NCBI RefSeq assembly: GCF_018413525.1
Contig: NZ_JAHCDD010000013.1
Location: 1 to 64,000 of the forward strand
Direction: 5' to 3'
Length of the DNA stretch: 64,000 nt
Origin: Acidovorax sp. CCYZU-2555
GTDB taxonomy: Bacteria > Pseudomonadota > Gammaproteobacteria > Burkholderiales > Burkholderiaceae_C
This document shows positions 1-64,000 of the stretch, piece by piece; the stretch's first letter is position 1, and every line of letters begins with the position of its first letter. Below the pieces are notes generated by a model. It worked only from the letters and a program-made list of their open reading frames with translations. It was not told the DNA's origin and made no database searches. A program made the translations under genes and the position numbers.

Positions 1-2
1 AA

Positions 3-632
3 TTCAAGCCGCTGCACCAGATCAATCCGCTGCGCCTGGAATGGATCAACGGCATCGCGCCCCTGCATGACCGCGACGTGCTCGATGTGGGCTGCGGCGG
101 CGGCATTCTGGCCGATTCGATGGCGCGCAAAGGCGCCGTTGTGACCGGAATCGACCTCGCAACCAAGTCGCTGCGCGTGGCGCAACTGCATGCGCTGGAA
201 GCCGAAACGCCGCGCATTCGCTACGAAGAAGTGGCCGTGGAAGCACTGGCCGCACGCCAGCCCGCGAGCTTCGATGTGGTCACCTGCATGGAGATGCTGG
301 AGCATGTTCCCGACCCCGAATCGGTGGTCAAGGCCTGCGCAGACCTCGTAAAACCCGGTGGATGGGTCTTTTTTTCGACCTTGAATAGAAACGTTCAATC
401 TTTTGCGCAAGCAATTGTTGCAGCCGAGTACTTGCTCAACCTGCTGCCACGTGGTACGCACGAATACGCAAAAATGATCAAGCCCAGCGAGCTTGCCGGC
501 TTCTGCCGCAGCGCCGGGCTCAACGTGCTGCACGCCAAGGGCTTGCAGCACAACCCGATCACCGGCCGCTACTGGCTCAGCGCCAATACCAGCGTCAACT
601 ACATGATCGCCACGCAAAGGCCAGCGCAATGA
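3..632 (+). CDS. ubiG: UbiG, ubiquinone biosynthesis O-methyltransferase (5' end outside window)
   Basis: SAM-dependent methyltransferase that O-methylates ubiquinone precursors at two steps of the pathway. The open frame runs from base 3, so the N terminus lies before the window. The glycine-rich SAM-binding motif (VLDVGCGGGILAD) comes about 28 residues in, followed by GIDLA and the family-typical VEALA, FDVVTCMEMLEHV and PGGWVFFSTLNRN stretches. The C terminus (ITGRYWLS...NYMIATQ) matches the usual UbiG end. The stop overlaps the gph start by 4 bases, so the two genes are probably one operon. The codon use looks like that of the host chromosome. Confidence 0.93.
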   Translation, partial: FKPLHQINPLRLEWINGIAPLHDRDVLDVGCGGGILADSMARKGAVVTGIDLATKSLRVAQLHALEAETPRIRYEEVAVEALAARQPASFDVVTCMEMLEHVPDPESVVKACADLVKPGGWVFFSTLNRNVQSFAQAIVAAEYLLNLLPRGTHEYAKMIKPSELAGFCRSAGLNVLHAKGLQHNPITGRYWLSANTSVNYMIATQRPAQ

Positions 633-1303
633 ACATGGCTTTCAAAGGCATCCAGGCCGTATTGTTCGACCTCGACGGCACGCTGATCGACAGTGCCCCC
701 GACCTAGGCGCCGCCGCCGACCAGATGCGCACCGAGCGCGGCTTGCCCTCGTTGCCCGCGGAAAACTACCGTCCCATGGCCGGTGCGGGCGCACGCGGCA
801 TGCTGGGCGTGGCCTTTGGCATCACGCCCGAGGCCTCCGACTACGACACGCTGCGCGAAGAGTTCTTTCGCAACTACGAAGCGCGCATGACGCAGACCAC
901 CTACGCCTTCGACGGCGTCGCCCAGCTGCTGGCCGACATCGAAGCGCGCGGCCTGCGCTGGGGCATAGTGACCAACAAATCGTCACGCTTTACCGACCCG
1001 CTGACCCGCGCCATGCCGCTGTTTCACGGCGCCGGCGCCGTGGTGAGCGGCGACACCACGCCGCATGCCAAACCCCACCCCGCGCCGCTGTTCGAAGCCG
1101 CCAGCCGCCTGGGCCTGCCGCCCGAAGCCTGCATCTACGTAGGCGACGACGAACGCGACATAGTCGCCGGCCGCGCCGCAGGCATGAAAACCGTCGCCGC
1201 CCTCTATGGCTATCTCGGCGCAGTGGCCGCCACAGAGCACTGGGGCGCCGACGCCGCAATTAAATACCCCCACGAGCTCTTGCAATGGCTCGATGTAGCC
1301 TAA
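629..1303 (+). CDS. gph: Phosphoglycolate phosphatase, HAD family
   Basis: Hydrolyses 2-phosphoglycolate, a salvage product of DNA repair and oxygenation. The 224-aa protein is full length for the family. It shows HAD motif I (LFDLDGTLIDS, nucleophile D14 and D16), a motif II region (GIVTNK), the motif III lysine in HAKPHPAPLF, and motif IV (VGDDERDI). The ATG overlaps the ubiG stop (ATGA), indicating translational coupling; ubiG-gph pairs are common in betaproteobacteria. Another phosphatase of the same subfamily cannot be excluded, but the gene neighbourhood supports gph. Confidence 0.9.
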   Translation: MNMAFKGIQAVLFDLDGTLIDSAPDLGAAADQMRTERGLPSLPAENYRPMAGAGARGMLGVAFGITPEASDYDTLREEFFRNYEARMTQTTYAFDGVAQLLADIEARGLRWGIVTNKSSRFTDPLTRAMPLFHGAGAVVSGDTTPHAKPHPAPLFEAASRLGLPPEACIYVGDDERDIVAGRAAGMKTVAALYGYLGAVAATEHWGADAAIKYPHELLQWLDVA

Positions 1304-1315
1304 AATGTGCTTCAT

Positions 1316-1693
1316 GGGGCTGTCCTGGTTTCGACGTGGGTTCGGAGCCGGTGTGGTGCATGTCGAGCTTGAATGACGCTCGTAAATCTCCGTTCAAAAA
1401 AACTAACTGCAAACGACGAACGTTTCGCACTCGCCGCTTAATCCGGTGAGCTTTGCAACAGCACGTTGATGGGCTGGGCAAGGGGGTCGCAAGACTTCCA
1501 GGCTGCAAAGGAATCTTCATCAACTGGTTCTGTGCCGGGTACCTTGGTATGGAACAAGAAAATAGGGTACTGGCTTTGTTCACAGCGTGTGCCTGCGCGG
1601 TGACCGAGGCGAGATTTAAATCAGAACACTAAACATGTAGATCTGCCCGGTAAAGGCTTGCGGACGCGGGTTCAATTCCCGCCAGCTCCACCA
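1316..1693 (+). ncRNA. ssrA: Transfer-messenger RNA (tmRNA)
   Basis: Rescues stalled ribosomes. The 5' end GGGGCUG pairs with CAGCUCC at the 3' end (one G-U pair), followed by discriminator A and an encoded CCA at 1691-1693. The T-arm GGUUCAAUUCCC is present. The tag reading frame starts at GCA 1409-1411, encodes ANDERFALAA and stops at TAA 1439-1441. The last 29 bases form part of the phage attachment core, so integration leaves a complete tmRNA on the left side. Confidence 0.97.
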
Positions 1694-1698
1694 CCATA
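1665..1698 (+). repeat. attL core, 34-bp direct repeat of ssrA 3' end
   Basis: This 34-bp stretch, from the T-arm of ssrA to 5 bases past its CCA end, recurs exactly at 59007-59040. Bases just outside the two copies differ (A1664 against G59006, C1699 against A59041), which fixes the limits. The integrase gene lies immediately inside this end. Confidence 0.95.
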
Positions 1699-1699
1699 C

Positions 1700-1743
1700 A
1701 CCGCCCTGCACTAGGTAAAGCCCAGTGCAGGGCGGTTTTTTTT
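1700..1743 (+). terminator. Intrinsic terminator downstream of ssrA, phage-supplied
   Basis: A perfect 13-bp stem (1700-1712 with 1724-1736) with an 11-nt loop is followed by a run of T. It lies on the phage side of attL, so the prophage replaces the tmRNA terminator it displaces. Confidence 0.9.
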
Positions 1744-1774
1744 GTGCTCAGATGGTGTCGGCTGGTGCGCTGGA

Positions 1775-1803
1775 ATGCACCGAAAGTGCACCGAAAATGC
1801 ACG
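1775..1803. other. Probable arm-type integrase binding repeats, left arm
   Basis: Short direct repeats of the form TGCACCGAAA occur twice, with a third partial copy, about 80 bases inside attL. Similar CACACCGAAA repeats occur near attR (58955-58976). Arm-type sites in this position are expected for tyrosine integrases; binding is inferred. Confidence 0.5.
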
Positions 1804-1810
1804 GGCCGCT

Positions 1811-2986
1811 TCAGCCGACGGCCTGCAGTATCGCCTTGGGCTTCTGGTAGTCCTCGCGGATGAACTTGCCATAGGTGCGAAACACCATCTCAACGTCCTC
1901 ATGCCCCAGTTGCTGGGCCACGTACCAGGGGTTGGCGCCGGCGGTCAGCAGCGTTGACGCGTAGGTGTGCCGGATTTGGTAGGGGTTGCGGTACTCGATG
2001 CCGGACCTGGCCATGATGGGCAGCCAGGCCGTCTTGCGAATCTGAGCATCCGTATCCCAGGGTTTCAGCGTCCGTGGGTTGAGCCAAATCCGTTCACCGC
2101 GCAGCTGGCTCATCGGCTTCTGCGCCCTCAACGCGTCCAGCGCTTCGGGGTTGAGGTCGACTGTTCGGATGCCGGCCGCAGTTTTTGGCGCCTTGAGCAC
2201 GCCTGCCACCTGATTTTGTTCGATTCGCGCCGTCGCCTTGTCAAAATCGACGTGCCGCCATTCCAGCGCCTGTAGCTCACCAGGGCGCAGGCCAGTGTTG
2301 AACCAGAACTGGAACATCGGCCTCTCATCGAGCCGGCATGCCTCAAGGATCGTGATGCGCTCAGCCTGCGTGAAAGGCTGGATCACGTAATCACTCGCTT
2401 TGCTGGTCTGGCGGATGAGCTTCACCAGCGCGATGCGGTCAAAAGGGTTGAACTCGATCAGCCCATCGTTGAGTGCATCTTCCATGACGGACCGAAGAGG
2501 AATCAGCATATTGCGGATGGCCTTGCTGGTGCAATCCATCTCGCTCACCCATTCTCGCAGGGCACTGGGCGTGACCTCGTGCAGCTTCCATCCGTGCCAA
2601 TGGCGCATGCGCTCACCCGTGATGCTCTTGGCGTAGCCGTTGCAAGTGGCCTTGCTCATCTTCCCGTTCAACACCTGCTTCTGGTACAGCGCCAGTTGCT
2701 TTTCCAGCATGTCTTCCATGAGGGAAGCTCCCGGGGCGGGGCGCTTCGCCTTGGGGCTTTCCGGAAAATAGTCGGCATATTCGAACTTGCCATCGGCAAT
2801 TTTTCGGCGGATTTCATTGCGCAGATTGGCTGCGTATTGGATGGCGTTTTTGGTAATTGGGCCTTCTGGCATGAGCTCGCGGCATTGCTCACCACCATAG
2901 GTGAAAAAAATCTGCAGCCGCGGCCCGGACTTCATTTCTCGGAGGGTTACCCCCGGTGGGGTTGTGTGGCTTGTCTTGCGATCCAT
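1811..2986 (-). CDS. int: Tyrosine-recombinase integrase
   Basis: Site-specific recombinase expected to act on the ssrA att site. The 391-aa product has an N-terminal arm-binding region, a SAM-like core-binding domain (about 90-190) and a C-terminal catalytic domain. Visible active-site residues are R234 (NTGLRPGE), R339 (YQIRHTYAS, with Y where box II often has H), H362 (QQLGHE) and the nucleophile Y372 (RTYGKF). A longer upstream frame exists, but the ATG at 2986 has GGAAG 8 nt upstream and overlaps the xis 3' end by 40 bases, so it is preferred. A position next to attL is typical for a phage integrase. Confidence 0.93.
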   Translation of the reverse strand: MDRKTSHTTPPGVTLREMKSGPRLQIFFTYGGEQCRELMPEGPITKNAIQYAANLRNEIRRKIADGKFEYADYFPESPKAKRPAPGASLMEDMLEKQLALYQKQVLNGKMSKATCNGYAKSITGERMRHWHGWKLHEVTPSALREWVSEMDCTSKAIRNMLIPLRSVMEDALNDGLIEFNPFDRIALVKLIRQTSKASDYVIQPFTQAERITILEACRLDERPMFQFWFNTGLRPGELQALEWRHVDFDKATARIEQNQVAGVLKAPKTAAGIRTVDLNPEALDALRAQKPMSQLRGERIWLNPRTLKPWDTDAQIRKTAWLPIMARSGIEYRNPYQIRHTYASTLLTAGANPWYVAQQLGHEDVEMVFRTYGKFIREDYQKPKAILQAVG

Positions 2987-3195
2987 GCGTCTGCTTCCTT
3001 GATATTGACGTGCAACCGATTTGCCACGGTGGCAATGTGTTTTCCCGCCAACCACCAGCCTTTCTTGCGGTAGTGGCGAACAGTTTCGACAGGGGTGCCG
3101 GTCAGCTCGAAATACTTCTCGGCGCGCACCCAAACGGGTTCAACGGCCTGCACGGTAGTGCCTGCAGATGCTTGCTCTGTAACTTTGTGTTTCAT
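2947..3195 (-). CDS. xis: Excisionase-like small DNA-binding protein
   Basis: 82-aa protein with an AlpA/excisionase-type winged-helix region: WVRAEKYFELTG, VETVRHYRKKGWW, then HVNIKEADAWIARQ. Such proteins direct integrase towards excision. It is immediately upstream of int on the same strand and overlaps it, as in many prophages. Its ATG overlaps the stop of a 32-codon frame. Identification rests on fold-like pattern and position, not on a catalytic motif. Confidence 0.8.
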   Translation of the reverse strand: MKHKVTEQASAGTTVQAVEPVWVRAEKYFELTGTPVETVRHYRKKGWWLAGKHIATVANRLHVNIKEADAWIARQATQPHRG

Positions 3196-3290
3196 GATTT
3201 AGGCCTAAAAAAGCCCGCTTGCTGGGCGGGCTGGTCAAAGTCGGGGATGGGTGCGCGCTTGCCGCGGCGCTCTCGTTTGCGGCGGCTCAT
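3192..3290 (-). CDS. Tiny basic 32-aa phage ORF
   Basis: The frame starts MSRRKRERRGKRAP. It has a strong AAGGGGG ribosome site 9 nt before the ATG and is joined by ATGA overlaps to the upstream gene (stop 3287-3289) and to xis. Its second half contains a leftward intrinsic terminator. The couplings support translation; the protein is unrecognised. Confidence 0.5.
   Translation of the reverse strand: MSRRKRERRGKRAPIPDFDQPAQQAGFFRPKS
3207..3232 (-). terminator. Leftward intrinsic terminator before xis
   Basis: Stem 3212-3218 with 3226-3232 (AGCCCGC/GCGGGCT), then a U run on the minus-strand transcript. It would separate int/xis from the rest of the left operon. Confidence 0.75.
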
Positions 3291-4417
3291 GGCTTGGCAC
3301 CCCCTTGCGCAGCGCTGGCTGCGTCGAGATTCAAGGCCGATTCATTCATGACCTGGAAGTGAGTGCATTCCAGATAGCCAGCCTGCGCGGCGCGCATCAG
3401 CAGCGCAGAGTCCACGTCCGTCTCGCCGCAGTCCGCGAACTGCTCGGCCGCCCGCTGTATCTCTCGCAGCTCGGCCGCATCCAGCGCATCCTCCTGCGCT
3501 TGGGCGGGCGTGTCGGCTTCTTCCCGGTAATCGTTTAGGCACTTATGCAGCCGGTCGATGTATTCCTGCGGATTGCAGTGACGGCAGCCATCGCCCACCA
3601 CCCGTTGCGCGAAGGTACAGACGCATTTTTCCTGCGCCTGGCCCGCAAGCTGGGTTGCATGCTCCTGCGCCGGGATGTTGCCAGTGGCGCGCTCAAAGCA
3701 GTCCGCCAAGATGCACAATGCAGCAGCACCACCCAGCCCTGCAAACACGCCTATGCTGCTCGGCGCTTGGCTCAGGCACTCGTCTGCCTTTTCGCGCAGT
3801 TCCTTGATGGCGTTGCGAACGGCGTCATTCGGCACTGCCACGGCTGCGGGCGTTGGTGGGGCGGCTTGCAGGGCGGCGTCGAGTCGCGGCAACTCCATCC
3901 ACGCGATCACCGGCCTATCGACGTTCCAATGCGTTTCTTCGTGGGCGTTGTTCTCGTACCAGCCTTCGGGGCAGAAATACTGGTCCTTTGCCTCGCAGTA
4001 CTCGCCGGATTCGGCGTCGTCATCCGCCATTTCCAGAAAGAACTGCGGCGCCCACATGGCGCGGATCGGCACCTTTACGCCTTCGGTCCAGGCCAGCACA
4101 TAGCGGCCTGCCTCTGGCTTTTCGAGCGCCGGGTCATGCGCCGCGTCCGCACGGTGCAGGCACTTCGCTGCTGCCTGGGAGGGCAGATCGCGGAGCACCT
4201 GGCCGACCAGCGCTCGCACGGCCGCAACGCTGCCGAACTCAATGTAGCCCGCTGCGTTCTCGCGCCCGCCAACGTGCAGAATGCGCTGGCCCAGGTTCAT
4301 GCCTGCCGTGGGGCTTGGTTCTGGAAGCTCCTGCGCCTCCTGCTCTATTCGCCGCAAATCTGCGGAGATTGGCTCCGTAATCTCCGCATGCGCGGTGGGT
4401 TGTGTCTTGTCGGTCAT
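3287..4417 (-). CDS. Phage protein with DUF551-like segment
   Basis: 376-aa protein of unknown role. A central segment (VPIRAMWAPQFF ... WYEN ... VIAWMELP) resembles DUF551-type phage proteins; the rest is alanine- and glutamate-rich, with a short CTFAQRVVGDGCRHC cysteine pattern. The ATG at 4417 has AGGA 8 nt upstream. A longer open frame to 4705 only shadows the next gene. The stop overlaps the 32-codon ORF. It belongs to the leftward early operon. Confidence 0.75.
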   Translation of the reverse strand: MTDKTQPTAHAEITEPISADLRRIEQEAQELPEPSPTAGMNLGQRILHVGGRENAAGYIEFGSVAAVRALVGQVLRDLPSQAAAKCLHRADAAHDPALEKPEAGRYVLAWTEGVKVPIRAMWAPQFFLEMADDDAESGEYCEAKDQYFCPEGWYENNAHEETHWNVDRPVIAWMELPRLDAALQAAPPTPAAVAVPNDAVRNAIKELREKADECLSQAPSSIGVFAGLGGAAALCILADCFERATGNIPAQEHATQLAGQAQEKCVCTFAQRVVGDGCRHCNPQEYIDRLHKCLNDYREEADTPAQAQEDALDAAELREIQRAAEQFADCGETDVDSALLMRAAQAGYLECTHFQVMNESALNLDAASAAQGGAKP

Positions 4418-4449
4418 GGTTTTTTTCCTGTTTATTCGTTGGCAATAAT

Positions 4450-4998
4450 TCATGCTGCGAGGGTCGCGCGCCGGCGCGCAAGGAGCCCGCGCAGGGCGGC
4501 CTTGTAGCTGGCCTTGGCCTCTTTCTTGGTCTTGGCCCACTGGCCTTCCGCATCGCGATAGGTGCCGTAGTCGCCATCCCATGCGTCCCGGTACATGCGG
4601 TACTCCCCGGCGCCCCGCCACCAATCCCCACGGCTTTCGAACTTCGGCAGCCGCGCCCCGCACAACCACTCTCCGAACGAGAAACCGGTGTCGGCGTCCA
4701 TCCATTCGCGGTGTTGCGAATGCTTCGGCGGCGGCGGCGGCGGCGGCTGCGGCAGCATCTCCAATGCCAGCGCGCGGCCAGCGTCAGTGGTGTAGAACAC
4801 GATGTCGCTCGGATCGCAGAAGCTCGGCGCGCGATGCCGGCCCATCAGGCCCAGGCGCTCAAGCGCTTCTAGGTCCGGCATGTCGTGATGGCCTGGGCCG
4901 GCGACAAAGTAGTCGCGGAACGGTTCCCGCCTGTCGGCGCGCAGGCCCAGCGTGTGGTGCAGCAGTTCGATCTGGTAAGGGCTGGCTGTAGTGGTCAT
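4450..4998 (-). CDS. Hypothetical phage protein
   Basis: 182-aa protein, unrecognised. It starts MTTTASPYQIELLHHTLGL, where an N-terminal stretch reads like a winged-helix/DNA-binding region (LEALERLGLMGRH). A proline run (seven P) and a basic C terminus follow. The ATG at 4998 has GGAG 10 nt upstream. The frame continues open to 5589, but that part shadows the neighbouring gene. Confidence 0.7.
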   Translation of the reverse strand: MTTTASPYQIELLHHTLGLRADRREPFRDYFVAGPGHHDMPDLEALERLGLMGRHRAPSFCDPSDIVFYTTDAGRALALEMLPQPPPPPPPKHSQHREWMDADTGFSFGEWLCGARLPKFESRGDWWRGAGEYRMYRDAWDGDYGTYRDAEGQWAKTKKEAKASYKAALRGLLARRRATLAA

Positions 4999-5005
4999 GC
5001 TGCTG

Positions 5006-5641
5006 TCACTCCAAAGAAAAAGCACGCTGGTGCGTGCTCGGGGTGGTTGGTTGGCTGACCGCGCATCTGCGGGCCAGCTCGCAAAGCCATTGCGCCAGTT
5101 CGGGCGGCGTGTGTTCGCGTTCGGCTTTGGTGATGTGCGGGCGGTGGTCAATCCGCTTGCGGCTCTGAACGACGTGCGTGGCCTCGCCCAGCCGCATAGG
5201 GATCGGCGGCAGGTTGGCGGGCGCGCAGCCGACGATGTAGAGCAGCGTGGCCTTCTCGGCGCGGTGCCCCCACCAGTTCTGATGAATGGGCAGAGTCCAG
5301 CCGCCATACGCATCGATCTGACCAGGGGGGGGCAATCCTGCCTTTTTCCAGAGCAGCGATCCCACGGGATGCTCGAGCACGCCGCCAAACCGCCGCACTT
5401 GGCGAACGCTCCAGATGGCCAGCTGTCTCTCGCCCTTGCGAGGCTTGGCGAACTGGCGAAGCCGGCCCCAAGCTCGGCAGGGCGGGTGCGCCACGACTGG
5501 AGCGCCGCCTGGCCAGAGTTTGGCGTCGCGCTCGATGTCCCAAACGTCTGCCCCGGGCAGTGTCTTGTAGGTGCTGTCTGCGCGGGCAAACAGCACCGCT
5601 ACGGTCTGCTGCAGCGGCAGGGTGAATGCGTCACGCTTCAT
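5006..5641 (-). CDS. Phage protein with PPC motif, distantly C5-methyltransferase-like
   Basis: 211-aa protein. DVWDIERDA precedes VVAHPPCRAWGRLR, and VLEHPVGSLLW follows. This order recalls the acidic motif, the PPC motif IV and the E-N/H motif VI of DNA cytosine-C5 methyltransferases. However, no glycine-rich SAM motif and no target-recognition domain are visible, so methylation activity is not claimed. Start at 5641 (MKRDAFTLPL). The neighbouring gene lies 8 bases downstream. Confidence 0.7.
   Translation of the reverse strand: MKRDAFTLPLQQTVAVLFARADSTYKTLPGADVWDIERDAKLWPGGAPVVAHPPCRAWGRLRQFAKPRKGERQLAIWSVRQVRRFGGVLEHPVGSLLWKKAGLPPPGQIDAYGGWTLPIHQNWWGHRAEKATLLYIVGCAPANLPPIPMRLGEATHVVQSRKRIDHRPHITKAEREHTPPELAQWLCELARRCAVSQPTTPSTHQRAFSLE
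5013..5038 (-). terminator. Leftward intrinsic terminator
   Basis: AGCACGC (5021-5027) pairs with GCGTGCT (5032-5038) across a TGGT loop. The minus-strand transcript then reads a U-rich run. It overlaps the 3' end of the gene at 5006-5641 and precedes the gene starting at 4998. Confidence 0.7.
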
Positions 5642-5646
5642 GGATT

Positions 5647-5672
5647 GGGTTTCTTTGGGAAAAAAGAAACCC
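5647..5672. terminator. Perfect 10-bp inverted repeat, probable terminator
   Basis: GGGTTTCTTT (5647-5656) and AAAGAAACCC (5663-5672) enclose a 6-base loop just upstream of the 5641 start. It could act as a terminator or translational hairpin on either strand. Confidence 0.5.
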
Positions 5673-5708
5673 GCTCGCGGCACGGCACCGGGCGGGTTTC
5701 AACGGTAT

Positions 5709-5735
5709 AAAAAAGCCCGCATGATGCAGGCCCTT
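5709..5735 (-). terminator. Leftward intrinsic terminator after the 5815-6546 gene
   Basis: GCCCGC with an imperfect partner GCAGGC and a short loop, followed by six U on the minus-strand transcript. Confidence 0.65.
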
Positions 5736-5814
5736 AAAACTGGTTTGTTCTTATATTAGGAAAAAATTATCTAAGTCATCCACCTTGCATGATTTATCAA
5801 TATTGTGTATGTCG

Positions 5815-6546
5815 CTATTGTGGAGCCTCTACTACCCAAGTACTCCCCGGAAACACGCCGGCCTCCTTCAATGAGCGTATATCTGAAATCGGCTTTCCAG
5901 GGGATCCGCCGATTAGCATGCGCACAGTGCGAAGTATCTCGTTTGTTGCTTTGTTCCTTATGACCCAAAGTGAGCCATATTGAAAGGGGCGCACCTTGGG
6001 TGTCAGCTGGAAATAGATGTGATTTGTTAGATCGCTTATTGTGTCGAATGCTGCAATCGGATATGTATAAACGGCATCAGGACGCCCCAAGAAATCAGCA
6101 GCGTCTACAGTGAAAGTTGTTGCCTCCTGTACCTCTTTGGCTACTTGCTCTGCAATCTCTTTGGGTGGCGTGCTAGTGTTTAGCAGGTTGGTAACAGATT
6201 CGAGAATCTTTTTCTCCAGCTCAGCGCCATCGGCGCGAAGCGCTTCTACGTGTAGATTACTTGCGCTGGCTCTGTTTAGGAAAATTTCATCTGAGCGAAA
6301 GTCGCTGGGGGCATACAACTTTTCATGATGGCAACTAACAAGCCATCCGAATAAAAGCAGAACGACTACAGGGAAGGAAACCAGAAAATATACGAGCGGT
6401 ATTCGCTCGGTGGCTTCAAGTCTTGAATTGAATCCAAGAGTTAGTGCAGCAAATCCATAGATTAGAACAATAAATAAAGCAATTATTCCTAGCGGATTTT
6501 TTGCTAAGCTTTTTGCGGTGGTTTGAAATGTGTTTGGACTGGACAT
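5815..6546 (-). CDS. AT-rich membrane protein with two N-terminal TM helices
   Basis: 243-aa protein. Two hydrophobic helices (NPLGIIALFIVLIYGFAA and LVYFLVSFPVVVLLLFGWLV, about residues 18-72) are followed by a soluble domain beginning KLYAPSDFRSDE. The C-terminal half (TNHIYFQLTPKVRPFQYG ... SLWVIRNKATNE) looks beta-rich. Base composition is clearly more AT-rich than its neighbours, suggesting a recently acquired moron. The ATG at 6546 is preferred over a TTG at 6555; neither has a strong ribosome site. A membrane-anchored effector or superinfection-exclusion role is possible, but nothing specific is recognised. Confidence 0.75.
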   Translation of the reverse strand: MSSPNTFQTTAKSLAKNPLGIIALFIVLIYGFAALTLGFNSRLEATERIPLVYFLVSFPVVVLLLFGWLVSCHHEKLYAPSDFRSDEIFLNRASASNLHVEALRADGAELEKKILESVTNLLNTSTPPKEIAEQVAKEVQEATTFTVDAADFLGRPDAVYTYPIAAFDTISDLTNHIYFQLTPKVRPFQYGSLWVIRNKATNEILRTVRMLIGGSPGKPISDIRSLKEAGVFPGSTWVVEAPQ

Positions 6547-6702
6547 TGAATGCAATTTGATACTGGTTAATCTGTTTATTTTTCAATGCTTATTGCGTTT
6601 ATTCGGCCGTGCTTCAGCTTACGTGGGTCAATCATGCCATACAAAATGTAACCGACAATACGTGGCAGCGCCTTTGGAATAGACGCGCAACAACTTACTC
6701 GT

Positions 6703-6888
6703 TCAGCGGCAGGGGGCAGATTGGTGTCTACAGGGCAAACCCTGGCCTTCTTCGAGGTGGGCGGGTGCTTCTGCGTGGCAGCTGATGCAGCGCCGAGCGG
6801 GCTCCAGTTGTGCTGCGCGGTGCCCGCTGCACTTCACGGCCTTCACGCCATCGGGGTAGACCTGAATGACAGGCATAGCGCTTACCAT
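6703..6888 (-). CDS. Possible small cysteine-containing phage protein
   Basis: About 61 aa, starting MVSAMPVIQVYPDGVKAV, with a CISCHAEAPAH motif and scattered further Cys/His that could bind metal. An AGGT lies a few bases before the ATG at 6888. The composition looks protein-like, but the gene stands alone between two oppositely arranged morons. Confidence 0.4.
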   Translation of the reverse strand: MVSAMPVIQVYPDGVKAVKCSGHRAAQLEPARRCISCHAEAPAHLEEGQGLPCRHQSAPCR

Positions 6889-6914
6889 CGGCACCTACTA
6901 CATGGAGGGAGCAG

Positions 6915-7568
6915 ATGGATGCAAATGAACTTGCAGAGGCAATCGCGCGGGCCGTTGTAGCGGCGAAGCCGGCGCCGGAGCATTGCTGGGGCTTAGCTGA
7001 ATGGCCCGCATGTATGAGTAGCTCTGAATGGGCTGCTTGGGTACAAGCTGTCTTTAGTATCGTCGCAATCGTCGCGGCTTTTTGTGTGGCTTGGGGCTCG
7101 CACTGTCTGCAGCGAAGAGCTGAGTTGGGGCGGATGCTCCAAGTGGCGGATCAGGTAGCGCTGCGAGTCTGGCGGCGTCTTGATGGCTATATTCGAGCGC
7201 GGGACACCACCGCAGGGCCATATGACCTTTTCTTTGATAGCGAGCACGCGCTTGCGGCACGAGAGTTCATGAAGGCTCATCTCAAGAGAGAAATTGCTAC
7301 CGAACAGGATGTGCTCTCACTAATAGTTTCGAAACGCAGCGTGTCCCATCACTTGTCGCAAGCACTCGCGTTAATAGAGCAAAACATCGCCGACATCGAA
7401 TTGCTGGCAGACATTGATGTGCCAATACATCAGCGCGCCTCAATCATTCAAAACTACAAAGATAGGACAGCTGCTGCGTTCGTCAGCTTCGAAGCAGCGC
7501 AGGTTGCGATACGCGATTATTTGGACGCACGTGGTTTTCGCGTTGTGCCGCGTACCTCGCTGCCGTAG
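6915..7568 (+). CDS. Single-TM moron protein, unknown
   Basis: 217-aa protein on the strand opposite to the left operon. One hydrophobic helix (WVQAVFSIVAIVAAFCVAWG, about 42-61) is followed by a long helical cytoplasmic part. Ribosome site GGAGGG lies 7 nt before the ATG. It presumably has its own promoter and is expressed from the prophage. No family is recognised. Confidence 0.75.
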   Translation: MDANELAEAIARAVVAAKPAPEHCWGLAEWPACMSSSEWAAWVQAVFSIVAIVAAFCVAWGSHCLQRRAELGRMLQVADQVALRVWRRLDGYIRARDTTAGPYDLFFDSEHALAAREFMKAHLKREIATEQDVLSLIVSKRSVSHHLSQALALIEQNIADIELLADIDVPIHQRASIIQNYKDRTAAAFVSFEAAQVAIRDYLDARGFRVVPRTSLP

Positions 7569-7586
7569 GAAATTGTTCTATGTCGT

Positions 7587-7859
7587 CTAAGCTTTGAATT
7601 TTTCGAACGGCAGATTCTTGATGTTCACCCCGAAGAACTTCCCCTTGGACTCCGCTGCCATGAACTGCTGGTGCAGCTCAGCCGACACGTTCGGGTAGTG
7701 GTAAACATGGCCCGGGCCGCGGGTGAACGTCACGGCCATGGTGCCGCTCGCCTCGTCATAGCCAATCGCTGCCACCTGGTTCGATTCCACTGCAGTCAGC
7801 GGAATGTGCTCATAAGTCTTGTCGGTGAATGCCGCGGCGGGAGTCTTTTTGAAGTTCAT
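7587..7859 (-). CDS. KTSC-domain protein (cytoplasmic)
   Basis: 90-aa protein matching the KTSC pattern: VESNQVAAIGYDE, then MAVTFTRGPGHVYHYPNV and ESKGKFFGVNIKNL. KTSC is a small domain of unknown biochemical role, common in phages and plasmids. No signal peptide is present. A second, exported KTSC-like gene lies at 35671-36021. Confidence 0.8.
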   Translation of the reverse strand: MNFKKTPAAAFTDKTYEHIPLTAVESNQVAAIGYDEASGTMAVTFTRGPGHVYHYPNVSAELHQQFMAAESKGKFFGVNIKNLPFEKFKA

Positions 7860-7882
7860 GATTTATCTCGGGTGATTGATCA

Positions 7883-7906
7883 AAAATGCCCGCACCGTGG
7901 CGGGCA
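7883..7906 (-). terminator. Leftward intrinsic terminator downstream of exo
   Basis: TGCCCGC (7887-7893) pairs with GCGGGCA (7900-7906); the minus-strand transcript then has five U. It separates the exonuclease gene from the KTSC gene. Confidence 0.75.
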
Positions 7907-7926
7907 CCGTTCGAGGCGGCTGCGGG

Positions 7927-9753
7927 TCAGGCCGTGGCCATTGCGCCTTGCAGGTGCTTGACCATGGCGGCCAGGATGCGGGGTACATCGCTGGCCCGGA
8001 AGTGCTTCGCGGCCTTGACCGTTGCACTCGGCGTGAAGCCTAGCTCAGCAAGGCCAGCGGCGTCGACCTTGATCGGCGCGATCAGGGTGTTGATCTGGCC
8101 CAGGGTCATGGTCTCGCCTGTGTCAGCCGGCGCGGTGGCACTCTTGGCGGCGCTGATCACCTGGCCTGCATCGATGGCGGCGGTCGCTTCGCCCCGCACA
8201 TGCGTCGCTACGGCGCTCAAGTCACTCAGCAGCGGCGCCGGCAGGCTTTCGGCTTTGCGGGCGTCGGCAATGGCAGCTTGCGCCTCCTGCTCCGCCTGCA
8301 GCGCCTTGGCGCGCGCTGCGGCGGCCTCGGCTTCTTCCGCCTGGCGCTTCTGCTCCTGCTCGGCGCGCACCGTCGCCTCGGCCCTGGTCTGCTCCTGGGC
8401 GCGGATCTTTTCGCGCTCGCCTTCCAGGCGTTTGGCCTCGGCCTGCTTGTGGTTTCCGATTCGCAGCGCGGCCAGGGCCTCGAAGTCCTCGGCAGCCTTG
8501 GCGCCCACGACGCCGAAGTCGGCGAACAGGGCAATCCAGTCGCCATCCTCTTGCATCAGGTGCGCGCGGTTCGCCTCCAGGCGCTGGGCCAGCAGGTTGG
8601 CTTCGTGCTTTGCGTCGGTCAGGGCCACGGCCACGGCGTCCTCCATGTTGGCCAGCGACTTCTTGCCCTTGATGACTTCGCCGAAACCGCCGTTCACGCG
8701 CGGAATCCAGTTGGCGCCCAGGCGCTGATTCAGTACCTGCACGTGCTGATCGAGCGCCGCTTGTGCGCCGGTCACGATCTGCGTGCGGCGCGCCTCCTTC
8801 TCCGCAGTCACCAGCTTTTCCTTGGCCAGCCGAGTCGAGCGGGCCAGGCTGCGCAAGTCCGACACGGTGCGGCGCAAAAGTTCGACGTCCGAGATTTGCG
8901 CTAGCGCGCCGGCCTCGGTGGCTTCCAGCATGTCCTCGGCCTTCTTCAGTGCCTTGCATGCCGCCTCAGTGTCGGCAAATTCCTGGTCGGTCGCCGGCTT
9001 GGCCGGGATGCGGTCAATGAAAGCGCGCAGCGCCTCGCCAAACGCGGGCAGGTTGGACACGACGGCCAGGGCGCCTTGAAGCTGCACGGCCACAGCTGGC
9101 AGGCTGTCGACAGGCGCGGCCACGGCCGGCGCGGCGCGCTGGGCGCTCGGGTCGAATGCGGCCACCTCGGCTTCGAGCTCGGCCCAGCCGGCGACGATGC
9201 GCGCGCGCAGATCGAGGTTCGGCGTGTACCAGCAATGGTGCTGCTCAACCAGCACCATTTCACCGGTGTCGCGGCCGGCCTCCCACTTGCTGGCCATGAA
9301 CAGGATGCGTGCGCAGCCCGAGACCATAGCCTGCTGTTCCATCTGCACCTGATAGACCAGCGGAAGGTCGGAGCCTGCACAGCCTTCGAACATCGCCTCG
9401 CGCAGCGCGGCGTTCAGGCTCTTGTGCTCGAATGCGGCGTCTTCCAGCATCGTCAGGCCGTCGAAGCTGGCCGAATACTTTCCTTCGGCGCCGACGACCG
9501 GGTAAAGCTCTTCGCCGACGATCTCTTCGGCGAGCGGCCGGGCCAGCGCTTCGAACTGGTGACCGGCGTCGAAGATGCGCTGAGTGGCTGCGTCCACCTC
9601 GGCGGTGATGCCGGTGGCGAGCTCTTTGATCAGCTCCGTGCGTGTCTTGTACGGGCTGCAGCTCATCATCGCCGGCGCGTCGCTAGCGTTGAAGTGCTGC
9701 GCGCGGTGGGCATGCCACTCGGCGCTGCCCTGGAGAAGGCTCACGATTTTCAT
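7927..9753 (-). CDS. YqaJ/lambda-Exo-type recombination exonuclease with long C-terminal extension
   Basis: 608-aa protein. The N-terminal domain (about 1-190) has the YqaJ/lambda-exonuclease pattern: GSAEWHAHRAQHFNASDAP, ASFDGL, the E-x-K metal-site motif in FEHKSL, and YQVQMEQQAM. It should degrade dsDNA 5'-3' and hand ssDNA to the annealing protein. The remainder is a long alanine/glutamate-rich helical region, probably a coiled coil (about 250-530), and a C-terminal tail; that is much longer than lambda Exo (226 aa). Its start overlaps the recT stop by 4 bases, making an Exo-annealase pair. Confidence 0.85.
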   Translation of the reverse strand: MKIVSLLQGSAEWHAHRAQHFNASDAPAMMSCSPYKTRTELIKELATGITAEVDAATQRIFDAGHQFEALARPLAEEIVGEELYPVVGAEGKYSASFDGLTMLEDAAFEHKSLNAALREAMFEGCAGSDLPLVYQVQMEQQAMVSGCARILFMASKWEAGRDTGEMVLVEQHHCWYTPNLDLRARIVAGWAELEAEVAAFDPSAQRAAPAVAAPVDSLPAVAVQLQGALAVVSNLPAFGEALRAFIDRIPAKPATDQEFADTEAACKALKKAEDMLEATEAGALAQISDVELLRRTVSDLRSLARSTRLAKEKLVTAEKEARRTQIVTGAQAALDQHVQVLNQRLGANWIPRVNGGFGEVIKGKKSLANMEDAVAVALTDAKHEANLLAQRLEANRAHLMQEDGDWIALFADFGVVGAKAAEDFEALAALRIGNHKQAEAKRLEGEREKIRAQEQTRAEATVRAEQEQKRQAEEAEAAAARAKALQAEQEAQAAIADARKAESLPAPLLSDLSAVATHVRGEATAAIDAGQVISAAKSATAPADTGETMTLGQINTLIAPIKVDAAGLAELGFTPSATVKAAKHFRASDVPRILAAMVKHLQGAMATA

Positions 9754-10703
9754 TCTTGGGCTCCATCGAGCTCGGCCTGGCGAGCTTCAAAGATTTCATT
9801 CAGGCGCAGGCGCTGCGCCTCGTCGGTGACGGCTTCCATCAGGCTGGCAGCCTCATAGAGCTGGTCGTGATCTGCAGCGGTGCGCAGGCGCTCGGCCAGC
9901 GGGTCGATGCTGACCACTGGCGCGGTGGCGGCGCCCGCCGGTTTCTGCTTGATGGCTCGCAGCGCGGCCTTCTGCGCATCGGTGAAGGCGCGGTTCGTCG
10001 CCTTCGACAGCACAAAGGTCATGAGGTCGTCGGCAGACTTCTTGCCTGCCTCGATTGGCGCGCGCCATTGGGGCAGCTTGCCGGCGAATTCCTCGTCGGT
10101 GTACGGCGTGACAAGCACCTCGGCGCTGCCCATGTCCTTGGTGACGGGCGCCTGCGCAGCCGCTGCCATATCCTGCAGTTCCTCGGCCACAGCCATGCCG
10201 CGCAGCACATCGGGGAACACGTCGCGCAGTGCGAACGCCCGGGCGCGCATCTGGCGCATGCGCTTGGGGTATTGCATCCATGGGCCTTGCTTGCCGGCCA
10301 GGCCCGCGCGCTTCGCGTCTTCCATGCTGAAGGTGCGCACCTGTTCTAGGCCGCCGCGGCGCTTGACTCGGCAGTAAGCGGTTTCGCCGTCATCGTCTTC
10401 GTTGACGTACTCGCAGACCGAGCTGCTGAGCACCAGCGCGATCACCGCGTCGCCCCACAGCGCGGGTCGGCCGTTGATCACGGCCAGGTTCTGCAGCGAC
10501 TGCAGAGGCTTCAGGCCCAGCTCGGCACCCCACTGCATCGCTATCAGGCAGTTGCCGGGCTTGCCCTTGAAGTCCTTGGGCACCATGTCGCTGTCGGCAA
10601 GGTAGTTGGAGAAGGTCAGGGCCTGCTCGAAGTTCTGCGGGCTCAGATCGAAGCCGCCAGAGGGCTTGAGCTGGCTGGTTTGTGATTGGGTGATGGCGTT
10701 CAT
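9750..10703 (-). CDS. RecT-family single-strand annealing protein
   Basis: 317-aa phage recombinase that anneals complementary strands. It shows the RecT core: GNCLIAMQWGAELGLKPLQSL, INGRPALWGDA, then WMQYPKRMRQMRARAFALRD and FPDVLRG. The ATG at 10703 has GAGG 8 nt upstream. The stop overlaps the exonuclease start (ATGA), consistent with a two-component recombination system. Confidence 0.9.
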   Translation of the reverse strand: MNAITQSQTSQLKPSGGFDLSPQNFEQALTFSNYLADSDMVPKDFKGKPGNCLIAMQWGAELGLKPLQSLQNLAVINGRPALWGDAVIALVLSSSVCEYVNEDDDGETAYCRVKRRGGLEQVRTFSMEDAKRAGLAGKQGPWMQYPKRMRQMRARAFALRDVFPDVLRGMAVAEELQDMAAAAQAPVTKDMGSAEVLVTPYTDEEFAGKLPQWRAPIEAGKKSADDLMTFVLSKATNRAFTDAQKAALRAIKQKPAGAATAPVVSIDPLAERLRTAADHDQLYEAASLMEAVTDEAQRLRLNEIFEARQAELDGAQE

Positions 10704-10710
10704 GTGTGCC

Positions 10711-10806
10711 TCAGTGGATAAATGGGGTGTTGGCGATCAGCAAAGCTGCGGCAAGGCTCATGGCCATGAGCCCGGAGAAGAGAAGGGCGTGGAGCATGGG
10801 TTTCAT
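10711..10806 (-). CDS. 31-aa hydrophobic peptide
   Basis: Short frame beginning MKPMLHALLFSGLMAMSLAA, a single membrane or signal-like helix. Its ATG overlaps the stop of the upstream gene (ATGA), and it ends 7 bases before the recT start, so it is probably translated within the operon. Function unknown. Confidence 0.6.
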   Translation of the reverse strand: MKPMLHALLFSGLMAMSLAAALLIANTPFIH

Positions 10807-11111
10807 GGCGATGTCGTGGCTTTCGCGATGGCGGCCCGCACACGCCTGGTCCGGCAATCAGCTTCCCCGCACTCGCAATTGAGGCCGAGCTCTTGCAGAA
10901 CCTCTGAAAAGTCTTGCGCCACCATCAGCAACTCAGGTGCGGCGGAGATCAGCGCAAGGTTCTGGTTGGCAATCGACTCGCCGACCATGTGACCGCCGTA
11001 GGCCTTCACATCGTCTGATCCGCGGACGCCGGGCACCGGGTGATCGGCCACCACAGCGCCGTAGCTCTTGCCAATGCGCCAGGGGCCCGGCGTGTGCTTT
11101 GCTTCGCTCAT
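10803..11111 (-). CDS. Small phage protein, HTPGPW type
   Basis: 102 aa. The N-terminal KHTPGPWRIGKSYGAVVAD and the central NQNLALISAAPELL are features of a widespread family of small phage proteins of unknown role. A C-terminal CECGEADCRTRR cysteine cluster might bind metal. ATGA couplings on both sides place it in the leftward operon. Confidence 0.8.
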   Translation of the reverse strand: MSEAKHTPGPWRIGKSYGAVVADHPVPGVRGSDDVKAYGGHMVGESIANQNLALISAAPELLMVAQDFSEVLQELGLNCECGEADCRTRRVRAAIAKATTSP

Positions 11112-11410
11112 GCGGCACCCCCATCGCGGGCGCGGATCATTGCGTCGGCCAGCTCGTAAGCACGCTTCGCAACCACCTCGCAGTAAAGTTTGTCGGGCAG
11201 GCCGCCTTCGAAGACCCCCTGGATCGCTTGGCTCGCGAAGTGATCGCGCAGCGTCATGCCTTGGGCAAATTGCGCGGTCGCGGCGATATAGGCCTTGTCG
11301 CGTTCGCCAGGGTCCGTGATCGCTTCTACAGCCGCCATGCCGACGCGATGCATGACGCTGGCGTCTGTGATTGGGAAGGCCGGGCCGCCGTCGTTGATTA
11401 CTTCACTCAT
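11108..11410 (-). CDS. Small phage protein, GGPAFP/GMTLRD type
   Basis: 100 aa with GGPAFPITD and GMTLRDHFASQAIQG, typical of a common phage family without known function. Start and stop overlap the neighbouring genes by 4 bases each. Confidence 0.8.
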   Translation of the reverse strand: MSEVINDGGPAFPITDASVMHRVGMAAVEAITDPGERDKAYIAATAQFAQGMTLRDHFASQAIQGVFEGGLPDKLYCEVVAKRAYELADAMIRARDGGAA

Positions 11411-11610
11411 GGCAGCTCCTTAAAACAGTCCATCGATTTGTCGTCGGTCCAGACCGCCACAGCGTTCTTGCCGCACAGCACCTGCCCGGCAAACTCGCGG
11501 CTGCTGAGCGCCGCGGCGTCTTCTTGATCGGCCTCGGCGTTGGCCCGCGCCGCAAAGTGACCCATGCCCAGCGTGATCAGCAGGGCGAGAATCCAGGGGA
11601 TAAATTTCAT
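11407..11610 (-). CDS. Small exported or membrane-anchored phage protein
   Basis: 67 aa. MKFIPWILALLITLGMGHFA is an N-terminal signal or membrane helix, and two cysteines follow in the short exported part (QVLCGKNAVAV, SMDCFKEL). The ATG at 11610 is inside the 3' end of the upstream gene. The frame remains open to 11853, but that part belongs to the next gene. Confidence 0.65.
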   Translation of the reverse strand: MKFIPWILALLITLGMGHFAARANAEADQEDAAALSSREFAGQVLCGKNAVAVWTDDKSMDCFKELP

Positions 11611-11853
11611 GCTCCGCTCCAGTTCAAACATTCGTCCAAGGCCTTGATTCGCTTGCGCAGCGTGGCGACGGTGGAGCTTTCGCGGTTCGCGGCAAGCCGG
11701 GCCCGCTTGTAAGCCGCGAGCCAGATCGAGGTTTGCCGAACCCCGAAAGAACCCTGCTCCTTGACGCTCTGCCGCATGCGCTCCTGCAGCTTCTGGCGCC
11801 ATTCGCTGCGCTGGGCCGCATCGCGGGGGGGGGGATTTGACAATCTCGGTCAT
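11607..11853 (-). pseudogene. Small helical phage gene interrupted at a 10-G run
   Basis: The well-placed ATG at 11853 (GGAGTGAGGC just upstream) reads MTEIVKSPP and then enters a 10-G homopolymer (11825-11834). After the run, the plausible protein RDAAQRSEWRQKLQERM... lies in another frame. Nine G instead of ten would give one continuous product ending in DECLNWSGA. The other frame on its own must use a TTG start at 11843. It is either a slippage mutation, phase variation, or a sequencing error. Confidence 0.65.
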
Positions 11854-11872
11854 GCCTCACTCCAGAATGAGA

Positions 11873-11891
11873 AAACCGCCTCAGTGGGCGG
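11873..11891 (-). terminator. Leftward intrinsic terminator
   Basis: CCGCC (11876-11880) pairs with GGCGG (11887-11891), followed by U-rich sequence on the minus-strand transcript, upstream of the gene starting at 11853. Confidence 0.6.
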
Positions 11892-11913
11892 CGTATGTTT
11901 GTCTTGGGGTTTC

Positions 11914-12297
11914 TTAGCCAGCGGCGGCGCGCTCGGTGTAGATCGCCATTGCGTGCTTGCGGCCGAACCACTCGGCCATGGATTGGCGCAGGCGCTGCGC
12001 GGCAGGGCTTGTCATGAGTTCGGCGTAGGCGTCGCGGCTGGCGTCGTCGTGCTGGATGGCATCGCACAAAATCTCATCCGGCGACGACAGCGCGCCGGCG
12101 CTGATGCTGGGCCGGAGCCAGTCGCCCGGCTGCTTGAGTGCCTGCAGCTGGGCCAGCACGATCAGCGGCGTCTGCTGCTCAGCCTCGGCCAGCATCGCCT
12201 CGTGGGCGTCTTGCTCGGCCTCACGGTCGTCATCGAAGTCGGTGGCGCCGACAACCGGGTCGGCAGTGATATACGACAGCGGGTGTCGAGCGTTCAT
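11914..12297 (-). CDS. Hypothetical phage protein
   Basis: 127-aa acidic protein starting MNARHPLSYITADPVVG. The ATG at 12297 has GGAGG 5 nt upstream. The C-terminal half (MAEWFGRKHAMAIYTERA) is helical. No family is recognised. It belongs to the leftward early operon and is flanked by terminators on both sides. Confidence 0.7.
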   Translation of the reverse strand: MNARHPLSYITADPVVGATDFDDDREAEQDAHEAMLAEAEQQTPLIVLAQLQALKQPGDWLRPSISAGALSSPDEILCDAIQHDDASRDAYAELMTSPAAQRLRQSMAEWFGRKHAMAIYTERAAAG

Positions 12298-12312
12298 AGA
12301 ACCTCCAGGAAC

Positions 12313-12336
12313 GAAAAAGCCAGCTCGAAAGCTGGC
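12313..12336 (-). terminator. Leftward intrinsic terminator
   Basis: GCCAGC (12319-12324) and GCTGGC (12331-12336) with a short loop, followed by five U on the minus-strand transcript. The rest of 12337-12586 shows no gene; it is the upstream region of the divergent 12587 gene. Confidence 0.7.
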
Positions 12337-12586
12337 CGGTGTTGAATGTGGTTCCCCATCTGGCTGGGGCTTGCAGATCAAAATCTGCGTCCGTGTGCTG
12401 TTCGGCGTGGGCTTCAGCTTCACCCTGGATATATCCCGGCATTTCCCCGTGCCAAGCTGCGCGCCTATCCGCAGTGATTCCGGGCCTTGCAAACCGCAGC
12501 GCTCTCGGTGAAAGCGCTCTGGATTGCCCCGGATGGCGGGGCGATATAGGTGGGTAATATTCGGCTACAAAAAATAAGGAGCCGGA

Positions 12587-13003
12587 ATGAACCAATGGGA
12601 GACCGACGAGATGAACCGGGCGATGGAGCAGAGCCGAAAACAGATGGCACGGATGAGCCCCATACGCTTTTCAGTAAAGAAGATTCAATCAATGTCTGAC
12701 GCTGAAATCATGGGAATCATGTCCGGGGAGGTGAAGCTAGAAGGAACTCTGTATCACGACACGCTTCACCTGTTGTCCACCGAGTTGAACCGGCGCGAGG
12801 TGCAGCGCGCCAGCCTGCCGCACTGGACGACTACACCAGGCTTCGTGCTCACTGCGATTGCTGCTATCGCGTCTGTTGTAGCTGCGGTTGCTTCGGTTGT
12901 TCCGTTGCTGAGAGCGCCTGAACCTGCGCCTCAATCCGGACTATCCGCGACTGCCCGTACAGAGCCGAAGCCAGATTCAGCCCAGCCGCAAGCGCCGAAA
13001 TAG
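12587..13003 (+). CDS. Membrane-anchored moron protein
   Basis: 138-aa protein on the strand opposite to the left operon, with AAGGAG 5 nt before the ATG. The N-terminal part is soluble and charged. A hydrophobic helix (PGFVLTAIAAIASVVAAVAS, about 86-109) lies near the C terminus, ending in a proline-rich tail. Its last 140 bases overlap a convergent gene (12864-13076). Possible superinfection-exclusion role; this is inference only. Confidence 0.7.
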   Translation: MNQWETDEMNRAMEQSRKQMARMSPIRFSVKKIQSMSDAEIMGIMSGEVKLEGTLYHDTLHLLSTELNRREVQRASLPHWTTTPGFVLTAIAAIASVVAAVASVVPLLRAPEPAPQSGLSATARTEPKPDSAQPQAPK

Positions 13004-13076
13004 TTGCGGCTGCAATCGTGGCAACCATCGCCGCCCTGCTGACTACCACCTGTTGTTTTTCCAATTGCACCCACAT
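12864..13076 (-). CDS. Small membrane protein, first gene of left operon
   Basis: 70 aa. The N-terminal KQQVVVSRAAM precedes a hydrophobic stretch (ATIAAATISALAAGLNLASA), followed by a helical Q-rich tail. AAGGAG lies 7 nt before the ATG, the best ribosome site in the region. It is the first good frame downstream of the putative pL promoter at 13438-13466. It overlaps the convergent 12587-13003 gene over 140 bases. Confidence 0.65.
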   Translation of the reverse strand: MWVQLEKQQVVVSRAAMVATIAAATISALAAGLNLASALYGQSRIVRIEAQVQALSATEQPKQPQLQQTR

Positions 13077-13437
13077 TTATCTCTCCTTGGTTGAAATCAG
13101 AAACGCACTAGGCGGGATTCAATGCGTTTTTGATTCCCCTCTGCTGACGCGCAGAGGGCGGCGGCTGGCCTCTCCCGGTTGCCCGGCTCCAGCTCCTGAT
13201 TTACCGCTCAGGCCGCGAAATGTGCGTTTCTGATCTAGCCCGGCTGGGCCTGGTCCGCGAGTGTTGGTTCTCGCGCCACCTGTCTTTTGCTTCCGCCGAC
13301 AGATCACAGGGGCGGGGCGCTTTCTACTCAGTGCGCCTGTTCATCCAGCATCTTTTTAAGGAGCCAGGGAAGCCGTTCGATGCCGTGCCACCCACCGAGC
13401 AACTTCTGCGTAACGCGTTTGTTGCTGCGATAGGCGT
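13077..13437 (-). other. Long untranslated leader of the left operon
   Basis: About 360 bases without a convincing gene between the putative pL start and the first gene. It contains a perfect 8-bp hairpin (13137-13144 with 13151-13158, 6-base loop) and a 13-bp inverted repeat with arms at 13096-13108 and 13222-13234. Antitermination (nut-like) sites would be expected here, but none is recognised by sequence. Confidence 0.45.
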
Positions 13438-13481
13438 ATTACACAACACGTGTACTTCCGAGTCAACACGTTTTGTGTAAT
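13438..13481 (-). promoter_or_regulatory. Putative pL promoter with paired repressor operators
   Basis: On the minus strand, -35 TTGACT (13466-13461), a 17-bp spacer and -10 TGTAAT (13443-13438) make a near-consensus sigma-70 promoter. A 15-bp inverted repeat with one mismatch (13438-13452 and 13467-13481) covers the -10 and abuts the -35. Its half-site TTACACAA recurs twice upstream of the CI-like gene (21008 and 21023). This indicates control of the left operon by the phage repressor. Confidence 0.75.
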
Positions 13482-13528
13482 TTTTTTGTTTGTGCTGTGT
13501 ATTTTTTCGGGAGGCCATCTGCGAGCGC

Positions 13529-13552
13529 AAAAAAAGCCACCTTAAAGTGGCG
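13529..13552 (-). terminator. Minus-strand intrinsic terminator
   Basis: GCCAC (13536-13540) and GTGGC (13548-13552) enclose an 8-base loop and are followed by seven U on the minus strand. It lies upstream of pL and would block leftward read-through into it. Confidence 0.65.
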
Positions 13553-13655
13553 TGGCGGGGAGCCGGAATGGCTCAGTACCGGCTGGCGGTGGGCGCCCAA
13601 TGATGGGGCACTGGTGAATCGTGCGCGGATAATTGCGACAGGAGGAGATCAAAGA

Positions 13656-14372
13656 ATGACAAGTCTTGCAAATTCCAGCGCACCCACCCTGAGGGGATGC
13701 ATTGTTCTCGGGTGCAGCGGCTATCCGTTCTTGCCAGCAGATCAGGTCTCTGTGACGTTTGATGCCAACGGGGTGAGCCTCCGCAGTTCTCAGCGGGCTG
13801 CAAGCTTTTCGTATGCTGAGCTTGCGGAGCTTTCGATCACGGGCCCAGGCTCGGTGACATCTGGCGGAGGGTTCGTTGGCGGCGGCTTTGGAGTTGAAGG
13901 CGCGTTGGAGGGGATGGCCATCGCCACGGTGCTGAATGCGGTGTCGACAAAAACTAAGATTCACACATTCATCACTATGGTGGCGAACTTTGGCGAGATC
14001 CATCTTCACTATGGAGACTTGGAGCCGAGTGCATTGCGGGTGGCTCTCGCAAGCGTGTTCGTGAAGCTCAGGCAAATGAATCCAGACTGGCTGAGCGCCA
14101 GAAAAAAGATTATCGAAGGACAGCTCGTTGCAGGGGCTATTTCCACACAGGAATCCGATTTGCTGCTGGAGCGCCTTTCAACACCACCGGAGTGGCCGGA
14201 TCTTGTTGCACAGCGCGCGATAGACGACGCGCGCGCTAAAGCCGCGGTGGAAAGCGGTCCCCCGGGCATTTGTCCGAATTGTCAAAAGGTGATCCCGCTG
14301 CACAGCGAAAGCTGCAAGTACTGCAAAGCGGCGTTTGGCGCAGGCTCTGCATGGGTGGTTACGCCGCAATGA
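13656..14372 (+). CDS. Moron protein with C-terminal zinc ribbon
   Basis: 238-aa protein. The N-terminal region is beta-rich (VSVTFDANGVSLRSS, SYAELAELSITGPG) with a glycine-rich stretch (SGGGFVGGGFGVEG), followed by a helical segment. The C terminus has CPNCQKVIPLHSESCKYC, a four-cysteine zinc ribbon. Ribosome site GGAGGAG lies 8 nt before the ATG at 13656; upstream in-frame codons are not needed. It is on the strand opposite to the left operon. The unknown function may involve membrane or protein binding. Confidence 0.7.
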   Translation: MTSLANSSAPTLRGCIVLGCSGYPFLPADQVSVTFDANGVSLRSSQRAASFSYAELAELSITGPGSVTSGGGFVGGGFGVEGALEGMAIATVLNAVSTKTKIHTFITMVANFGEIHLHYGDLEPSALRVALASVFVKLRQMNPDWLSARKKIIEGQLVAGAISTQESDLLLERLSTPPEWPDLVAQRAIDDARAKAAVESGPPGICPNCQKVIPLHSESCKYCKAAFGAGSAWVVTPQ

Positions 14373-14419
14373 CATAGAGAGGGCGCAGAGTCTTTCTCGA
14401 GTCTCTTTAGCGGCGCGGG

Positions 14420-14620
14420 CTACTTGGACGCCAGCTCGGCCAGCGCGTCCTGAAGCGTCTTGACCAGGCGCTCCACATCCTCAGGCGGCATCTCGATCCA
14501 GTCGGTCGAGACTCGCGCATCCTCCGCGTCCTTGGCAGTGTGCTTCAGGCCGACGAGCGTCTTGCCGTACACGACGCGGGTGCGGACGCTGGTGAACTGG
14601 AAGGCGAGGGCAGAGGTCAT
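14420..14620 (-). CDS. Small phage gene cut off from its upstream region by IS66
   Basis: 66 aa from the ATG at 14620 (MTSALAFQFTSVRTRVVYG), ending in a helical ERLVKTLQDALAELASK. The start codon lies inside the 8-bp target duplication of the IS66 element, so the natural ribosome site and upstream region are now 2.6 kb away at 17191. Expression is probably lost. Family unknown. Confidence 0.55.
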   Translation of the reverse strand: MTSALAFQFTSVRTRVVYGKTLVGLKHTAKDAEDARVSTDWIEMPPEDVERLVKTLQDALAELASK

Positions 14621-14702
14621 TGCGTATGCGGCCGGTAATCCCATCTACCCGGACTGAGGACTTCCAAGCACCATCGTGTCCACGTAAATCATCGTGCACA
14701 CC

Positions 14703-15230
14703 ATGTCTCAAGAGACTTCCCCAGCGCGCTATGCCGTCCCTCGCACTCGTCGGATCTACAGCGCGCAATTCAAGGCCGAGCTGATCGCCGCATGCCTGCA
14801 GCCCGGCGCATCGATCGCCGCCACTGCGCGTGAACATGGCATGAACGCCAATGTGCTGCATCGCTGGCTCAAGGAGCATCGTCTGGGCCGGCACCAGATC
14901 GACTGCGATATGGCAGCCCCAGTTGGGTGCGACATCGCGGCGCACAGCGACGATGCGGCTGCTGTGCCCGTGGTCAATGCACCGCCTGTTGGCGCCCCGG
15001 CGCATCACGCCCACGCCAGTGGCGTGCCTGCCTTCATCGCGATGGCACTGGGCTCGCCGGTGATGGAGACCAAGGCTGCGAAGGTACAAGCTGCTTCCAG
15101 CGCTGCGTCCACAGACATTCGCATCGAGTGCTGCCATCACGGCACCCGCGTGACGGTGAGCTGGCCGGTGGCAGCGGCTGCCGAGTGTTCCAGCGCATTG
15201 CAGGGTTTGCTACAGGTGCTGCGGCAATGA
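14703..15230 (+). CDS. tnpA: IS66 TnpA, helix-turn-helix protein
   Basis: 175-aa accessory protein with an N-terminal transposase-type HTH: RRIYSAQFKAELIAACLQPG, then SIAATAREHGMNANVLHRWL. The ATG at 14703 is preferred over GTG at 14694. The stop overlaps the tnpB start (ATGA). TnpA is required with TnpB and TnpC for IS66 transposition. Confidence 0.9.
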   Translation: MSQETSPARYAVPRTRRIYSAQFKAELIAACLQPGASIAATAREHGMNANVLHRWLKEHRLGRHQIDCDMAAPVGCDIAAHSDDAAAVPVVNAPPVGAPAHHAHASGVPAFIAMALGSPVMETKAAKVQAASSAASTDIRIECCHHGTRVTVSWPVAAAAECSSALQGLLQVLRQ

Positions 15231-15559
15231 TCCGCATTGACGCAGCTTGGCTTGCCACGACCCCGTTGGACATGCGCGCCGGCACCGACACAGCGCTGGC
15301 CCGGGTGGTCGCCGTGTTCGGCGCCGCCCATCCTCACCATGCCTACCTGTTCGCCAACAAACGCGCCAACCGCATCAAGGTGCTAGTGCACGACGGCATC
15401 GGCATCTGGCTGGCGGCTCGGCGCTTGCATCAAGGCAAGTTCGTCTGGCCGGCGCCGGGCAATGAGCAATGGCAGTTGGAGTCCGATCAGCTCCAGGCCC
15501 TGGTGCTGGGTCTGCCCTGGCGGCGCATGGGAGATGCTGGCGTCATCACGGTGGTCTGA
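15227..15559 (+). CDS. tnpB: IS66 Orf2 (TnpB)
   Basis: 110-aa protein with the family hallmarks PLDMRAGTDTALARVV, HHAYLFANKRANRIKVLVHDG and GIWLAARRLHQGKF. Full length. Translationally coupled to tnpA by ATGA. Confidence 0.93.
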   Translation: MIRIDAAWLATTPLDMRAGTDTALARVVAVFGAAHPHHAYLFANKRANRIKVLVHDGIGIWLAARRLHQGKFVWPAPGNEQWQLESDQLQALVLGLPWRRMGDAGVITVV

Positions 15560-15624
15560 AGCCGGTATGCAATGCGTGGATCTGCGAATGACAGCGCAGC
15601 ACCATCCTTGGCACACTGGTGGCC

Positions 15625-17139
15625 ATGGTGGAGCCGCAGCAATTCTTGAACGATCTCAGCGCAGAGCAACTGCGCGAGATGACCACTCGACTGCTTGCCG
15701 AACTGCGCCATAGCCAGGCCCTGAACGCCAAGCTCACCCACGAGAACGCGCTGCTCAAGCGCATGAAGTTCGCGGCCCAGTCCGAGCGCTTCAATGCCGA
15801 GCAGCGCAGCCTGCTCGACGACGAGATCGAGGCTGATCTGGCGGCCGTCGCCGTCGAGATCGAACAGTTGCAGCCGCCTGCGCAGGCCCCCGAGACCAAA
15901 CAGCAGCCCAAACGCCAGCCGCTGCCCGCGCATCTGCCGCGCCGCGAGATCCTGCACGAGCCCGCATCGACCACTTGCGCCTGTGGCTGTGCGATGAAGC
16001 GCATCGGTGAAGACGTCGCCGAGAAGCTGGACTATGTGCCCGGCGTGTTCACGGTGGAGCGCCATGTGCGTGCCAAGTGGGCATGCGCGAAGTGCGAAAC
16101 CATCACTCAGACGCCGGTCGACGCGCAGGTGATCGACAAGGGCATCCCCACGGCCGGCCTGCTGGCCCAGGTGCTGGTGGCCAAGTACGCAGACCACCTG
16201 CCGCTGTATCGCCAAGAAGGCATCTATGCGCGCGCCGGCTTGGCCATCCCGCGCTCCACCTTGGCGCAGTGGGTCGGCACCTGCGGCGTGCGACTGCAGC
16301 CGCTGGTCGATGCGCTCAAGTCCGAGATGCTCGACCGCCGGGTGTTGCACGCCGACGAAACGCCGGTGCAGATGCTCAAGCCCGACAAGGGCGCAACGCA
16401 CCGTGCCTACCTCTGGGCCTACGCCCCAGGTGCCTTCGAAGACATGACAGCCGTGGTGTACGACTTCTGCGAGTCCAGGGCTGGCGAGAATGCGCGCCAC
16501 TTCCTGGGCGAGTGGAGGGGCGCGCTGGTCTGCGACGACTTCGCCGGCTACAAGTCCTTGATCGCCAGCGGCGTGACCGAGGTCGGCTGCCTGGCGCACG
16601 CCCGGCGTAAGTTCTTCGATCTGCATGCGGCGAACAAAAGCCAGCTCGCCGGCTTCGCGCTGGAGCAGTTCGCCAAGGTCTACGACATCGAGCGTGAGGT
16701 CAAAGACCTGAGCGCCGATCAGCGCCAGGCCATCCGGCAGCAGCACACCAAGCCATTGCTAGCTGCACTGCACGAGTGGATGCTGCTGCAGCGGCAAAAG
16801 CTGCCGGACAGCTCAGCCACGGCCAAGGCGCTGGATTACAGCCTGCGGCGCTGGACTGCGCTGACGCGCTTCGCCGGTGACGGGCAACTGCCAGTTGACA
16901 ACAACTGGATCGAAAACCAGATCCGGCCGATCGCGATTGGAAGAAACAACTGGCTGTTCGCCGGCAGTCTGCGCGCGGGCCAACGTGCGGCCGCAGTGAT
17001 GAGCCTGGTGCAGTCGGCGCGCATGAACGGGCATGACCCCTATGCCTACCTGAAGGACGTGCTCACGCGATTGCCCACGCACCGTGCCAGCCGGATCGAG
17101 GAATTGCTGCCGCATCGCTGGCAGGCCGCCGCTTCCTGA
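15625..17139 (+). CDS. tnpC: IS66 transposase (TnpC)
   Basis: 504-aa DDE transposase. An N-terminal helical/leucine-zipper region (NAKLTHENALLKRMKF) is followed by a zinc-binding segment (CACGCAM ... CAKCETI), the core with VLHADETPVQ, LVCDDFAGY and CLAHARRKFFDLH, and the C-terminal DNNWIENQIRPIAIGRNNWL. No interruption is seen, so the element is probably active. A GTG at 15619 is an alternative start. Confidence 0.95.
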   Translation: MVEPQQFLNDLSAEQLREMTTRLLAELRHSQALNAKLTHENALLKRMKFAAQSERFNAEQRSLLDDEIEADLAAVAVEIEQLQPPAQAPETKQQPKRQPLPAHLPRREILHEPASTTCACGCAMKRIGEDVAEKLDYVPGVFTVERHVRAKWACAKCETITQTPVDAQVIDKGIPTAGLLAQVLVAKYADHLPLYRQEGIYARAGLAIPRSTLAQWVGTCGVRLQPLVDALKSEMLDRRVLHADETPVQMLKPDKGATHRAYLWAYAPGAFEDMTAVVYDFCESRAGENARHFLGEWRGALVCDDFAGYKSLIASGVTEVGCLAHARRKFFDLHAANKSQLAGFALEQFAKVYDIEREVKDLSADQRQAIRQQHTKPLLAALHEWMLLQRQKLPDSSATAKALDYSLRRWTALTRFAGDGQLPVDNNWIENQIRPIAIGRNNWLFAGSLRAGQRAAAVMSLVQSARMNGHDPYAYLKDVLTRLPTHRASRIEELLPHRWQAAAS

Positions 17140-17210
17140 TCAATACCTGGGTGGCCGGCTGCCGTCAACATGGGATCGCCGCGCGCTTACGTCATTGCTA
17201 CATGGCGGCA

Positions 17211-17237
17211 CAAAAGAAGAAGCCACCCGAAGGTGGC
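17211..17237 (-). terminator. Leftward intrinsic terminator after the DUF3223 gene
   Basis: GCCACC (17222-17227), CGAA tetraloop, GGTGGC (17232-17237), then a U-rich run on the minus strand. Confidence 0.75.
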
Positions 17238-17252
17238 TTGGTCGTTCGATAT

Positions 17253-17666
17253 CTAGACGCTAGCAAGAGCGATATCGTCGATGGCGTCGTTCGTGCTGAA
17301 GTGAACTTTAGTTCCGTCAGTGCGGACTACGTAAAAGCACGAGGTGCCGTAATGACGCCGAGATGGCTCATCGTCCTTTTCCTTTATGAAGTGATCAACT
17401 CCTGAGCCCGTCTTAGCGCCAGCCCATTCTTGTTTTACAGCATCATAAGCAACTACCAGAGCAAGGAGATCGTCGTGATGCTTTGCATCCGTGATAGTCG
17501 ATCCAATCGAGTACTGCGGCAGATTGAGCATGACTGAAAAATGCTTCTTTGCAGCTGTTCTGTTAGGCCATGCGCTTCCATTGGTAAGCGCGAAAGGGGT
17601 GCCTCTAGGCACGATTTTTTTCATGATGAAGTCAGTAAGCATTCCGCCGGCGTGCAGCTCTGGCAT
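17253..17666 (-). CDS. DUF3223-like protein
   Basis: 137-aa protein resembling DUF3223: RTAAKKHFSVMLNLP, a DDLLALVVAYDAVKQE region, and a C-terminal CFYVVRTDGTKVHFSTNDAI. The domain's role in phages is unknown. The first ATG (17666, MPELHAGGM) lacks a clear ribosome site; internal Met at 17642 (MLTDFIMKK) is a possible start. Confidence 0.65.
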   Translation of the reverse strand: MPELHAGGMLTDFIMKKIVPRGTPFALTNGSAWPNRTAAKKHFSVMLNLPQYSIGSTITDAKHHDDLLALVVAYDAVKQEWAGAKTGSGVDHFIKEKDDEPSRRHYGTSCFYVVRTDGTKVHFSTNDAIDDIALASV

Positions 17667-17764
17667 GCATGATTGTTGATTGGGATCTGAATTCGCGCGC
17701 GACCGAGTAGCGAGGGACGCAGGTTAAAGTTAGCTCGCCCCAACTGTCGCGCCTTCATTGCGAG

Positions 17765-18748
17765 TTAGCGAGGAGCCTCCAGAAGCGATACGGCTTGATT
17801 GACAAACTCTACAGGCAGCGTGGAGTCCTTCACTTTAGTATGCAGGTAGTTTTTGAGCCGGCCGCCCTTGACATAATTTTCACGAAACCACTTCTGGAAC
17901 TCGCCAAGTGCCATCTCAGGGTAGCACCATGGCTCTTGGGGGTTACTTGCGGCTTGAGGATAGTATTCCGGATAGTTGTGCTTGTAGTGAATGCGTTGGC
18001 CATATATGGAACTACCGTCGATAGTTTTCCAGTATGCAGACCAGCATTGGCCTACGCTAATGTCCGGAACAAATTTTTTATGAATGTGCAAACCACGCTG
18101 CCCGAGGCTGACGATCAAGTCCGCAATTTGCTTGAAGACGCTAAAATACCCTTCTGGTACGGAGTCAAAATTCAATGAAACTCGATCATGAAAATTTTGC
18201 CAAAGTGCATTTTTTTCTGCCTCCGGTTTGTATCCGCAGCCATCGTAGATGAACTGTCGAAATGACTTTCGTGCCAAAAGGCGAAAATTTCTTTGTGCGA
18301 CCTCAGGGCTGCCTTGCTTTGCGTCAAATGCGTAGTATTCAAGAAGGGCCATGCACACTGCATCTGTATAAACCGGAACCTCGCCACTGGGGCCCACTGT
18401 TAATACATGAAGTGTATTGCCAAAAAAATTTTGTTCAGCCAATAGCTCATTAATGCGAGCCCCACGGGGCTTAGTACGCTCTTCACTCCAGTTGGATGTG
18501 AGGCGCGACAACATTCCGGAGTCAACTCCGCAAAGTCGTGCAAGTCCCCGGAGATGGAGATAGGGAGTACCGTCACTAAGCACCCCCATTGCCACGCCGT
18601 CAAATTCAACTTCAGTGACGGGAAAGAGCAGCCCCTGCTGCTGCCCGGAAGCAGGGGTTGTTGTGCTAACTCTTTGAATTACAACGGAATTCTCTGCTGC
18701 TCGAGGTGGTTTTTTTTGCATGCTACAAATAGCGCTTTTTGCGCTCAT
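17765..18748 (-). CDS. BRO/antirepressor-like immunity-region protein
   Basis: 327 aa from the Met at 18748 (the frame is open to 18823). The N-terminal third (VEFDGVAMGVLSDGTPYLHL, RGLARLCGVDSGMLSRL) recalls the N-terminal domains of phage BRO/KilA-type antirepressors. The C-terminal part (YFSVFKQIADLIVSLGQRGL, SVGQCWSAYWKTIDGSS, FQKWFRENYVKGGRLKNYL) is a distinct conserved-looking domain. Its base composition is more AT-rich than the rest. Its place near the CI repressor fits an antirepressor, or a BstA-type abortive-infection protein; the sequence alone does not decide. No start has a good ribosome site. Confidence 0.65.
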   Translation of the reverse strand: MSAKSAICSMQKKPPRAAENSVVIQRVSTTTPASGQQQGLLFPVTEVEFDGVAMGVLSDGTPYLHLRGLARLCGVDSGMLSRLTSNWSEERTKPRGARINELLAEQNFFGNTLHVLTVGPSGEVPVYTDAVCMALLEYYAFDAKQGSPEVAQRNFRLLARKSFRQFIYDGCGYKPEAEKNALWQNFHDRVSLNFDSVPEGYFSVFKQIADLIVSLGQRGLHIHKKFVPDISVGQCWSAYWKTIDGSSIYGQRIHYKHNYPEYYPQAASNPQEPWCYPEMALGEFQKWFRENYVKGGRLKNYLHTKVKDSTLPVEFVNQAVSLLEAPR

Positions 18749-18884
18749 AGGTGACCATGCAGCTAGATTTACACTTTTTTGTGTATACATGCGTATACAT
18801 GAGTGTAGAATCGAGCGCTGCACAAGAAAGCAGAAGCGGATCTTTCCACGGACACACGCGACTGCGACAGATTGCTTAAAGTCA

Positions 18885-18917
18885 CCGGTGCCCTAGTAAT
18901 AGGGTGCCGGTTTTCTT
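18885..18917 (+). terminator. Rightward intrinsic terminator, possible end of a small RNA
   Basis: An 11-bp stem (18885-18895 with 18900-18910, two G-U pairs), GTAA loop, then TTTTCTTTT. No plus-strand gene precedes it, so it may end a short RNA starting in 18770-18850, antisense to the start region of the 17765-18748 gene. Confidence 0.55.
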
Positions 18918-18953
18918 TTGAGCAGATCGAAGTGTAACAGAGACTGCCAGCTG

Positions 18954-19010
18954 ATAGCACTCGCTTATCAAGAGTGCTAGTCGTAATAGGTTGTATCTTT
19001 TGTCGGACAA
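18954..19010 (-). promoter_or_regulatory. CIRCE-like palindrome with leftward promoter
   Basis: ATAGCACTC-N9-GAGTGCTAG (18954-18980) matches 16 of 18 arm positions of the HrcA operator CIRCE (TTAGCACTC-N9-GAGTGCTAA) with the exact 9-base spacer. On the minus strand a possible promoter TTGTCC (19010-19005), 16 bp, TATTAC (18988-18983) lies just upstream, so the palindrome would cover the transcription start of a transcript toward the 17765-18748 gene. No other gene is seen in 18749-19076. Confidence 0.55.
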
Positions 19011-19076
19011 GTGCTCGTCAGGAAAAGCGGCGCCTCAAAACACCATCGAATCCGCTCCCGCTGAGCCCGAGCGCCG

Positions 19077-19355
19077 CTACTTGCAGCGAAAGCGAACATC
19101 GGCCGTGGCCGAGCTGATCCATCCCGCATCTGTGCCGCTGTGCTGCACCTGGGTTAGTTCTTTGCCTTGTTTGGAGCAGTACTGGCCAGCCTCCTTCAGC
19201 AGCGCCGCCTTGACCTCGTTCGGCGTGCCCCAGCCAGTCAGATCTGAGCCGTGCAGCATGTACCAGCCATCACCCATGGGTGCCACGCCTGTGGAGCTGG
19301 TTGCGCATCCTGTGAGCGCCGCGCATGCGGAAGCGACCAGCATTGCCTTCTTCAT
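19077..19355 (-). CDS. Small lipoprotein
   Basis: 92-aa protein with a signal peptide MKKAMLVASACAAL and lipobox LTGC (Cys17). The mature part is GWYMLHGSDLTGWGTPNEVK ... QYCSKQGKEL, ending in RFRCK. AAGGAG precedes the ATG at 19355; the open frame upstream is ignored. Probably a lysogenic-conversion envelope protein. Its flanks share repeats with the next gene. Confidence 0.75.
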   Translation of the reverse strand: MKKAMLVASACAALTGCATSSTGVAPMGDGWYMLHGSDLTGWGTPNEVKAALLKEAGQYCSKQGKELTQVQHSGTDAGWISSATADVRFRCK

Positions 19356-19469
19356 CCCTCTCTCCTTCTTTTCTGTCGTTAGTCTTTTCGCGCCGTGAGC
19401 GTCAGAACACCATCGAATCCGCGCCCACAGGGCCGGCCGCGCGGCCATCAGATTGTGTTGACCACAGTT

Positions 19470-20273
19470 TTAGTGAGAAAACTCTCGCTTGCCTAAAACC
19501 TCCCCGGTTTTTGCCTCCACGGCCCAGGCCTGTTCGAGTCTTATGACAACAGCGTCGCCAGTCCAGTGACTCTCAAAAGGGAAGTCGATCTTTGGCAGCG
19601 AGCTTTCGTAGACAGCTTTGATGAACGGCCGCTCAAGCTTCCCGACGTAAAAAAAGCTCACTCCAGCTTTTGCTCTGCGAGCAACGTCTGCGCCCACATC
19701 CGACAGATAAACATCAATACTTTCGTGGGCTGCATGCCCCAAATTGGTAAACGCTACTGCGCAGGTCTTGAAATTTCGACTGGTCACGGTAACTGTGGCT
19801 CCGTAAGCATTCGAGGCTTGGTATCGTCTTTCTCGCCCCTCGGTGCGCGCTAGGGACACCCAATTGGAGCCTGGGCCTTTCTCATTCACATACATCATTG
19901 ACGGCTGCGGCTGAGACATGATGTAAAGCATGCGCGCATCAGCCATGTATTTGACCCCTCTCTCGGGCTCAATCTCCGCCCGCAGAGCTATGGTATCGCC
20001 GACGGTGAGGTTTGGGCCGATCTTGATGGATGACATGTTTTCCATGCGAGCCTTGTACTCGTCAGTGGTCTCCATCTCATCCTTGTCGGTTTTCTGCTTC
20101 TTCAGAACTGTAGCTATGGCAGAGCAGTCGTGACCCCGATAGCCAACCGGGAGTGCCTCGAGTGTTGTATCAAAAGGCTTTGAGTCGAATGCAGCTTTTG
20201 CTGCCTTCCCGCTCTGCGCCTCGGCGCCAATAGAGCCTGCCAAGAGTACAGACAGGAAAATTACCTTCTTCAT
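19470..20273 (-). CDS. Secreted protein of unknown function
   Basis: 267 aa. Signal peptide MKKVIFLSVLLAGSIGAEAQ with an AEA cleavage site. The mature domain contains two cysteines (GHDCSAIA, FKTCAVAF) and is mainly beta-rich. The ATG at 20273 is preceded by GGAGAGAGGG. It lies between the CI gene and the lipoprotein gene, all on one strand, so it may be transcribed with the repressor from the prophage. Confidence 0.75.
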   Translation of the reverse strand: MKKVIFLSVLLAGSIGAEAQSGKAAKAAFDSKPFDTTLEALPVGYRGHDCSAIATVLKKQKTDKDEMETTDEYKARMENMSSIKIGPNLTVGDTIALRAEIEPERGVKYMADARMLYIMSQPQPSMMYVNEKGPGSNWVSLARTEGRERRYQASNAYGATVTVTSRNFKTCAVAFTNLGHAAHESIDVYLSDVGADVARRAKAGVSFFYVGKLERPFIKAVYESSLPKIDFPFESHWTGDAVVIRLEQAWAVEAKTGEVLGKREFSH

Positions 20274-20282
20274 CCCTCTCTC

Positions 20283-20990
20283 CTATAGTTTTCGACCGTT
20301 CCAGGCCCAAACCACGCGCCCGATCACGCGCACCTCATGGTCGCCATTGAGCACATCCACCGTCTTGATGTTGGCGTTGTCGCTACTGACCTCCAGGGAC
20401 CCATCCATGCGCATGCGCACGCGCTTGATGTAGACCTTGCTGTGAACCTCGAGCACATAGATGCCTTCTGTGGTTGATGGGTCGCGCGCGCCTGCGTCTA
20501 CCAAAAGCACATCGCCATCGCTGAATGTCGGCGCCATGGATTCGCCGTTTGCATGCATGAACCGCAGCTCTCTGATGCTTGTCGGCCGAATCTGCTGATT
20601 GATCCAGTGCGACGAGAGAGCTAAGTCTCCAACAACATAGTCTGCATCCAAAACATCGTTGCCTCGACCCATGCTGCCCGCGTTGGCCAGCAGCGGGATG
20701 CGCACTGTCAGATGGTCGTCCGCAGGCGGGGCAAGCTGTGTGTCGTCTGCTTCGGCACCTTTCACAAATCGGCTACCTGCGCCGTCAAGCACATAGCTGG
20801 AAGACACCCCGAAAAGCGCCTGAGCCTTTGCCGCAGCTTTTGCCGACACGCCGCGGGCGCCCCAGTTCGTGACGGTCTGGGGTGATTCATTCATTGCATC
20901 CGCCAGCTTTTGCGGCCCGGTAATGCCTGCGTTCACCTCTTGCACTGCGCTCATCAGTCGCTCAAACGTTTCGTGCTTTTCTTTGCTCAT
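20283..20990 (-). CDS. CI-like repressor with S24 peptidase domain
   Basis: 235-aa lysogeny repressor. The N-terminal HTH (PQKLADAMNESPQTVTNWGA) is followed by a linker and a LexA/S24-type autoprotease domain. It has an Ala-Gly cleavage site (LLANAGSMG), the nucleophile serine in NGESMAPTF, and the lysine in VYIKRVRM. It should be cleaved during RecA-mediated SOS induction. Start at 20990 (MSKEKHETFERL); upstream codons overlap the operators. Divergent from the Cro-like gene. Confidence 0.9.
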   Translation of the reverse strand: MSKEKHETFERLMSAVQEVNAGITGPQKLADAMNESPQTVTNWGARGVSAKAAAKAQALFGVSSSYVLDGAGSRFVKGAEADDTQLAPPADDHLTVRIPLLANAGSMGRGNDVLDADYVVGDLALSSHWINQQIRPTSIRELRFMHANGESMAPTFSDGDVLLVDAGARDPSTTEGIYVLEVHSKVYIKRVRMRMDGSLEVSSDNANIKTVDVLNGDHEVRVIGRVVWAWNGRKL

Positions 20991-21007
20991 GCGGAATTTT
21001 TCAAGAA

Positions 21008-21064
21008 TTACACAAGTTGTGGTTACACAAAAAGATTGCATGCAGTACACCTAATGTGTACTAT
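21008..21064 (+). promoter_or_regulatory. Immunity switch: operators and pR promoter
   Basis: Two TTACACAA half-sites lie 15 bp apart (21008-21015, 21023-21030); the first sits in an imperfect palindrome. A perfect palindrome AGTACAC-CTAAT-GTGTACT (21044-21062) lies between -35 TTGCAT (21036-21041) and -10 TACTAT (21059-21064), which are 17 bp apart. This is a typical repressor/Cro control region. Confidence 0.8.
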
Positions 21065-21070
21065 GTGCGC

Positions 21071-21277
21071 ATGACTGATCTTGAACTGATTGCCCACTAT
21101 GGCGGCCCGTCGAAATTCGCCCGCCTTCTTTCCCTGAATGGCGCCAAAGGCGTTCGTCGGGTGTGCAACTGGCGGACGCGGGGAATTCCATCCGCCATCA
21201 AATTGGCGTTCCCCAAGGTGTTCAAGGTTCAGCGCTCCAAGCCAGTCCCATCCACTCCCGCCACTCAAGAAGCCTGA
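21071..21277 (+). CDS. Cro-like DNA-binding protein
   Basis: 68-aa protein divergent from the repressor. The sequence GGPSKFARLLSLNGAKGVRR followed by VCNWRTRGIPSAI fits a Cro-type HTH. The A of its ATG is 7 bases past the -10 hexamer of the pR promoter, so the message is probably leaderless. An in-frame upstream start at 21017 would lie inside the promoter and is rejected. Confidence 0.8.
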   Translation: MTDLELIAHYGGPSKFARLLSLNGAKGVRRVCNWRTRGIPSAIKLAFPKVFKVQRSKPVPSTPATQEA

Positions 21278-21279
21278 CT

Positions 21280-21486
21280 ATGTACGCCGACCCCACCCAC
21301 ATTCGCAAAAAGCGCGTGAACCTTTCCCTCAACGATGCCGAGGCTCGGCTGGCTGAGGCAATGGCGGAGTTCAACGGCATGCAGACGTCCGTGTTTCTGC
21401 GCGAGTTGATCTTGGAAGGGCTGACGCGTGTTCATGGCGTCAATTCTGGGGCGCCCGCTCCCGAATTGCGAGCCGCTCAACAGTGA
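21280..21486 (+). CDS. Small ribbon-helix-helix-like protein
   Basis: 68 aa, starting MYADPTHIRKKRVNLSLNDA. The beta strand (KRVNLSL) plus two helices (EARLAEAMAEFNGM, SVFLRELILEG) suggests a ribbon-helix-helix DNA-binding protein. The start is 3 bases after the Cro stop, in the rightward early operon. Probable regulator (inference). Confidence 0.65.
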   Translation: MYADPTHIRKKRVNLSLNDAEARLAEAMAEFNGMQTSVFLRELILEGLTRVHGVNSGAPAPELRAAQQ

Positions 21487-21534
21487 CGCAGGCGTGTCTT
21501 TTCTCAACGTTTGCGTAACGCGGAATGAACTCCT

Positions 21535-21729
21535 GTGTCATCACCACCCCCACACCAGCAGCCGGTCGACCTGTCGGATCGGGAAGCTGCAGCACTCGAG
21601 GCCTACGCCACAGCGCATGGCCTGACGCCCGAGCAGGCGGCAACGCAGCTCGCACAACACACCTTGTCCGCACGCTACCGCATCAAAGCGCAGCCGGCCA
21701 GGGTGATCCCGTTTCGGAGACGCCGATGA
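21535..21729 (+). CDS. Small phage protein, unknown
   Basis: 64 aa from a GTG start, with a helical DREAAALEAYATAHGLTPEQ segment and a basic C terminus (PFRRRR). The stop overlaps the next start (ATGA), which supports translation. GTG at 21535 is the best start available in this frame. Confidence 0.6.
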   Translation: MSSPPPHQQPVDLSDREAAALEAYATAHGLTPEQAATQLAQHTLSARYRIKAQPARVIPFRRRR

Positions 21730-22004
21730 ATACCTCTGCCCTTGTGCGCGCGCACGACCCCATTACCAGCGTCATGGCTGCCGAGGCTGCCAGCGCCTTC
21801 TCAGGCCCGCATTGCGAGCGCATTCTGTTGGCCCTGAAGCAGGGCGAAGGCACTGCGCAAGAGCTCATGGACCGCACCGGCCTGACTGTTGTGCAGATTG
21901 ACCGTCGCCTGCCCGAAATTTTCCGTAACGGAAACGCGCGCGTGGTGCAGTTCAACGGCGAAGACCTGATGCGCGACGGCTATCGTGTGTGGGAACGGGT
22001 ATGA
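21726..22004 (+). CDS. Winged-helix-like early phage protein
   Basis: 92 aa. HDPITSVMAAEAASAFSGPH followed by a helix-turn-helix-like ERILLALKQGEGTAQELMDR, TGLTVVQIDRRL and a wing-like NARVVQFNGEDL. Such small proteins commonly precede replication genes in phages. ATGA overlaps on both sides. Confidence 0.7.
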   Translation: MNTSALVRAHDPITSVMAAEAASAFSGPHCERILLALKQGEGTAQELMDRTGLTVVQIDRRLPEIFRNGNARVVQFNGEDLMRDGYRVWERV

Positions 22005-23032
22005 ACTTCTACGCCTTCCACATTGGCGATTACGCCAGTGCTACGCGCCACCTGTCTTGGGAAGAGGACTGCGCCTACCGTCGCCTGCTGGACGTCTACT
22101 ACACCCGCGAAGAGCCGCTGCCCGACGACCTGCGTGCAATCTGCCGCCTTGTCGTCGCGTCAACGCCCGATCAACGCCAGGCCGTCGAGGTGGTGCTGCA
22201 CGAGTTTTTCCACCAGACAGAAGCTGGCTGGATCAGCCCGCGCGCTGACCGAGAGATTGACGCCATGCGCGTCAAGCAGTCGGCCCAGGAAGAAAAGAAC
22301 CAGCATGAGAGCGAGCGCATGCGCCGCTACCGTGAGCGCCGCGCAGCCATGTTCGATGCACTGCGAGTCTATGGCGTCGTGCCGGCCTGGGATGTTTCGA
22401 TGAAAGAACTGCAACGGCTGCACGACGCAACCTGCAACGCGAAACCGAAAGCACCTGCAGCGGACCTGCAACGCGAACAGGTCGTTTCTGGTGACGCACC
22501 TGCAACGGCTATCTCTACCAATCCCAATCCCATAACCAATACCAATGTAGATACCCCCCTTACCCCCCAAGGGGGGAGGGCGGGGTTCGATCCGCTCGAT
22601 CCGCTCGATCCCGATGACCTGCCCGAGCCGCACGATCTGCCGCGCAACACCGGCAACAACTCCCACCACTTGGCCGGCGCCGTCTGCCTGCTGGCAAAGC
22701 GCATGGGCATTGCCCTGGTCAACCCAGGAAATTCCAAGCTGAACGCTTTGCTCAACGCTGGCGCCTCGGTGGCGCAGTTCGAAGGCGCGATCCAGAAGGC
22801 GATGGCGGGCGGCAAAAACTTCAGCTACGCCCTGTCGATCGTGGAGCGCGAGGAAAAAGAGGCCCGGGAGCTGGTGGCAAGCCTTGGAAGCAGATCCCGC
22901 TCGCTGCTCGATGGTGCGCGTGCCCCGAACAAGCAGGAGGCGCTCGAGCAGCGCAATCGCGCCATTGGCCGAGAGGCTGCGGCAGCAATCCGGGCCCGGG
23001 CGGCCCAACAAGGAGAAGTCCATGCGAGTTGA
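22001..23032 (+). CDS. DUF1376 replication protein
   Basis: 343-aa protein with an N-terminal DUF1376 domain: MNFYAFHIGDYASATRHLSW, EEDCAYRRLLDVYYTREEPL. The middle is a disordered, charged and proline-rich linker. The C-terminal region (KLNALLNAGASVAQFEGAI) resembles replication-initiation/DnaT-like domains. DUF1376 proteins sit where lambda O lies, so a role in origin recognition is likely. The origin may be inside the gene, around the GC-rich linker with its repeated CCGCTCGATC (22590-22609); this is inference. Confidence 0.8.
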   Translation: MNFYAFHIGDYASATRHLSWEEDCAYRRLLDVYYTREEPLPDDLRAICRLVVASTPDQRQAVEVVLHEFFHQTEAGWISPRADREIDAMRVKQSAQEEKNQHESERMRRYRERRAAMFDALRVYGVVPAWDVSMKELQRLHDATCNAKPKAPAADLQREQVVSGDAPATAISTNPNPITNTNVDTPLTPQGGRAGFDPLDPLDPDDLPEPHDLPRNTGNNSHHLAGAVCLLAKRMGIALVNPGNSKLNALLNAGASVAQFEGAIQKAMAGGKNFSYALSIVEREEKEARELVASLGSRSRSLLDGARAPNKQEALEQRNRAIGREAAAAIRARAAQQGEVHAS

Positions 23033-23678
23033 GCAAACCGAAGCGTTTACCGACCTTCTGACGGACGTCATGGCGTACTACGGCAAGGACGTCTCGACCT
23101 TCATGGTGGACGTCTGGTGGGGCGCATGCGCAAACTTCGAGTTCGAACAGATCTCGACCGCGCTGCAGCGCCACGCCACCGACCCCGATCGCGGCCAGTT
23201 CGCGCCGAAGGTGGCCGACATCGTCAAGGTGCTGGCAGGCACGACCACCGACCGCGCCGCGCTGGCCTGGGGCAAGACGCTCGAGGCCATGACATCGGTT
23301 GGCGCGTACACCGATGTAGTGTTCGATGATCCGGCCATACATGCCGTGATCGAGGACCTCGGCGGCTGGCCCAAGGTCTGCCGCACCGACCTCAAGGAGC
23401 TCTCGTTCCTGCAGCATCGTTTCCAGGAATCGCACCGCGCCTATACGGGGCGGGGTCAGTTCGAGTATCAGCGCCGCCTGGCCGGCGACCGCTCGCCGGA
23501 CTTCGAGTTCACCAGCCGCGGCATCCCGCTTCCGCGCCCTGCGCTGGTGGGCGACCAGGCCAAAGCCATCTCCGTGCTCAAGAACGGCAACCAGGCCGGC
23601 AAGACGCTGATCTCCACGCTGCCAGCGCATGCCATGCGCCTGCTTGCCAACGCCCAACCTGTGGAGCTGCGAGCATGA
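23022..23678 (+). CDS. DUF6475-type phage replication accessory protein
   Basis: 218 aa, starting MRVEQTEAFTDLLTDVMAYY. WWGACANFEFEQISTALQRH and DRGQFAPKVADIVKVLAG are characteristic of a phage family placed after DUF1376 proteins (lambda P position). AAGGAG precedes the ATG at 23022; the gene overlaps the previous one by 11 bases. Function is probably replication; a helicase-loading role is inferred. Confidence 0.75.
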   Translation: MRVEQTEAFTDLLTDVMAYYGKDVSTFMVDVWWGACANFEFEQISTALQRHATDPDRGQFAPKVADIVKVLAGTTTDRAALAWGKTLEAMTSVGAYTDVVFDDPAIHAVIEDLGGWPKVCRTDLKELSFLQHRFQESHRAYTGRGQFEYQRRLAGDRSPDFEFTSRGIPLPRPALVGDQAKAISVLKNGNQAGKTLISTLPAHAMRLLANAQPVELRA

Positions 23679-23992
23679 GCGCGGCCGTCACCCTCGACGC
23701 CATCAAGGCGCGCTGCGCCGTCGACGGCGAATGCTGGATCTGGACCGGCGCCAAGAACCACGGCAAGCCCTGCATTGCGGTGTGCATTGACGGCAAGCGC
23801 GTGAACCTGCCAGCCCAAAAGCAGGCGATGGAAGCCGCTGGCAAGGCGTCGCCCTGGGGCGGCCCCATCAAGGCCCGTTGCGACAACGACCAGTGTTGCA
23901 ACCCTGCGCACTTGATCCAGACGCGCCACGCCAGCGCACTGCGCTTCGCCGGCAATCCCTACGCGCAGCTGCTGCAAGGAGGTCGCGCATGA
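23675..23992 (+). CDS. HNH-like phage protein
   Basis: 105 aa with two cysteine-bearing halves: CAVDGECWIWTGAKNHGKP and CDNDQCCNPAHLIQTRHASA. The C-x4-CCNPxHL motif is that of HNH_3-type nucleases found in phages, though the central catalytic His is not clearly placed. Coupled by ATGA to both neighbours in the early right operon. Confidence 0.7.
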   Translation: MSAAVTLDAIKARCAVDGECWIWTGAKNHGKPCIAVCIDGKRVNLPAQKQAMEAAGKASPWGGPIKARCDNDQCCNPAHLIQTRHASALRFAGNPYAQLLQGGRA

Positions 23993-24444
23993 CCGCCATC
24001 ACCGTCTTCCTCAACGACGACAAGCAGGCCAAGATCGCGCTGGCGCATGCATACCGCCAGGCCTTGCCCATGCTTGCGGCCGGCCAGCGCCTGATCGCCA
24101 AGGTCATGCCCGAGAACCGGCGCGACAACCACAACCGCCACTTTCACAGCCTGATCGGGCAGATCGCTGCGCACGTCGGCGGCGACCTGGCCGATGCCGA
24201 AGACGCCAAGCGCATCCTGATCTCGGCTTTCAAGATGGACACGCAGCTCGATCCCGATCTGACCGGGGAGTGGGCCAAGTTCGGCGAGGTGCGCATGGGC
24301 CGCGGCCTGCGTGGCGAGGTTGTGATGCTAGGCACGCAGTCGCGCGACTTCACGATCAAGCTGGCCCGTGCCTTCATCGAGTGGCTGTATGCCTTCGGTG
24401 TTGAGGCGGGCGTGCAGTTCAAGGCATGGGGTGACGACGAGTGA
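23989..24444 (+). CDS. ninB: NinB-family recombination protein
   Basis: 151 aa. The stretch RLIAKVMPENRRDNHNRHFH followed by the GFRVK-type region (FKMDTQLDPDLTGEWAKFGE) and a C-terminal FIEWLYAFGVEAGVQF fit NinB (Orf) of lambda, which binds ssDNA and assists recombination. Starts at 23989 with an ATGA overlap and sits just before ninG, as in lambda. Confidence 0.85.
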   Translation: MTAITVFLNDDKQAKIALAHAYRQALPMLAAGQRLIAKVMPENRRDNHNRHFHSLIGQIAAHVGGDLADAEDAKRILISAFKMDTQLDPDLTGEWAKFGEVRMGRGLRGEVVMLGTQSRDFTIKLARAFIEWLYAFGVEAGVQFKAWGDDE

Positions 24445-25049
24445 GTTTCAAGAGAACACGTTGCCCGCACTGCAAGGCCAAGCTCGAAGCTGGCCAGCGG
24501 ATTCATCCCGAATGCATTGACGGCTATGCCGACGCCCAGGCCGCCAAAGCCGAGCGTGCACAGGCCAAGGCCGCACTTATGGCGGCCAAGGTCGAGAAGG
24601 CAGAGACAAAGCGCCGCTTGCGTGAGCTGGCACCTCTGCGCGATTTCATCAGGGATGCACAGCACGCCTTCAACGCCTGGGTACGGGCCCGCGATGAAGG
24701 TTTGCCATGCATTTCGTGCGGCACGCTCAATCCGCCGAGTCTGAGCACAGGCGGCGCATGGGATGCCGGGCACTTCCTGAGTCGCGGCGCCCACCCTGAG
24801 AAGCGCTTCATGGAAGACAACTGCCACCGCCAATGCAAAGGGTGCAACGGTGGCAGCGCCAAGAATCCGGCGAAGGCCAAGACGGTAAGCCAGCGGTACG
24901 AAACCGAGTTACTGAATCGTATCGGGGCCGCCAGGCTTGAGGCTGTGAAAGCGCCTACGCCAGTCCGCAAATGGACGCGCGACGAATTGACCGCCATCCG
25001 AGACACCTACCGAGCAAAAACCAAAGAATTGGAACGAGGGAAGCCATGA
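24441..25049 (+). CDS. ninG: NinG-family protein
   Basis: 202 aa, GTG start overlapping the ninB stop. N-terminal CPHCKAKL zinc knuckle, a charged coiled-coil linker, then LRDFIRDAQHAFNAWVRARD, GLPCISCGTLNPP, WDAGHFLSRGAHPEKRF and HRQCKGCNGG: the NinG/Rap nuclease-like core. Lambda Rap cleaves recombination intermediates. Confidence 0.9.
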   Translation: MSFKRTRCPHCKAKLEAGQRIHPECIDGYADAQAAKAERAQAKAALMAAKVEKAETKRRLRELAPLRDFIRDAQHAFNAWVRARDEGLPCISCGTLNPPSLSTGGAWDAGHFLSRGAHPEKRFMEDNCHRQCKGCNGGSAKNPAKAKTVSQRYETELLNRIGAARLEAVKAPTPVRKWTRDELTAIRDTYRAKTKELERGKP

Positions 25050-25687
25050 ACGAAGCACCAACCACTCAAGAACGATACGCCGCCGCTACGCAGTCCAGCC
25101 ACCTGCGACTGGACGCCCGGGTCACGGGTGACGCTGATTACCTGATCGCTGCCGGCCTGTCGAAGGCTAGCTTCGGCGTGCTGCTGATGCGCCTGCAGTC
25201 CGACTGGGATTCGTCAACACGCCGCATTCCGACGAAGCCGACGCGCCGCGATATTGCTTGGGCTGCTCAGAAGTCCCTGGGCCAGGGCATCACCAAGGTC
25301 ACGAAGGAATCCAGCGAGGCTGCGCGCAAGAAGCTGGAGGCCGCGTATCTCAGCGAGGTGGTCATGCTGTCTGCGTCCTTGCGCTCCCTGGTGCCGGCGC
25401 GCCTGCACCTGTCGGTCAAGCTTCTGTTGGAAGGGATGAGCGACGAATCCGTTACGCAAATCATCCTGGGCTGGCTGGAGCCTACGTGCCCGTTCTGCAG
25501 TGGCCGTAAGTTCCAGCTGGTGAAGTGGAGCCAGACCGAGCTGTCCGAGCAGGCTTGCGGCGGCTGCGGCGGCACTGGCGATCGCCCCGTCGCTTGCGAG
25601 GTAGAGCAGGCGGCCCGGGCGTACATGGATGACTGCATCAACGACGCGCGCCAGGGCGTGGGCAACAAAGTTCACCAAGGGCGTTGA
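25046..25687 (+). CDS. Q-like late antitermination candidate with zinc motif
   Basis: 213 aa. A helical N-terminal domain is followed by RLHLSVKLLLEGMSDESVTQ and a zinc-finger-like CPFCSGRKF ... CGGCGGTG. Position (last gene of the rightward early operon, after ninG) and the cysteine motif match phage Q antiterminators. A sigma-70 promoter overlaps its stop codon and is followed 120 bases later by an intrinsic terminator, the layout on which Q acts. Function is inferred from context. Confidence 0.65.
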   Translation: MNEAPTTQERYAAATQSSHLRLDARVTGDADYLIAAGLSKASFGVLLMRLQSDWDSSTRRIPTKPTRRDIAWAAQKSLGQGITKVTKESSEAARKKLEAAYLSEVVMLSASLRSLVPARLHLSVKLLLEGMSDESVTQIILGWLEPTCPFCSGRKFQLVKWSQTELSEQACGGCGGTGDRPVACEVEQAARAYMDDCINDARQGVGNKVHQGR

Positions 25688-25711
25688 CGTTTTCGCGGTC
25701 GCATGTACAAT
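25684..25711 (+). promoter_or_regulatory. pR'-like late promoter
   Basis: -35 TTGACG (25684-25689), 16-bp spacer, -10 TACAAT (25706-25711), directly at the end of the Q-like gene. Transcription would start near 25718 and run toward the late genes. Confidence 0.75.
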
Positions 25712-25827
25712 TGCGACTGTCGGTTCGCAAGGAAACATCCTGTTGACCGTCGTCACCGTCGAAGCGTGCCAGTTCCGCCTGTAGCGGGCTGGTGAGCCAT
25801 AGATGGTTAAGCTCGCCCAAAAATATC

Positions 25828-25862
25828 AAAGCCCGCAAGGTTCACGCCCTGCGGGCTTTTGC
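25828..25862 (+). terminator. tR'-like intrinsic terminator
   Basis: Stem AAAGCCCGCA (25828-25837) with TGCGGGCTTT (25850-25859), then T. It lies about 145 nt after the predicted pR' start with no gene between, so an unmodified polymerase would make a short leader RNA only. Confidence 0.85.
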
Positions 25863-25908
25863 ATTCCAGGCCGATGCCATATCCTGCAATTTTTATTGAG
25901 GAGGGCGC

Positions 25909-26139
25909 ATGAGTAACGAGGACCTGGCGAAACAAGTCGCAGAGCAGATTTTTGAGCGTTCGCACCGCGCGAAGGCAGGGCAGTGGATGGAGGTTGGCCT
26001 GATTGATTACAAAGAGTTGGACCTGGAGGGCATGCCTTCGGCCGTCCGGCGGCACCTTGAAGTGATTGCGCCTGAATGCCAATTTGACGTTGTAGTTAGT
26101 GGCCATCAGCCTCCTGTTATGGCTGGGCGTCTGCGTTAA
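25909..26139 (+). CDS. Small hypothetical protein
   Basis: 76 aa with GAGGAGG 5 nt before the ATG. It reads MSNEDLAKQVAEQIFERSHR, then acidic and helical sequence ending PPVMAGRLR. No family is recognised. It is the first gene after the late leader terminator. Confidence 0.65.
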   Translation: MSNEDLAKQVAEQIFERSHRAKAGQWMEVGLIDYKELDLEGMPSAVRRHLEVIAPECQFDVVVSGHQPPVMAGRLR

Positions 26140-26361
26140 AACCCCGCCGTCTGAAGGCGGCACTAACCATGTTGCTGCTGGCGTTGACCAGTACACACCC
26201 GCCCTGGCTTGCTTCGGCGGGCTTTTTCGTTTCATACCCGATCCAGCCGGGGCCGCCCCTGAGTGGCATGAAGGGGTGGTTGTCTCCACCGCAAGCGCAG
26301 CGGAGCTGGACAGTACGCGAACGGCACAACCCCAGCGGCTTGACCGTAAGTCCTGATGGGG
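26140..26361 (+). other. Gene-poor spacer with intrinsic terminator
   Basis: No convincing gene. CCCGCC (26198-26203) and GGCGGG (26216-26221) followed by CTTTTTC form a rightward terminator. Open frames of about 85 codons exist on both strands (26169-26426 plus, 26117-26368 minus) but lack ribosome sites. The minus-strand one (CRSRTVQLRCACGGDNHPFM) could be a decayed or repeat-like element. Confidence 0.4.
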
Positions 26362-26856
26362 CTAGCACTCCCAGCGCAAGCTGTTGGGCTTTACAGGAGG
26401 ATCAAACTTCCATTCTCCGGCGATGAATTCATAATATTCGTAAAGAGAGGGCTGGCCGCGCTTGGCGCGCAGGGCGACGACAAGAGGCCGCAGCGTATTC
26501 CATACACTGAGATAGTTGGAGTATGCGTTGGCTTTGAATAGCTTCTCATCTATAGAGCGATAGTAGATTTGGATCGCAATTTGCTCATGCGCATCAAGGA
26601 GAAAAAGAATTGTCGCCAGTTCTTTTGGGGAATCAAGTAGCGCATTGGCGTCTAGAGATTTCCCGTGCTTGCTGTATTCATAAACTGCACTGGTGCTAGC
26701 TTGCCATCGAGCATCTGCTCGATGCTGGGTTAGCAAAGCTGTTAGTGCATTGCGTTTAGCGTCGACGCGCGATCTGTGAAGTAGGGCAACAGCTGCGATT
26801 GCTGAAACCACATAGATAACTGTTTGGACGATAGAAATTTTTTCGCTGAGGCTCAT
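26362..26856 (-). CDS. DUF4760-like single-TM moron protein
   Basis: 164 aa starting MSLSEKISIVQTVIYVVSAI. One N-terminal helix anchors it in the membrane; the cytoplasmic part (DARWQASTSAVYEYSKHG ... ATILFLLDAHEQIAIQIYYR ... WNTLRPLVVALRAKRGQPSL) fits the DUF4760 pattern. It is antisense to the late operon and AT-richer than its surroundings, so it is a probable independently transcribed moron. Confidence 0.7.
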   Translation of the reverse strand: MSLSEKISIVQTVIYVVSAIAAVALLHRSRVDAKRNALTALLTQHRADARWQASTSAVYEYSKHGKSLDANALLDSPKELATILFLLDAHEQIAIQIYYRSIDEKLFKANAYSNYLSVWNTLRPLVVALRAKRGQPSLYEYYEFIAGEWKFDPPVKPNSLRWEC

Positions 26857-27038
26857 TCGGGAATTTCGTGGGCGGGTGTTGCGAAATGTAACGCAGATGA
26901 CCCGTCCATGCGTCCATAAGCAAGCAATATTGACGTAGAGAACCGAGCGTGCGAATTGCACGCCCGCGTTAGCCCTACCGCCGATCGCTTCTCAAGTGGA
27001 CTAGGATTGAAGCTCCTAAACTTGTTTTGGAGTGACGC

Positions 27039-27248
27039 ATGTCGATAGAGGTAGATATTTATCTGCGAGAGCCAAGTGAAGTTGGTAGCGGAGAGCTACT
27101 GGGGAGGATCCTCCTAGAGCGACTTCCGTTGCTCAATGAAACTTTCGAGACTTCCGCACTTGGTGAGGCAGCGCCCTCTTTCCCGGTGAAGGTGGGATCC
27201 ATAAGGCGCGACGCGCCGCAGGGCCGGGTAACGCTCATCCCGGCTTAG
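27039..27248 (+). CDS. Small hypothetical protein
   Basis: 69 aa, MSIEVDIYLREPSEVGSGEL ..., with GGAG 7 nt before the ATG. Unrecognised. Bases 27249-27430 hold no clear gene. Confidence 0.5.
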   Translation: MSIEVDIYLREPSEVGSGELLGRILLERLPLLNETFETSALGEAAPSFPVKVGSIRRDAPQGRVTLIPA

Positions 27249-27430
27249 GAATAACGCTACTTCCGAGTGATGTTTCCATTTCCGCCACCGCTTGGGCGCA
27301 TCCTGCACGCCTCACTCCCAAGGGACGTCTTACCCGGAGCGGTGGCGCTTATATGGGTTAACCCCGGGTTGAAGCAGACGACATCGTCGCGACCTATCAC
27401 TTGCCGATTTTGGCGCTCGGGAGGATTTCC

Positions 27431-27667
27431 ATGGCAGAGTTTGCTAAGGGCGAGAAGGTGCGATTAGTGTCAGGGGGGCCTGTGATGGCCGTGACTGACC
27501 TGGGGGACTACGGGCCGCTTGGCCCTAAAGACGGCGTGAAGTGCGTGTGGTTCGCCGCCATCAAAGGGGTTGAAACACCGCAGGAGCGTGTGTTTGACGC
27601 CGCTGTTTTGGAGAAATTCGAACCGCCGGCGCGCAGAACGCTTAGAAGCTCAATAGCGACGTTCTGA
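27431..27667 (+). CDS. DUF2158 (YodC-like) protein
   Basis: 78 aa. MAEFAKGEKVRLVSGGPVMA, then CVWFAAIKGVETPQERVFDA and VLEKFEPP match DUF2158, a small beta-barrel-like family seen in phages and enterobacteria (YodC). GGAGG precedes the ATG at 27431. Role unknown. Confidence 0.8.
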   Translation: MAEFAKGEKVRLVSGGPVMAVTDLGDYGPLGPKDGVKCVWFAAIKGVETPQERVFDAAVLEKFEPPARRTLRSSIATF

Positions 27668-27677
27668 GAATAATAAG

Positions 27678-27698
27678 CCACCAGAGGGTGGTTTTTTT
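27678..27698 (+). terminator. Rightward intrinsic terminator
   Basis: CCACC (27678-27682), AGAG loop, GGTGG (27687-27691), then seven T, between the DUF2158 gene and the metallopeptidase gene. Confidence 0.75.
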
Positions 27699-27711
27699 AT
27701 AAGGGCCGACC

Positions 27712-28350
27712 ATGGCAACAAAACCGGCAAAGGTAACAGCGCCGGCTCTTGCCATGGGCGTCCGGCCATACCCCCCGCAAGACCTGGCACGCTACCTCCC
27801 GGCCGTTGGGGTCGTAGAGTGGGTGCAATCCGAGATCCTCGCCAGGGACGGCAGCATCCACAACCCGGAGCATGCGCACCTCCTTGACGCCGACCTGGTG
27901 TTCCTTTGGGCACCTGCTGGATTCACCAAGGCCATGAAGACCGTGATCGGTCAGGCTGAGGAAGTGATGATCCGGGCGGGTGGCTGGCAGAAGGGGCGGC
28001 AAGAGCAGCAGCTCGAAGACTGGTTCGGCCGCGTGCCGGGCTTCATGATTACCCTGGACGCCGACTACTGCGCCCAGTGCAGTGACGCCGACTGGTGCGC
28101 ACTGGTCGAGCATGAGCTGTACCACGTTGCCCAGGCGCTCGATGAATTCGGCGCCCCCAAGTTCACCAAGGACGGATTGCCCAAGCTCAAGATCCGCGGG
28201 CACGACGTTGAAGAGTTCGTTGGCGTGGTCCGGCGCTACGGCCCATCAGTCGATGTGAAGCGCCTTGTGGATGTGGCAAACGCCGGCCCGGAGCTTCGCC
28301 TTGGCAGCATTGCCCACTCCTGCGGAACCTGCCTCAAGGCAGTCGCATAA
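27712..28350 (+). CDS. Putative phage metallopeptidase
   Basis: 212-aa protein with a zincin motif HELYH (in VEHELYHVAQALDEFG) and a downstream GHDVEEFVGVVRRYG, the pattern of the putative phage metallopeptidase family. The segment DADLVFLWAPAGFTKAMKTV is also typical. Such genes are often next to the terminase. Substrate unknown; head maturation or a host target are possible. Confidence 0.8.
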   Translation: MATKPAKVTAPALAMGVRPYPPQDLARYLPAVGVVEWVQSEILARDGSIHNPEHAHLLDADLVFLWAPAGFTKAMKTVIGQAEEVMIRAGGWQKGRQEQQLEDWFGRVPGFMITLDADYCAQCSDADWCALVEHELYHVAQALDEFGAPKFTKDGLPKLKIRGHDVEEFVGVVRRYGPSVDVKRLVDVANAGPELRLGSIAHSCGTCLKAVA

Positions 28351-28380
28351 CTTTCACCCCCTTTAGACGGAATACCGCAT

Positions 28381-28845
28381 ATGGCAAAGCTCAGTGAGGC
28401 GGAAAAGCGCTTCATTGTGCAAGCGCTCGCCTGCTACGACACGCCCACCCAGGTGGTGGAGGCTGTGAAAGAAGAATTTGGCACGGTGGTGGACCGCGGG
28501 CATGTGGGCTGCTACGACCCGACCAAGGTGGCCGGCAAGGAGTTGGCCAAAAAGTGGCGCGACCTTTTCGCCGCGACCCGCGAGGGCTTCAAGCGCGAGA
28601 TCACGGAGATTCCGATCGCTCAGCGCTCGTACCGCCTGAAGGTGCTGCAGCGCATCGTGAGCAAGGCGGAGTCGATGAAGAACATGCCGCTTGCCCTGCA
28701 GGTGCTGGAGCAGGCGGCCAAGGAGTGCGGCGACATGTATGTGAACCGCAAGCCATCGGATGGTGATGGTAAGGGGGGCGATGCTCCGCAACCGGTGAGG
28801 GTCGTCGTGCAGGTGCAGGACGCCAGCGCTGATGCAGACAGTTAG
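28381..28845 (+). CDS. Terminase small subunit (DUF2280)
   Basis: 154 aa. MAKLSEAEKRFIVQALACYD, TPTQVVEAVKEEFG, then YDPTKVAGKELAKKWRDLF are DUF2280 features. This family recognises pac/cos DNA in many phages. It overlaps the large subunit gene by 14 bases. Confidence 0.82.
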   Translation: MAKLSEAEKRFIVQALACYDTPTQVVEAVKEEFGTVVDRGHVGCYDPTKVAGKELAKKWRDLFAATREGFKREITEIPIAQRSYRLKVLQRIVSKAESMKNMPLALQVLEQAAKECGDMYVNRKPSDGDGKGGDAPQPVRVVVQVQDASADADS

Positions 28846-30118
28846 CCCGCGCCTGAACATCCCGCAGTCTCGTTTCCTCGCTCTGCCGCACAAGTTCCGC
28901 GCTTTCGTGGCCGGGTTCGGTTCGGGCAAGACCTGGGTGGGGTGCTCTGGGCTGTCGGCACATGCTTGGCAGTTTCCGCGCATCAACGCCGGCTACTTCG
29001 CCCCGAGCTATCCGCAGATTCGCGATATCTTCTTTCCTACGATTGAAGAGGTGGCGCACGACTGGGGGCTGAGGACTGAGATACGGGAATCGAACAAGGA
29101 AGTTCACCTCTACTCGGGCCGGCAGTACCGCACGACGGTGATCTGCCGATCCATGGACAGGCCCGAATCCATCGTCGGCTTCAAGATCGGGCAGGCCCTG
29201 GTCGATGAGCTGGATGTGATGGCAAAGCAGAAGGCGGAACAGGCCTGGCGCAAGATCATCGCGCGGATGCGCTACAAGGTCGACGGCCTGAAGAATGGCG
29301 TGGACGTCACGACGACCCCGGAAGGATTCAAGTTCACGCACCAGCAGTTCGTGAAGGCGGCGCAGGATAAGCCCGAGCTGGCAAAGCTGTACGGCCTGAT
29401 CCAGGCGAGCACGTTCGAGAACGCCAAGAACCTGCCGGCCGACTACATCCCTTCGCTCTTCGACAGCTACCCCAAGCAGCTGATCGACGCCTACCTGCGT
29501 GGCCTGTTCGTCAACCTGACCTCGGGCAGCGTCTATCCAGACTTCGACCGCAAGCTGAATCACAGCTTCGACTCGCTGCAGGAAAACGAGCCCGTGATGC
29601 TCGGGATGGACTTCAACAGGCTGCACATGGCAGCTGTGGCGTATGTGATCCGGGATGGCTGGCCGGTGGCGGTGGATGAGATCACGGATGGACGTGACAC
29701 TCCCTACATGGCCCGCTTGTTCAAGGAGCGCTATCAGGACAAGGGGCACGCCGTCACGGTGTACCCCGATGCCTCGGGTCAGAACAGCAGCAGCAAGAAC
29801 GCCAGCGAGTCCGATCTGTCGATACTTCGAGAGCACGGGCTGAGGGTGGAGGTGAACGGCACCAACCCGGCAGTTGCCGACCGCATCAACGCCCTTAACG
29901 CCTTGATCCTGAACGGGGAGGGCGTGCGGCGCCTGAAGGTCAACACGCTGCGCTGCCCGAAGCTGACCGAGGCCCTGGAGCAGCAGGCCTATGACAAGAA
30001 CGGGCAGCCGGACAAGTCCAGCGGCGTGGATCACGTCATCGACGCGGCGGGCTACCCCATCGCGTACATGTGGCCCATCGTCAAGAAGGTGGCAACCGTC
30101 CAGCAACTCCGCTGGTGA
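28832..30118 (+). CDS. Terminase large subunit
   Basis: 428-aa packaging motor. Walker A is GFGSGKT (28-34); Walker B-like acidic residues lie in IGQALVDELDVM. The C-terminal nuclease domain carries metal-binding acids in MLGMDFNRLHM and VTVYPDASGQNSSSKNASES. It should translocate and cut concatemeric DNA into proheads. Confidence 0.93.
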   Translation: MQTVSPRLNIPQSRFLALPHKFRAFVAGFGSGKTWVGCSGLSAHAWQFPRINAGYFAPSYPQIRDIFFPTIEEVAHDWGLRTEIRESNKEVHLYSGRQYRTTVICRSMDRPESIVGFKIGQALVDELDVMAKQKAEQAWRKIIARMRYKVDGLKNGVDVTTTPEGFKFTHQQFVKAAQDKPELAKLYGLIQASTFENAKNLPADYIPSLFDSYPKQLIDAYLRGLFVNLTSGSVYPDFDRKLNHSFDSLQENEPVMLGMDFNRLHMAAVAYVIRDGWPVAVDEITDGRDTPYMARLFKERYQDKGHAVTVYPDASGQNSSSKNASESDLSILREHGLRVEVNGTNPAVADRINALNALILNGEGVRRLKVNTLRCPKLTEALEQQAYDKNGQPDKSSGVDHVIDAAGYPIAYMWPIVKKVATVQQLRW

Positions 30119-30165
30119 GCAACAACAACTCCGAACCCGCCCAGGCAACTGGAGCGGGTTTTTCT

Positions 30166-31533
30166 ATGGCAATTCAGGTCAACGAAGTAGACGCACCGAT
30201 CGCACGAATGCAGGCCGACTGGGCCGTGATCGATGCGCTGCTCGGTGGCACTCCGGCCATGCGGGCGGCGAAGAAGAAGTATTTGCCCCAGCAGCCGCGG
30301 GAGTCCAATGAGGACTATGACTATCGTCTGAGCACCTCGACGCTGTTCCCAGCGCTTGAGCGCACCTTGGCCGTGATGAGCGGCAAGCCTTTCAGCAAGC
30401 AGATCACAGTCGCCGAGACCGTGCCGAGCCAAGTACAGGAGCTGCTTTCGAGCATCGATGACAAGGGGGCATCGCTCCACGCGTTCGCGTTCCGCGCCTT
30501 TCGCGAGATGGTGAGCCACGGCTTTGGCGGCATCCTTGTGGACCACACGAAGACAGACGGCCAGGCCAAGACGGTGGCCGATGCCAAGCGCATGGGCGCG
30601 CGGCCCTACTGGGTGCACTACAAGCACGGGCAGATCCTTGGCGCGCGGTTCCAGCAAGGCGCTGCAGGGCTTCAAATGACGCTGCTGCGCCTGCTGGAGA
30701 CGATCGAGCAAGAAGACGGCGAATATGGCAGCACCATGGTTGAGCAGGTGCGCGTTCTGCGCCCGGGCGCATGGGAAATCCACCGCAAGGGCAAAGATGG
30801 ATGGGAGGTGCACGAAAGCGGCACGACGACGCTCGATCGCATCCCGTTCGTGTTCCTGCTGGCCAACCCCATTGGCCCAATGGAAAGCCGGCCGCCGCTC
30901 AAGGATCTGGCCTACCTGAACGTCAAGCACTGGCAACAGCAGAGCGATCAGGACACGTCGATCAGGTACGCGACAAAGCCCCTGGTCTACGCGACCGGCA
31001 TCAACAGCGGCGACAACATCACGCTGTCGAGCGATTCAATCCTGAAGCTGCCCCCGAATGCCACGCTTGATGTCGCGCAGGGGCGCGCCGAGGCGGTGAC
31101 GGTCGGGCGCAACGAGCTCGAAGCGCTCGAGCAGCAGATGATCCAGACGGGCGCTGAGCTGCTTGTGGCCACGCCCGGCCAGCGCAGCGCGACCGAGGCC
31201 AGCAACGACGCCGAAGCCAACAAGGCCAGCCTGCAGAGCCTGGTCGAGGACTTCGAGGATGCTGTCGACCAGTGCCTGCAGTTCACGGCTGACTGGCTCA
31301 AGGCTGGTGAGGCGGGATCGGTGGCGCTGTTCAAGGACTTCGGCGCGGCGACGCTGTCGGATGCGTCGGCTCAGCTGGTGATCGCCATGGCCCAGGCCGG
31401 ACTGATCACCAAGGAAACAGCGCTCAAGGAGCAGCAGCGCCGCGGCGTGCTGTCGCCTGATCTGGATGTGGAAACGGAGGTGGCGCTGGCGAGTGAGTCC
31501 GCGCCGAGCCTGGGTAAAACAGGGGTCGAATGA
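30166..31533 (+). CDS. Portal protein (DUF4055)
   Basis: 455 aa from ATG 30166 (MAIQVNEVDAPIARM). The DUF4055 pattern is clear: YLPQQPRESNEDYDYRLSTS, FPALERTLAVMSGKPF, RPYWVHYKHGQILGAR and SATEASNDAEANKASLQSLV. It forms the dodecameric head vertex. An upstream Met at 30070 overlaps the terminase gene and is less likely. A GC-rich hairpin (30135-30164) lies just before the start. Confidence 0.88.
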   Translation: MAIQVNEVDAPIARMQADWAVIDALLGGTPAMRAAKKKYLPQQPRESNEDYDYRLSTSTLFPALERTLAVMSGKPFSKQITVAETVPSQVQELLSSIDDKGASLHAFAFRAFREMVSHGFGGILVDHTKTDGQAKTVADAKRMGARPYWVHYKHGQILGARFQQGAAGLQMTLLRLLETIEQEDGEYGSTMVEQVRVLRPGAWEIHRKGKDGWEVHESGTTTLDRIPFVFLLANPIGPMESRPPLKDLAYLNVKHWQQQSDQDTSIRYATKPLVYATGINSGDNITLSSDSILKLPPNATLDVAQGRAEAVTVGRNELEALEQQMIQTGAELLVATPGQRSATEASNDAEANKASLQSLVEDFEDAVDQCLQFTADWLKAGEAGSVALFKDFGAATLSDASAQLVIAMAQAGLITKETALKEQQRRGVLSPDLDVETEVALASESAPSLGKTGVE

Positions 31534-32642
31534 TGGAATCGGTCAACGACCTGCTGCAAGACGAATCGATCCGGCATCAGGTCGCACTGCAGGGATACAG
31601 CACTGGCGTGGTTCAGCGCATCATGGCCGTGCTGAACCGCTCCGATGCGCGCCTGGCCGCCGAGCTTGCCCAGTTGCTGGAAAGCATGTCGCCCACGACG
31701 TTCAAGATGGAGCGCCTGGAGAGTCTGCTATCCAGCGTGCGCAGCCTGTCGACCGCTGCCTATGACCAGATCGGCAAGGCGCTCAGCGATGAGCTGCGCG
31801 AGTTCGTGGCCTACGAGGTGAGCTACCAGCATCAGATGCTGATTTCGCATGTGCCGGTGGCCGTGCATGTCGCTGCGGTCAGCGCCGAGTCGGTCTACGC
31901 CGCAGCGCTGGCCCGGCCGTTCCAAGGCGTGCTGCTCATGAACGTGTGGAGCGACCTGGATGCGCAGAAGTTCAAACGGGTTCGGCAGTCGATTGCTCAG
32001 GGCTACCTCGAGGGCCGCAGCACCGACCAGATCATTCGTGAGCTGCGCGGCACGCGGGCCAAGGGCTACGAGGACGGCATCATCCAGCGCGACCGCCGCG
32101 ATGTGGAGGCCGTTGTGCGCACTGCGCTGGGCCACACGGCTGGCATGGCGCAGGACCGGGTCATGGAGGCCAACACGGATCTGCTCAAGGCGCTGCAGTG
32201 GTCATCCACGCTCGACCTGCGCACCTCGGCGCCGTGCCGCATCCGCGACCGGCTGCTGTACACGCCAGGCGACCACAAGCCTATCGGGCACAAGGTGCCG
32301 TGGCTGGCCGGCCCGGGCCGCCTGCACTGGCGCTGCCGCAGCGGTCAGGTGCCGGTGCTCAAGAGTCACAAGGAGCTGGGCATAGATATCCCCGAGATCG
32401 TGGTGGAAGGCCAGACGCGGGCCAGCCTGGACGGCCAGGTGCCGCGCGATACGACCTATGCCGACTGGATCCGGAAGCAGAGCGCAGCGCGCCAGGATCA
32501 GGTGCTAGGCCCGACGCGCGGCAAGCTGCTGCGCCAAGGCAAGCTGGAAATGGCCGAGATGTACACCGCCCGCGGCGAGCTACTAACGCTCGATGACCTG
32601 CGTATTCGGGATGTCGAGGCTTTCAACCGCGCGGGACTTTGA
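31530..32642 (+). CDS. MuF-like minor head protein
   Basis: 370 aa overlapping the portal stop. The C-terminal half has the MuF-like region: RRDVEAVVRTALGHTAGMAQ, ALQWSSTLDLRTSAPCRIRD, HKVPWLAGPGRLHWRCRS. Such proteins help head morphogenesis and are often injected. Confidence 0.82.
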   Translation: MMESVNDLLQDESIRHQVALQGYSTGVVQRIMAVLNRSDARLAAELAQLLESMSPTTFKMERLESLLSSVRSLSTAAYDQIGKALSDELREFVAYEVSYQHQMLISHVPVAVHVAAVSAESVYAAALARPFQGVLLMNVWSDLDAQKFKRVRQSIAQGYLEGRSTDQIIRELRGTRAKGYEDGIIQRDRRDVEAVVRTALGHTAGMAQDRVMEANTDLLKALQWSSTLDLRTSAPCRIRDRLLYTPGDHKPIGHKVPWLAGPGRLHWRCRSGQVPVLKSHKELGIDIPEIVVEGQTRASLDGQVPRDTTYADWIRKQSAARQDQVLGPTRGKLLRQGKLEMAEMYTARGELLTLDDLRIRDVEAFNRAGL

Positions 32643-32675
32643 TTACGATGTGGTTTCTTACAAATAGTAACCAGT

Positions 32676-32873
32676 ATGACTAAGCCTCTACACAGCATCA
32701 TTGAAGCACGATGTCCTTTTTGTGGATCCATTGGCACCATGAGTAGTGAGCAATCCTCTCGTGGTGTTCACATTCACTTTGTGAAGTGCAAAAGCGGAGC
32801 ATGTGATTCGCAAGGACCAAAAAACAGCGACCCTAATGCCGCGATCGATGCGTGGAATGACTGGGACAAATGA
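32676..32873 (+). CDS. Lar-like zinc-ribbon protein
   Basis: 65 aa. ARCPFCGSIGTMSS, HFVKCKSGACDSQGP and NAAIDAWNDWDK match the restriction-alleviation (Lar) family layout: two CxxC-type knuckles and a C-terminal AI-AWN. Lar proteins of lambdoid phages modulate type I restriction. The stop overlaps the next reading frame (ATGA). Confidence 0.7.
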   Translation: MTKPLHSIIEARCPFCGSIGTMSSEQSSRGVHIHFVKCKSGACDSQGPKNSDPNAAIDAWNDWDK

Positions 32874-33172
32874 CTCTTCAGCTGGTTCCACCATCCCCGC
32901 CTGATGCTAAGACAGCGCTGGTCGAGCGCCTCAAGGCAATGGAGAGGCCCGACGGGATGCTGCAATGCAACAAGTGCGGTGGCAGGCAAACGCTTTTGCT
33001 TCGCAGCGGTGACCGCATCTAGGCCGGTCGCGTCAAACCCGGTACGATCATCGAGACAGGCATCTGCCCGCACTGCTGGAAGCAAGGCGTGATCGTTGAC
33101 ATGATCCCAAGCAAGCCCCGTGAGGTGCGGCAGGCCCAGCCCAGACGCGTGAAGCCAAAGGTCGTGAAGTGA
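32870..33172 (+). pseudogene. Zinc-ribbon phage gene with in-frame amber codon
   Basis: Frame from ATG 32870: 50 codons ending RSGDRI, then TAG (33020-33022), then 49 codons in the same frame to TGA 33170-33172. CNKCGG lies before and CPHCWKQG after the stop, so the amber splits a two-knuckle zinc ribbon. The second half still looks coding (AGRVKPGTIIETG). It could be a point mutation (for example CAG or GAG to TAG) or suppressed read-through. Confidence 0.75.
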
Positions 33173-33264
33173 AGAAAATGGAGTTCTGCCAGATCCACAT
33201 ATGAACGGCCGCTTGCCCTTGAATAGCTGTACTTCTACAGCGGCATGCGGTCGGTGGAGTCTGT

Positions 33265-33492
33265 ATGTTTCTGAAAGATCAGAGTCGCGCCATTCGGCGC
33301 AGTCATATCGCACGCTTGAAATCTTTACGAGCCTCATATTGGGGTAACCAAGTCGGCGGGTTAGAACCGCGTCGTTTGGGCGCAGTGGTCCAACATGCCT
33401 GTATCTGTTCGTGCTGGATGTGTGGGAACCCTCGCAAGTGGTTCGGCGAACGTAGCTTTCAAGAGCGCCGTTTGATGCAACACAAAAGCTAA
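33265..33492 (+). CDS. Small CxCWMCGNPRK-family protein
   Basis: 75 aa. Basic N terminus (AIRRSHIARLKSLRASYWG), then ICSCWMCGNPRKWFGERSFQ and ERRLM. This motif marks a widespread small bacterial family of unknown function. GGAG precedes the ATG. Its presence among phage head genes is unusual. Bases 33173-33264 hold nothing recognised. Confidence 0.75.
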   Translation: MFLKDQSRAIRRSHIARLKSLRASYWGNQVGGLEPRRLGAVVQHACICSCWMCGNPRKWFGERSFQERRLMQHKS

Positions 33493-33499
33493 ACCTATG

Positions 33500-33562
33500 G
33501 CCCGCCACCGTGCGGGCTTTTCCTTTTCCCGCCCGCCCTGAGCACTCACGGCGGGCTTTTTC
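33500..33562 (+). terminator. Tandem intrinsic terminators before the scaffold gene
   Basis: First: GCCCGC (33500-33505)/GCGGGC (33512-33517) then T-rich. Second: GCCCGCC (33531-33537)/GGCGGGC (33550-33556) then five T. Confidence 0.75.
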
Positions 33563-33641
33563 ATGCCCGTACGCCGGATGGCAGAGGGCGCACCGGGTCG
33601 GATGACCCATTCCACCAATGGCCGGACGGCCTCAACACCCC

Positions 33642-34379
33642 ATGAAACTCAAGCTCGACGACCAAGGCCACGCTGTTCTGCAAGACGGAAAGCCCGTGTA
33701 CGTGAAGGATGACGGCGCCGAGGTGGCGTTCGATGTACTGGGCACCACCCAGACCATCAGCCGCCTCAATGCGGAAGCCAAGTCCCACCGTGAGCGCGCG
33801 GAGACTGCCGAGAAGTCCCTCAAGGGCTTCGAAGGCATCGCCGATCCGGCCAAGGCCATGGAAGCGCTGCAGTTGGTCGCCAACCTCGACGCAAAGAAGC
33901 TGGTGGATGCCGGCGAGATCGACAAGGTCAAGACCGAGATTGGCAAAGCCTTCCAGGCTCAACTCGACGCAGCCAACGGCAATGCATCGAAGCTCGAGCA
34001 GCAGCTCTACGCCGAGATGATCGGCGGCAGCTTCGCCCGCTCCAAGTTCGCCCTGGACAAGCTGGCGATTCCTCCTGACCTGGTGCAAGCCTACTTCGGC
34101 AAGGCCTTCGGCATCGAAGAGGGCAAGGTCGTCGCCAAGGATGCCAACGGCAACAAGCTCTACAGCGCGGCCAATCCGGGCGACCTGGCGGGCTTCGATG
34201 AGGCGCTGGAGATGCTGGTCAACCAGTACCCGGGCAAGGAGCACATCCTCAAAGGCACGGGCGCGTCCGGCTCTGGAGCGCAAGGCGGTGGCGGCGGTGG
34301 CGGTCAAAAAACAGGCAACTTCGGAGGCACCAAGGCCGACCGCGTTGCCGCAATCAAGCAACTCACATCTTACGCCTGA
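33642..34379 (+). CDS. Scaffold-like protein
   Basis: 245 aa from MKLKLDDQGHAVLQ (an ATG at 33618 is possible). A long helical, charged region (SRLNAEAKSHRERAETAEKS ... QAQLDAANGNASKLEQQLYA) and a glycine-rich C-terminal stretch are typical of scaffolding proteins placed just before the capsid gene. Assigned by character and position. Confidence 0.75.
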   Translation: MKLKLDDQGHAVLQDGKPVYVKDDGAEVAFDVLGTTQTISRLNAEAKSHRERAETAEKSLKGFEGIADPAKAMEALQLVANLDAKKLVDAGEIDKVKTEIGKAFQAQLDAANGNASKLEQQLYAEMIGGSFARSKFALDKLAIPPDLVQAYFGKAFGIEEGKVVAKDANGNKLYSAANPGDLAGFDEALEMLVNQYPGKEHILKGTGASGSGAQGGGGGGGQKTGNFGGTKADRVAAIKQLTSYA

Positions 34380-34399
34380 GAGGGCAAGAAAGGCAAACC

Positions 34400-35368
34400 A
34401 TGGCACTTTCCGACATGAAGGTATTCAACGAGTACCTCAAGCGAGCCACCATCGAAACCCTGGCCCAGGATGTGGCCAAGTTCAATGCTGCATCTGCCGG
34501 CGCGATCCAGCTCACCACGCAGAGCATCGACGGCGATTTCCTGCAGGAATCGTTCTGGGCCGGCATCCATGGCGCACAGCGCCGCGTGGATCGCTATGCC
34601 GCGAACGGTGCACAGTCCGCGACGCCCCTGTCGCAAAAGCTGTATGACTCGGTGAAGATCGCAGGCGGCTTCGGCCCCATCCTGTGGGAGCCGGGCCAAC
34701 TGAGCTGGGTGCAGAAGTCGCCCGAGGAAGCGCTGGAAGTCATCTCGCGCAACCTGTCCGAGGCGATCATGTCCGACCAGCTCAACACAGCACTCGCCTC
34801 GCTGGTTGCTGCGATCGGCAACCAGGCCGGCGCAGTCAATGATGTGTCGGCCACGGCCGGCGTGAACTACAGCACCATCAACGGCGCGCACGCCAAGTTC
34901 GGCGACGCTTCGGCGCGCATCGTGGCCCAGGTCATGACCGGCGCGATGTATCACAAGCTGATCGGCCAGAACCTGACCAACGCCAACCACCTGTTCCAGT
35001 TCCAAGGCGTCACTGTCGTGGACATCCTGGGCAAGGCGGTGATCGTGACCGACGCGCCTTCGCTGTTCACGGCCGGCACTCCCGACAAGGAAAAGGTTCT
35101 GTCGCTGGTGAGCGGTGCTGCGGTCGTCTCGGACGGCTCGGACCTGATCACCAACATCCAGACCACGAACGGCAAGGAGCGCATCGAGACCACGATGCAG
35201 GCCGACTACACGTTCGGCCTGGGCCTGAAGGGCTTCACCTGGGACACGGCCAACGGCGGCAAGAGCCCCACGAATGCCGAACTGGCAACGGGCTCCAACT
35301 GGGACCTGGTCGCCAACAGCATCAAGGCCGCGGCCGGCGTGCTCACCATCGGCGACGCCGCCAAGTAA
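34400..35368 (+). CDS. Major capsid protein
   Basis: 322 aa following the scaffold gene. It begins MALSDMKVFNEYLKRATIET; sections such as GDFLQESFWAGIHGAQRRVD, HAKFGDASARIVAQVMTGAM and FQGVTVVDILGKAVIVTDAP fit phage major capsid proteins of the HK97-like fold. No protease-delta domain is evident. Ribosome site AGAGGG is present; a terminator follows the gene. Confidence 0.82.
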   Translation: MALSDMKVFNEYLKRATIETLAQDVAKFNAASAGAIQLTTQSIDGDFLQESFWAGIHGAQRRVDRYAANGAQSATPLSQKLYDSVKIAGGFGPILWEPGQLSWVQKSPEEALEVISRNLSEAIMSDQLNTALASLVAAIGNQAGAVNDVSATAGVNYSTINGAHAKFGDASARIVAQVMTGAMYHKLIGQNLTNANHLFQFQGVTVVDILGKAVIVTDAPSLFTAGTPDKEKVLSLVSGAAVVSDGSDLITNIQTTNGKERIETTMQADYTFGLGLKGFTWDTANGGKSPTNAELATGSNWDLVANSIKAAAGVLTIGDAAK

Positions 35369-35370
35369 AC

Positions 35371-35397
35371 AGAGGGGCTTCGGCCCCTCTCCCTTTG
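35371..35397 (+). terminator. Intrinsic terminator after the capsid gene
   Basis: AGAGGGGC (35371-35378), TTCG loop, GCCCCTCT (35383-35390), then a pyrimidine run. Confidence 0.7.
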
Positions 35398-35407
35398 GGA
35401 GAGTCAC

Positions 35408-35674
35408 ATGCAAGAAAAGAAGGTCTGGTACGAGCCGCATCCGGTGACCCCGGCGCGCAAGGCTGAGCTGCGCGGGCGCGGCTTTCAAATCATCGACGCG
35501 GTTTTCGCGCCTGAGGGGCATGAGAGCCGTGGCGAAGACGGCGAACCCGAGAGCGTCAAGAAGGCCGCCACCGTGGCAGAGCTGCGCGAATCCCTGACCG
35601 CCAAGGGCGTCCAAGTGCCCGAGGGCGCCAAGAAGGCCGACCTGCAGGCCCTGCTGGACGGCGCCCAGGGTTAG
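35408..35674 (+). CDS. HeH/LEM-type small head protein
   Basis: 88 aa. The C-terminal ATVAELRESLTAKGVQVPEG-AKKADLQALL is a helix-extended-loop-helix (HeH/SAP-like) motif. Proteins of this type often follow the capsid gene; they may join head and connector. The stop overlaps the end of a convergent gene. Confidence 0.65.
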   Translation: MQEKKVWYEPHPVTPARKAELRGRGFQIIDAVFAPEGHESRGEDGEPESVKKAATVAELRESLTAKGVQVPEGAKKADLQALLDGAQG

Positions 35675-36021
35675 CCGCGGTACTTCTTCGGGATTGGCTT
35701 GGTTCGGCAATCGAATGGGCCGTCTGAGCCGCTTCCTCGAATGCGCTTCTGAAAGAAGTCACGCTTCGAGCCTGCACTCCGAAGGCTCTGCACGGTAGCT
35801 GCGTCAATCTCGCAGTAGTGGTAGTAGGTGGACTTCAGGCGGATGAGCATGTATCGCTCGGCTTTGTCGTAGCAAATCCGCTTGACGTCACTGCCTTCTT
35901 GGACGTCTGAGCATTCGAATGCGTCCAGCGGCACCAGCCGATGGTATTTGACGTCTACGGTTTCTGCCGCAGCTGCGACTCCGACGGAAAGCAGCGTGGA
36001 AATGATGATCCGTTTGAGCAT
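35671..36021 (-). CDS. Exported KTSC-like moron protein
   Basis: 116 aa starting MLKRIIISTLLSVGVAAAAE, a signal peptide. The mature part has VKRICYDKAERYMLIRLKST, YYHYCEIDAATVQSL and GPFDCR, the exported version of the KTSC pattern with extra cysteines. AGAGG precedes the ATG. It is antisense within the head operon, so it is probably expressed from its own promoter during lysogeny. Confidence 0.7.
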   Translation of the reverse strand: MLKRIIISTLLSVGVAAAAETVDVKYHRLVPLDAFECSDVQEGSDVKRICYDKAERYMLIRLKSTYYHYCEIDAATVQSLRSAGSKRDFFQKRIRGSGSDGPFDCRTKPIPKKYRG

Positions 36022-36087
36022 TTGCCTCTCCTCTGTTTTCGAGCCTTTCATCCTAACTGCCCTACGCGGCATTCTTTGAGGTAGCCC

Positions 36088-36504
36088 ATGGCATTGATCA
36101 TTGCCCCTGAAGATGGCCACGACAGCCTAGTGACCCTGGACGAGGCGGCGGCGTACGCGGAGAAGTTCGGACATGCGTGGCCTGCGGCGGAGCCGGCCCA
36201 AGAGGTTGCACTGCGCCGCGCCACGCAGTACGTCCTGAGCAACTACGACATTGACCCGCAGCACCTCGACCCCGTGGCCCAAAAGGTCAAGGACGCGTGC
36301 TGCGAGGCCGCGTGGCGCGCCGCCAAGGGCGAGCTGTTCAAGGACACTGACGGCCGGATCATGACCGAGCAGACCGTGGACGTCATCACCACCAAGTGGG
36401 CCGAGGGCTCGCAAGGCGGCGTGAAGCGCATCACGGTGATCGACGCGCTGCTGCGCGGGCTGACTGTGGGCAGCTCGATGAACATCAAACTCATCCGGGG
36501 ATAG
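36088..36504 (+). CDS. Head-tail connector (DnaT-like family)
   Basis: 138 aa. MALIIAPEDGHDSLVTLDEA ... AAYAEKFGHAWP, ALRRATQYVLSNYDI and KDACCEAAWRAAKGEL match the connector family annotated as DnaT-like ssDNA-binding. Its position after the capsid supports a connector role. Confidence 0.75.
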   Translation: MALIIAPEDGHDSLVTLDEAAAYAEKFGHAWPAAEPAQEVALRRATQYVLSNYDIDPQHLDPVAQKVKDACCEAAWRAAKGELFKDTDGRIMTEQTVDVITTKWAEGSQGGVKRITVIDALLRGLTVGSSMNIKLIRG

Positions 36505-36506
36505 GC

Positions 36507-36887
36507 ATGGCGAAACGCGACACACGACCCCCGAAAGTGGAATTCCGCGCCCACGAGCCGTTGCAGGACTATTTCCACGACGGCAAGGGCGGTTGGTACT
36601 CGGTGGCAAAGCTCGCCGACGACACGAAGGACCTGCCGGTGTTCGAAGTGCCGCTGGCTTCTCTGGACCTGTCACACATCATCTGGCGCGACGCCGACAT
36701 GCTGGTCCTGGCCTGCCATGTGAAGCGCTGCATGGACGCCGACCTCGATTGCCCGATCCTGCTCGACTGGAGTGGCTCTATCGCAGACGGCCGGCACCGC
36801 GTGCTCAAGGCCATAGCCCTGGGCAAACGAACCATCAAGGCGCGCCGCATGACGTGGAAGCCCGAGCCCTGTCGACTTCAGGAGTGA
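36507..36887 (+). CDS. ParB/sulfiredoxin-fold phage protein
   Basis: 126 aa starting MAKRDTRPPKVEFRAHEP. LASLDLSHIIWRDADMLVLA, then CPILLDWSGSIADGRHRVLK and AIALGKRTIKARRM resemble the ParB-like nuclease/sulfiredoxin fold with its DGRHR motif. The role among head-tail connector genes is unknown; it is unusual at this position. Confidence 0.6.
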   Translation: MAKRDTRPPKVEFRAHEPLQDYFHDGKGGWYSVAKLADDTKDLPVFEVPLASLDLSHIIWRDADMLVLACHVKRCMDADLDCPILLDWSGSIADGRHRVLKAIALGKRTIKARRMTWKPEPCRLQE

Positions 36888-36890
36888 CCC

Positions 36891-37265
36891 ATGGCAATCG
36901 ACTACGACGAAATCGCAGCGAGCGCCTTGGAGGCCATCAACGAAGCAGGGCAGGAGGTTGTGGTGCACCGCAAGGCAGCTCCCGGCCCGTTTGTTCCTGG
37001 CCAGCCCGTCACGCCCGCCATGGTGGACTATCCCGGTACTGGCGCGCTGGTGGGCTACAAGCAGCGCGACATCGACGCCACCAAGATCATGGCCGGTGAC
37101 CAGCGGCTGCTCCTGGCGCCGCAGATCGAAACCGTGCCCGACACCACCTGCACGGTGACGGCGATGCACCTGGGCAAGCTGACGACCTTCAGCGTGAAGG
37201 ACGTCGGCGCCGTCGGGCCTGCGGGCAGGCCGGTGCTCTACAAGCTGCAGCTGCGAGGTGCGTGA
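36891..37265 (+). CDS. Neck/head-closure protein
   Basis: 124 aa, beta-rich (YPGTGALVGYKQRDIDATKI, QRLLLAPQIETVPDTTCTVT, RPVLYKLQLRGA). Size, order and pattern fit head-closure proteins of siphoviruses. Its stop overlaps the next start region. Confidence 0.65.
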   Translation: MAIDYDEIAASALEAINEAGQEVVVHRKAAPGPFVPGQPVTPAMVDYPGTGALVGYKQRDIDATKIMAGDQRLLLAPQIETVPDTTCTVTAMHLGKLTTFSVKDVGAVGPAGRPVLYKLQLRGA

Positions 37266-37669
37266 TGGGCTTCGCTGCTGACCTCAAGAAGCTGTGCGAC
37301 GCCGCGGGCGGCAAGGCTGAGTTGGTTGTGCGCCGTGCCGCGCTGGACCTGGGCGGGCAGATGATTGACCGTTCGCCGGTCGACACGGGCCGCTTCAAGT
37401 CCAACTGGATGACCGCGGTAGGTGCTTCCCTGGATGCATCCACCACCGAGGAAATCGACAAGTCGGGGGCATCCTCCATAGGCCGCATTGCCGCAAAGCT
37501 GGACGCCTGGCAGCCGGGGCAAACGATCTTCATCACCAACTCGCTGCCGTATGCGAAGCCTTTGGAGTTCGGTCACTCGAAGCAGGCCCCTGCCGGGGTC
37601 GTGCGCCTGGCCGTCCAGAACTACGCGGCATCGGTGGCGAAAGCAGCCAGGGAGGTCAAGGGAATATGA
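37265..37669 (+). CDS. HK97 gp10-like tail component
   Basis: 134 aa. AALDLGGQMIDRSPVDTGRF-KSNW is the characteristic gp10 motif, followed by SLPYAKPLEFGHSKQAPAGV. It contributes to the head-tail joint or tail completion. A GTG at 37262 is an alternative start. Confidence 0.85.
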   Translation: MGFAADLKKLCDAAGGKAELVVRRAALDLGGQMIDRSPVDTGRFKSNWMTAVGASLDASTTEEIDKSGASSIGRIAAKLDAWQPGQTIFITNSLPYAKPLEFGHSKQAPAGVVRLAVQNYAASVAKAAREVKGI

Positions 37670-38073
37670 GCATTGCAGCCATCGAGACGGCGCTGGAGCA
37701 GAAGCTCCTGGCCATCGCTGATCTGCCGGCCATCGCCTGGGAGGACGTTAGCTACGTGCCCACGACCGGCAGCCCATACCTGAAGGTGCACCACCTGCAC
37801 AACAGCCCGCGAGACCTGTTCATGGAGCGCGGCCCGGCCGAGCTGCCCGGCATCTTTCAGGTCAGCGTGATCTACCCGGCAGGGCGCGGCAAGGTCGAGG
37901 CGAAGCGGCTGGCCGAACGCATCGCAGAGGCCTTTGCGCCAGTCCAGATGCTGCCGGCCGGCAATCACCGCGTCGACCTGCTCGGCACGCCTGCCATCGC
38001 CTCCGGCTTCCCGGATGACGAGGGCTGGTATGTCGTGCCGGTCTCGATCAGCTGGCAGGCCTTCCCGGTGTAG
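37666..38073 (+). CDS. Tail terminator (DUF4128)
   Basis: 135 aa. MSIAAIETALEQKLLAIADL, PYLKVHHLHNSPRDLFMERG and GIFQVSVIYPAGRGKVEAKR match DUF4128, the tail-terminator family. Coupled by ATGA to the gp10-like gene. Confidence 0.8.
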   Translation: MSIAAIETALEQKLLAIADLPAIAWEDVSYVPTTGSPYLKVHHLHNSPRDLFMERGPAELPGIFQVSVIYPAGRGKVEAKRLAERIAEAFAPVQMLPAGNHRVDLLGTPAIASGFPDDEGWYVVPVSISWQAFPV

Positions 38074-38093
38074 CCAGCGCCGCACCACCACCC

Positions 38094-38158
38094 ACCGCCT
38101 TCGGGCGGTTTTTTTGTGCCCGAAAGGGCGTTTCTTGACCCGCTTCGGCGGGTTTTTC
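38094..38158 (+). terminator. Two tandem intrinsic terminators
   Basis: ACCGCC-TTCG-GGCGGT (38094-38109) with seven T, and ACCCGC-TTCG-GCGGGT (38138-38153) with five T, between tail terminator and tail tube genes. Confidence 0.8.
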
Positions 38159-38177
38159 GCTTTCGAAAGGGCCAATC

Positions 38178-38825
38178 ATGGCACGTACACCCACCGGCAC
38201 CATCCACTCGGTCGCCACCCTCTTGGCCGCGGTCAAGACCATCACAGGCATCAGTAACGCAGTGGAGGCCTCCGTTTCCTGCGTTGCCCACGGCTACAGC
38301 GTTGGTGACATCGTCGTCGTCTACTCTGGCTGGGGCCGGCTGAACTTCCGCGCCTTCCGCATCAAGAGCGTCACCACCGACGCATTCGTGCTCGAGATGG
38401 CCAACACCTCGAACACCGAGCTGTTCACCCCTGGCGGGGGCGGCGGCACGGTCCGCAAGGTATCGACCTGGGTGGATCTGGACCGCACCATGAACCACGG
38501 CTCCAGCGGCGGCGACGCCAAGACTGTGAACGTCAAGTTCATCGAGTCGGATGTGGAAATCGTGCTGAACGATGGCTTCAACGCCGTGCAGCGCACTTTC
38601 GACATGGACGCCGACATGATCGGTACGCCGGCCTACGAAGCACTCAAGATGCTGTCGGACACCAACGCCGACACCGTGGTGCGCCGCCGCGCCAAGACCG
38701 GCGCCGTCTCGTTGATCCCCGCAAAGATCGCGTTCAACGAAGAAGAAACGCTGACCGAAGGCCAGGCCGTGACGGTCAAGGGCTCTATCAACGCCCAGAA
38801 CGTCAGCACCCGCTACGCCGCCTGA
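38178..38825 (+). CDS. Major tail tube protein
   Basis: 215 aa. MARTPTGTIHSVATLLAAVK, then SCVAHGYSVGDIVVVYSGWG, a glycine-rich PGGGGGT loop, and VRRRAKTGAVSLIPAKIAFN. Located between tail terminator and tail chaperones, the standard tube-protein position of lambda-like phages. Confidence 0.8.
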   Translation: MARTPTGTIHSVATLLAAVKTITGISNAVEASVSCVAHGYSVGDIVVVYSGWGRLNFRAFRIKSVTTDAFVLEMANTSNTELFTPGGGGGTVRKVSTWVDLDRTMNHGSSGGDAKTVNVKFIESDVEIVLNDGFNAVQRTFDMDADMIGTPAYEALKMLSDTNADTVVRRRAKTGAVSLIPAKIAFNEEETLTEGQAVTVKGSINAQNVSTRYAA

Positions 38826-38831
38826 TCACCG

Positions 38832-38856
38832 CCCGCCGCCTGGCGGGTTTCGCTTT
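38832..38856 (+). terminator. Intrinsic terminator after tail tube gene
   Basis: CCCGCC (38832-38837), GCCT loop, GGCGGG (38842-38847), then TTTCGCTTT. Confidence 0.65.
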
Positions 38857-38956
38857 GCCCGTATGGGCACCCCTTGCACCGACGCAGCCGCTTCGCTCCT
38901 TTCAGCGGGGGCGGGCGGCTGCGCACGGGCTTTCTTCCCGCTGAAAGAAATCAATC

Positions 38957-39370
38957 ATGTCCAAGACCCAAAAATCCGTTCCCGCGTTCAGCCTCAAGAC
39001 CCTGGGCGGCGCGGCTTCCGTGTTCGATCTGCCCGTGTCGATCGCTCGCCGCGATGGCGATGATCTGTCCATTACCCTGAAGGTCAAGAGCCTGCGCAAG
39101 TCCGCCTGGGCCACCCATCGTGATGAGCACCTGGCCGCATTGCGCGCCGAAGGCAAGGCCGTGGATGCCGAATTCAGCTTCGCTGTACAGGCCAGCACAG
39201 GTGTGAAAGAGCACGCCGACCTGATCGTCAAGGCCGCTACCGGCTGGGATCTGGAAGACCCCCTCACTGCCGACAACATCGCCGAACTCGAGGACCTGGT
39301 GCCCGGCTCGATCCAGGCCATCCTCACCAAGATCGACATTGCGCTGTTCCAGGGCCGCCTGGGAAACTGA
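38957..39370 (+). CDS. Tail assembly chaperone (gpG-like)
   Basis: 137 aa. VPAFSLKTLGGAASVFDLPV, SITLKVKSLRKSAWATHRDE and QAILTKIDIALFQGRLGN. It coats the tape measure before tail polymerisation. The frame ends right after a slippery heptamer, so a minority of ribosomes should make the longer GT product. Confidence 0.83.
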   Translation: MSKTQKSVPAFSLKTLGGAASVFDLPVSIARRDGDDLSITLKVKSLRKSAWATHRDEHLAALRAEGKAVDAEFSFAVQASTGVKEHADLIVKAATGWDLEDPLTADNIAELEDLVPGSIQAILTKIDIALFQGRLGN

Positions 39371-39702
39371 AGGCCATCGCCCGCGCGCTGTTCGAGCCCC
39401 CCATCACCGAAGCTGAGGCCAGGTCGGAGGGGTTCGAGCTGGAGGACTACACCACGGAGATCGTCGAGGTCTGGCCGGACAACGAGCCAGCCCTTGAGAT
39501 TTTCCGGCGCGTGGGAACAAAGTGGAAACTTCCGGCCATGGGCGGCACGCCAGTGGGCCTGCAGTGGGAGTGCATCTATCCGCTGATGGACCGGCTCAAG
39601 CTAGACGACGACGCCTGGACCGCTCTGTATGACGACCTGACTGTCATGGAGTGGGAGGCGACGGACGTCATGCGGGAGTTTGCGCCGAAGGTAGATAAAT
39701 GA
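38957..39702 (+). CDS. Tail assembly chaperone GT fusion via -1 frameshift
   Basis: Slippery heptamer G GGA AAC at 39361-39367 stands in the zero frame immediately before the TGA (39368-39370). After a -1 shift the reading continues CTG-AAG-GCC to a stop at 39700-39702, giving about 248 aa. The T part (DYTTEIVEVWPDNEPALEIF ... LQWECIYPLMDRLKLD) resembles DUF1799. The T frame has no good start of its own. The arrangement equals lambda G/GT. Confidence 0.85.
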
Positions 39703-39782
39703 CCGTGGCTGGCTGATGTTGCTTAATCGACGCCGCCCGATGTTTGACTCGAGTACGATCCCTCCATTAACCAGGAGGGAGC

Positions 39783-40196
39783 ATGAAAACTACTGTTTTG
39801 ATATTGGCCGTAGCTGCTATTCTGGCGGGTTGCGCCGGGGCTCGCAGCACGGTGTACAAAGGCGAGAGGGTGGGGCAAGCGAGATCTATCGCCAAAAGCG
39901 ATGTTCAGACCAACAAGCCCATCTTGATGACGAAAGGCAGCTTGCCGCCCGAAGTAAAGGTTGAGGTTGTCGGTGAGATTCGTGCGCAGCAATCCTTTTA
40001 TGGGGACACCTCTCGGGTTTATGAATCGATGGCTGCAAAGGCGCGCCAAGTTGGAGCTGACGCAGTTGTGGAGGTCAAGGTGAAGTACCGCGTTGCGGCA
40101 TTCGCATGGGGGGCCCCGAGCATTTCAGGTGTTGGGATCAAGATCATTGATGACGGCGGCGTAGACATCAAGAAACTCGAGGGTGAGTGGCGCTAA
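39783..40196 (+). CDS. Lipoprotein moron
   Basis: 137 aa. Signal MKTTVLILAVAAI with lipobox LAGC (Cys17); mature domain with VKVEVVGEIRAQQSFYGDTS and AKARQVGADAVVEVKVKYRV, reminiscent of small heavy-metal-binding (YbjQ-like) or stress lipoproteins. GGAGGG lies 5 nt before the ATG. It is inserted between tail chaperones and tape measure, so it is probably a moron. Confidence 0.7.
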   Translation: MKTTVLILAVAAILAGCAGARSTVYKGERVGQARSIAKSDVQTNKPILMTKGSLPPEVKVEVVGEIRAQQSFYGDTSRVYESMAAKARQVGADAVVEVKVKYRVAAFAWGAPSISGVGIKIIDDGGVDIKKLEGEWR

Positions 40197-40261
40197 CTCC
40201 CTGCTTGGGTGATTGGCAACCCGCCGCGGCTGCTACCATCCATGCAACAACAGGAGGGGAT

Positions 40262-40474
40262 ATGCGATATATCGTTTTTATCGGCGCGGTGATTGGCGCC
40301 CTATTCGTGATTGGCGGATTGATGTTTTCAAAAGGCGCCCCGCAAGAGGCGGCCGCGGCAGCAATGGGGATGGCCTTCGCCGTAATCCCGTATGTGATTT
40401 TCAAGGTCGCAGCTGAAGTGAAAGCTCACGCACAGCGAGAGAAAATCATCGAACTCCTAAGCCGCCAGCAATAA
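40262..40474 (+). CDS. Small two-TM membrane protein
   Basis: 70 aa: YIVFIGAVIGALFVIGGLMF and AAAMGMAFAVIPYVIFKVAA are two membrane helices, followed by a charged tail. AGGAGG lies 5 nt before the ATG at 40262. Next to the lipoprotein gene; function unknown. Confidence 0.7.
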   Translation: MRYIVFIGAVIGALFVIGGLMFSKGAPQEAAAAAMGMAFAVIPYVIFKVAAEVKAHAQREKIIELLSRQQ

Positions 40475-40492
40475 GCAGGCGCGCAGATCCAA

Positions 40493-40545
40493 AACCACCT
40501 TAGGGTGGTTTATTTATGCCCGCACGGTTCGCCCTGCGGGCATTT
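40493..40545 (+). terminator. Two intrinsic terminators before tape measure
   Basis: AACCACC (40493-40499), TTAG, GGTGGTT (40504-40510) then TTATTTAT; and GCCCGC (40518-40523)/GCGGGC (40536-40541) then ATTTTC. Confidence 0.75.
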
Positions 40546-40589
40546 TCATTGGCTCGCTTCGGCTGGCCTTTTGTTTTTCAGGGGCGCAT

Positions 40590-43500
40590 ATGACAGACAT
40601 TGCATCCATCGGGTTCAAGATGGAAACGGATGATGTCGCGCGCGGCATCAAGTCGCTCGAAACGCTTGCTCAGCAAGGCCCAAAGGTCGAAAAAGCGCTT
40701 GATGGCGTCGAGAAGACCGCAGCAAAGGCCGGCAAGAGCCTCAAATCCATTGGCGAAGGTGCGGGCAAGGGGTTGGATGAGGTAGGCCGCGCAGCGCCCA
40801 AGGTCGCTGATGGCGTGGGCCGGGTCGCAAAGAGCGCCGACGACGCGAAGAAAGCGCTGGCAGGCATGGGCGCCTCCACAGCAGGCCTGGGCTCTGTCGC
40901 AGCATCTGCGGGGCAGGCTGGCCGCGGATTGGCGTCAATGGCTGTGGCCACTTCACAGGCAGGCGCCGGCCTGGCTGGATTCGGGTCGGGGCTGAAATCC
41001 GCACAGCAGATGCTGCGCGAGATGCAGTCGCAGGCATTGGCGTCGGCACAGGCTACCTCCCAAATGGCGAGCGCGACAACTGCGGCGGTTGCGTCTATGA
41101 ACGCCATGGCGAAGGCGCAGGCTGACGCAACGCGAACCGCTCAGGAAATGGCGCGCGTGTTTCAGGCGGTTGGCGTTCACGCAAAGGATGGAGCGGCAGG
41201 CGTTGGCCGCATGGGCGAGGCTAGCAACGGACTCGGCGCTGGTATGGGCTTGGCTGTGCGCGGGGTACAGGCTTTCCTAGGTCTGCAGCTTGCGGGTTGG
41301 GCGAAGGACTCGGCGGCGGCACTCTTCCAAGCCAGCGCAGCTGCTGAGCGGCTGAAAATCGGTCTTGACTTCGCATCTGCACGAGGTGGCGCCGAGGAAA
41401 TGGCATACCTGCGGAAGGCGACCTACGACTTGGGCCTGTCTTTTCAGGGGACCGCTCAGGCCTACATGCAGTTCCAGGCTGCCGCAAAGGGGACCACCAT
41501 TGAGGGCGACAAGGCCCGCGCCGTTTTCGAGTCGATCTCCAAGGCGTCGGCGGTGATGGGCCTGACGGCAGATCAGTCCAGTGGCGCGCTGCTGGCTCTG
41601 CAGCAGATGATATCCAAGGGGAGCGTGTCGAGCGAAGAGCTAAAGCAGCAGCTTGGCGAGCGCTTGCCGGGCGCATTCCAGATAGCCGCACGCTCGATGG
41701 GCGTCACCACGGCCGAGCTCGGAAAAATGCTCGAAATGGGCCAGGTGGTCGCCGAAGACTTCTTGCCGAAGTTCGCGGCGGAGCTCGAGAAGAGCCTGGG
41801 TGACGCGCCGGAAAAGGCTGCGCAGCGCCTTGATGCCTCGGTAAACCGCGCCAACGATGCGTGGACCCGGCTGAAGCAGAACGTGGGCGATTCTGGTGTG
41901 AGTCAGTTCTGGGCAGGGCAGCTGAACGTGCTGACCGACGGCATGGGCAATTTCAACAACGCGATCGAGCAGGCAAGCGCATCGGGCAAGGGCTTTGGAG
42001 GCCAGCTGATGGCAGCTGCCGGCGCGGCGCTGCAGTTCATCAATCCCGTCAATGCCATCGGCTATTCGGCCCTGGAGACCGGCAACCAGCTGGCTGAGGC
42101 GGAGAAGAAGTTGCAGGCGCTCAAGGACGCCGGCGCGCAGTCAAGCAGCAATCTGATGCTGCGCGAGGCGTTTGGTCATGCCCAGCGTCTTGTGGACAAG
42201 CTGCGCGAAGCTGCGCAAGCGCAGAAGAACCTGGCGGGGGCCGGCGCGGGTGCGACTGCGGCGCCCGGCGGCGATCCCTACAACGACGGCTCCCAGTACG
42301 CCAGCTATACCCAAGCGCAAAAAGAGCGTGAAGATGCTGCGCGTCGCCTTGCCGAAATAACTGCCCGACAGAGTGGGATCACCAAGCAATTCACGGACGA
42401 CCTGAAGACCTATCAGGACGCGCTGAAGGCCGGCGTGATGACGGAAAAGGAATACGCCGCAGCCGTCACAGAGGCGAACAAGAAGCGCTACGAAAGCACC
42501 GAGGCCGGCAAGGAGGCTGCAAAGCAATCCAAAGCCGGAGCCAGCGCGGCAGGCGCGGAGCAGTCCACCTACGCCACCCTCGTTGCCACCATCAAGGCCA
42601 AGATCGCGGCCAACGACGCGGAGCTGTTCGCGGCTGGCAAGCTAACCGAATCGGAAAAGCTGCGCGTCCAGTTGCAGGCCCAGCTCGACAGCGGCGCGAA
42701 GAAGCTCTCTGCCGCGCACCGCGCCGAGGCAAAAGACCTGCTCGCGAAGCTCAAGACCCAGGAGGACGAAGAGAAGGCGATCAAGCGTGCGCTCGCGCTG
42801 AACGACGAACGCGTCGCCAGCGCCGAAGAGATGGCCAAGGCAATGGCCGACTTGGACAAGCAGGTTGATGCTGCCCGCCTGTCGATCCACGAATACAGCG
42901 TTGGCGTTCAGGACTCGATCGAGATGACGAATCTCGAGGCGTCCACTCTGGGCATGAATGCTGTAGCCCGCCAGACGCTCATTGAGCAGCTGCGCATCGA
43001 GCAGGACCTGCGGCAGCGTATCCAGAAGATCAAGGACGCTCCCTACAAGACAGAGGAAGCGCGGCAGGCCGACGTCGACAAGATCACAGCCGAAGCGATG
43101 AAGGCGAAGGCCAACGCCCAGACCAAGGCTTACGTCTCGGAATGGGAAAAGGCATTCGATCAGACAAGCCAGGCACTGACCGATGCGCTGATGCGCGGCG
43201 GCAAGGACGGCGGGGAACTGCTGCGGGACTATTTCCGCACGCTGATCCTGCGCCCGATCATCAAGGCGATCGTTGACCCCATCGCCGCGCCGATCACCAG
43301 TGGCATCCAGTCGATGCTGGGGCAGGGCTCTGGCTCGAGCTCGGCCAGCGGTGGCATGCCAGGCGGTAGCTTCACCGACTGGAGCACCTGGGGCAGCAAG
43401 GCTAGCGGCTGGGCATCTGATGCCAGCTTCAAGCTGGTGACGAACGGCTGGGAGGGAATGGGCTCATCCATGCTCGGCCTGAGCCGAACCATCACCAGTG

Positions 43501-46163
43501 TCGACACCTACCTCAAGGACATCCCCGGCATGTCTGGTGGCATCGGCTCTGCTGCGGGCTACGTTGGCGCCCTCTACTCCCTCTCGCAAGGAAAGGTTGG
43601 AGCTGCCGCTGGTGCAGCGATCGGCACCTACATCTTCCCGGGAATAGGAACCATGATCGGTTCCATGCTGGGCGGTCTGCTGGATGGCTTGGACGACTCT
43701 GGCACTAAGCACATGGGTGCTGGCGCGATGTACAGCAAAGCGACGGGAGTGCAGGAGGGCGCGAGCATCTACAACCAGGCCACTTTCGGCATGGGTCATC
43801 GCGACGAGCACAGCGCGGATATGCAGGCCGGCATCAGCGGCATTGCGCAGAGCCTGGGCCAGACGCTCGATGCATTCGCAATGGCCTTCGGCAAGTCTGC
43901 GGGCTACAGCGTGGCCACCGCTTTCGCCGATGACAGCAGCGATGACGGGTCTTGGGGTTCGCTCAAGATCCTGGACCAGCTTGGTAGCACGCTTGTGGAT
44001 TGGTCTGATAACCGGGCTAGCAAGTGGGCGCCGCGGGAGTTCGCGGATGGCAAGGAGGGCTACGAGGAGTACCTGAAGGCGGTCGCGGTTGATGTGAAGG
44101 CGGCGTTCCTGGCAATGGACCTGCCGGAATGGTCGGATAGCCTGCTCAAGGCCGCAACGGACCTCGACAGCCTGAATGCCGCGTTGCAGCAGATCGCCAC
44201 CGTGAAATCGGTGTTCGATGGCCTGGGCAAGACCATGGGTATGTTTGCGGACCTCTCCGGAGAGCTGCAGACGCAATTGCTGGCCGCATCCGGTGGCATC
44301 GAAGCACTCGGCACCAACGCAGGGGCGTTCTACCAGAGCTTCTACAGCGATGGCGATCGCGCGCAAACGCAACGCGAGTTGCAGATGGGCGCTCTCGGCG
44401 ACATGGGCCTGTACATCGACCCCTTCCAGGGCGATGCAGCAAAGGAGATGTTGCGGCTGACGGTGGAAGAGGCCATGGCTTCGGGGCAGGTGGCTTTGGC
44501 CGGAAAGCTCCTGGCCATGTCGGCATCGTTCGTGGAGACCGCTGATTACGGCCAAACCCTTCTGGACGCGACCGCGACAGCGGCCAAGGATGCTGCGCAA
44601 GAAGCGGCGGCCGCGGCGACATCGTGGACGGGTCTGGGCAAGGTGCTGGCGATGTTCTCCGGCCTCTCGGCCGAGGTGCAGTCGGGGCTGGTGACGGCCT
44701 CTGGCGGCATGGATTCGTTGGTCAGCAATGTGGGCGCCTTCAACCAAGGCTTCTACAGCGAGGGCGAGCGGGCACTGAGCCAGCGCGCGCAGCAGATGGC
44801 TGCCCTGGCTGAAATGGGGCTGTACATCGATCCGGCCGAAGGCGAAAAGGCGAAGGAGCTTTTCCGCAGCACTGTCGAAGGAGCGATGGCCTCGGGCCAG
44901 ACCGAGCTGGCAGCCAAGCTGCTGGCGATGTCCGGAGAGTTTGCCTCGACTGCCGACTACGCGAAACAGTTCTTCGATGACCTGGCTCAGTCGGCGGTGC
45001 AGTCCATGTCCGGCGCCTGGTCGAACTTCGGGACGATGGCGGGCCTGGCCGCGCAGTACACCGGCAACACGTCGGGCCTGTCGCAGCAGCTTGGCGTCGT
45101 GCAGGGCAGCTATGCCAGCGCGACAACCACGGACGGCCGCGTGGCGGCGCTGCAGCAGATCATCAACCTCGAGCAGGGGCTGTGGAATGGTCAGCAGGCA
45201 GCGCGCCAGGCGGAAGCTGCAGCGGCGACGGCGCGGGCCAATGCGGCGCGCGAGCAGGTCAATGCGGCAAAGCAGCTCCTGACCGCGGCGCAGGGCCTGG
45301 GCAGCTATGCCAAGTCTCTGGGCTTCAGCGAGGCATCCGGGCTGGGCGAGACTGAGCGCCTGGCAGCCCTGGACAGCGAACGCCGTGACCTGCTGGCGAA
45401 GGCCCGGGCCGGCGACACCGGTGCGATGCAGGACCTTCAGGGCGTCACGGGCAACTATCTGACGCTTGCGCAGCAGATGGCTGTCAGCCAGCAGGACTAC
45501 TCGGTCCTGTCGGGACGGATTGCTGCAGAGCTTGCGGCCACGGCGGCGATACAGGAAGCCTCGGCATCCAGCCAGGTCAGCCAGCTCGAGCGCCAGATTG
45601 CCGCGGCTGAGTCGGTTGCATCCAGCGCCGCAGAGCAGTTCAAGGTCAGCGCGGCAACGCAGAAGCTGATTGATGACCTGCTGGTGGAGTCGGCCACGGC
45701 CTTCGAAACCGAGGCGACGCTGACGCAGAAGCTGATCGACCAAGGCGTGATGACCACGACTGCGCTGCAGAGCCTGCCTGCCGAGCTTGCGGGCGCCATC
45801 GGCACATCGCTAATTCCGGCAATTGCTGGCCTGGCTTCGGCCATGTCGTCGGCTGCCGCGATCAGCGTGCCGCAGTTCGCAGAAGGCGGTTTCCATGCAG
45901 GCGGCCTGCGGATCGTGGGCGAGCGTGGGCCAGAGCTCGAGGCCACGGGGCCAAGCCGCGTCTGGAACCAGTCGCAGCTCGCCGGTGCTCTGGGGGGCAA
46001 CAACAACGCGGCTTTGGTCGCGGCGGTTGATCGGCTTACTGCTCAGAACGCGCGCATGTCGGCAGAGCTGGCTGAAATCAAGGCCAGCACTTCCAAGCTG
46101 GCCGAGCAGTTCGACAGCGTATCGGCGGGCGGTAACGCCCTGCTCACGGAGGCTATGGCATGA
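40590..46163 (+). CDS. Tape measure protein
   Basis: 1857 aa, by far the longest gene. The N-terminal region is helical and alanine-rich, followed by the conserved tape-measure domain (SFQGTAQAYMQFQAAAKGTT, MGLTADQSSGALLALQQMIS, VSSEELKQQLGERLPGAFQI). Glycine-rich hydrophobic segments occur near 1000-1100 (ISGIAQSLGQ region and SMLGGLLDGL), then two homologous segments of about 140 residues with AGAFYQSFYSDGDRAQTQRE and VGAFNQGFYSEGERALSQRA. The C terminus has GERGPELE. At about 0.15 nm per residue the tail would be near 270 nm (inference). Coupled by ATGA to the next gene. Confidence 0.93.
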   Translation: MTDIASIGFKMETDDVARGIKSLETLAQQGPKVEKALDGVEKTAAKAGKSLKSIGEGAGKGLDEVGRAAPKVADGVGRVAKSADDAKKALAGMGASTAGLGSVAASAGQAGRGLASMAVATSQAGAGLAGFGSGLKSAQQMLREMQSQALASAQATSQMASATTAAVASMNAMAKAQADATRTAQEMARVFQAVGVHAKDGAAGVGRMGEASNGLGAGMGLAVRGVQAFLGLQLAGWAKDSAAALFQASAAAERLKIGLDFASARGGAEEMAYLRKATYDLGLSFQGTAQAYMQFQAAAKGTTIEGDKARAVFESISKASAVMGLTADQSSGALLALQQMISKGSVSSEELKQQLGERLPGAFQIAARSMGVTTAELGKMLEMGQVVAEDFLPKFAAELEKSLGDAPEKAAQRLDASVNRANDAWTRLKQNVGDSGVSQFWAGQLNVLTDGMGNFNNAIEQASASGKGFGGQLMAAAGAALQFINPVNAIGYSALETGNQLAEAEKKLQALKDAGAQSSSNLMLREAFGHAQRLVDKLREAAQAQKNLAGAGAGATAAPGGDPYNDGSQYASYTQAQKEREDAARRLAEITARQSGITKQFTDDLKTYQDALKAGVMTEKEYAAAVTEANKKRYESTEAGKEAAKQSKAGASAAGAEQSTYATLVATIKAKIAANDAELFAAGKLTESEKLRVQLQAQLDSGAKKLSAAHRAEAKDLLAKLKTQEDEEKAIKRALALNDERVASAEEMAKAMADLDKQVDAARLSIHEYSVGVQDSIEMTNLEASTLGMNAVARQTLIEQLRIEQDLRQRIQKIKDAPYKTEEARQADVDKITAEAMKAKANAQTKAYVSEWEKAFDQTSQALTDALMRGGKDGGELLRDYFRTLILRPIIKAIVDPIAAPITSGIQSMLGQGSGSSSASGGMPGGSFTDWSTWGSKASGWASDASFKLVTNGWEGMGSSMLGLSRTITSVDTYLKDIPGMSGGIGSAAGYVGALYSLSQGKVGAAAGAAIGTYIFPGIGTMIGSMLGGLLDGLDDSGTKHMGAGAMYSKATGVQEGASIYNQATFGMGHRDEHSADMQAGISGIAQSLGQTLDAFAMAFGKSAGYSVATAFADDSSDDGSWGSLKILDQLGSTLVDWSDNRASKWAPREFADGKEGYEEYLKAVAVDVKAAFLAMDLPEWSDSLLKAATDLDSLNAALQQIATVKSVFDGLGKTMGMFADLSGELQTQLLAASGGIEALGTNAGAFYQSFYSDGDRAQTQRELQMGALGDMGLYIDPFQGDAAKEMLRLTVEEAMASGQVALAGKLLAMSASFVETADYGQTLLDATATAAKDAAQEAAAAATSWTGLGKVLAMFSGLSAEVQSGLVTASGGMDSLVSNVGAFNQGFYSEGERALSQRAQQMAALAEMGLYIDPAEGEKAKELFRSTVEGAMASGQTELAAKLLAMSGEFASTADYAKQFFDDLAQSAVQSMSGAWSNFGTMAGLAAQYTGNTSGLSQQLGVVQGSYASATTTDGRVAALQQIINLEQGLWNGQQAARQAEAAAATARANAAREQVNAAKQLLTAAQGLGSYAKSLGFSEASGLGETERLAALDSERRDLLAKARAGDTGAMQDLQGVTGNYLTLAQQMAVSQQDYSVLSGRIAAELAATAAIQEASASSQVSQLERQIAAAESVASSAAEQFKVSAATQKLIDDLLVESATAFETEATLTQKLIDQGVMTTTALQSLPAELAGAIGTSLIPAIAGLASAMSSAAAISVPQFAEGGFHAGGLRIVGERGPELEATGPSRVWNQSQLAGALGGNNNAALVAAVDRLTAQNARMSAELAEIKASTSKLAEQFDSVSAGGNALLTEAMA

Positions 46164-47095
46164 CACAGGGCAGCGCAATGCTGCTCCTGCCAAACCAAAT
46201 CACGGCGGCAATGATCACAGCGGGCACTTCGGTGCCCGTTGTCGATTCTGCGCGTGGTGAGGTCGCATGGAGCATCGGCACGGCCTACACGGGCGTGGAA
46301 ACCAAGATCAACGACGGAGGGAAGTTGTGGGCAGCAGTGGCCGCGAGTACCGGGGTGAAGCCGGGCACCGACACGACCAAGTGGCGCGAGACTGGGCCCA
46401 GCAATCGCATGGCGGCGTTTGACGACAAGCTCAGCACCAAGAGCATCGGCGCAGGCGAGTTGAAACTGGTCATCAAGCCCGGGTTCTTCAACGGCCTGGC
46501 GCTCTACGGCTTGGTGGGCGAGCAGCTGGAAATCACGCTGCGCAACACGCCGGGCGGGACGATCATTTACCAATGGATCGGCGACATGTTCGAGCAGCCA
46601 TTCGGCTTGTTCGAGTACCTCTACATGCCGCTGCGCCAGATCACCAAGCGCCTGGCCGCCGATCTCGCAATGGGCACCGATGCCGAGTTGACCATCCGGA
46701 TTACGGCTGCCGGCACCGGGGTCTGCGGCGTGGGCATGGTGGTCTGCGGGTTCTGGGAAACGCTGCTCGGAACCGGCGAGTTCGGCGGCGTCGAGTACGG
46801 CGCGTCAGCCGAAATCAAGACCTACAGCTACATCAAGACCGAGGAAGACGGCTCGACCTCGATCGTGCCGCGCGCGTCCGCCACCAACATCAATTGCAGC
46901 GTCGTCATCGACGCGGAGCAGGCCAACAAGGCGGTCGACGTCTTGACGCAGGTGCTGGCAAAGCCGGTGGCCATCGTGCTCAGCGGCCTGCCGCGCTACG
47001 AATACCTCAACACCTTCGGCCTGATTTCCGGGACGGCCACGGCCGAAACCTGGCGCACGGCAAAACTTCAAATCACAGGCAAGGGCTTCATATGA
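46160..47095 (+). CDS. Tail-tip protein, unknown detail
   Basis: 311 aa following the tape measure. Beta-rich: LIKPGFFNGLALYGL-like core, WIGDMFEQPFGLFEYLYMPL, LTIRITAAGTGVCGVGMVVC, KTYSYIKTEEDGSTSIVPRA. Position suggests a distal tail or tail-tip component. ATGA overlaps on both sides. Confidence 0.7.
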   Translation: MTQGSAMLLLPNQITAAMITAGTSVPVVDSARGEVAWSIGTAYTGVETKINDGGKLWAAVAASTGVKPGTDTTKWRETGPSNRMAAFDDKLSTKSIGAGELKLVIKPGFFNGLALYGLVGEQLEITLRNTPGGTIIYQWIGDMFEQPFGLFEYLYMPLRQITKRLAADLAMGTDAELTIRITAAGTGVCGVGMVVCGFWETLLGTGEFGGVEYGASAEIKTYSYIKTEEDGSTSIVPRASATNINCSVVIDAEQANKAVDVLTQVLAKPVAIVLSGLPRYEYLNTFGLISGTATAETWRTAKLQITGKGFI

Positions 47096-48549
47096 CCGAC
47101 ATCGTTCCGGTTCCTGAGGGCGTGCATTCGACGGAATTCCCGACGAACGCAGATCGCACCGCAGGGACGTTCAACCCGAAAGTGGTGGCGTGGGGTGACT
47201 CGACGCGCGCGCAGTCGGTGCGCGACCGCGAGATTGCCTTGACCGCGTACACAAATGCCGTGGCGGCCTATGAAACGGCGTTGGCGGCCGGCGAGTCTCA
47301 GAAGCAGGCGGCTGCCTCAGCGCTCGCCGCTTTCAATGAGGCAAATCGCAGTCAGATCGAGGCGATCCGATCCGAGGCCGGCGCGGCGAGCGCTTGGGCT
47401 GCTGCTGCAGCGGCCGGCGCGGCGGCGGGCTTGCCGTCGATGGTGGGCAAGGCTGGTATGACCCTCACGGTCAACGCCGCAGGCAATGGCGTCGAATGGA
47501 AGGCAGCCGGCTTTGAGGTCGGCGGCATCTATGTGGGCGCGAAGAAGCCCACGCTTGGCGCTTGGCTGGACACTGACGCCGTCTATTTGCAGTCGAGCTA
47601 CCCAGTGCTGTTTGCGGCGCTGGGACTGGTGCCCGGCGTAGCCCCCTGGAATCAGCGGACGCCGACTGGGATCACCACTATCCGCGGCGTCGCTCACGGC
47701 AATGGGATGTATGTGGCTGTAGGCACTAATGCCTCCTCCGCCTATACAGGGGCCAGCAGCCCGGACGGAATTACATGGACAGCCCGTACAGTTAGCGCGG
47801 GCGAGGCCGCCGCGTTCGGTAACGGGGTATTTGTTGCGGTTGGAACAAACGTGGCGGCGTCCTCGTTAGACGGCGTCACTTGGACTGCGAGAACAATTGG
47901 CGCTTTCGCTTGGCGCGGCGTTACTTATGCCGCCGGACTTTTTGTGGCGGTCGCTGTAGCAGGACAAATCGCTACATCTCCAGATGGCACAACGTGGACA
48001 TTGCGCACTAGCGGGCTGTCGAACGGATACGGCGTTACGTATAGCGGCGGGAAGTTCGTGGCTTTCGCCAGCAATGGACAAGCGGCTTCCTCCGTGGACG
48101 GCATCACGTGGACGGCACTATCCTCCATTACGGGTTTGGGAACTCTGTATGGGGTAGTCTACGGCAATGGGGTGTGGGTTGCGGTGGGGACCCGGGGGGC
48201 GATGACTAGTCCCGACCTGGTTACGTGGACGGCGCGATTCATTCCCGGCGTTACTGCCAGCTACGGTTATACCGCCGTGGATTTCTATAGCGGGCGATTC
48301 ATTGCCATTGGTGCTACGGCCTCTGGAAACGAAGTATTTTCCGATAGCCCAGACGGAGTTACCTGGACACCTCGGCAGATCCCGGTGGGGGCGTATACCG
48401 TTCTCCGAAATCTGAACGGGCTCATCATCGCTGCCGGCACGGTCATGCAGACGGCGCCTCTGTTTCCCTACAACACCGCCACGCAGTTCTATGTCCCCGC
48501 CCCGCTAGGCGTGGTGGGCTTGAAGACGTGGATCAAGGCAGGAGATTGA
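47092..48549 (+). CDS. Tail fibre/receptor-binding protein with propeller-like repeats
   Basis: 485 aa. The N-terminal part is alanine-rich and helical (NAVAAYETALAAGESQKQAA). From about residue 190 there are six to seven repeats of the form SPDGITWTART ... YGNGVFVAVG, each about 40 residues, which resemble sialidase/BNR-type beta-propeller blades. Start ATG 47092 overlaps the previous stop. A role in host surface recognition is likely. Confidence 0.75.
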   Translation: MTDIVPVPEGVHSTEFPTNADRTAGTFNPKVVAWGDSTRAQSVRDREIALTAYTNAVAAYETALAAGESQKQAAASALAAFNEANRSQIEAIRSEAGAASAWAAAAAAGAAAGLPSMVGKAGMTLTVNAAGNGVEWKAAGFEVGGIYVGAKKPTLGAWLDTDAVYLQSSYPVLFAALGLVPGVAPWNQRTPTGITTIRGVAHGNGMYVAVGTNASSAYTGASSPDGITWTARTVSAGEAAAFGNGVFVAVGTNVAASSLDGVTWTARTIGAFAWRGVTYAAGLFVAVAVAGQIATSPDGTTWTLRTSGLSNGYGVTYSGGKFVAFASNGQAASSVDGITWTALSSITGLGTLYGVVYGNGVWVAVGTRGAMTSPDLVTWTARFIPGVTASYGYTAVDFYSGRFIAIGATASGNEVFSDSPDGVTWTPRQIPVGAYTVLRNLNGLIIAAGTVMQTAPLFPYNTATQFYVPAPLGVVGLKTWIKAGD

Positions 48550-48551
48550 GT

Positions 48552-49001
48552 ATGGACGCGCACATCATTGATTCGCGCGGGGTCTACCTGCGCACCGAGA
48601 CTATCGACCCGATGGGCCCGCAGCCTCCCGGCGCGGTCTACGAAGCACTTCCCGGCAAGAAGTCGGGCAAGACGCGCGTATGGGATGGCGCGGCATGGCA
48701 GCAGGTGGCGAATGCGGACGTTCCGCCGCTGCCTGAGGCGCCTGGCCCTGAGCCCGACCCTGTGCCGCACTCCTGCACCCGCCGGCAGGGCCAGCGGGCA
48801 TTGCTGGTGCACGGACACCTTGACGATGTGGAAGCGGCAATCGCGGCCATTGCCGATCCGCTCGAGCGCCGCGATGCTCAGATTGAGTACGAGGCCCACA
48901 CCTGGGAGCGCGGTAACCCGTTCGTGCAAGCCATGTGGGCGCAGCTGGGCGGCACGCCCGAGCAGCTCGATGACCTATTCCGAATGGCGGTCACGCTTTG
49001 A
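48552..49001 (+). CDS. Tail-fibre-associated protein
   Basis: 149 aa. N-terminal DAHIIDSRGVYLRTETIDPM, a proline-rich hinge (PPLPEAPGPEPDPVP), and a helical C-terminal part (HLDDVEAAIAAIADPLERRD, AQIEYEAHTWERGNPFVQAM). The C-terminal pattern is common in phage tail proteins beside fibre genes. AGGAG precedes the ATG at 48552. Confidence 0.65.
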   Translation: MDAHIIDSRGVYLRTETIDPMGPQPPGAVYEALPGKKSGKTRVWDGAAWQQVANADVPPLPEAPGPEPDPVPHSCTRRQGQRALLVHGHLDDVEAAIAAIADPLERRDAQIEYEAHTWERGNPFVQAMWAQLGGTPEQLDDLFRMAVTL

Positions 49002-49020
49002 CCGGCGCCGCTCCACCCGC

Positions 49021-49042
49021 ACCCGCTTCGGCGGGTTTTTTT
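49021..49042 (+). terminator. Intrinsic terminator before lysis genes
   Basis: ACCCGC-TTCG-GCGGGT (49021-49036) followed by seven T. Confidence 0.8.
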
Positions 49043-49062
49043 ACGCCCGATCGGAATAGCTG

Positions 49063-49470
49063 ATGCGCTTATTTATCGCAATCCTTGTCTCGCTGCACCT
49101 GCTGGTGCCCATCGGTGTTTGGGCCCAGTCGGTGGTCAAAACGCCCCTTAGCTACTCGCTGCAGGAATACGGGATCGTGCTGGGCACGGCCTTGCTCGGC
49201 GGGCTTGCGTCGTGGTGGATGAAAGTCCGCCGCGGCGAGATCCTGGCCTGGAATCTCTCGTCGCTGATAGGCGAGCTGTGTGTGAGCGCCTTCGCCGGCC
49301 TGGTGGCGTTCTGGCTCTGCGAATACTTCACCCTCAACCCGCTGCTTACCTCAGCCATCGTCGGGATGAGTGGCCACGCCGGCGCCAAGGGGCTGATCTG
49401 GGTCGAGTCTGCAGGGCAGAAGCTGCTTGAGAAGAAGCTGGGAATCGATCAACAGAAGGAGGCTCCATGA
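49063..49470 (+). CDS. Holin (LydA-like)
   Basis: 135 aa with a hydrophobic N terminus (RLFIAILVSLHLLVPIGVWA) and further helices (YGIVLGTALLGGLASWWM, LCVSAFAGLVAFWLCEYF, SAIVGMSGHAGAKGLIWV). It resembles LydA-type phage holins. It directly precedes the lysozyme gene with ATGA overlap. Confidence 0.8.
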   Translation: MRLFIAILVSLHLLVPIGVWAQSVVKTPLSYSLQEYGIVLGTALLGGLASWWMKVRRGEILAWNLSSLIGELCVSAFAGLVAFWLCEYFTLNPLLTSAIVGMSGHAGAKGLIWVESAGQKLLEKKLGIDQQKEAP

Positions 49471-49892
49471 AGGCAGAACTGACAAAGCAACTGCGCCGGG
49501 ATGAGGGCGAGGTGCTCAGCGCCTACACCGACCACCTGGGCTACTGGACGATCGGCGTGGGTCGGCTGATCGACAAGCGCAAGGGCGGCGGCATCACGGC
49601 CGAGGAATCGGCCTACCTGCTGAGCAATGACATCGACAAGCGCCAGTCCGAGTTGCTGCGCCGCGCGCCGTGGATGGCCCAGCTGGACCCCGCGCGCTTC
49701 GGCGTCATGCTGAACATGGCATTTCAGATGGGAGTCGACGGCCTGCTGGGCTTCAAGAACACCCTGGCCATGGTGAAGGCGGGCGACTACTCGGGCGCGG
49801 CGGCCGGCATGCTGCACAGCAAGTGGGCCACGCAGACGCCGGCACGCGCGCAGCGCCTTTCCGTACAGATGCGGTCGGGGGTGTGGCAATGA
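49467..49892 (+). CDS. Endolysin, GH24 lysozyme
   Basis: 141 aa. Catalytic triad E13-D22-T28 (RRDEGEVLSAYTDHLGYWTI) has the same spacing as T4 lysozyme (11-20-26). GVGRLIDK and FGVMLNMAFQMG are further family features. No signal or SAR helix is seen, so export depends on the holin. Confidence 0.92.
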   Translation: MKAELTKQLRRDEGEVLSAYTDHLGYWTIGVGRLIDKRKGGGITAEESAYLLSNDIDKRQSELLRRAPWMAQLDPARFGVMLNMAFQMGVDGLLGFKNTLAMVKAGDYSGAAAGMLHSKWATQTPARAQRLSVQMRSGVWQ

Positions 49893-50404
49893 TCGCGCGC
49901 ATCAAGGCCTATGGCTGGCAGTCACTGGCCCTGGTGCTCTCCGGCCTGCTGCTATGGCAGACCCTGCGCCTGGCCGGCGCCGAAGTAGCCGCGGCCAAAG
50001 CCCAGCAAGCCCTGGCCACAAACACCGCTACCCAGGCTCAGCAGGGCCAGGCCGAAACCACCAAGAAAGCCGGCGCGCTGCTATTACACGCCGGCGCGCA
50101 ACAGGAGAACACCCATGCCTACACACAAGACCTCCATCGCCTGGAAGCTACCCGCGCTGCTGATGCTGGCCGCATTGCAGGCCTGCAGCACGACATGCGC
50201 GCCGCTGCCACCCGCAACGCCCAGCTTGCCGGTGACGCCGCTGCCGCGCGAGATCTCGCAGATCAACACCAGCAACTCGCAGCCCTTGTTGCAGAAGGCG
50301 CGGGAGTGGTTGGCGAGTTTGTCGGCTTGGTCGAGCAGCGCGACTCCGAAGTGAGGGCGCTGCAGGGTCAGGTCGCGGCAGATGGGGTGTTGGCAGGGCG
50401 ATAG
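49889..50404 (+). CDS. Rz-like inner-membrane spanin
   Basis: 171 aa. N-terminal membrane helix (QSLALVLSGLLLWQTLRL) followed by a long alanine/glutamine-rich coiled coil. Its ATG overlaps the lysozyme stop. With the nested Rz1 it should span the envelope and fuse membranes during lysis. Confidence 0.85.
   Translation: MIARIKAYGWQSLALVLSGLLLWQTLRLAGAEVAAAKAQQALATNTATQAQQGQAETTKKAGALLLHAGAQQENTHAYTQDLHRLEATRAADAGRIAGLQHDMRAAATRNAQLAGDAAAARDLADQHQQLAALVAEGAGVVGEFVGLVEQRDSEVRALQGQVAADGVLAGR
50115..50354 (+). CDS. Rz1-like outer-membrane spanin, nested in Rz
   Basis: 79 aa in the +1 frame entirely inside Rz. Signal sequence IAWKLPALLMLAALQACS with lipobox LQAC (Cys24), followed by a proline-rich stretch (CAPLPPATPSLPVTPLPREI) typical of Rz1. 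AGGAG lies upstream of the ATG. Confidence 0.85.
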   Translation: MPTHKTSIAWKLPALLMLAALQACSTTCAPLPPATPSLPVTPLPREISQINTSNSQPLLQKAREWLASLSAWSSSATPK

Positions 50405-50413
50405 ACTATAGCC

Positions 50414-51262
50414 ATGAATGTATTAATTGACGAAGTTGACTCGGCCCTGATCTACCACCACACAACAACAGAGGGGCTTATAGGAATACTAGAGAATAAG
50501 GAAATTTGGGCGACCAATATTAGATTTTTAAATGACTATGAGGAGCTCGTTGCCGGACTTCGAGAGCTTGAATCCTGCATGGAAAATGTAAAATCTATTT
50601 ACAAAGAAAAAAGTCTAGACGATATTCGTATTGATTTTTATAATAAACTTGAGGGAGTTATTAGGGATAATGTTAAGGAAAAAGACACATTCATTTCGTC
50701 ATTTACAAAAACCAGAGATAGCTTAAGGCAATGGATGTCTTATGGGAAGCCTAATTCTTCGTATAGCATTGGATTTGATCGAAAATTACTGGAGTCAAAT
50801 GATATATTGTCGATAAGCAATATATCAAATGACGTTGTCTATTCTTTGCAAGACGTTGAGTACGGCGAGTGGATGCGTCTGCGTAACTCAAGCAGCTTAG
50901 ATAAAATAATGAGCAGAGTCAAGGAGTCAAATGCGGCTGTGGCAATGGTTGAACTTGCACAAGACGCATTGTTTGGCTGCTGCTCAGTAAAGTCGAAGCA
51001 GTTTTCCGATGAGAATGAAGTTCGGATGATTTTTCAGACAAAAAAAATAGGCAAACCATTTTTGAAAACCAGATTTAGAAATTTTGGAGGCGTTGTTACT
51101 CCTTATATTGGCGCAAAAATTCCCTCTGCGGCAATAAAGGAAGTGATTGTTGGCCCCAGTGTGAATCGCGAGCTTTCAGAATTGGGTTTGAGTAATATTT
51201 TGAAAAAAAATGGCATCGACTGTAGAGTTAGTCATTCTGTGTGCACGCTTCGGCAGTTTTGA
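50414..51262 (+). CDS. DUF2971-like protein, candidate defence gene
   Basis: 282 aa, markedly AT-rich. IYHHTTTEGLIGILENKEIW, ATNIRFLNDYEELVAGL, then TFISSFTKTRDSLRQWMSYG and YSIGFDRKLL are DUF2971 features. A later EVRMIFQTKKIGKPF and IKEVIVGPSVN complete the family pattern. DUF2971 proteins occur in defence islands and prophages; activity unknown. It is the first gene after the lysis cassette and stands 75 bases before a HEPN-like gene of similar composition. Confidence 0.75.
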   Translation: MNVLIDEVDSALIYHHTTTEGLIGILENKEIWATNIRFLNDYEELVAGLRELESCMENVKSIYKEKSLDDIRIDFYNKLEGVIRDNVKEKDTFISSFTKTRDSLRQWMSYGKPNSSYSIGFDRKLLESNDILSISNISNDVVYSLQDVEYGEWMRLRNSSSLDKIMSRVKESNAAVAMVELAQDALFGCCSVKSKQFSDENEVRMIFQTKKIGKPFLKTRFRNFGGVVTPYIGAKIPSAAIKEVIVGPSVNRELSELGLSNILKKNGIDCRVSHSVCTLRQF

Positions 51263-51337
51263 TTCTCTAAGAGGTTTTATTTTTTAAACGTTTAGTTGTT
51301 TGGTGTTGGTTGTGGGAAAACTGTAATTTATAGATCT

Positions 51338-52255
51338 ATGATTAAAGATATTCCCACTGTAGCGGAATTTGATTCCGCCGCAAAAGCCCAGTTCGATTTT
51401 GCCTGGGATATCGCTATTTCATTTTTGTTAAGCTTGGAAGAAGCGCGCGGCTATGCTGGGGTCGAAGAGGAGGATGAAAAGGCCTTCTGGGAAGCAGCAC
51501 GTCAGAGAGTAATGACAGCGCTAATCGTTACCCAGCAAGGAGTTGAACTTGCATTAAAGGGTAGAATTGTTGCAGTTAGTCCCTTTCTTCTCATTGCTGG
51601 AAGTCCTTCAGATTGGCCTAAGGATAGCACCGGAGCGGGAATAAGCTTTTCTGATTTTAGAGCAATTGATGCTCAAGATTTAATTAAAGTTCATGATGCT
51701 GTTCATGAGGAAAAGCTGAATTCTGAATTTTCTGTTCTATTTGATAGTCTCAGAAAGTTGCGTAATAAGGCGATGCATACGGTAGATAGAAATATTAATG
51801 TCTCCGTGAAGGAGGTCTTGGTAAATATTATCGAGTTTCACAAGAATTTATATGGTGATGCAAGCTGGGTTGAGACAAGGCGGGATTTTCTTTATAACTC
51901 AGCGGCCGCACGGGTATTTTTCGACACTGAACATGTCGAGGCTTTGGTTGTTAGAGAGTTTTCGGCTGTATTTAAGTTCTTGGAGCCTGCGCAAGCACTT
52001 AAGTTTTTTAATGTTAATAAACGAAGTCGCCTCTATATCTGCCCTGAGTGTAAGCATGAGGCTGATAGGTTTGATTTTTTTGAGACTAGATATGCCGTCT
52101 TAAGACCAAATGAGCCCAATTCTGAAAGTTTATTCTGTTTTGTCTGTGATTCGTTGCACAGTGTCGTGCGAGAAGACTGTTGCCAAGGCGGTTGTCCAGG
52201 CAATGTATTAAGCCTTGAATATGATATTTGTTGCACATGCGGGGAAGACCAATAA
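51338..52255 (+). CDS. HEPN-like protein with C-terminal zinc ribbon, candidate defence gene
   Basis: 305 aa, AT-rich. The helical N-terminal half carries R142-NKAM-H147 (LRKLRNKAMHTVDRN), the Rx4-6H motif of HEPN ribonucleases. The C-terminal part has CPEC, CFVC, CCQGGC and CCTC cysteine pairs, indicating one or two zinc sites. ATG 51338 is preferred to a TTG at 51296. It pairs with the DUF2971 gene. Inference: a phage-encoded RNase effector or sensor in superinfection defence. Confidence 0.7.
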   Translation: MIKDIPTVAEFDSAAKAQFDFAWDIAISFLLSLEEARGYAGVEEEDEKAFWEAARQRVMTALIVTQQGVELALKGRIVAVSPFLLIAGSPSDWPKDSTGAGISFSDFRAIDAQDLIKVHDAVHEEKLNSEFSVLFDSLRKLRNKAMHTVDRNINVSVKEVLVNIIEFHKNLYGDASWVETRRDFLYNSAAARVFFDTEHVEALVVREFSAVFKFLEPAQALKFFNVNKRSRLYICPECKHEADRFDFFETRYAVLRPNEPNSESLFCFVCDSLHSVVREDCCQGGCPGNVLSLEYDICCTCGEDQ

Positions 52256-52395
52256 ACGAGATCCTAATGAAATATTAATTTCAAATCCATGCTCCCAAAG
52301 TATAGAATTAAGCTGGCTTCCAGCCAGCCCAAAGTTAAAGACTGCTTTGGATCAGTCGCTTGCGTGGAGCGATGCGGCTGAATAGCCCCATGTGG

Positions 52396-52593
52396 CTAAA
52401 ACGGTGCCGGAGACCGCACGACTTCGACTGACCCCTCTCCAAAGTAGATGCACTTTCCTCGGGCGTCGCGCACCGTGAAGGTGCCGGGGAACACTTCTAA
52501 CACGGTGTAGTCGGTAGGCCGCCCTTGAAGAATTCGCTCTTCTCGCTGGCGAGTGCGATGTGGGATGTAAAGCAGAGTGGGGTGCATCGGCAT
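52396..52593 (-). CDS. Small protein, paralogue of the gene at 58242
   Basis: 65 aa. The C-terminal 45 residues (DYTVLEVFPGTFTVRDARGK-C-Y-G-VEVVRSPAPF) closely match those of the protein at 58242-58472. Function unknown. It follows the umuC remnant on the same strand. Bases 52256-52395 hold a short hairpin (GCTGGC/GCCAGC) and no gene. Confidence 0.6.
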   Translation of the reverse strand: MPMHPTLLYIPHRTRQREERILQGRPTDYTVLEVFPGTFTVRDARGKCIYFGEGSVEVVRSPAPF

Positions 52594-52597
52594 GGCG

Positions 52598-53080
52598 TCA
52601 AGCTCGGGCAGTGGGTAGTTCCGACCACTCGGTGGTGTATCGCGGGGTGCGACGCTCTTGCCTCATGCTCCAGTCTTGGTTCGCGTGCGTCTGGCCGGTG
52701 CTGGCCACATGCACCGTTCCTTTGCCGTAGCGCGCGTTGAGGCCATCCAGTGCCGACATCAGCGGACCAAGATCGCGCTCCAGCGGATCTTCAAATGCCA
52801 GTTCGTCCTGATGTATATCCGGCCCGACCAAGTCCATCAAGATCACGCCTGCCTTGATCAGATTGAAGCCGGGCAGGTAGATGGCGCGCATGCCTGCAGC
52901 GGCAGCTTCGACAAGCAAGCGTGTGTCCGCGGTCGGGCGCACCAGCGGCACCACAATCGAGCGGCTGAAGCGCGGACCTTCTCTGTGCGGTGAGGAAAGG
53001 GCGAAGACCTGAACCAATGGCTGGCCGGCACCATTGCAGAAGCGGCTGAGCTATTGCTTCTTGCACTAGGCGAGCTGTTC
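52598..53080 (-). pseudogene. umuC: umuC 3' remnant (DNA polymerase V subunit)
   Basis: The readable part (52598-53017 plus upstream codons to about 53080) encodes only the C-terminal third of UmuC: GPRFSRSIVVPLVRPTADTR, AAAGMRAIYLPGFNLIKAGV, GPLMSALDGLNARYGKGTVH and the DUF4113-type WSMRQERRTPRYTTEWSELP. The polymerase palm and fingers are missing, and an internal deletion is likely near 53040. Confidence 0.8.
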
Positions 53081-53223
53081 GATACATGGCCTGTGGGCTG
53101 ATCATTTATCGCCAATATTTGACCTTCACCTCTCCCGTTGTTTTCACAGACTGCACCAACGCGCATCCGGAGCCAGAAGATATGATCTGTAACAAAGCGG
53201 CGTTACTCCGCCAGGAGATCAGT

Positions 53224-54972
53224 ATGGGGATACGCATACGAAGTGCAGCCTTGGCCTTGGTGATGGGTGTTTGCGCGGCCTTGTTGGCAGGGTGTTCGGC
53301 CTCCGGTAGGCATGCAAACTCGCCGCAGGACGAAACGTACGCTCAGGGTGTCCCGCGCGCCGGTTTCTTGGTTTCAGAGGTCGCCTTATGCGACGGGGCC
53401 GGCTCTGACTTGGCGCGATGCCGCCAGGATATTGGATTCGTCGGCCTAGCAATCTCGGGCGGAGGTTCGCGTGCGGCCAACTACTCGGCGGCAGTGATGC
53501 GCGAGCTGGACCGGCTGGGAATATTGCAGCACGTCACAACGATTTCCAGCGTTTCGGGCGGTTCGTTGACGGCCGCTTACTATGCCAGCCGCAGCAACAG
53601 CGATTTACGATTGCGTCATCCGCAGCAGTTCTGGGATGCTGCCCGGGATGACCTGTCCAAAGATTTTCGCTCCGCTTTCATAGGTAAATTGCTGCGCCCT
53701 GACAACTTCGTTGCTTCCCTGCTGGGCCCGGTGGGGCGAAGTGATCTGATGGCCCAGGTGTTCGACGAGCAAATCTTTCGCGGCCTGCGCTATGGCGATC
53801 TCGGCCGCATGGGGCCCGGCCTTATCGTCAACGCGACGGCCATCAACGACCTGCACGGAGTGTTGGACAAAAGCCGCTGCACCAACCGGCGCTCCTATGC
53901 GCAGTCTATCCGTTGGGAGAGCGTGTCTTTCACCCAGACGTTCTTCAATGAATGCCTGCACTCCAACTTGGGTGCTTATCCTCTGTCCCACGCAGTGGCG
54001 GCTTCTGCGGCGTTTCCGGGTCTGTTCAGCTCGGTGCCATTGGCGCGTTTCGGCCTCAATGAAAGGGCTGACAGGTTTGTCGCGCAGGAATATTTGCACG
54101 TCATCGACGGCGGCTCGTCGGACAACCTGGGCATCGACGGTCTTTTGAGCGCCTGGGCGGCTCGCTCGCGCAATCCTGATGAAGTGCCGATCGGGCAGTG
54201 CTTGATCATCGCGGTTGATGCCTTTGCCTCGGGCGAGATCGACCTGCGCAACCTTCAGCCCGACGCCCGTAGCGCTGTGGACCGCCTAGTCGACACAAAT
54301 TTCCTAGACTCCATTGATGCCATGCTGAGCCGTCGCCGTCTAGAGACTCTTCGCAGCCTGGGATTGCCGTCTCCGCAGACGTCGATAGATAAGCGGCTTC
54401 GTATCCGTGATTTCCCCATTGCCGGCCAGTTCTTCGAGGCTAGCGACCGGGAAAGGGTGGTAGAGGTGAATCCGTTTGTTGTGCTGGGCAATGATCCTTA
54501 CTCCAGCCAGCAATCGAAGAAAGCGCGTTGCATGGTTTGGTACATTGGAATCGATTCGCTACAGGAATTGGTTGCACCGGATTGGGAATTTAGGGAGGAG
54601 CCCGGCCTTCCGTACCAAATGGACCGTGACGATGAAGCTTACGAAGCCGCGGTCGACGTTCACTTCACCACCGCCGAAGCATACAACCGCACGGCCCTGT
54701 GGCAATTGGCCAGCCGAGTCCAGACCGATTTCAATCTGGTGGGACCAAAACACTGCAGCGCCAAGACACTCAGCGAGGTACTGTGGGCGGCGGGCAGCCA
54801 TTCTGTTAATGCTGACGTGAAATCAAGGCGAAAGGTTTGCGGCTGGTTCGCCAAAGCGGGTTTGCCCACCGCTCAGAATTGCGCAACACCAGTCGCTTCG
54901 CCAGCAAAGCGTTTGCCCATCAGTTATCGCGCGCACCCCAACAGCGGATACTCGGTGGAATGCGAGCAATGA
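53224..54972 (+). CDS. Patatin-like phospholipase lipoprotein
   Basis: 582 aa. Signal peptide and lipobox LAGC (Cys24) predict membrane anchoring. The patatin fold is visible: oxyanion-hole glycines in LAISGGGSRAANYS (about 79-81), nucleophile Ser111 in SSVSGGSLTAAYYA, SAAFPGLFSSVPL, and Asp295 in HVIDGGSSDNLG completing the Ser-Asp dyad. The C-terminal half is an extra domain. AGGAG precedes the ATG at 53224. As a prophage gene it may alter host membranes or act on phage or predator lipids; this is inference. Confidence 0.85.
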   Translation: MGIRIRSAALALVMGVCAALLAGCSASGRHANSPQDETYAQGVPRAGFLVSEVALCDGAGSDLARCRQDIGFVGLAISGGGSRAANYSAAVMRELDRLGILQHVTTISSVSGGSLTAAYYASRSNSDLRLRHPQQFWDAARDDLSKDFRSAFIGKLLRPDNFVASLLGPVGRSDLMAQVFDEQIFRGLRYGDLGRMGPGLIVNATAINDLHGVLDKSRCTNRRSYAQSIRWESVSFTQTFFNECLHSNLGAYPLSHAVAASAAFPGLFSSVPLARFGLNERADRFVAQEYLHVIDGGSSDNLGIDGLLSAWAARSRNPDEVPIGQCLIIAVDAFASGEIDLRNLQPDARSAVDRLVDTNFLDSIDAMLSRRRLETLRSLGLPSPQTSIDKRLRIRDFPIAGQFFEASDRERVVEVNPFVVLGNDPYSSQQSKKARCMVWYIGIDSLQELVAPDWEFREEPGLPYQMDRDDEAYEAAVDVHFTTAEAYNRTALWQLASRVQTDFNLVGPKHCSAKTLSEVLWAAGSHSVNADVKSRRKVCGWFAKAGLPTAQNCATPVASPAKRLPISYRAHPNSGYSVECEQ

Positions 54973-55262
54973 GGCCAAGTGACACATTTAAGTGACACTA
55001 CCAGGGCAACCCAGGGTATTGACAGGCACTGGCTGATTTTTTTGGCGTGCTGCTACCCCTCGTTGCCCCCAATTACCGGCCCAAGAGGGTTCGAATGCCT
55101 CGATGCATGTCGCGCGGCCGAGGTCAGAACATCGCCTGCGATCGCGGGACCTTGACGCGCTGCGCTTTGCAAGACTTTCACCACAGGAAAACTGCAAGCA
55201 CTCATCAACTCGCGCCATGGCAAGGGGTTGATTGATTCCGGGAAATGGTGTGCACTCGCTCC
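54973..55262. other. Intergenic region between patatin and SRAP genes
   Basis: No convincing gene. It begins with two AGTGACAC direct repeats (54979-54999 region). The sequence is GC-rich afterwards. No promoter is evident enough to call. Confidence 0.4.
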
Positions 55263-55931
55263 ATGTGCAATAGATACGTCTCCCCTACGGAAACCGACAT
55301 CGAACGGTTTTGGCATATTGGCCGCGCTAACCAGCCTCGCTGGTGGCGTGAGCAGCACGTCGAGATTTTCCCCAGGGCACAAGGCCCGTTTATCCGGCGC
55401 GCGGTAGACGACTCTGGCTATAGCCGGGAAGGCGCGTCCGGCCGTTGGGGCTTGGTGGCGGGCGAGTGGAGCCTGAAATACGCCACCAACAACGCGCGCA
55501 GCGAGGAGCTGGCGAGCAAGGCCAGTTTCAAGAGACCCTGGGCAAAGGGGCAGCGCTGCATCATCCCTGCCGTCTCCTTCGATGAGCCAAATTGGGAGTC
55601 GGGACGCAACCAATGGTGGAGGTTTGCGCGGGCTGATGGTGGACTGTGGGGGCTCGCGGGGCTGTGGAACCGGTGGGCCGATCCGAAGACCGGCGAGATT
55701 TTCGAGTCGTACACCGTGCTGACAATCAACGCTGACGACCACCCCTTGATGAGGCGCATGCACAAGCCCGATCCTAAGCTGCCCGCGGATCAGCAGGACA
55801 AGCGGAGCGTGATCGCAATTGAGCGCGAAGACGTCGATCAATGGCTTGGGGGGACCATTGCCGAAGCCTCTGAACTGCTGCGTCTTGCGCCCGTTGAGGT
55901 ATTCGACGCCGGGCATGTGGCTGGCCGCTGA
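55263..55931 (+). CDS. SRAP (HMCES/YedK) protein
   Basis: 222 aa. Catalytic Cys2 in MCNRYVSPTE, WGLVAGEW, NNARSEELASKASFK, the FDE active-site segment (CIIPAVSFDEPNW) and HPLMRRMHKP. The family forms a covalent thiazolidine link with abasic sites in ssDNA. Length is normal; the frame starts at 55263, a few codons after an upstream ATG at 55245. Lies between the patatin and reverse-transcriptase genes. Confidence 0.9.
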   Translation: MCNRYVSPTETDIERFWHIGRANQPRWWREQHVEIFPRAQGPFIRRAVDDSGYSREGASGRWGLVAGEWSLKYATNNARSEELASKASFKRPWAKGQRCIIPAVSFDEPNWESGRNQWWRFARADGGLWGLAGLWNRWADPKTGEIFESYTVLTINADDHPLMRRMHKPDPKLPADQQDKRSVIAIEREDVDQWLGGTIAEASELLRLAPVEVFDAGHVAGR

Positions 55932-56100
55932 GGGCAAGAAAGCGACATCCAGTTTGCAGCCACAGAGCAGTCATTGCTTCACAATTCAGGCCTCGAGCCA
56001 GCCTGCGAAGCACGGCACCAAGAAGTGCTGGAGCATGCGGATCCGTCAGTCAATCGCGAATTGACGCGAAACAAACATAATCCCGAAAGACGCATCTCTG

Positions 56101-58014
56101 ATGGATAGAATAGAAAGACTACTCCGACTGGGCTACCTGCCCTCTCAGTTGCCGCCCGCATTCGGAACCACCGACGTCGCCGTCCACCACGCAGCTCTCT
56201 ATTCCGCATGGATCGCGCTGGCTCCGAAAAACGCGAAAGCCCGCAAGTCAAAATCCGAATTGTTCAGCGTAGCGCGAGCTGGCCATCAGCGTCGGGCGAC
56301 CAGTCTGCCCAACCCCATTGCCCAAACTTACCTCAGCAAGGCAATTGTCGACAACTGGGCTAGCATGATCGGCCAATTTAGGCGGTCGAAATTAAGTGCG
56401 AGTCATCCTAGATTTCGTCGTGATTCCAGCCGCGCCGCTAGTTTGCCCGCAATGCAAACCCTTTACGAGCGTAGGCTGTTGCAGGGAGCGGGCTACCGAT
56501 TCGTGCTTCGTACAGACATTTCGCGTTTTTTCCCCACCATTTACACGCATTCAATACCATGGGCCCTTCACGGCAAGGCGCTAGCAAAGAAGAACAGATC
56601 CATCACGCCAAAGTTCTTCGGGAACCTCCTTGATCAAGCGGTTCGTCAAGGTCAGGATGAACAGACGTTCGGGCTCCCGATTGGCCCTGACACCTCGCAC
56701 ATTATTGCTGAATGCATCGCTACCTCGATCGATATCGAGTTGACCAAGAGGCTTGGTGTTCGTCCCGCTGGCTTCCGCTATGTGGATGATTACTACCTTT
56801 TTTTTGAATCGTATGATTCTGCAAAGAAGGCGCTCGCGCACCTTGTTCTCTGTCTGAAAGATTTTGAGCTTCAAATCAACTTTGAGAAGACGAAGGTGTG
56901 TCGAATCGAAGAATTAGAAGAGGATTCTTGGACTCATGCGCTTAGAAGCTTTGACATTGCAGCAACCGGTCAGCGCCAACGCTCTGACGTCAATCATTTC
57001 TTCGAATTAGCCCGTGATCTTGCGAAGCGCCACACAAGTGACGGTGTGATGGCTTACGCTCTGAGGCGCGTCGGCTCAGTCATTATCCGAAAGGAAAATT
57101 GGGACTCGTTTGAAGCACAACTGTGCATGACTGCAGCTGCGCATCCAGTGACGCTTCAAGCATTCACGCGTCTTCTCTCTACGTATTCTGGCCTAGGCTT
57201 TCCCATTGGAAAACAGCGTCTATCACGCCTAGTGAATTCGCTCATCGAAGAGCATGCGCCCCTCGAGCACCATAGTGAGGTGGCGTGGTGCCTGTGGCTT
57301 TGTAAAGAGCTTTCGTTAACTTTGACGTCCGTCAACGTAGATATCGTTGTCGCAATGAATTCTTCAGTTTGCGTCTTGATCCTTTTGGATCTTGGTGATG
57401 CCGGATTACTGCTCAAAGCGCCATCTATCGCGCGATTCAGGCTGCTTGAGGACGCCGATGCGCTATGGGATGACCTTTGGATGCTGAGCTACGAGGCTGG
57501 GGTGCGAGGTTGGGGTGGTCTCTCCGAAATTCATGTAAGGGCGGATCCGCATTTTGAGGAAATGCGAAAGCGCAACGTGCGCTTTTACGACCCTGCTGCC
57601 TCGATCGCACCATTGTTTACGCCAAAACCCAACGCGTTGAAGCAGCACAATTTCAAAACGATCGCCGAGCTATTCAGTTTAGACAATCTCGACGAGGTGT
57701 TCGAGCACGACGACGAGGAAGACATATACGGTAGTCCGTTCGAAGAGCCGGAAGACGAACCGGACGATGAGCCGGAAGACGAACCGGAAGACGAGCCGGA
57801 AGACGAGCCGGAAGACGAGCCGGAAGACGAGCCGGAAGACGAGCCGGAAGACGAGCCGGAAGACGAGCCGGAAGACGAACCGGAAGACGAGCCGGAAGAC
57901 GAGCCGGAAGACGAGCCGGAAGACGAGCCGGAAGACGAGCCGGAAGACGAACCGGACGATGAGCCGGAAGACGAACCGGACGATGAGGCGCTGCTCGAAG
58001 ATAACGATCGATAG
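56101..58014 (+). CDS. Reverse transcriptase (DRT/UG-like) with acidic repeat tail
   Basis: 637 aa. Polymerase motifs: motif A FVLRTDISRFFPTIY (D139), motif B GLPIGPDTSH (191-200), motif C FRYVDDYYLFF (YVDD 227-230), then INFEKTKVCRIEEL. The N-terminal LLRLGYLPSQLPPAF and the long helical C-terminal domain (about 290-540) resemble the unknown-group (UG/DRT) defence reverse transcriptases rather than group II intron or retron RTs; no maturase or nuclease domain is seen. Residues 551-630 are 20 copies of a four-residue acidic unit (EDEP/DDEP). It is the last substantial gene before attR, a usual site of prophage defence genes. The exact class cannot be assigned by eye. Confidence 0.85.
   Translation: MDRIERLLRLGYLPSQLPPAFGTTDVAVHHAALYSAWIALAPKNAKARKSKSELFSVARAGHQRRATSLPNPIAQTYLSKAIVDNWASMIGQFRRSKLSASHPRFRRDSSRAASLPAMQTLYERRLLQGAGYRFVLRTDISRFFPTIYTHSIPWALHGKALAKKNRSITPKFFGNLLDQAVRQGQDEQTFGLPIGPDTSHIIAECIATSIDIELTKRLGVRPAGFRYVDDYYLFFESYDSAKKALAHLVLCLKDFELQINFEKTKVCRIEELEEDSWTHALRSFDIAATGQRQRSDVNHFFELARDLAKRHTSDGVMAYALRRVGSVIIRKENWDSFEAQLCMTAAAHPVTLQAFTRLLSTYSGLGFPIGKQRLSRLVNSLIEEHAPLEHHSEVAWCLWLCKELSLTLTSVNVDIVVAMNSSVCVLILLDLGDAGLLLKAPSIARFRLLEDADALWDDLWMLSYEAGVRGWGGLSEIHVRADPHFEEMRKRNVRFYDPAASIAPLFTPKPNALKQHNFKTIAELFSLDNLDEVFEHDDEEDIYGSPFEEPEDEPDDEPEDEPEDEPEDEPEDEPEDEPEDEPEDEPEDEPEDEPEDEPEDEPEDEPEDEPEDEPEDEPDDEPEDEPDDEALLEDNDR
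57751..57990 (+). repeat. 12-bp tandem repeat, 20 units, in the RT gene
   Basis: Unit GAAGACGAGCCG with variants ending GAACCG or beginning GACGAT; 240 bp without phase change. It encodes (E/D-D-E-P)n. Many central units are identical, so copy number is likely to vary by slippage. Confidence 0.95.
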
Positions 58015-58241
58015 ATTGTGAGCATGGGAAAGTTCGTGCAAGCGCTTCCCTTCTTTGCGCGTCCCCTCTCCTGAAATGAAAGGCGAGGCCGTCTGCCTCG
58101 CCGATTGCAGTGAAGCGTCACCCACGCGTTCTGCTCAGTAGCCGAGTTCCGCTACAGTCTGTTTTGTTCGAAGCTGGCGGACAGCTACTGGTCGGAAGCC
58201 GTCGTCTGTGCAAGGCGAAGAAGCTGACTCGTTGTAAACGA
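58015..58241 (+). other. Non-coding stretch after the RT gene, with a strong hairpin
   Basis: No gene is seen. A perfect 8-bp hairpin GGCGAGGC-CGTCT-GCCTCGCC lies at 58082-58102. On the minus strand it is followed by a U-rich stretch, so it could be a leftward terminator; a structured RNA partner for the RT is another possibility. Confidence 0.4.
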
Positions 58242-58472
58242 CTAAAAAGGAGCTAGCGACCTCACGACCTCTACCGGACCAGGGCCGTAGTAGGTGCACC
58301 GACAGCGTGCGTCGCGCACTGTGAAGCGGCCCGGGAACACTTCGAAGACGGTGTAGTCGGCGGGCAACCCGGGGAGTATGTACACCAGGGGCCAGTCGTA
58401 ATTCGGATTCGGGGTGCGCAGGAGGGTGGGGTAGGTGTGGATCACTGCGGTTTTCCCGGGATCACCCACCAT
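58242..58472 (-). CDS. Small protein, paralogue of the gene at 52396
   Basis: 76 aa. The C-terminal half (ADYTVFEVFPGRFTVRDARC-R-C-Y-G-VEVVRSLAPF) matches the 52396-52593 product. The N-terminal part differs. Function unknown. It overlaps the next minus-strand gene by 31 bases. Confidence 0.6.
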   Translation of the reverse strand: MVGDPGKTAVIHTYPTLLRTPNPNYDWPLVYILPGLPADYTVFEVFPGRFTVRDARCRCTYYGPGPVEVVRSLAPF

Positions 58473-58750
58473 GATTGGTGAGCGCCTGGAGCGATCGTAT
58501 GCTTGGACTCGACCCCCACAAGTCGGATTCCGCCTCCATCGATGGCTCGAAGCGAGCAGTGGTCAAGTTGATAGACACAGGTGTCATCGAAAGCTTCCGG
58601 GCCATGCAACATGAAGGCTTGGGGAAAGGGCGCGCGTGCCCCGGGCGTCTTGGAACGCATTCGCAGCCATCCGTACATCGGGCCATTTCTGACCTCGTGA
58701 TCGGGACGTCGCTTGCCTTCGCAATAGAGAACGTAAACGGTGCACCACAT
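58442..58750 (-). CDS. Small hypothetical protein
   Basis: 102 aa, starting MWCTVYVLYCEGKRRPDHEV, with CVYQLDHCSLRAIDGGG. No family is recognised. It lies upstream of and overlaps the 58242 gene, so the two may be co-transcribed leftward from near attR. Confidence 0.5.
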   Translation of the reverse strand: MWCTVYVLYCEGKRRPDHEVRNGPMYGWLRMRSKTPGARAPFPQAFMLHGPEAFDDTCVYQLDHCSLRAIDGGGIRLVGVESKHTIAPGAHQSWWVIPGKPQ

Positions 58751-59006
58751 GCTTAGACTGTATTTGCATGCAGTATTTCCTTGTCAAGCGAAAAGTGCAG
58801 CCGTGGCTGCATGTCCCCGGCAGAATGTTGTAAATGCTTACGATTCTTAAGGCCAGTGTGTCGAAATGCGGACGGCGGTTCAAGTGAGCCACACGGAATT
58901 GAATAGGCCACGTTGCCCGGAATGGTGTGGGGTGGTGCGGAGTCACGGGCTAAATCACACCGAAATCACACCGATGCCCGCAAACCCGCATGGATGCTGG
59001 GTCGCG
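58751..59006. other. Right attachment arm
   Basis: About 255 bases without a gene next to attR. Two direct repeats AATCACACCGA / AATCACACCGA (58953-58975) resemble the CACCGAAA repeats at the left arm and are probable integrase arm sites. Confidence 0.5.
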
Positions 59007-59040
59007 CGCGGGTTCAATTCCCGCCAGCTCCACCACCATA
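59007..59040 (+). repeat. attR core, 34-bp direct repeat
   Basis: Exact copy of 1665-1698 containing only the last 29 bases of ssrA and 5 bases beyond; no full tmRNA gene is present here. Confidence 0.95.
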
Positions 59041-59046
59041 ACGTCC

Positions 59047-59083
59047 AAGGGCGTTCACTGACATCCAGTGAACGCCCTTTTTC
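59047..59083 (+). terminator. Intrinsic terminator, original ssrA-side
   Basis: Perfect 14-bp stem (59047-59060 with 59066-59079), 5-base loop, then TTTTTC. It follows attR directly and was probably the tmRNA terminator before phage entry. Confidence 0.9.
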
Positions 59084-59284
59084 TTTGGTAAATCAACAAC
59101 TTACAGTGCGCCGGCGTCCGGGTAAATTCGCTGACATCCTGGGCAGGGTGGGGGGATAAGTAGGGGGGAGAAAGCCGCGCAGTCCTATACTTTCGGGAAA
59201 TTCCCCCCACTTTCGCCCCAAACCCAGCAAGCATGCGGCTTTGCAGCCACTGGCTCTCCCCGCCCCACTTTGGAGCGTGCAATC

Positions 59285-60530
59285 ATGCTGGCTGATGCCA
59301 AGTGCCGAAATGCGATATGCCCCCCCCGAACGCAAGCGGGCGCGTTTTACCGATGCGGGCGGCCTATATCTGCAAGTGAACCCGAACGGCTCCAAGCGCT
59401 GGTTCTACAAGTACCGGGTCGAGGGCAAGGAGCAGTAGCTTGCCCTCGGAAGCTATCCAGTCGTGAGCCTGATGGCAGTGCGCAAGGCGTGCAATGCGGC
59501 GAAGCTTCAGAAGATGGAAGGGGTTGACCCGATCTAGGTCCGGAAGCTGGAAAAGCTCAAGGGTAGGTGGGAGGGCCACGATACGTTCAAGACAGTATCT
59601 CTTGAGTGGCACGCCAAGCAGGTCGAGACCTGGAGTCCTGGCCACGCTGCCCGCACCTTGCGCCAACTGGAGCGCGATCTGTTTCCTTGGCTCAAAGATA
59701 GGCCCATGGCCATCATCGAGCCCATGGAACTGCTGTAAGTACTGCAGAAGGTGGAGGACCGAGGCGCGCTGGAAACCGCTGACCGGGCATTGATGCTGGC
59801 CTGGCAGGTGTGGCGTTACTGGTTGCCCACGGCCGGCAACACCCAGCGCGACATTACCGAAGGGCTCAAAAGCCGCCTCACGCCATACCGAGGTAAGAAC
59901 TTCCCAGCCATCGTGGAACCGCAACGCTTTGGCGAGCTGCTGCGGGCTATGTACGCCTACAAGGGCGGCCCGGTTGTGCGCACGGCGCTGCTGCTGGCAC
60001 CCCTGCTCTACCAGCGTCCCGGCAACCTGCGCATGATGGAATGGGCCGAGCTGGATCTGGAGGCAGCCTTGTGGACCATCCCCAGCGCCAAGATGAAACG
60101 CTCCGTGGAGGAAAAGGAAAATAGGGATGCACATATGGTGCCCATGCCAACGCAGGCCGTGGAACTGCTGCAGGAGGTACAGCCCATCACGGGCCATGGA
60201 CGCTACGTTTTCCCCGGACAGCGCGACCACGACCGTCCTATGTCGGATAACTCAGTGCGCAGCGCGCTGTATGGCCTGAGTTTTGGCAAGGAACAGAGCT
60301 GGCACGGTTTTCGGGCTAGCGCCCGGACCGTGCTGGTGGATCAGTTGGATCTGGATCATCTGGCCATCGAAGCCAACTTGGCGCATGCAGTAAAGGATTC
60401 CAATGGCCGAAGTTATAATCGAACTAAGTATTTGTCGCAGCGCTTTGAGCAGGTGCAGCAATGGGCGGACTATTTGGACAAGCTGCGCTTGGGTGTTGAT
60501 GGAAACGAGCGTGGGCCGCGCAAAGGATAA
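59285..60530 (+). pseudogene. P4-type integrase, broken
   Basis: The frame begins MLADAKCRNAICPP, then shifts at an 8-C run (59320-59327) into ERKRARFTDAGGLYLQVNPN. In the main frame there are three further stops: TAG 59436, TAG 59535 and TAA 59736. The rest is well preserved, including catalytic residues in YQRPGNLRMMEW, WHGFRASARTVL and NRTKYLSQ. P4-type integrases commonly use ssrA or tRNA 3' ends, so this is the fossil integrase of an older island at the same site. Confidence 0.85.
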
Positions 60531-60599
60531 GCTATTTCGGTCCATGCTGCAAGCCGAGCTACGGAAATGATGTCCGCTTTGCACACAGGCGTAACCAGT

Positions 60600-60936
60600 C
60601 GGCCGCCAATGCCCGCTTCCGGGAAGCCCGGTGGTCAGCACCAGAGCTATGGATCTGTAGGCTTTGCGCAAAGACCCACAAAAAAATTTGCAACACCATA
60701 TTGAGCACAGCGCCATCACGCTGCAGAAGAAAGCGCAGTCGCTACGGGACCGACAGTATCCACTGGCGCACCGGCAGACGCGGGAAGACGTGATCGTTGA
60801 GGCGCCGTCTCCACCAGCGTCGCGTGTCGCATGAGGGGCAGACCCCGCGGCGTTTGCAGGAAAAGGTCACAAAATAGTCATGCCCGCAATCGTCACAGCG
60901 GGCACGGGCAAAGCCTTGGGCAAAGATGCCCACCAT
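60600..60936 (-). pseudogene. IS91-family transposase remnant
   Basis: The N-terminal zinc-binding part is readable: ARCDDCGHDYFVTFSCKRRG, VCPSCDTRRW and HVFPRLPVRQWILSVP. A TAG follows at once, and recognisable sequence (RLRFLLQ, LNMVLQIFLWVFAQSLQ) continues to about 60600. The catalytic domain is missing. Confidence 0.75.
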
Positions 60937-61020
60937 GGGTGGTGTAGAGCTTGTCGCTGGCGTTTTGCTTGCCCACCTTGGCGGCCATGCGTTGGAAGGT
61001 GTCTTCTACCTGCGCTTTGG

Positions 61021-61932
61021 TCACCACAGCCACGTCATCATAATTCTGATCGCCCACTCCGCATCAGCGGGGTTGATAAACAGGATCAGGCCGGTCATCA
61101 TGACCCACTGGAACAATCGGATTTTAAGGAACAGGTCCATGCCCAAGTGAAACAGCACGCCAATGAGGATGAGGGGATAGCGAAATTCCTCGATCCAGAT
61201 CAGCGAGCTCAGTGAGCCCCAAATAACGAGAGTGGACCACGTCAATACCTGAAACACAAACGGATGCCTAGCGAAGTCGGGAAACCTGAGGCGTTGATAA
61301 CGCTTGATGTTGATCACATAAAACACGGCAGAGCCCTCTCTCCACATGCTGCCCAGCAGTTTCCAATACATCGACTTGAAGTAGATGTTTGCGACGAGAA
61401 GCTGCATCAGGCGCTGGCACCATGGCTCCTCCAGCGCAGCGTTCTGGAATGCACCGACCGGCGCGCCGATTGACAGCATGGAGTCGGCATTGGACTCGAA
61501 CATAAACAGGAATAACATCAGCCGCATGGCGACGTCGCCGCTGTTCAAAATAACGGGGTTTCTGTGCTGTATTGACGTAAGTGTGACGAAAAGAACTACG
61601 GCGAAGAGCTGCGTGTGCCAGCCGAGCAAGACGCAGAAAATACAGAAGAAATGAAGCGCAAACACTGAGCGGACGGCCGTCATGCTGCCAGACGTGTATG
61701 TGAAGACGGAAAATACCCGCGGGCTGAACTCACGCTTCCAGGCGGCGAAGTTCAAAACCCCGTGAGGCCCGAAAAATAACGCCATGCCTTTTGCATGAAA
61801 GATGGCGTCGACCAGCAAAAGCACAGAGAAGGCTATCCTGAAGACGACCATCGTCGCGGAACTCTGCGGGGTGAACATGAAGTCGTTCCAGAGTCTGACC
61901 AATGTATGCAGGCTGACTGCGCCGTCGTTCAT
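61021..61932 (-). CDS. HTTM-domain membrane protein
   Basis: 303 aa with many hydrophobic helices: ATMVVFRIAFSVLLLVDAIF, FALHFFCIFCVLLGWHTQLF, SGDVAMRLMLFLFMFES, QLLVANIYFKSMYWKLLGSM, FHLGMDLFLKIRLFQWVMMT. This is the HTTM (gamma-carboxylase-like) pattern. Start at 61932 overlaps the upstream partner gene. HTTM proteins often pair with DCC-type thioredoxin-like proteins, as here; substrate unknown. Confidence 0.8.
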   Translation of the reverse strand: MNDGAVSLHTLVRLWNDFMFTPQSSATMVVFRIAFSVLLLVDAIFHAKGMALFFGPHGVLNFAAWKREFSPRVFSVFTYTSGSMTAVRSVFALHFFCIFCVLLGWHTQLFAVVLFVTLTSIQHRNPVILNSGDVAMRLMLFLFMFESNADSMLSIGAPVGAFQNAALEEPWCQRLMQLLVANIYFKSMYWKLLGSMWREGSAVFYVINIKRYQRLRFPDFARHPFVFQVLTWSTLVIWGSLSSLIWIEEFRYPLILIGVLFHLGMDLFLKIRLFQWVMMTGLILFINPADAEWAIRIMMTWLW

Positions 61933-62456
61933 GCCGTATCCCTGGAAAAGGTAAAGACGACGATCTCTTCCGCTGGTGTGGGTGTTTCCCCCGCTTGCTT
62001 CCACGATGGTCTGGGGGACCGAGTCAACAGGTATTCAATTTTTTCTACCCTGCGGGCGTCGCTTGTGGGGCGAGTGACCTCGTAGGTGTTTATGAGGTAC
62101 TCTGCATAGCAACGTTGGGTGAGGCTTTCCTTGGGCGCTACCAGAGCATGCATCAGCTTCAAATGGCGAACGTCACCGGAAAATTGCTGCACCCCGGGTG
62201 ATGGGAAGTAATCGACAGGCACTTCGGCCGAACTTTGGTCTTCGAAGGTAATTTTGAAACGAATCAGTTCATCGGTGGTGATGGGCCTGGGAGCGAACAT
62301 GGACCAACTGTGGTTCAGCCCCAGCCAGATCACGGGTCTGGTGAGTTTTTTCAGCAGGTGGCGGCTAAATCGCCCGTCAGGTAAATTCCAGCCCCACAGG
62401 AAAAAAATCATGCAAATGCAAAAAAGGCTAATTCCAATATGCGATGCGGTGTTCAA
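61929..62456 (-). CDS. Membrane partner of the HTTM protein
   Basis: 175 aa from a TTG at 62456 that has GGGAG 9 nt upstream (the frame is open to TTG 62513). One N-terminal helix (GISLFCICMIFFLWGWNLP), then WLGLNHSWSMFAPRPITTDE and a soluble domain. This SMFAP-containing type is usually found beside HTTM genes. ATGA overlap with the HTTM gene. Confidence 0.7.
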   Translation of the reverse strand: MNTASHIGISLFCICMIFFLWGWNLPDGRFSRHLLKKLTRPVIWLGLNHSWSMFAPRPITTDELIRFKITFEDQSSAEVPVDYFPSPGVQQFSGDVRHLKLMHALVAPKESLTQRCYAEYLINTYEVTRPTSDARRVEKIEYLLTRSPRPSWKQAGETPTPAEEIVVFTFSRDTA

Positions 62457-62504
62457 AGCAAGGGGCTCCCGTAAAACGTTCAGGTTGCAGGCTGGAAAGA
62501 CGCC

Positions 62505-62972
62505 GTGAACCAAGACTCCGTCAGCGCCGGCGCCCTGCCTGACGCCGTGCCGGCTTTCCCTCCGGGCTCTTCGGATGAAACATCAGTCGTACTGTTTGAT
62601 GGGGTTTGCCATTTCTGCAATGGGGTGGTGATGTTTATGGCCAGGAATGAGGAAGGGACTCGTCTTCGTTTCGCCCATCTGCAGTCGGAGTCTGGGCGCA
62701 GGTTATTGCGGCAATATGGATTGTCGTTAGATACGCTGGATAGTATCGTCCTGATCGATGGCGGGCAGGTGTATCTGAAGTCTGATGCCGTCGTGAGGCT
62801 GACGCAATCGCTGAGCCGGCCGTGGAGATACATAGGCGCCTTGGGCTATGCGCCGCGTGCGGTACGAGATGTTGTGTACGACTTCGTGGGCCGCCATCGC
62901 TATCGCCTGTTTGGCAAGGCCAATGAGTGCGTGATTCCGAGTGAGGACATACTGAAGAAGTTTCTGAAGTAG
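62505..62972 (+). CDS. DCC-family (DUF393) thiol-disulfide-like protein
   Basis: 155 aa, GTG start. VVLFDGVCHFCNGVVMFMAR carries the CxxC motif, followed by RLRFAHLQSESGRRLL, DSIVLIDGGQVYLKSDAVVR and GRHRYRLFGKANEC. Divergent from the HTTM pair, sharing the intergenic region. Confidence 0.87.
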   Translation: MNQDSVSAGALPDAVPAFPPGSSDETSVVLFDGVCHFCNGVVMFMARNEEGTRLRFAHLQSESGRRLLRQYGLSLDTLDSIVLIDGGQVYLKSDAVVRLTQSLSRPWRYIGALGYAPRAVRDVVYDFVGRHRYRLFGKANECVIPSEDILKKFLK

Positions 62973-63043
62973 CCCCATGAAAGTCTCGGTGTACCAGAGT
63001 CACACCTACAAGACGAGCTTCGCACGGCCCTGGGTTCGTAGAC

Positions 63044-63265
63044 TCAGTGATCATTGCCTACGGAGTTGACGTCTCCCCCGATGTCGTTGCCGACGGAATT
63101 CACGTCTCCGCCAATGTCATTTCCCACAGAGTTGACGTCACCGCCGATGTCATTGCCCATGGAGTTCCCGGGCGGGCGATCCTCTGGCGGGTTTTTGGGG
63201 ACTCGTGGCGACTCATGGTCTTTGCCAAGATCGGTGTCCAGGTTGTCCATTGAAAAAGGTCCCAT
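63044..63265 (-). CDS. Small protein with SVGNDIGGDVN repeats
   Basis: 73 aa from ATG 63265 (MGPFSMDNLDTDLGKDHESP), with AAAGGA upstream. The C terminus is three copies of an 11-residue unit, glycine/asparagine/aspartate-rich, followed by SVGNDH. No family is recognised. Confidence 0.5.
   Translation of the reverse strand: MGPFSMDNLDTDLGKDHESPRVPKNPPEDRPPGNSMGNDIGGDVNSVGNDIGGDVNSVGNDIGGDVNSVGNDH
63063..63161 (-). repeat. 33-bp coding tandem repeat, three units
   Basis: Units at 63063-63095, 63096-63128 and 63129-63161, similar but not identical, each encoding SVGNDIGGDVN. A partial fourth unit adjoins. Confidence 0.85.
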
Positions 63266-63545
63266 GTCACATCCTTTGTAGTTTGACGCGTGATTGTGCA
63301 GTGAAATAGCGGGCGCACATAGCGTTTGCTCGTCGGGTACTCCGGATAGAAAATTTGACCGCATGAGGGTAAATATGGCACGGGTTTTTGGTATCTTGAC
63401 GCCTTCGTCCAGGGCAGTTTTAGCGGTCGCGGCGGCTTAAAGCGAGTCCACTGTTCGAGCGCTGGATTTGGGTCTGACGCGGACTTAGTCTCTGAAAAAC
63501 GTCCCCCTTGCTGAGTGGTCCAATCACGTTAGACAAGGAACGAAG
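63266..63545. other. Intergenic region without recognised features
   Basis: No gene or clear regulatory element is seen. It lies between the repeat-protein gene and the IS3 fragment. Confidence 0.4.
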
Positions 63546-63700
63546 ATGAACAAGACAGTCAGAGTGAAATACACGCTGGATTCATGTTGGAAGCGGTTCG
63601 TTTGGTAGAGAACGGGCAGACGATTGCCTGTGCAAGCAGAAGCCTTGGGGTGATAGAGCAGACGCTGTTCAACTGGGTCAAGCCTCAGCACAGTCCGGGC
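63546..63700 (+). pseudogene. IS3-family OrfA fragment
   Basis: MNKTVRVKYTL begins the frame; after an apparent one-base loss near 63580, MLEAVRLVENGQTIACASRS and LGVIEQTLFNWVK continue in another frame. This is the N-terminal HTH of an IS3-type OrfA; the remainder is replaced by the conjugative-element edge. Confidence 0.75.
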
Positions 63701-63706
63701 CGCAGG

Positions 63707-63928
63707 CTACTGCGCACGAGACCGAAACCCGCGATCCCCCGCCATGAATGCCTCCAACATGTGCGGTATCAACGTGGCAGCATCCACCATCTCGCCATAG
63801 GCTTGCGCATGCAGCGCGGCGTAGCGGTCGAGGTCAGCCTTCAGACCGACCGAGCACGCGAAGGTCAACTTCGTGCTTTCCGTCTTGGGCAGCGGGCCGA
63901 GCCGCAGCTTCTTTGTCGGTGTGTTCAT
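63707..63928 (-). CDS. DUF2274 protein of a conjugation module
   Basis: 73 aa. KLRLGPLPKTESTKLTFACS, LKADLDRYAALHAQAYGE, DAATLIPHMLEAFMAGDR are DUF2274 features. This family follows trbI in Tn4371-like and IncP-type transfer regions. ATGA overlap with the upstream trbI. Confidence 0.85.
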   Translation of the reverse strand: MNTPTKKLRLGPLPKTESTKLTFACSVGLKADLDRYAALHAQAYGEMVDAATLIPHMLEAFMAGDRGFRSRAQ

Positions 63929-64000
63929 CGTGATGCACCTCGCTGAAAAAACATCGGCTGATACGGCCGCAGCACCAGATCCCGATTAATGATGATGCGT
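63925..64000 (-). CDS. trbI: TrbI C terminus (continues outside window)
   Basis: The last 24 codons read RIIINRDLVLRPYQPMFFQR-GASR and stop at 63925-63927. This fits the conserved C-terminal end of TrbI/VirB10, part of the conjugative pore. Only the end is in the window; identification leans on the DUF2274 neighbour. Confidence 0.7.
   Translation of the reverse strand, partial: RIIINRDLVLRPYQPMFFQRGASR

What the first reader, a model, noticed from the sequence alone, without database searches (positions are those of the whole stretch)
56101..58014. Prophage reverse transcriptase with a 20-unit acidic repeat tail
Seen: an intact RT core (D139, YVDD 227-230) with a long helical C-terminal domain, then 80 residues of EDEP/DDEP units encoded by a 12-bp tandem repeat. 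Known: UG/DRT reverse transcriptases are phage-defence enzymes often carried by prophages near an att site. Inference: the tail may bind basic partners, mimic DNA, or tune activity by repeat number. I know of no described DRT with such a tail, though I cannot search.
Basis: partly seen in the sequence, partly recalled or inferred. Interest (0 to 1): 0.82.

Follow-up and report, generated by a model that had tools for sequence, protein, structure and literature searches.

The report
Prophage antiviral DNA polymerase, acidic tail
A virus dormant in a bacterium carries what looks like a known type of antiviral DNA-making enzyme (DRT6); its long, negatively charged tail is no one-off oddity, since its eight nearest relatives found here have one too, and it begins at an unchanging tyrosine that might be where the enzyme starts its DNA.

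Summary
ORF 56101-58014(+) encodes a 637-aa RT with D139, YVDD 227-230, a helical C-terminal domain and 20 tandem 12-bp units (17 EPED, 3 EPDD). It ends 1 kb inside attR of a ~57-kb prophage in ssrA (34/34-bp repeats). By profile and predicted fold it is a DRT6 (UG12)-type defence RT; the solved hexameric DRT6 (9wy8) is the best match (TM 0.85/0.97, 41% identity). Group II intron, one retron and DRT4 cut-offs are not met. What differs is the repeat: EPED here, ED runs or poly-D elsewhere. New: Y543, where the tail begins, is Tyr in 9 of 9, the only clade-invariant Tyr outside the folded body, so a candidate protein primer. Two relatives end in SSB-like DDLPF/DDIPF tips; this protein does not. 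Polymerase activity, priming on Y543, tail function and phage defence are inferences, none tested.

The parts
56101..58014 (+). DRT6-type reverse transcriptase gene, 637 aa
56515..56517 (+). codon of catalytic Asp D139
   Evidence: invariant in alignments
56779..56790 (+). YVDD active-site motif, aa 227-230
57697..57732 (+). start of the acidic tail, VFEHDDEEDIYG (aa 533-544); Y543 (57727-57729) is Tyr in 9 of 9 clade members
57745..57984 (+). 20 tandem 12-bp units coding 17 EPED and 3 EPDD (aa 549-628)
57985..58011 (+). C-terminal end EALLEDNDR; no SSB-like tip, no terminal Tyr
1665..1698 (+). attL, 3' end of ssrA (tmRNA 1316-1693)
   Evidence: 34/34 bp repeat; tmRNA
59007..59040 (+). attR, copy of the ssrA 3' end; the RT gene ends 1.0 kb before it
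1811..3133 (-). prophage integrase (phrog_1, 169.5 bits)
55245..55931 (+). SRAP family gene directly upstream of the RT
   Evidence: PF02586 97.6 bits
53086..54972 (+). patatin-like phospholipase gene in the same accessory region
   Evidence: PF01734 63 bits

Best explanation
The gene is a prophage accessory ('moron') DRT6/UG12 reverse transcriptase. Shown here: DRT6 profile and predicted fold, intact catalytic residues, a clade-wide acidic and probably disordered tail, and an invariant tyrosine where that tail begins. Inferred from DRT4/DRT6, AbiK, DRT3b and DRT9: it assembles as a hexamer and makes ssDNA without a template, primed on one of its own residues; host exonuclease keeps the product low, and a phage ssDNA or 3'-end binding protein lets it accumulate and abort infection. 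Proposed for the tail: Y543 on the flexible tail swings into the active site as the primer, and the polyanion behind it (net about -62 over aa 550-637) competes with the growing DNA for the basic body surface or for basic partners, restraining idle activity and product retention. Selection would hold the charge and the Tyr rather than the sequence, so simple codon repeats (here a 12-bp unit) can expand freely. My estimates: DRT6 type 0.93; template-independent protein-primed synthesis 0.75; Y543 as primer 0.35; polyanion as electrostatic regulator 0.4.
For: PADLOC Drt6 570 bits over aa 1-523. Foldseek best hit 9wy8 'hexameric DRT6', TM 0.85/0.97; VIA-align Z 45.2, rmsd 1.5 over 494 residues. 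Tree from body columns: this protein + L060 + L061 100/98; nine-member clade with 9wy8 98/99. All 9 tails acidic; 0 of 281 unrelated ORFs as acidic. In 9wy8 the entry holds 495 residues, aligned 1..495, while its RT part is 564 long (chain 962 from residue 399), so by inference the tail is unseen. The Y543 column is Tyr in 9 of 9; the other 5 clade-invariant Tyr (148, 319, 362, 464, 496) lie in the body; spacing from F495 is 44-54 residues in all nine. Primers on C-terminal tails are reported for DRT9 (Y496/Y498; PMC12483538, passages) and DRT3b (Y666; PMC13174585, passages). A Tyr lies in the last 5 residues of 14 of 24 proteins, this one counted, against 4.5-5 expected. Aa 1-505 have K+R 64 and D+E 54, aa 506-637 have K+R 4 and D+E 75. 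DRT4/DRT6 activity as summarised in PMC13213688 (part 1 of 2 read) and PMC13314766 (passages).
Against: No activity or defence was tested. The DRT4 and DRT6 primary papers are not held, so the priming residue they may report is unknown to me. AbiK primes on an N-terminal Tyr44, AbiA on a mid-protein loop, DRT1 on a Ser. AlphaFold2 does not place Y543: residues 539-566 are under pLDDT 50, and all of residues 506-541 of L063 are too. Five of the eight clade members whose end was seen (L060, L061, L062, L064, L067) also have a Tyr in the last five residues that could be the primer instead; this protein, L002 and L063 do not. One relative outside the clade, L068, has an equally acidic end (-19 over 70 aa), so the trait is not exclusive. 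A family-wide tail could be passive. Tails align poorly, and the nine rows include a near-identical pair (L064/L067, 559 of 572 residues).
Confidence: 0.45

Rival explanations
1. SSB-tail mimic: the acidic tail imitates the C-terminal tail of bacterial SSB and docks SSB partners such as exonuclease I on the enzyme, so that its own DNA product is trimmed in healthy cells until a phage 3'-end binder blocks trimming.
For: Two relatives on separate branches end in SSB-like tips, L065 ...FFDDDDDDDLPF and L002 ...DEFIDDIPF; 2 of 25 proteins against 0.0009 expected. Host SSB ends FDDMDDDIPF and the host has an ExoI-type gene (PF08411 305 bits). SSB-Ct DDDIPF binds DnaG, Pol III chi, PriA and exonuclease I (PMC5872125, abstract and introduction passages). 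ExoI degrades the DRT9 product, and delta-sbcB cells could not be transformed with active DRT9 (PMC12483538, passages).
Against: This protein ends EALLEDNDR with no hydrophobic tip; 23 of 25 proteins, this one counted, lack one. The expectation is post hoc, and L065's sister L069 ends EEAPL.
Confidence: 0.15
2. Polyanionic decoy for phage or host basic DNA-binding proteins (the trigger sensor): the tail binds the phage ssDNA-binding activator as ssDNA would.
For: ORF55, a phage DNA-binding protein, is reported to activate DRT4 and DRT6 (PMC13213688; PMC13314766, passages); charge is kept while sequence is not.
Against: DRT4 shares ORF55 activation, yet the NCBIfam Drt4 model ends at residue 495 of this protein, before the tail, although the UG15 crystal structure goes on about 30 residues beyond the aligned part. 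No binding was tested.
Confidence: 0.15
3. Passive feature: a disordered end on which slippage of simple acidic codon repeats is tolerated and which only aids solubility.
For: The array is 92% uniform; lineages have different repeats; the tail is disordered in models and apparently unmodelled in 9wy8.
Against: 9 of 9 clade members keep the charge and the Tyr, the variable columns are all third codon positions, and 0 of 281 unrelated ORFs are as acidic.
Confidence: 0.25

Closest known systems
DRT6 (UG12), solved as 9wy8
   Same: Full-length sequence match (6e-131), fold TM 0.85/0.97, catalytic YVDD, acidic C-terminal tail with the matching tyrosine (DEEYFD there, DIYG here)
   Different: 41% identity; after F495 this protein has 142 aa, net -72, in EPED units with proline; 9wy8 has 69 printed aa, net -29 (5 more not printed), in Asp/Glu runs
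DRT4 (UG15), 9vdo/9l9s
   Same: Same two-domain fold, Z 31-34; single-gene RT (PMC13213688); conserved active site
   Different: 22-24% identity; NCBIfam Drt4 222.7 bits, cut-off 450, and that model stops at residue 495, before the tail
AbiK / Abi-P2
   Same: RT plus helical domain; protein-primed untemplated synthesis in AbiK (PMC9508834, passages); Z 22-29
   Different: 16-22% identity; AbiK primes on N-terminal Tyr44, and the N-terminal Tyr here (Y12, Y34) are not invariant in the clade
DRT9 and DRT3b C-terminal priming tyrosines
   Same: Conserved Tyr on a C-terminal tail
   Different: There the Tyr is at or near the end of the protein; here 94 residues, mostly acidic, follow it. DRT9 needs an ncRNA; Rfam found none here beside tmRNA
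SSB C-terminal tip (DDDIPF)
   Same: Acidic, probably disordered tail; two relatives share the tip
   Different: This protein lacks the tip

Membership tests
DRT6 (UG12) | Full-length profile match | tested here: met
   PADLOC PDLC03748 Drt6 570 bits, aa 1-523 on 1-497/511. A model named Drt4 (PDLC02179) scores 599, but it also scores solved DRT6 higher than the Drt6 model does (763 against 613), so the label does not separate them
DRT6 (UG12) | Fold of the solved DRT6 | tested here: met
   9wy8 best hit, TM 0.85/0.97, Z 45.2
DRT6 (UG12) | Catalytic Asp residues (D139, YVDD) | tested here: met
DRT6 (UG12) | Hexameric assembly | not testable with these tools
   only a monomer was predicted
DRT6 (UG12) | Antiphage activity, activation by an ORF55-like phage protein | not testable with these tools
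   experiment needed
DRT4 (UG15) | NCBIfam equivalog cut-off 450 bits | tested here: not met
   222.7 bits
Group II intron RT | TIGR04416 cut-off 300 bits | tested here: not met
   41.9 bits
Retron RT | Retron St85 RT model cut-off 235 bits | tested here: not met
   28.5 bits, the only retron model listed at E<=0.1; no retron RNA family by Rfam
Protein with SSB-Ct tip | Acidic residues then I/L-P-F at the C-terminus | tested here: not met
   this protein ends EALLEDNDR; met in L002 and L065
C-terminal tyrosine-primed DRT | Conserved Tyr on a flexible C-terminal tail | tested here: met
   Y543, 9 of 9 in the clade; pLDDT under 50 there
C-terminal tyrosine-primed DRT | Covalent DNA on that Tyr | not testable with these tools
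   experiment needed

The most novel reading that the evidence does not exclude
DRT6-type enzymes carry their DNA primer tyrosine on a disordered arm followed by a DNA- or SSB-tail-mimicking polyanion, an on-board brake that recruits or imitates the ssDNA machinery (exonuclease I, SSB partners, phage ssDNA binders) and is released by infection; tail length, set by codon-repeat number, tunes the trigger threshold.
Probability: 0.15. Interest if true: 0.78.

Novelty: new variant of a known kind. Interest (0 to 1): 0.5.

Why it matters
The two reviews seen here describe the product chemistry and mechanism of DRT6 as unresolved, and its tail appears to be absent from the solved model. This comparison names one residue (Y543; the same column in solved DRT6) and one segment to mutate, and gives a natural length series (50 to 142 residues after F495) with which to test whether a polyanionic tail sets the activation threshold of an antiviral polymerase.

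Tried and rejected
Uniqueness of the tail: rejected. Group II intron and retron St85 assignment: cut-offs not met. Canonical DRT4: NCBIfam cut-off not met. Associated ncRNA: Rfam found only tmRNA in the window at gathering scores; DRT6 is called single-gene in PMC13213688. Promoter and terminator scan near the gene: counts within the spread of shuffles.

Close copies or strain alleles: none found. Counts include the window's own genome where it belongs to the group. Genus 3 of 53 genomes at E<=0.001, of which only the window's own is full length; family 3 of 250 at 1e-50; order 7 of 399 at 1e-30; class 4 of 369 at 1e-20; phylum 7 of 398 at 1e-30; order of G307 1 of 109 and family of G897 1 of 120, in each case the centre itself. 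E. coli genomes: none for the window gene (distant mode) or for L064 and L062 (near mode). Phage records: 9, none covering 80%; the prophage's right 25 kb has no near match there. Plasmids: 6 of 210 matching records cover 80%, at 26.5-26.7% identity. Genome contigs: 1 relative. Viral contigs: none with the single protein, 36, 20 and 23 loci with alignments, largely the same contigs, and only itself with L025 as query. So repeat number between strains could not be compared.

Whether the predicted structure puts Y543 at the active site: not answered (disordered, and no coordinates in the Python box). In this protein's model a short strand at 534-536, just before Y543, is placed at middling confidence, but the matching part of L063 is wholly disordered. 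A first background for tail charge (258 ORFs, minimum -12) had dropped ORFs holding strings such as DDF, which biases against acidic ones; it was redone without that filter: 345 ORFs, 64 RT relatives removed by profile, 281 left, minimum -12. These are stop-to-stop frames of 200 aa or more and may include spurious ones. Tail-charge exception: L068, outside the clade (net -25 in 145 aa, -19 over the last 70). The 25 proteins (this one and 24 relatives) were chosen from full-length relatives; shorter and many 25-32% matches were left out. Tree and alignments rest on few sequences.

Literature: the searches 'reverse transcriptase + acidic tail + anti-phage' (0 papers), 'defense-associated reverse transcriptase + acidic' (1, on Listeria genomes, listing only) and 'DRT6' (6 papers, 2 of them on DRTs) showed no description of the tail. 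The DRT6 cryo-EM paper and the DRT4 paper are not held, so either may mention it.

Full report
What was checked. The ORF, catalytic residues and repeat are as described. The array is 20 complete units, aa 549-628, 17 EPED and 3 EPDD; the variable columns are all third codon positions, and all changes keep the acid. A DNA search found the repeat nowhere else in the host genome. The genome is a 151-contig draft, so the unit count carries assembly doubt.

Where it sits. The 3' end of ssrA (tmRNA 1316-1693) is repeated 34/34 bp at 59007-59040. Between the repeats lie an integrase (1811-3133), RecE, RecT, a CI-like repressor and a primosomal protein, BstA (376 bits), and terminase, portal, head morphogenesis, tape measure and spanin genes. 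The RT is the last large gene before attR, behind a patatin gene and an SRAP gene. G+C over 56-58 kb is 52-55%, against 59-68% over 28-49 kb. Relatives also sit among phage genes: in L061 the RT lies, on the opposite strand, between portal and terminase genes; L062 has a portal gene and L064 a tape-measure gene on the same contig.

What it is. PADLOC scores: PDLC02179 'Drt4' 599, Drt6 570. The solved DRT6 shows the same order (763, 613), so the 'Drt4' label of that model is not evidence for DRT4; the NCBIfam Drt4 cut-off is missed by half. PDB sequence search: 9wy8 6e-131, UG15/DRT4 about 3e-27, AbiK 2e-18. AlphaFold2 with 15 sequences: pLDDT 86.5, pTM 0.87. Foldseek: 9wy8 'Cryo-EM structure of the hexameric DRT6' TM 0.85/0.97; UG15/DRT4 about 0.72; AbiK up to 0.67 (TM by query length); VIA-align Z 45.2, 34.0 and 28.9. 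I file it as DRT6 type; hexamer and function were not testable.

The tail in relatives. 25 proteins were compared: this one, 23 from fetched loci, and 9wy8. A tree from body columns only gives a nine-member clade (98/99): this protein, L060, L061, L002, L062, L063, 9wy8, L064, L067; L064 and L067 share 559 of 572 residues. Residues after F495, in that order: 142 (net -72), 89 (-31), 112 (-51), 76 (-21), 64 (-15), 50 (-19), 69 (-29; the last 5 residues of 9wy8 were not printed), 72 (-20), 72 (-20). The 16 rows outside the clade run from +5 to -14, with one exception at -25 (L068). Over the last 70 residues the clade spans -13 to -49, the outside rows +1 to -12 except L068 at -19, and 0 of 281 unrelated ORFs from the same loci reach -13. 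The repeats differ: EPED here, ED runs in L060 and L061, poly-D and DE in 9wy8. The 9wy8 entry holds 495 residues, aligned 1..495, of a 564-residue RT part, so residues 496-564 are by inference not modelled.

The tyrosine. In the 25-row alignment the Y543 column is Tyr in 9 of 9 clade members (EDIYG, PNDYG, PSGYG, SEGYG, DEEYF); five other clade-invariant Tyr are in the body. It lies 44-54 residues after F495 in each. Over all rows a Tyr often lies in the last five residues (14 of 24, this protein counted and 9wy8 left out, against 4.5-5 expected), for example NEYE, DEYS, HNYD and ENYE, resembling the C-terminal-tail peptide of DRT9 with Y496 and Y498 and the C-terminal Y666 of DRT3b. Inference: Y543 is the equivalent primer and the acidic run an extension behind it. 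L063, whose Tyr is the seventh residue from its end, shows the short form. Against: priming sites differ in AbiK, AbiA and DRT1; both models leave the site disordered; and 5 of the 8 clade members whose end was seen have a further Tyr in the last five residues, while this protein, L002 and L063 do not.

SSB-like tips. L065 ends FFDDDDDDDLPF and L002 ends DEFIDDIPF, 2 of 25 proteins against 0.0009 expected from tail composition, a post hoc figure. Host SSB ends DDDIPF, and an ExoI-type gene is present. Since ExoI silences DRT9 and binds SSB-Ct, tip-bearing relatives may recruit it. The window's protein has no such tip, so this is a lead for the family, not a claim for this gene.

Mechanism. DRT4 is reported to make random ssDNA, stabilised by phage ORF55, which also activates DRT6 (reviews; primary papers not held). 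The reading I put first is a protein-primed, untemplated DNA polymerase whose acidic arm presents the primer tyrosine and restrains the basic body by charge. Steps shown: family, catalytic residues, charge split, clade-wide tail, invariant Tyr. Steps inferred: polymerase activity, priming on Y543, regulation by the tail, antiphage effect.

Novelty. A known kind of enzyme; the clade-wide acidic tail with an invariant Tyr was not found described in the searches made, with the DRT6 paper unread.

Noticed in passing
window 17765-18823 (-): BstA abortive-infection protein gene (PADLOC 376 bits) in the same prophage.
   Followed up: no
window 51296-52255 (+): Gene in a 41% G+C dip with a weak match to candidate defence model HEC-08 (25.5 bits) and DUF3644 (17.5 bits).
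   Followed up: no
window 52396-52593 (-) and 58242-58472 (-): Two small paralogous ORFs (38 of 63 residues identical; 119 bp at 75% DNA identity) in the same orientation flank the patatin-SRAP-RT segment, perhaps edges of an exchangeable cargo cassette.
   Followed up: partly
window 59241-60530 (+): Interrupted integrase reading frame just outside attR, perhaps the remnant of a second element at ssrA.
   Followed up: partly
L065:5454-7211 and L002:5001-6725: DRT6-type RTs ending in SSB-like tips DDDDDLPF and FIDDIPF.
   Followed up: partly
L061:8001-9827: DRT6 relative between portal and terminase genes, on the opposite strand, in a viral contig.
   Followed up: yes
window 63051-63166: 33-bp tandem repeat, 3.5 copies, outside the prophage.
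   Followed up: no
L083 (Sinorhizobium meliloti plasmid pEm1132a) 580-2283: Distant plasmid-borne relative, also with an acidic tail, ending ADDGY, next to an ATP-dependent helicase gene.
   Followed up: no
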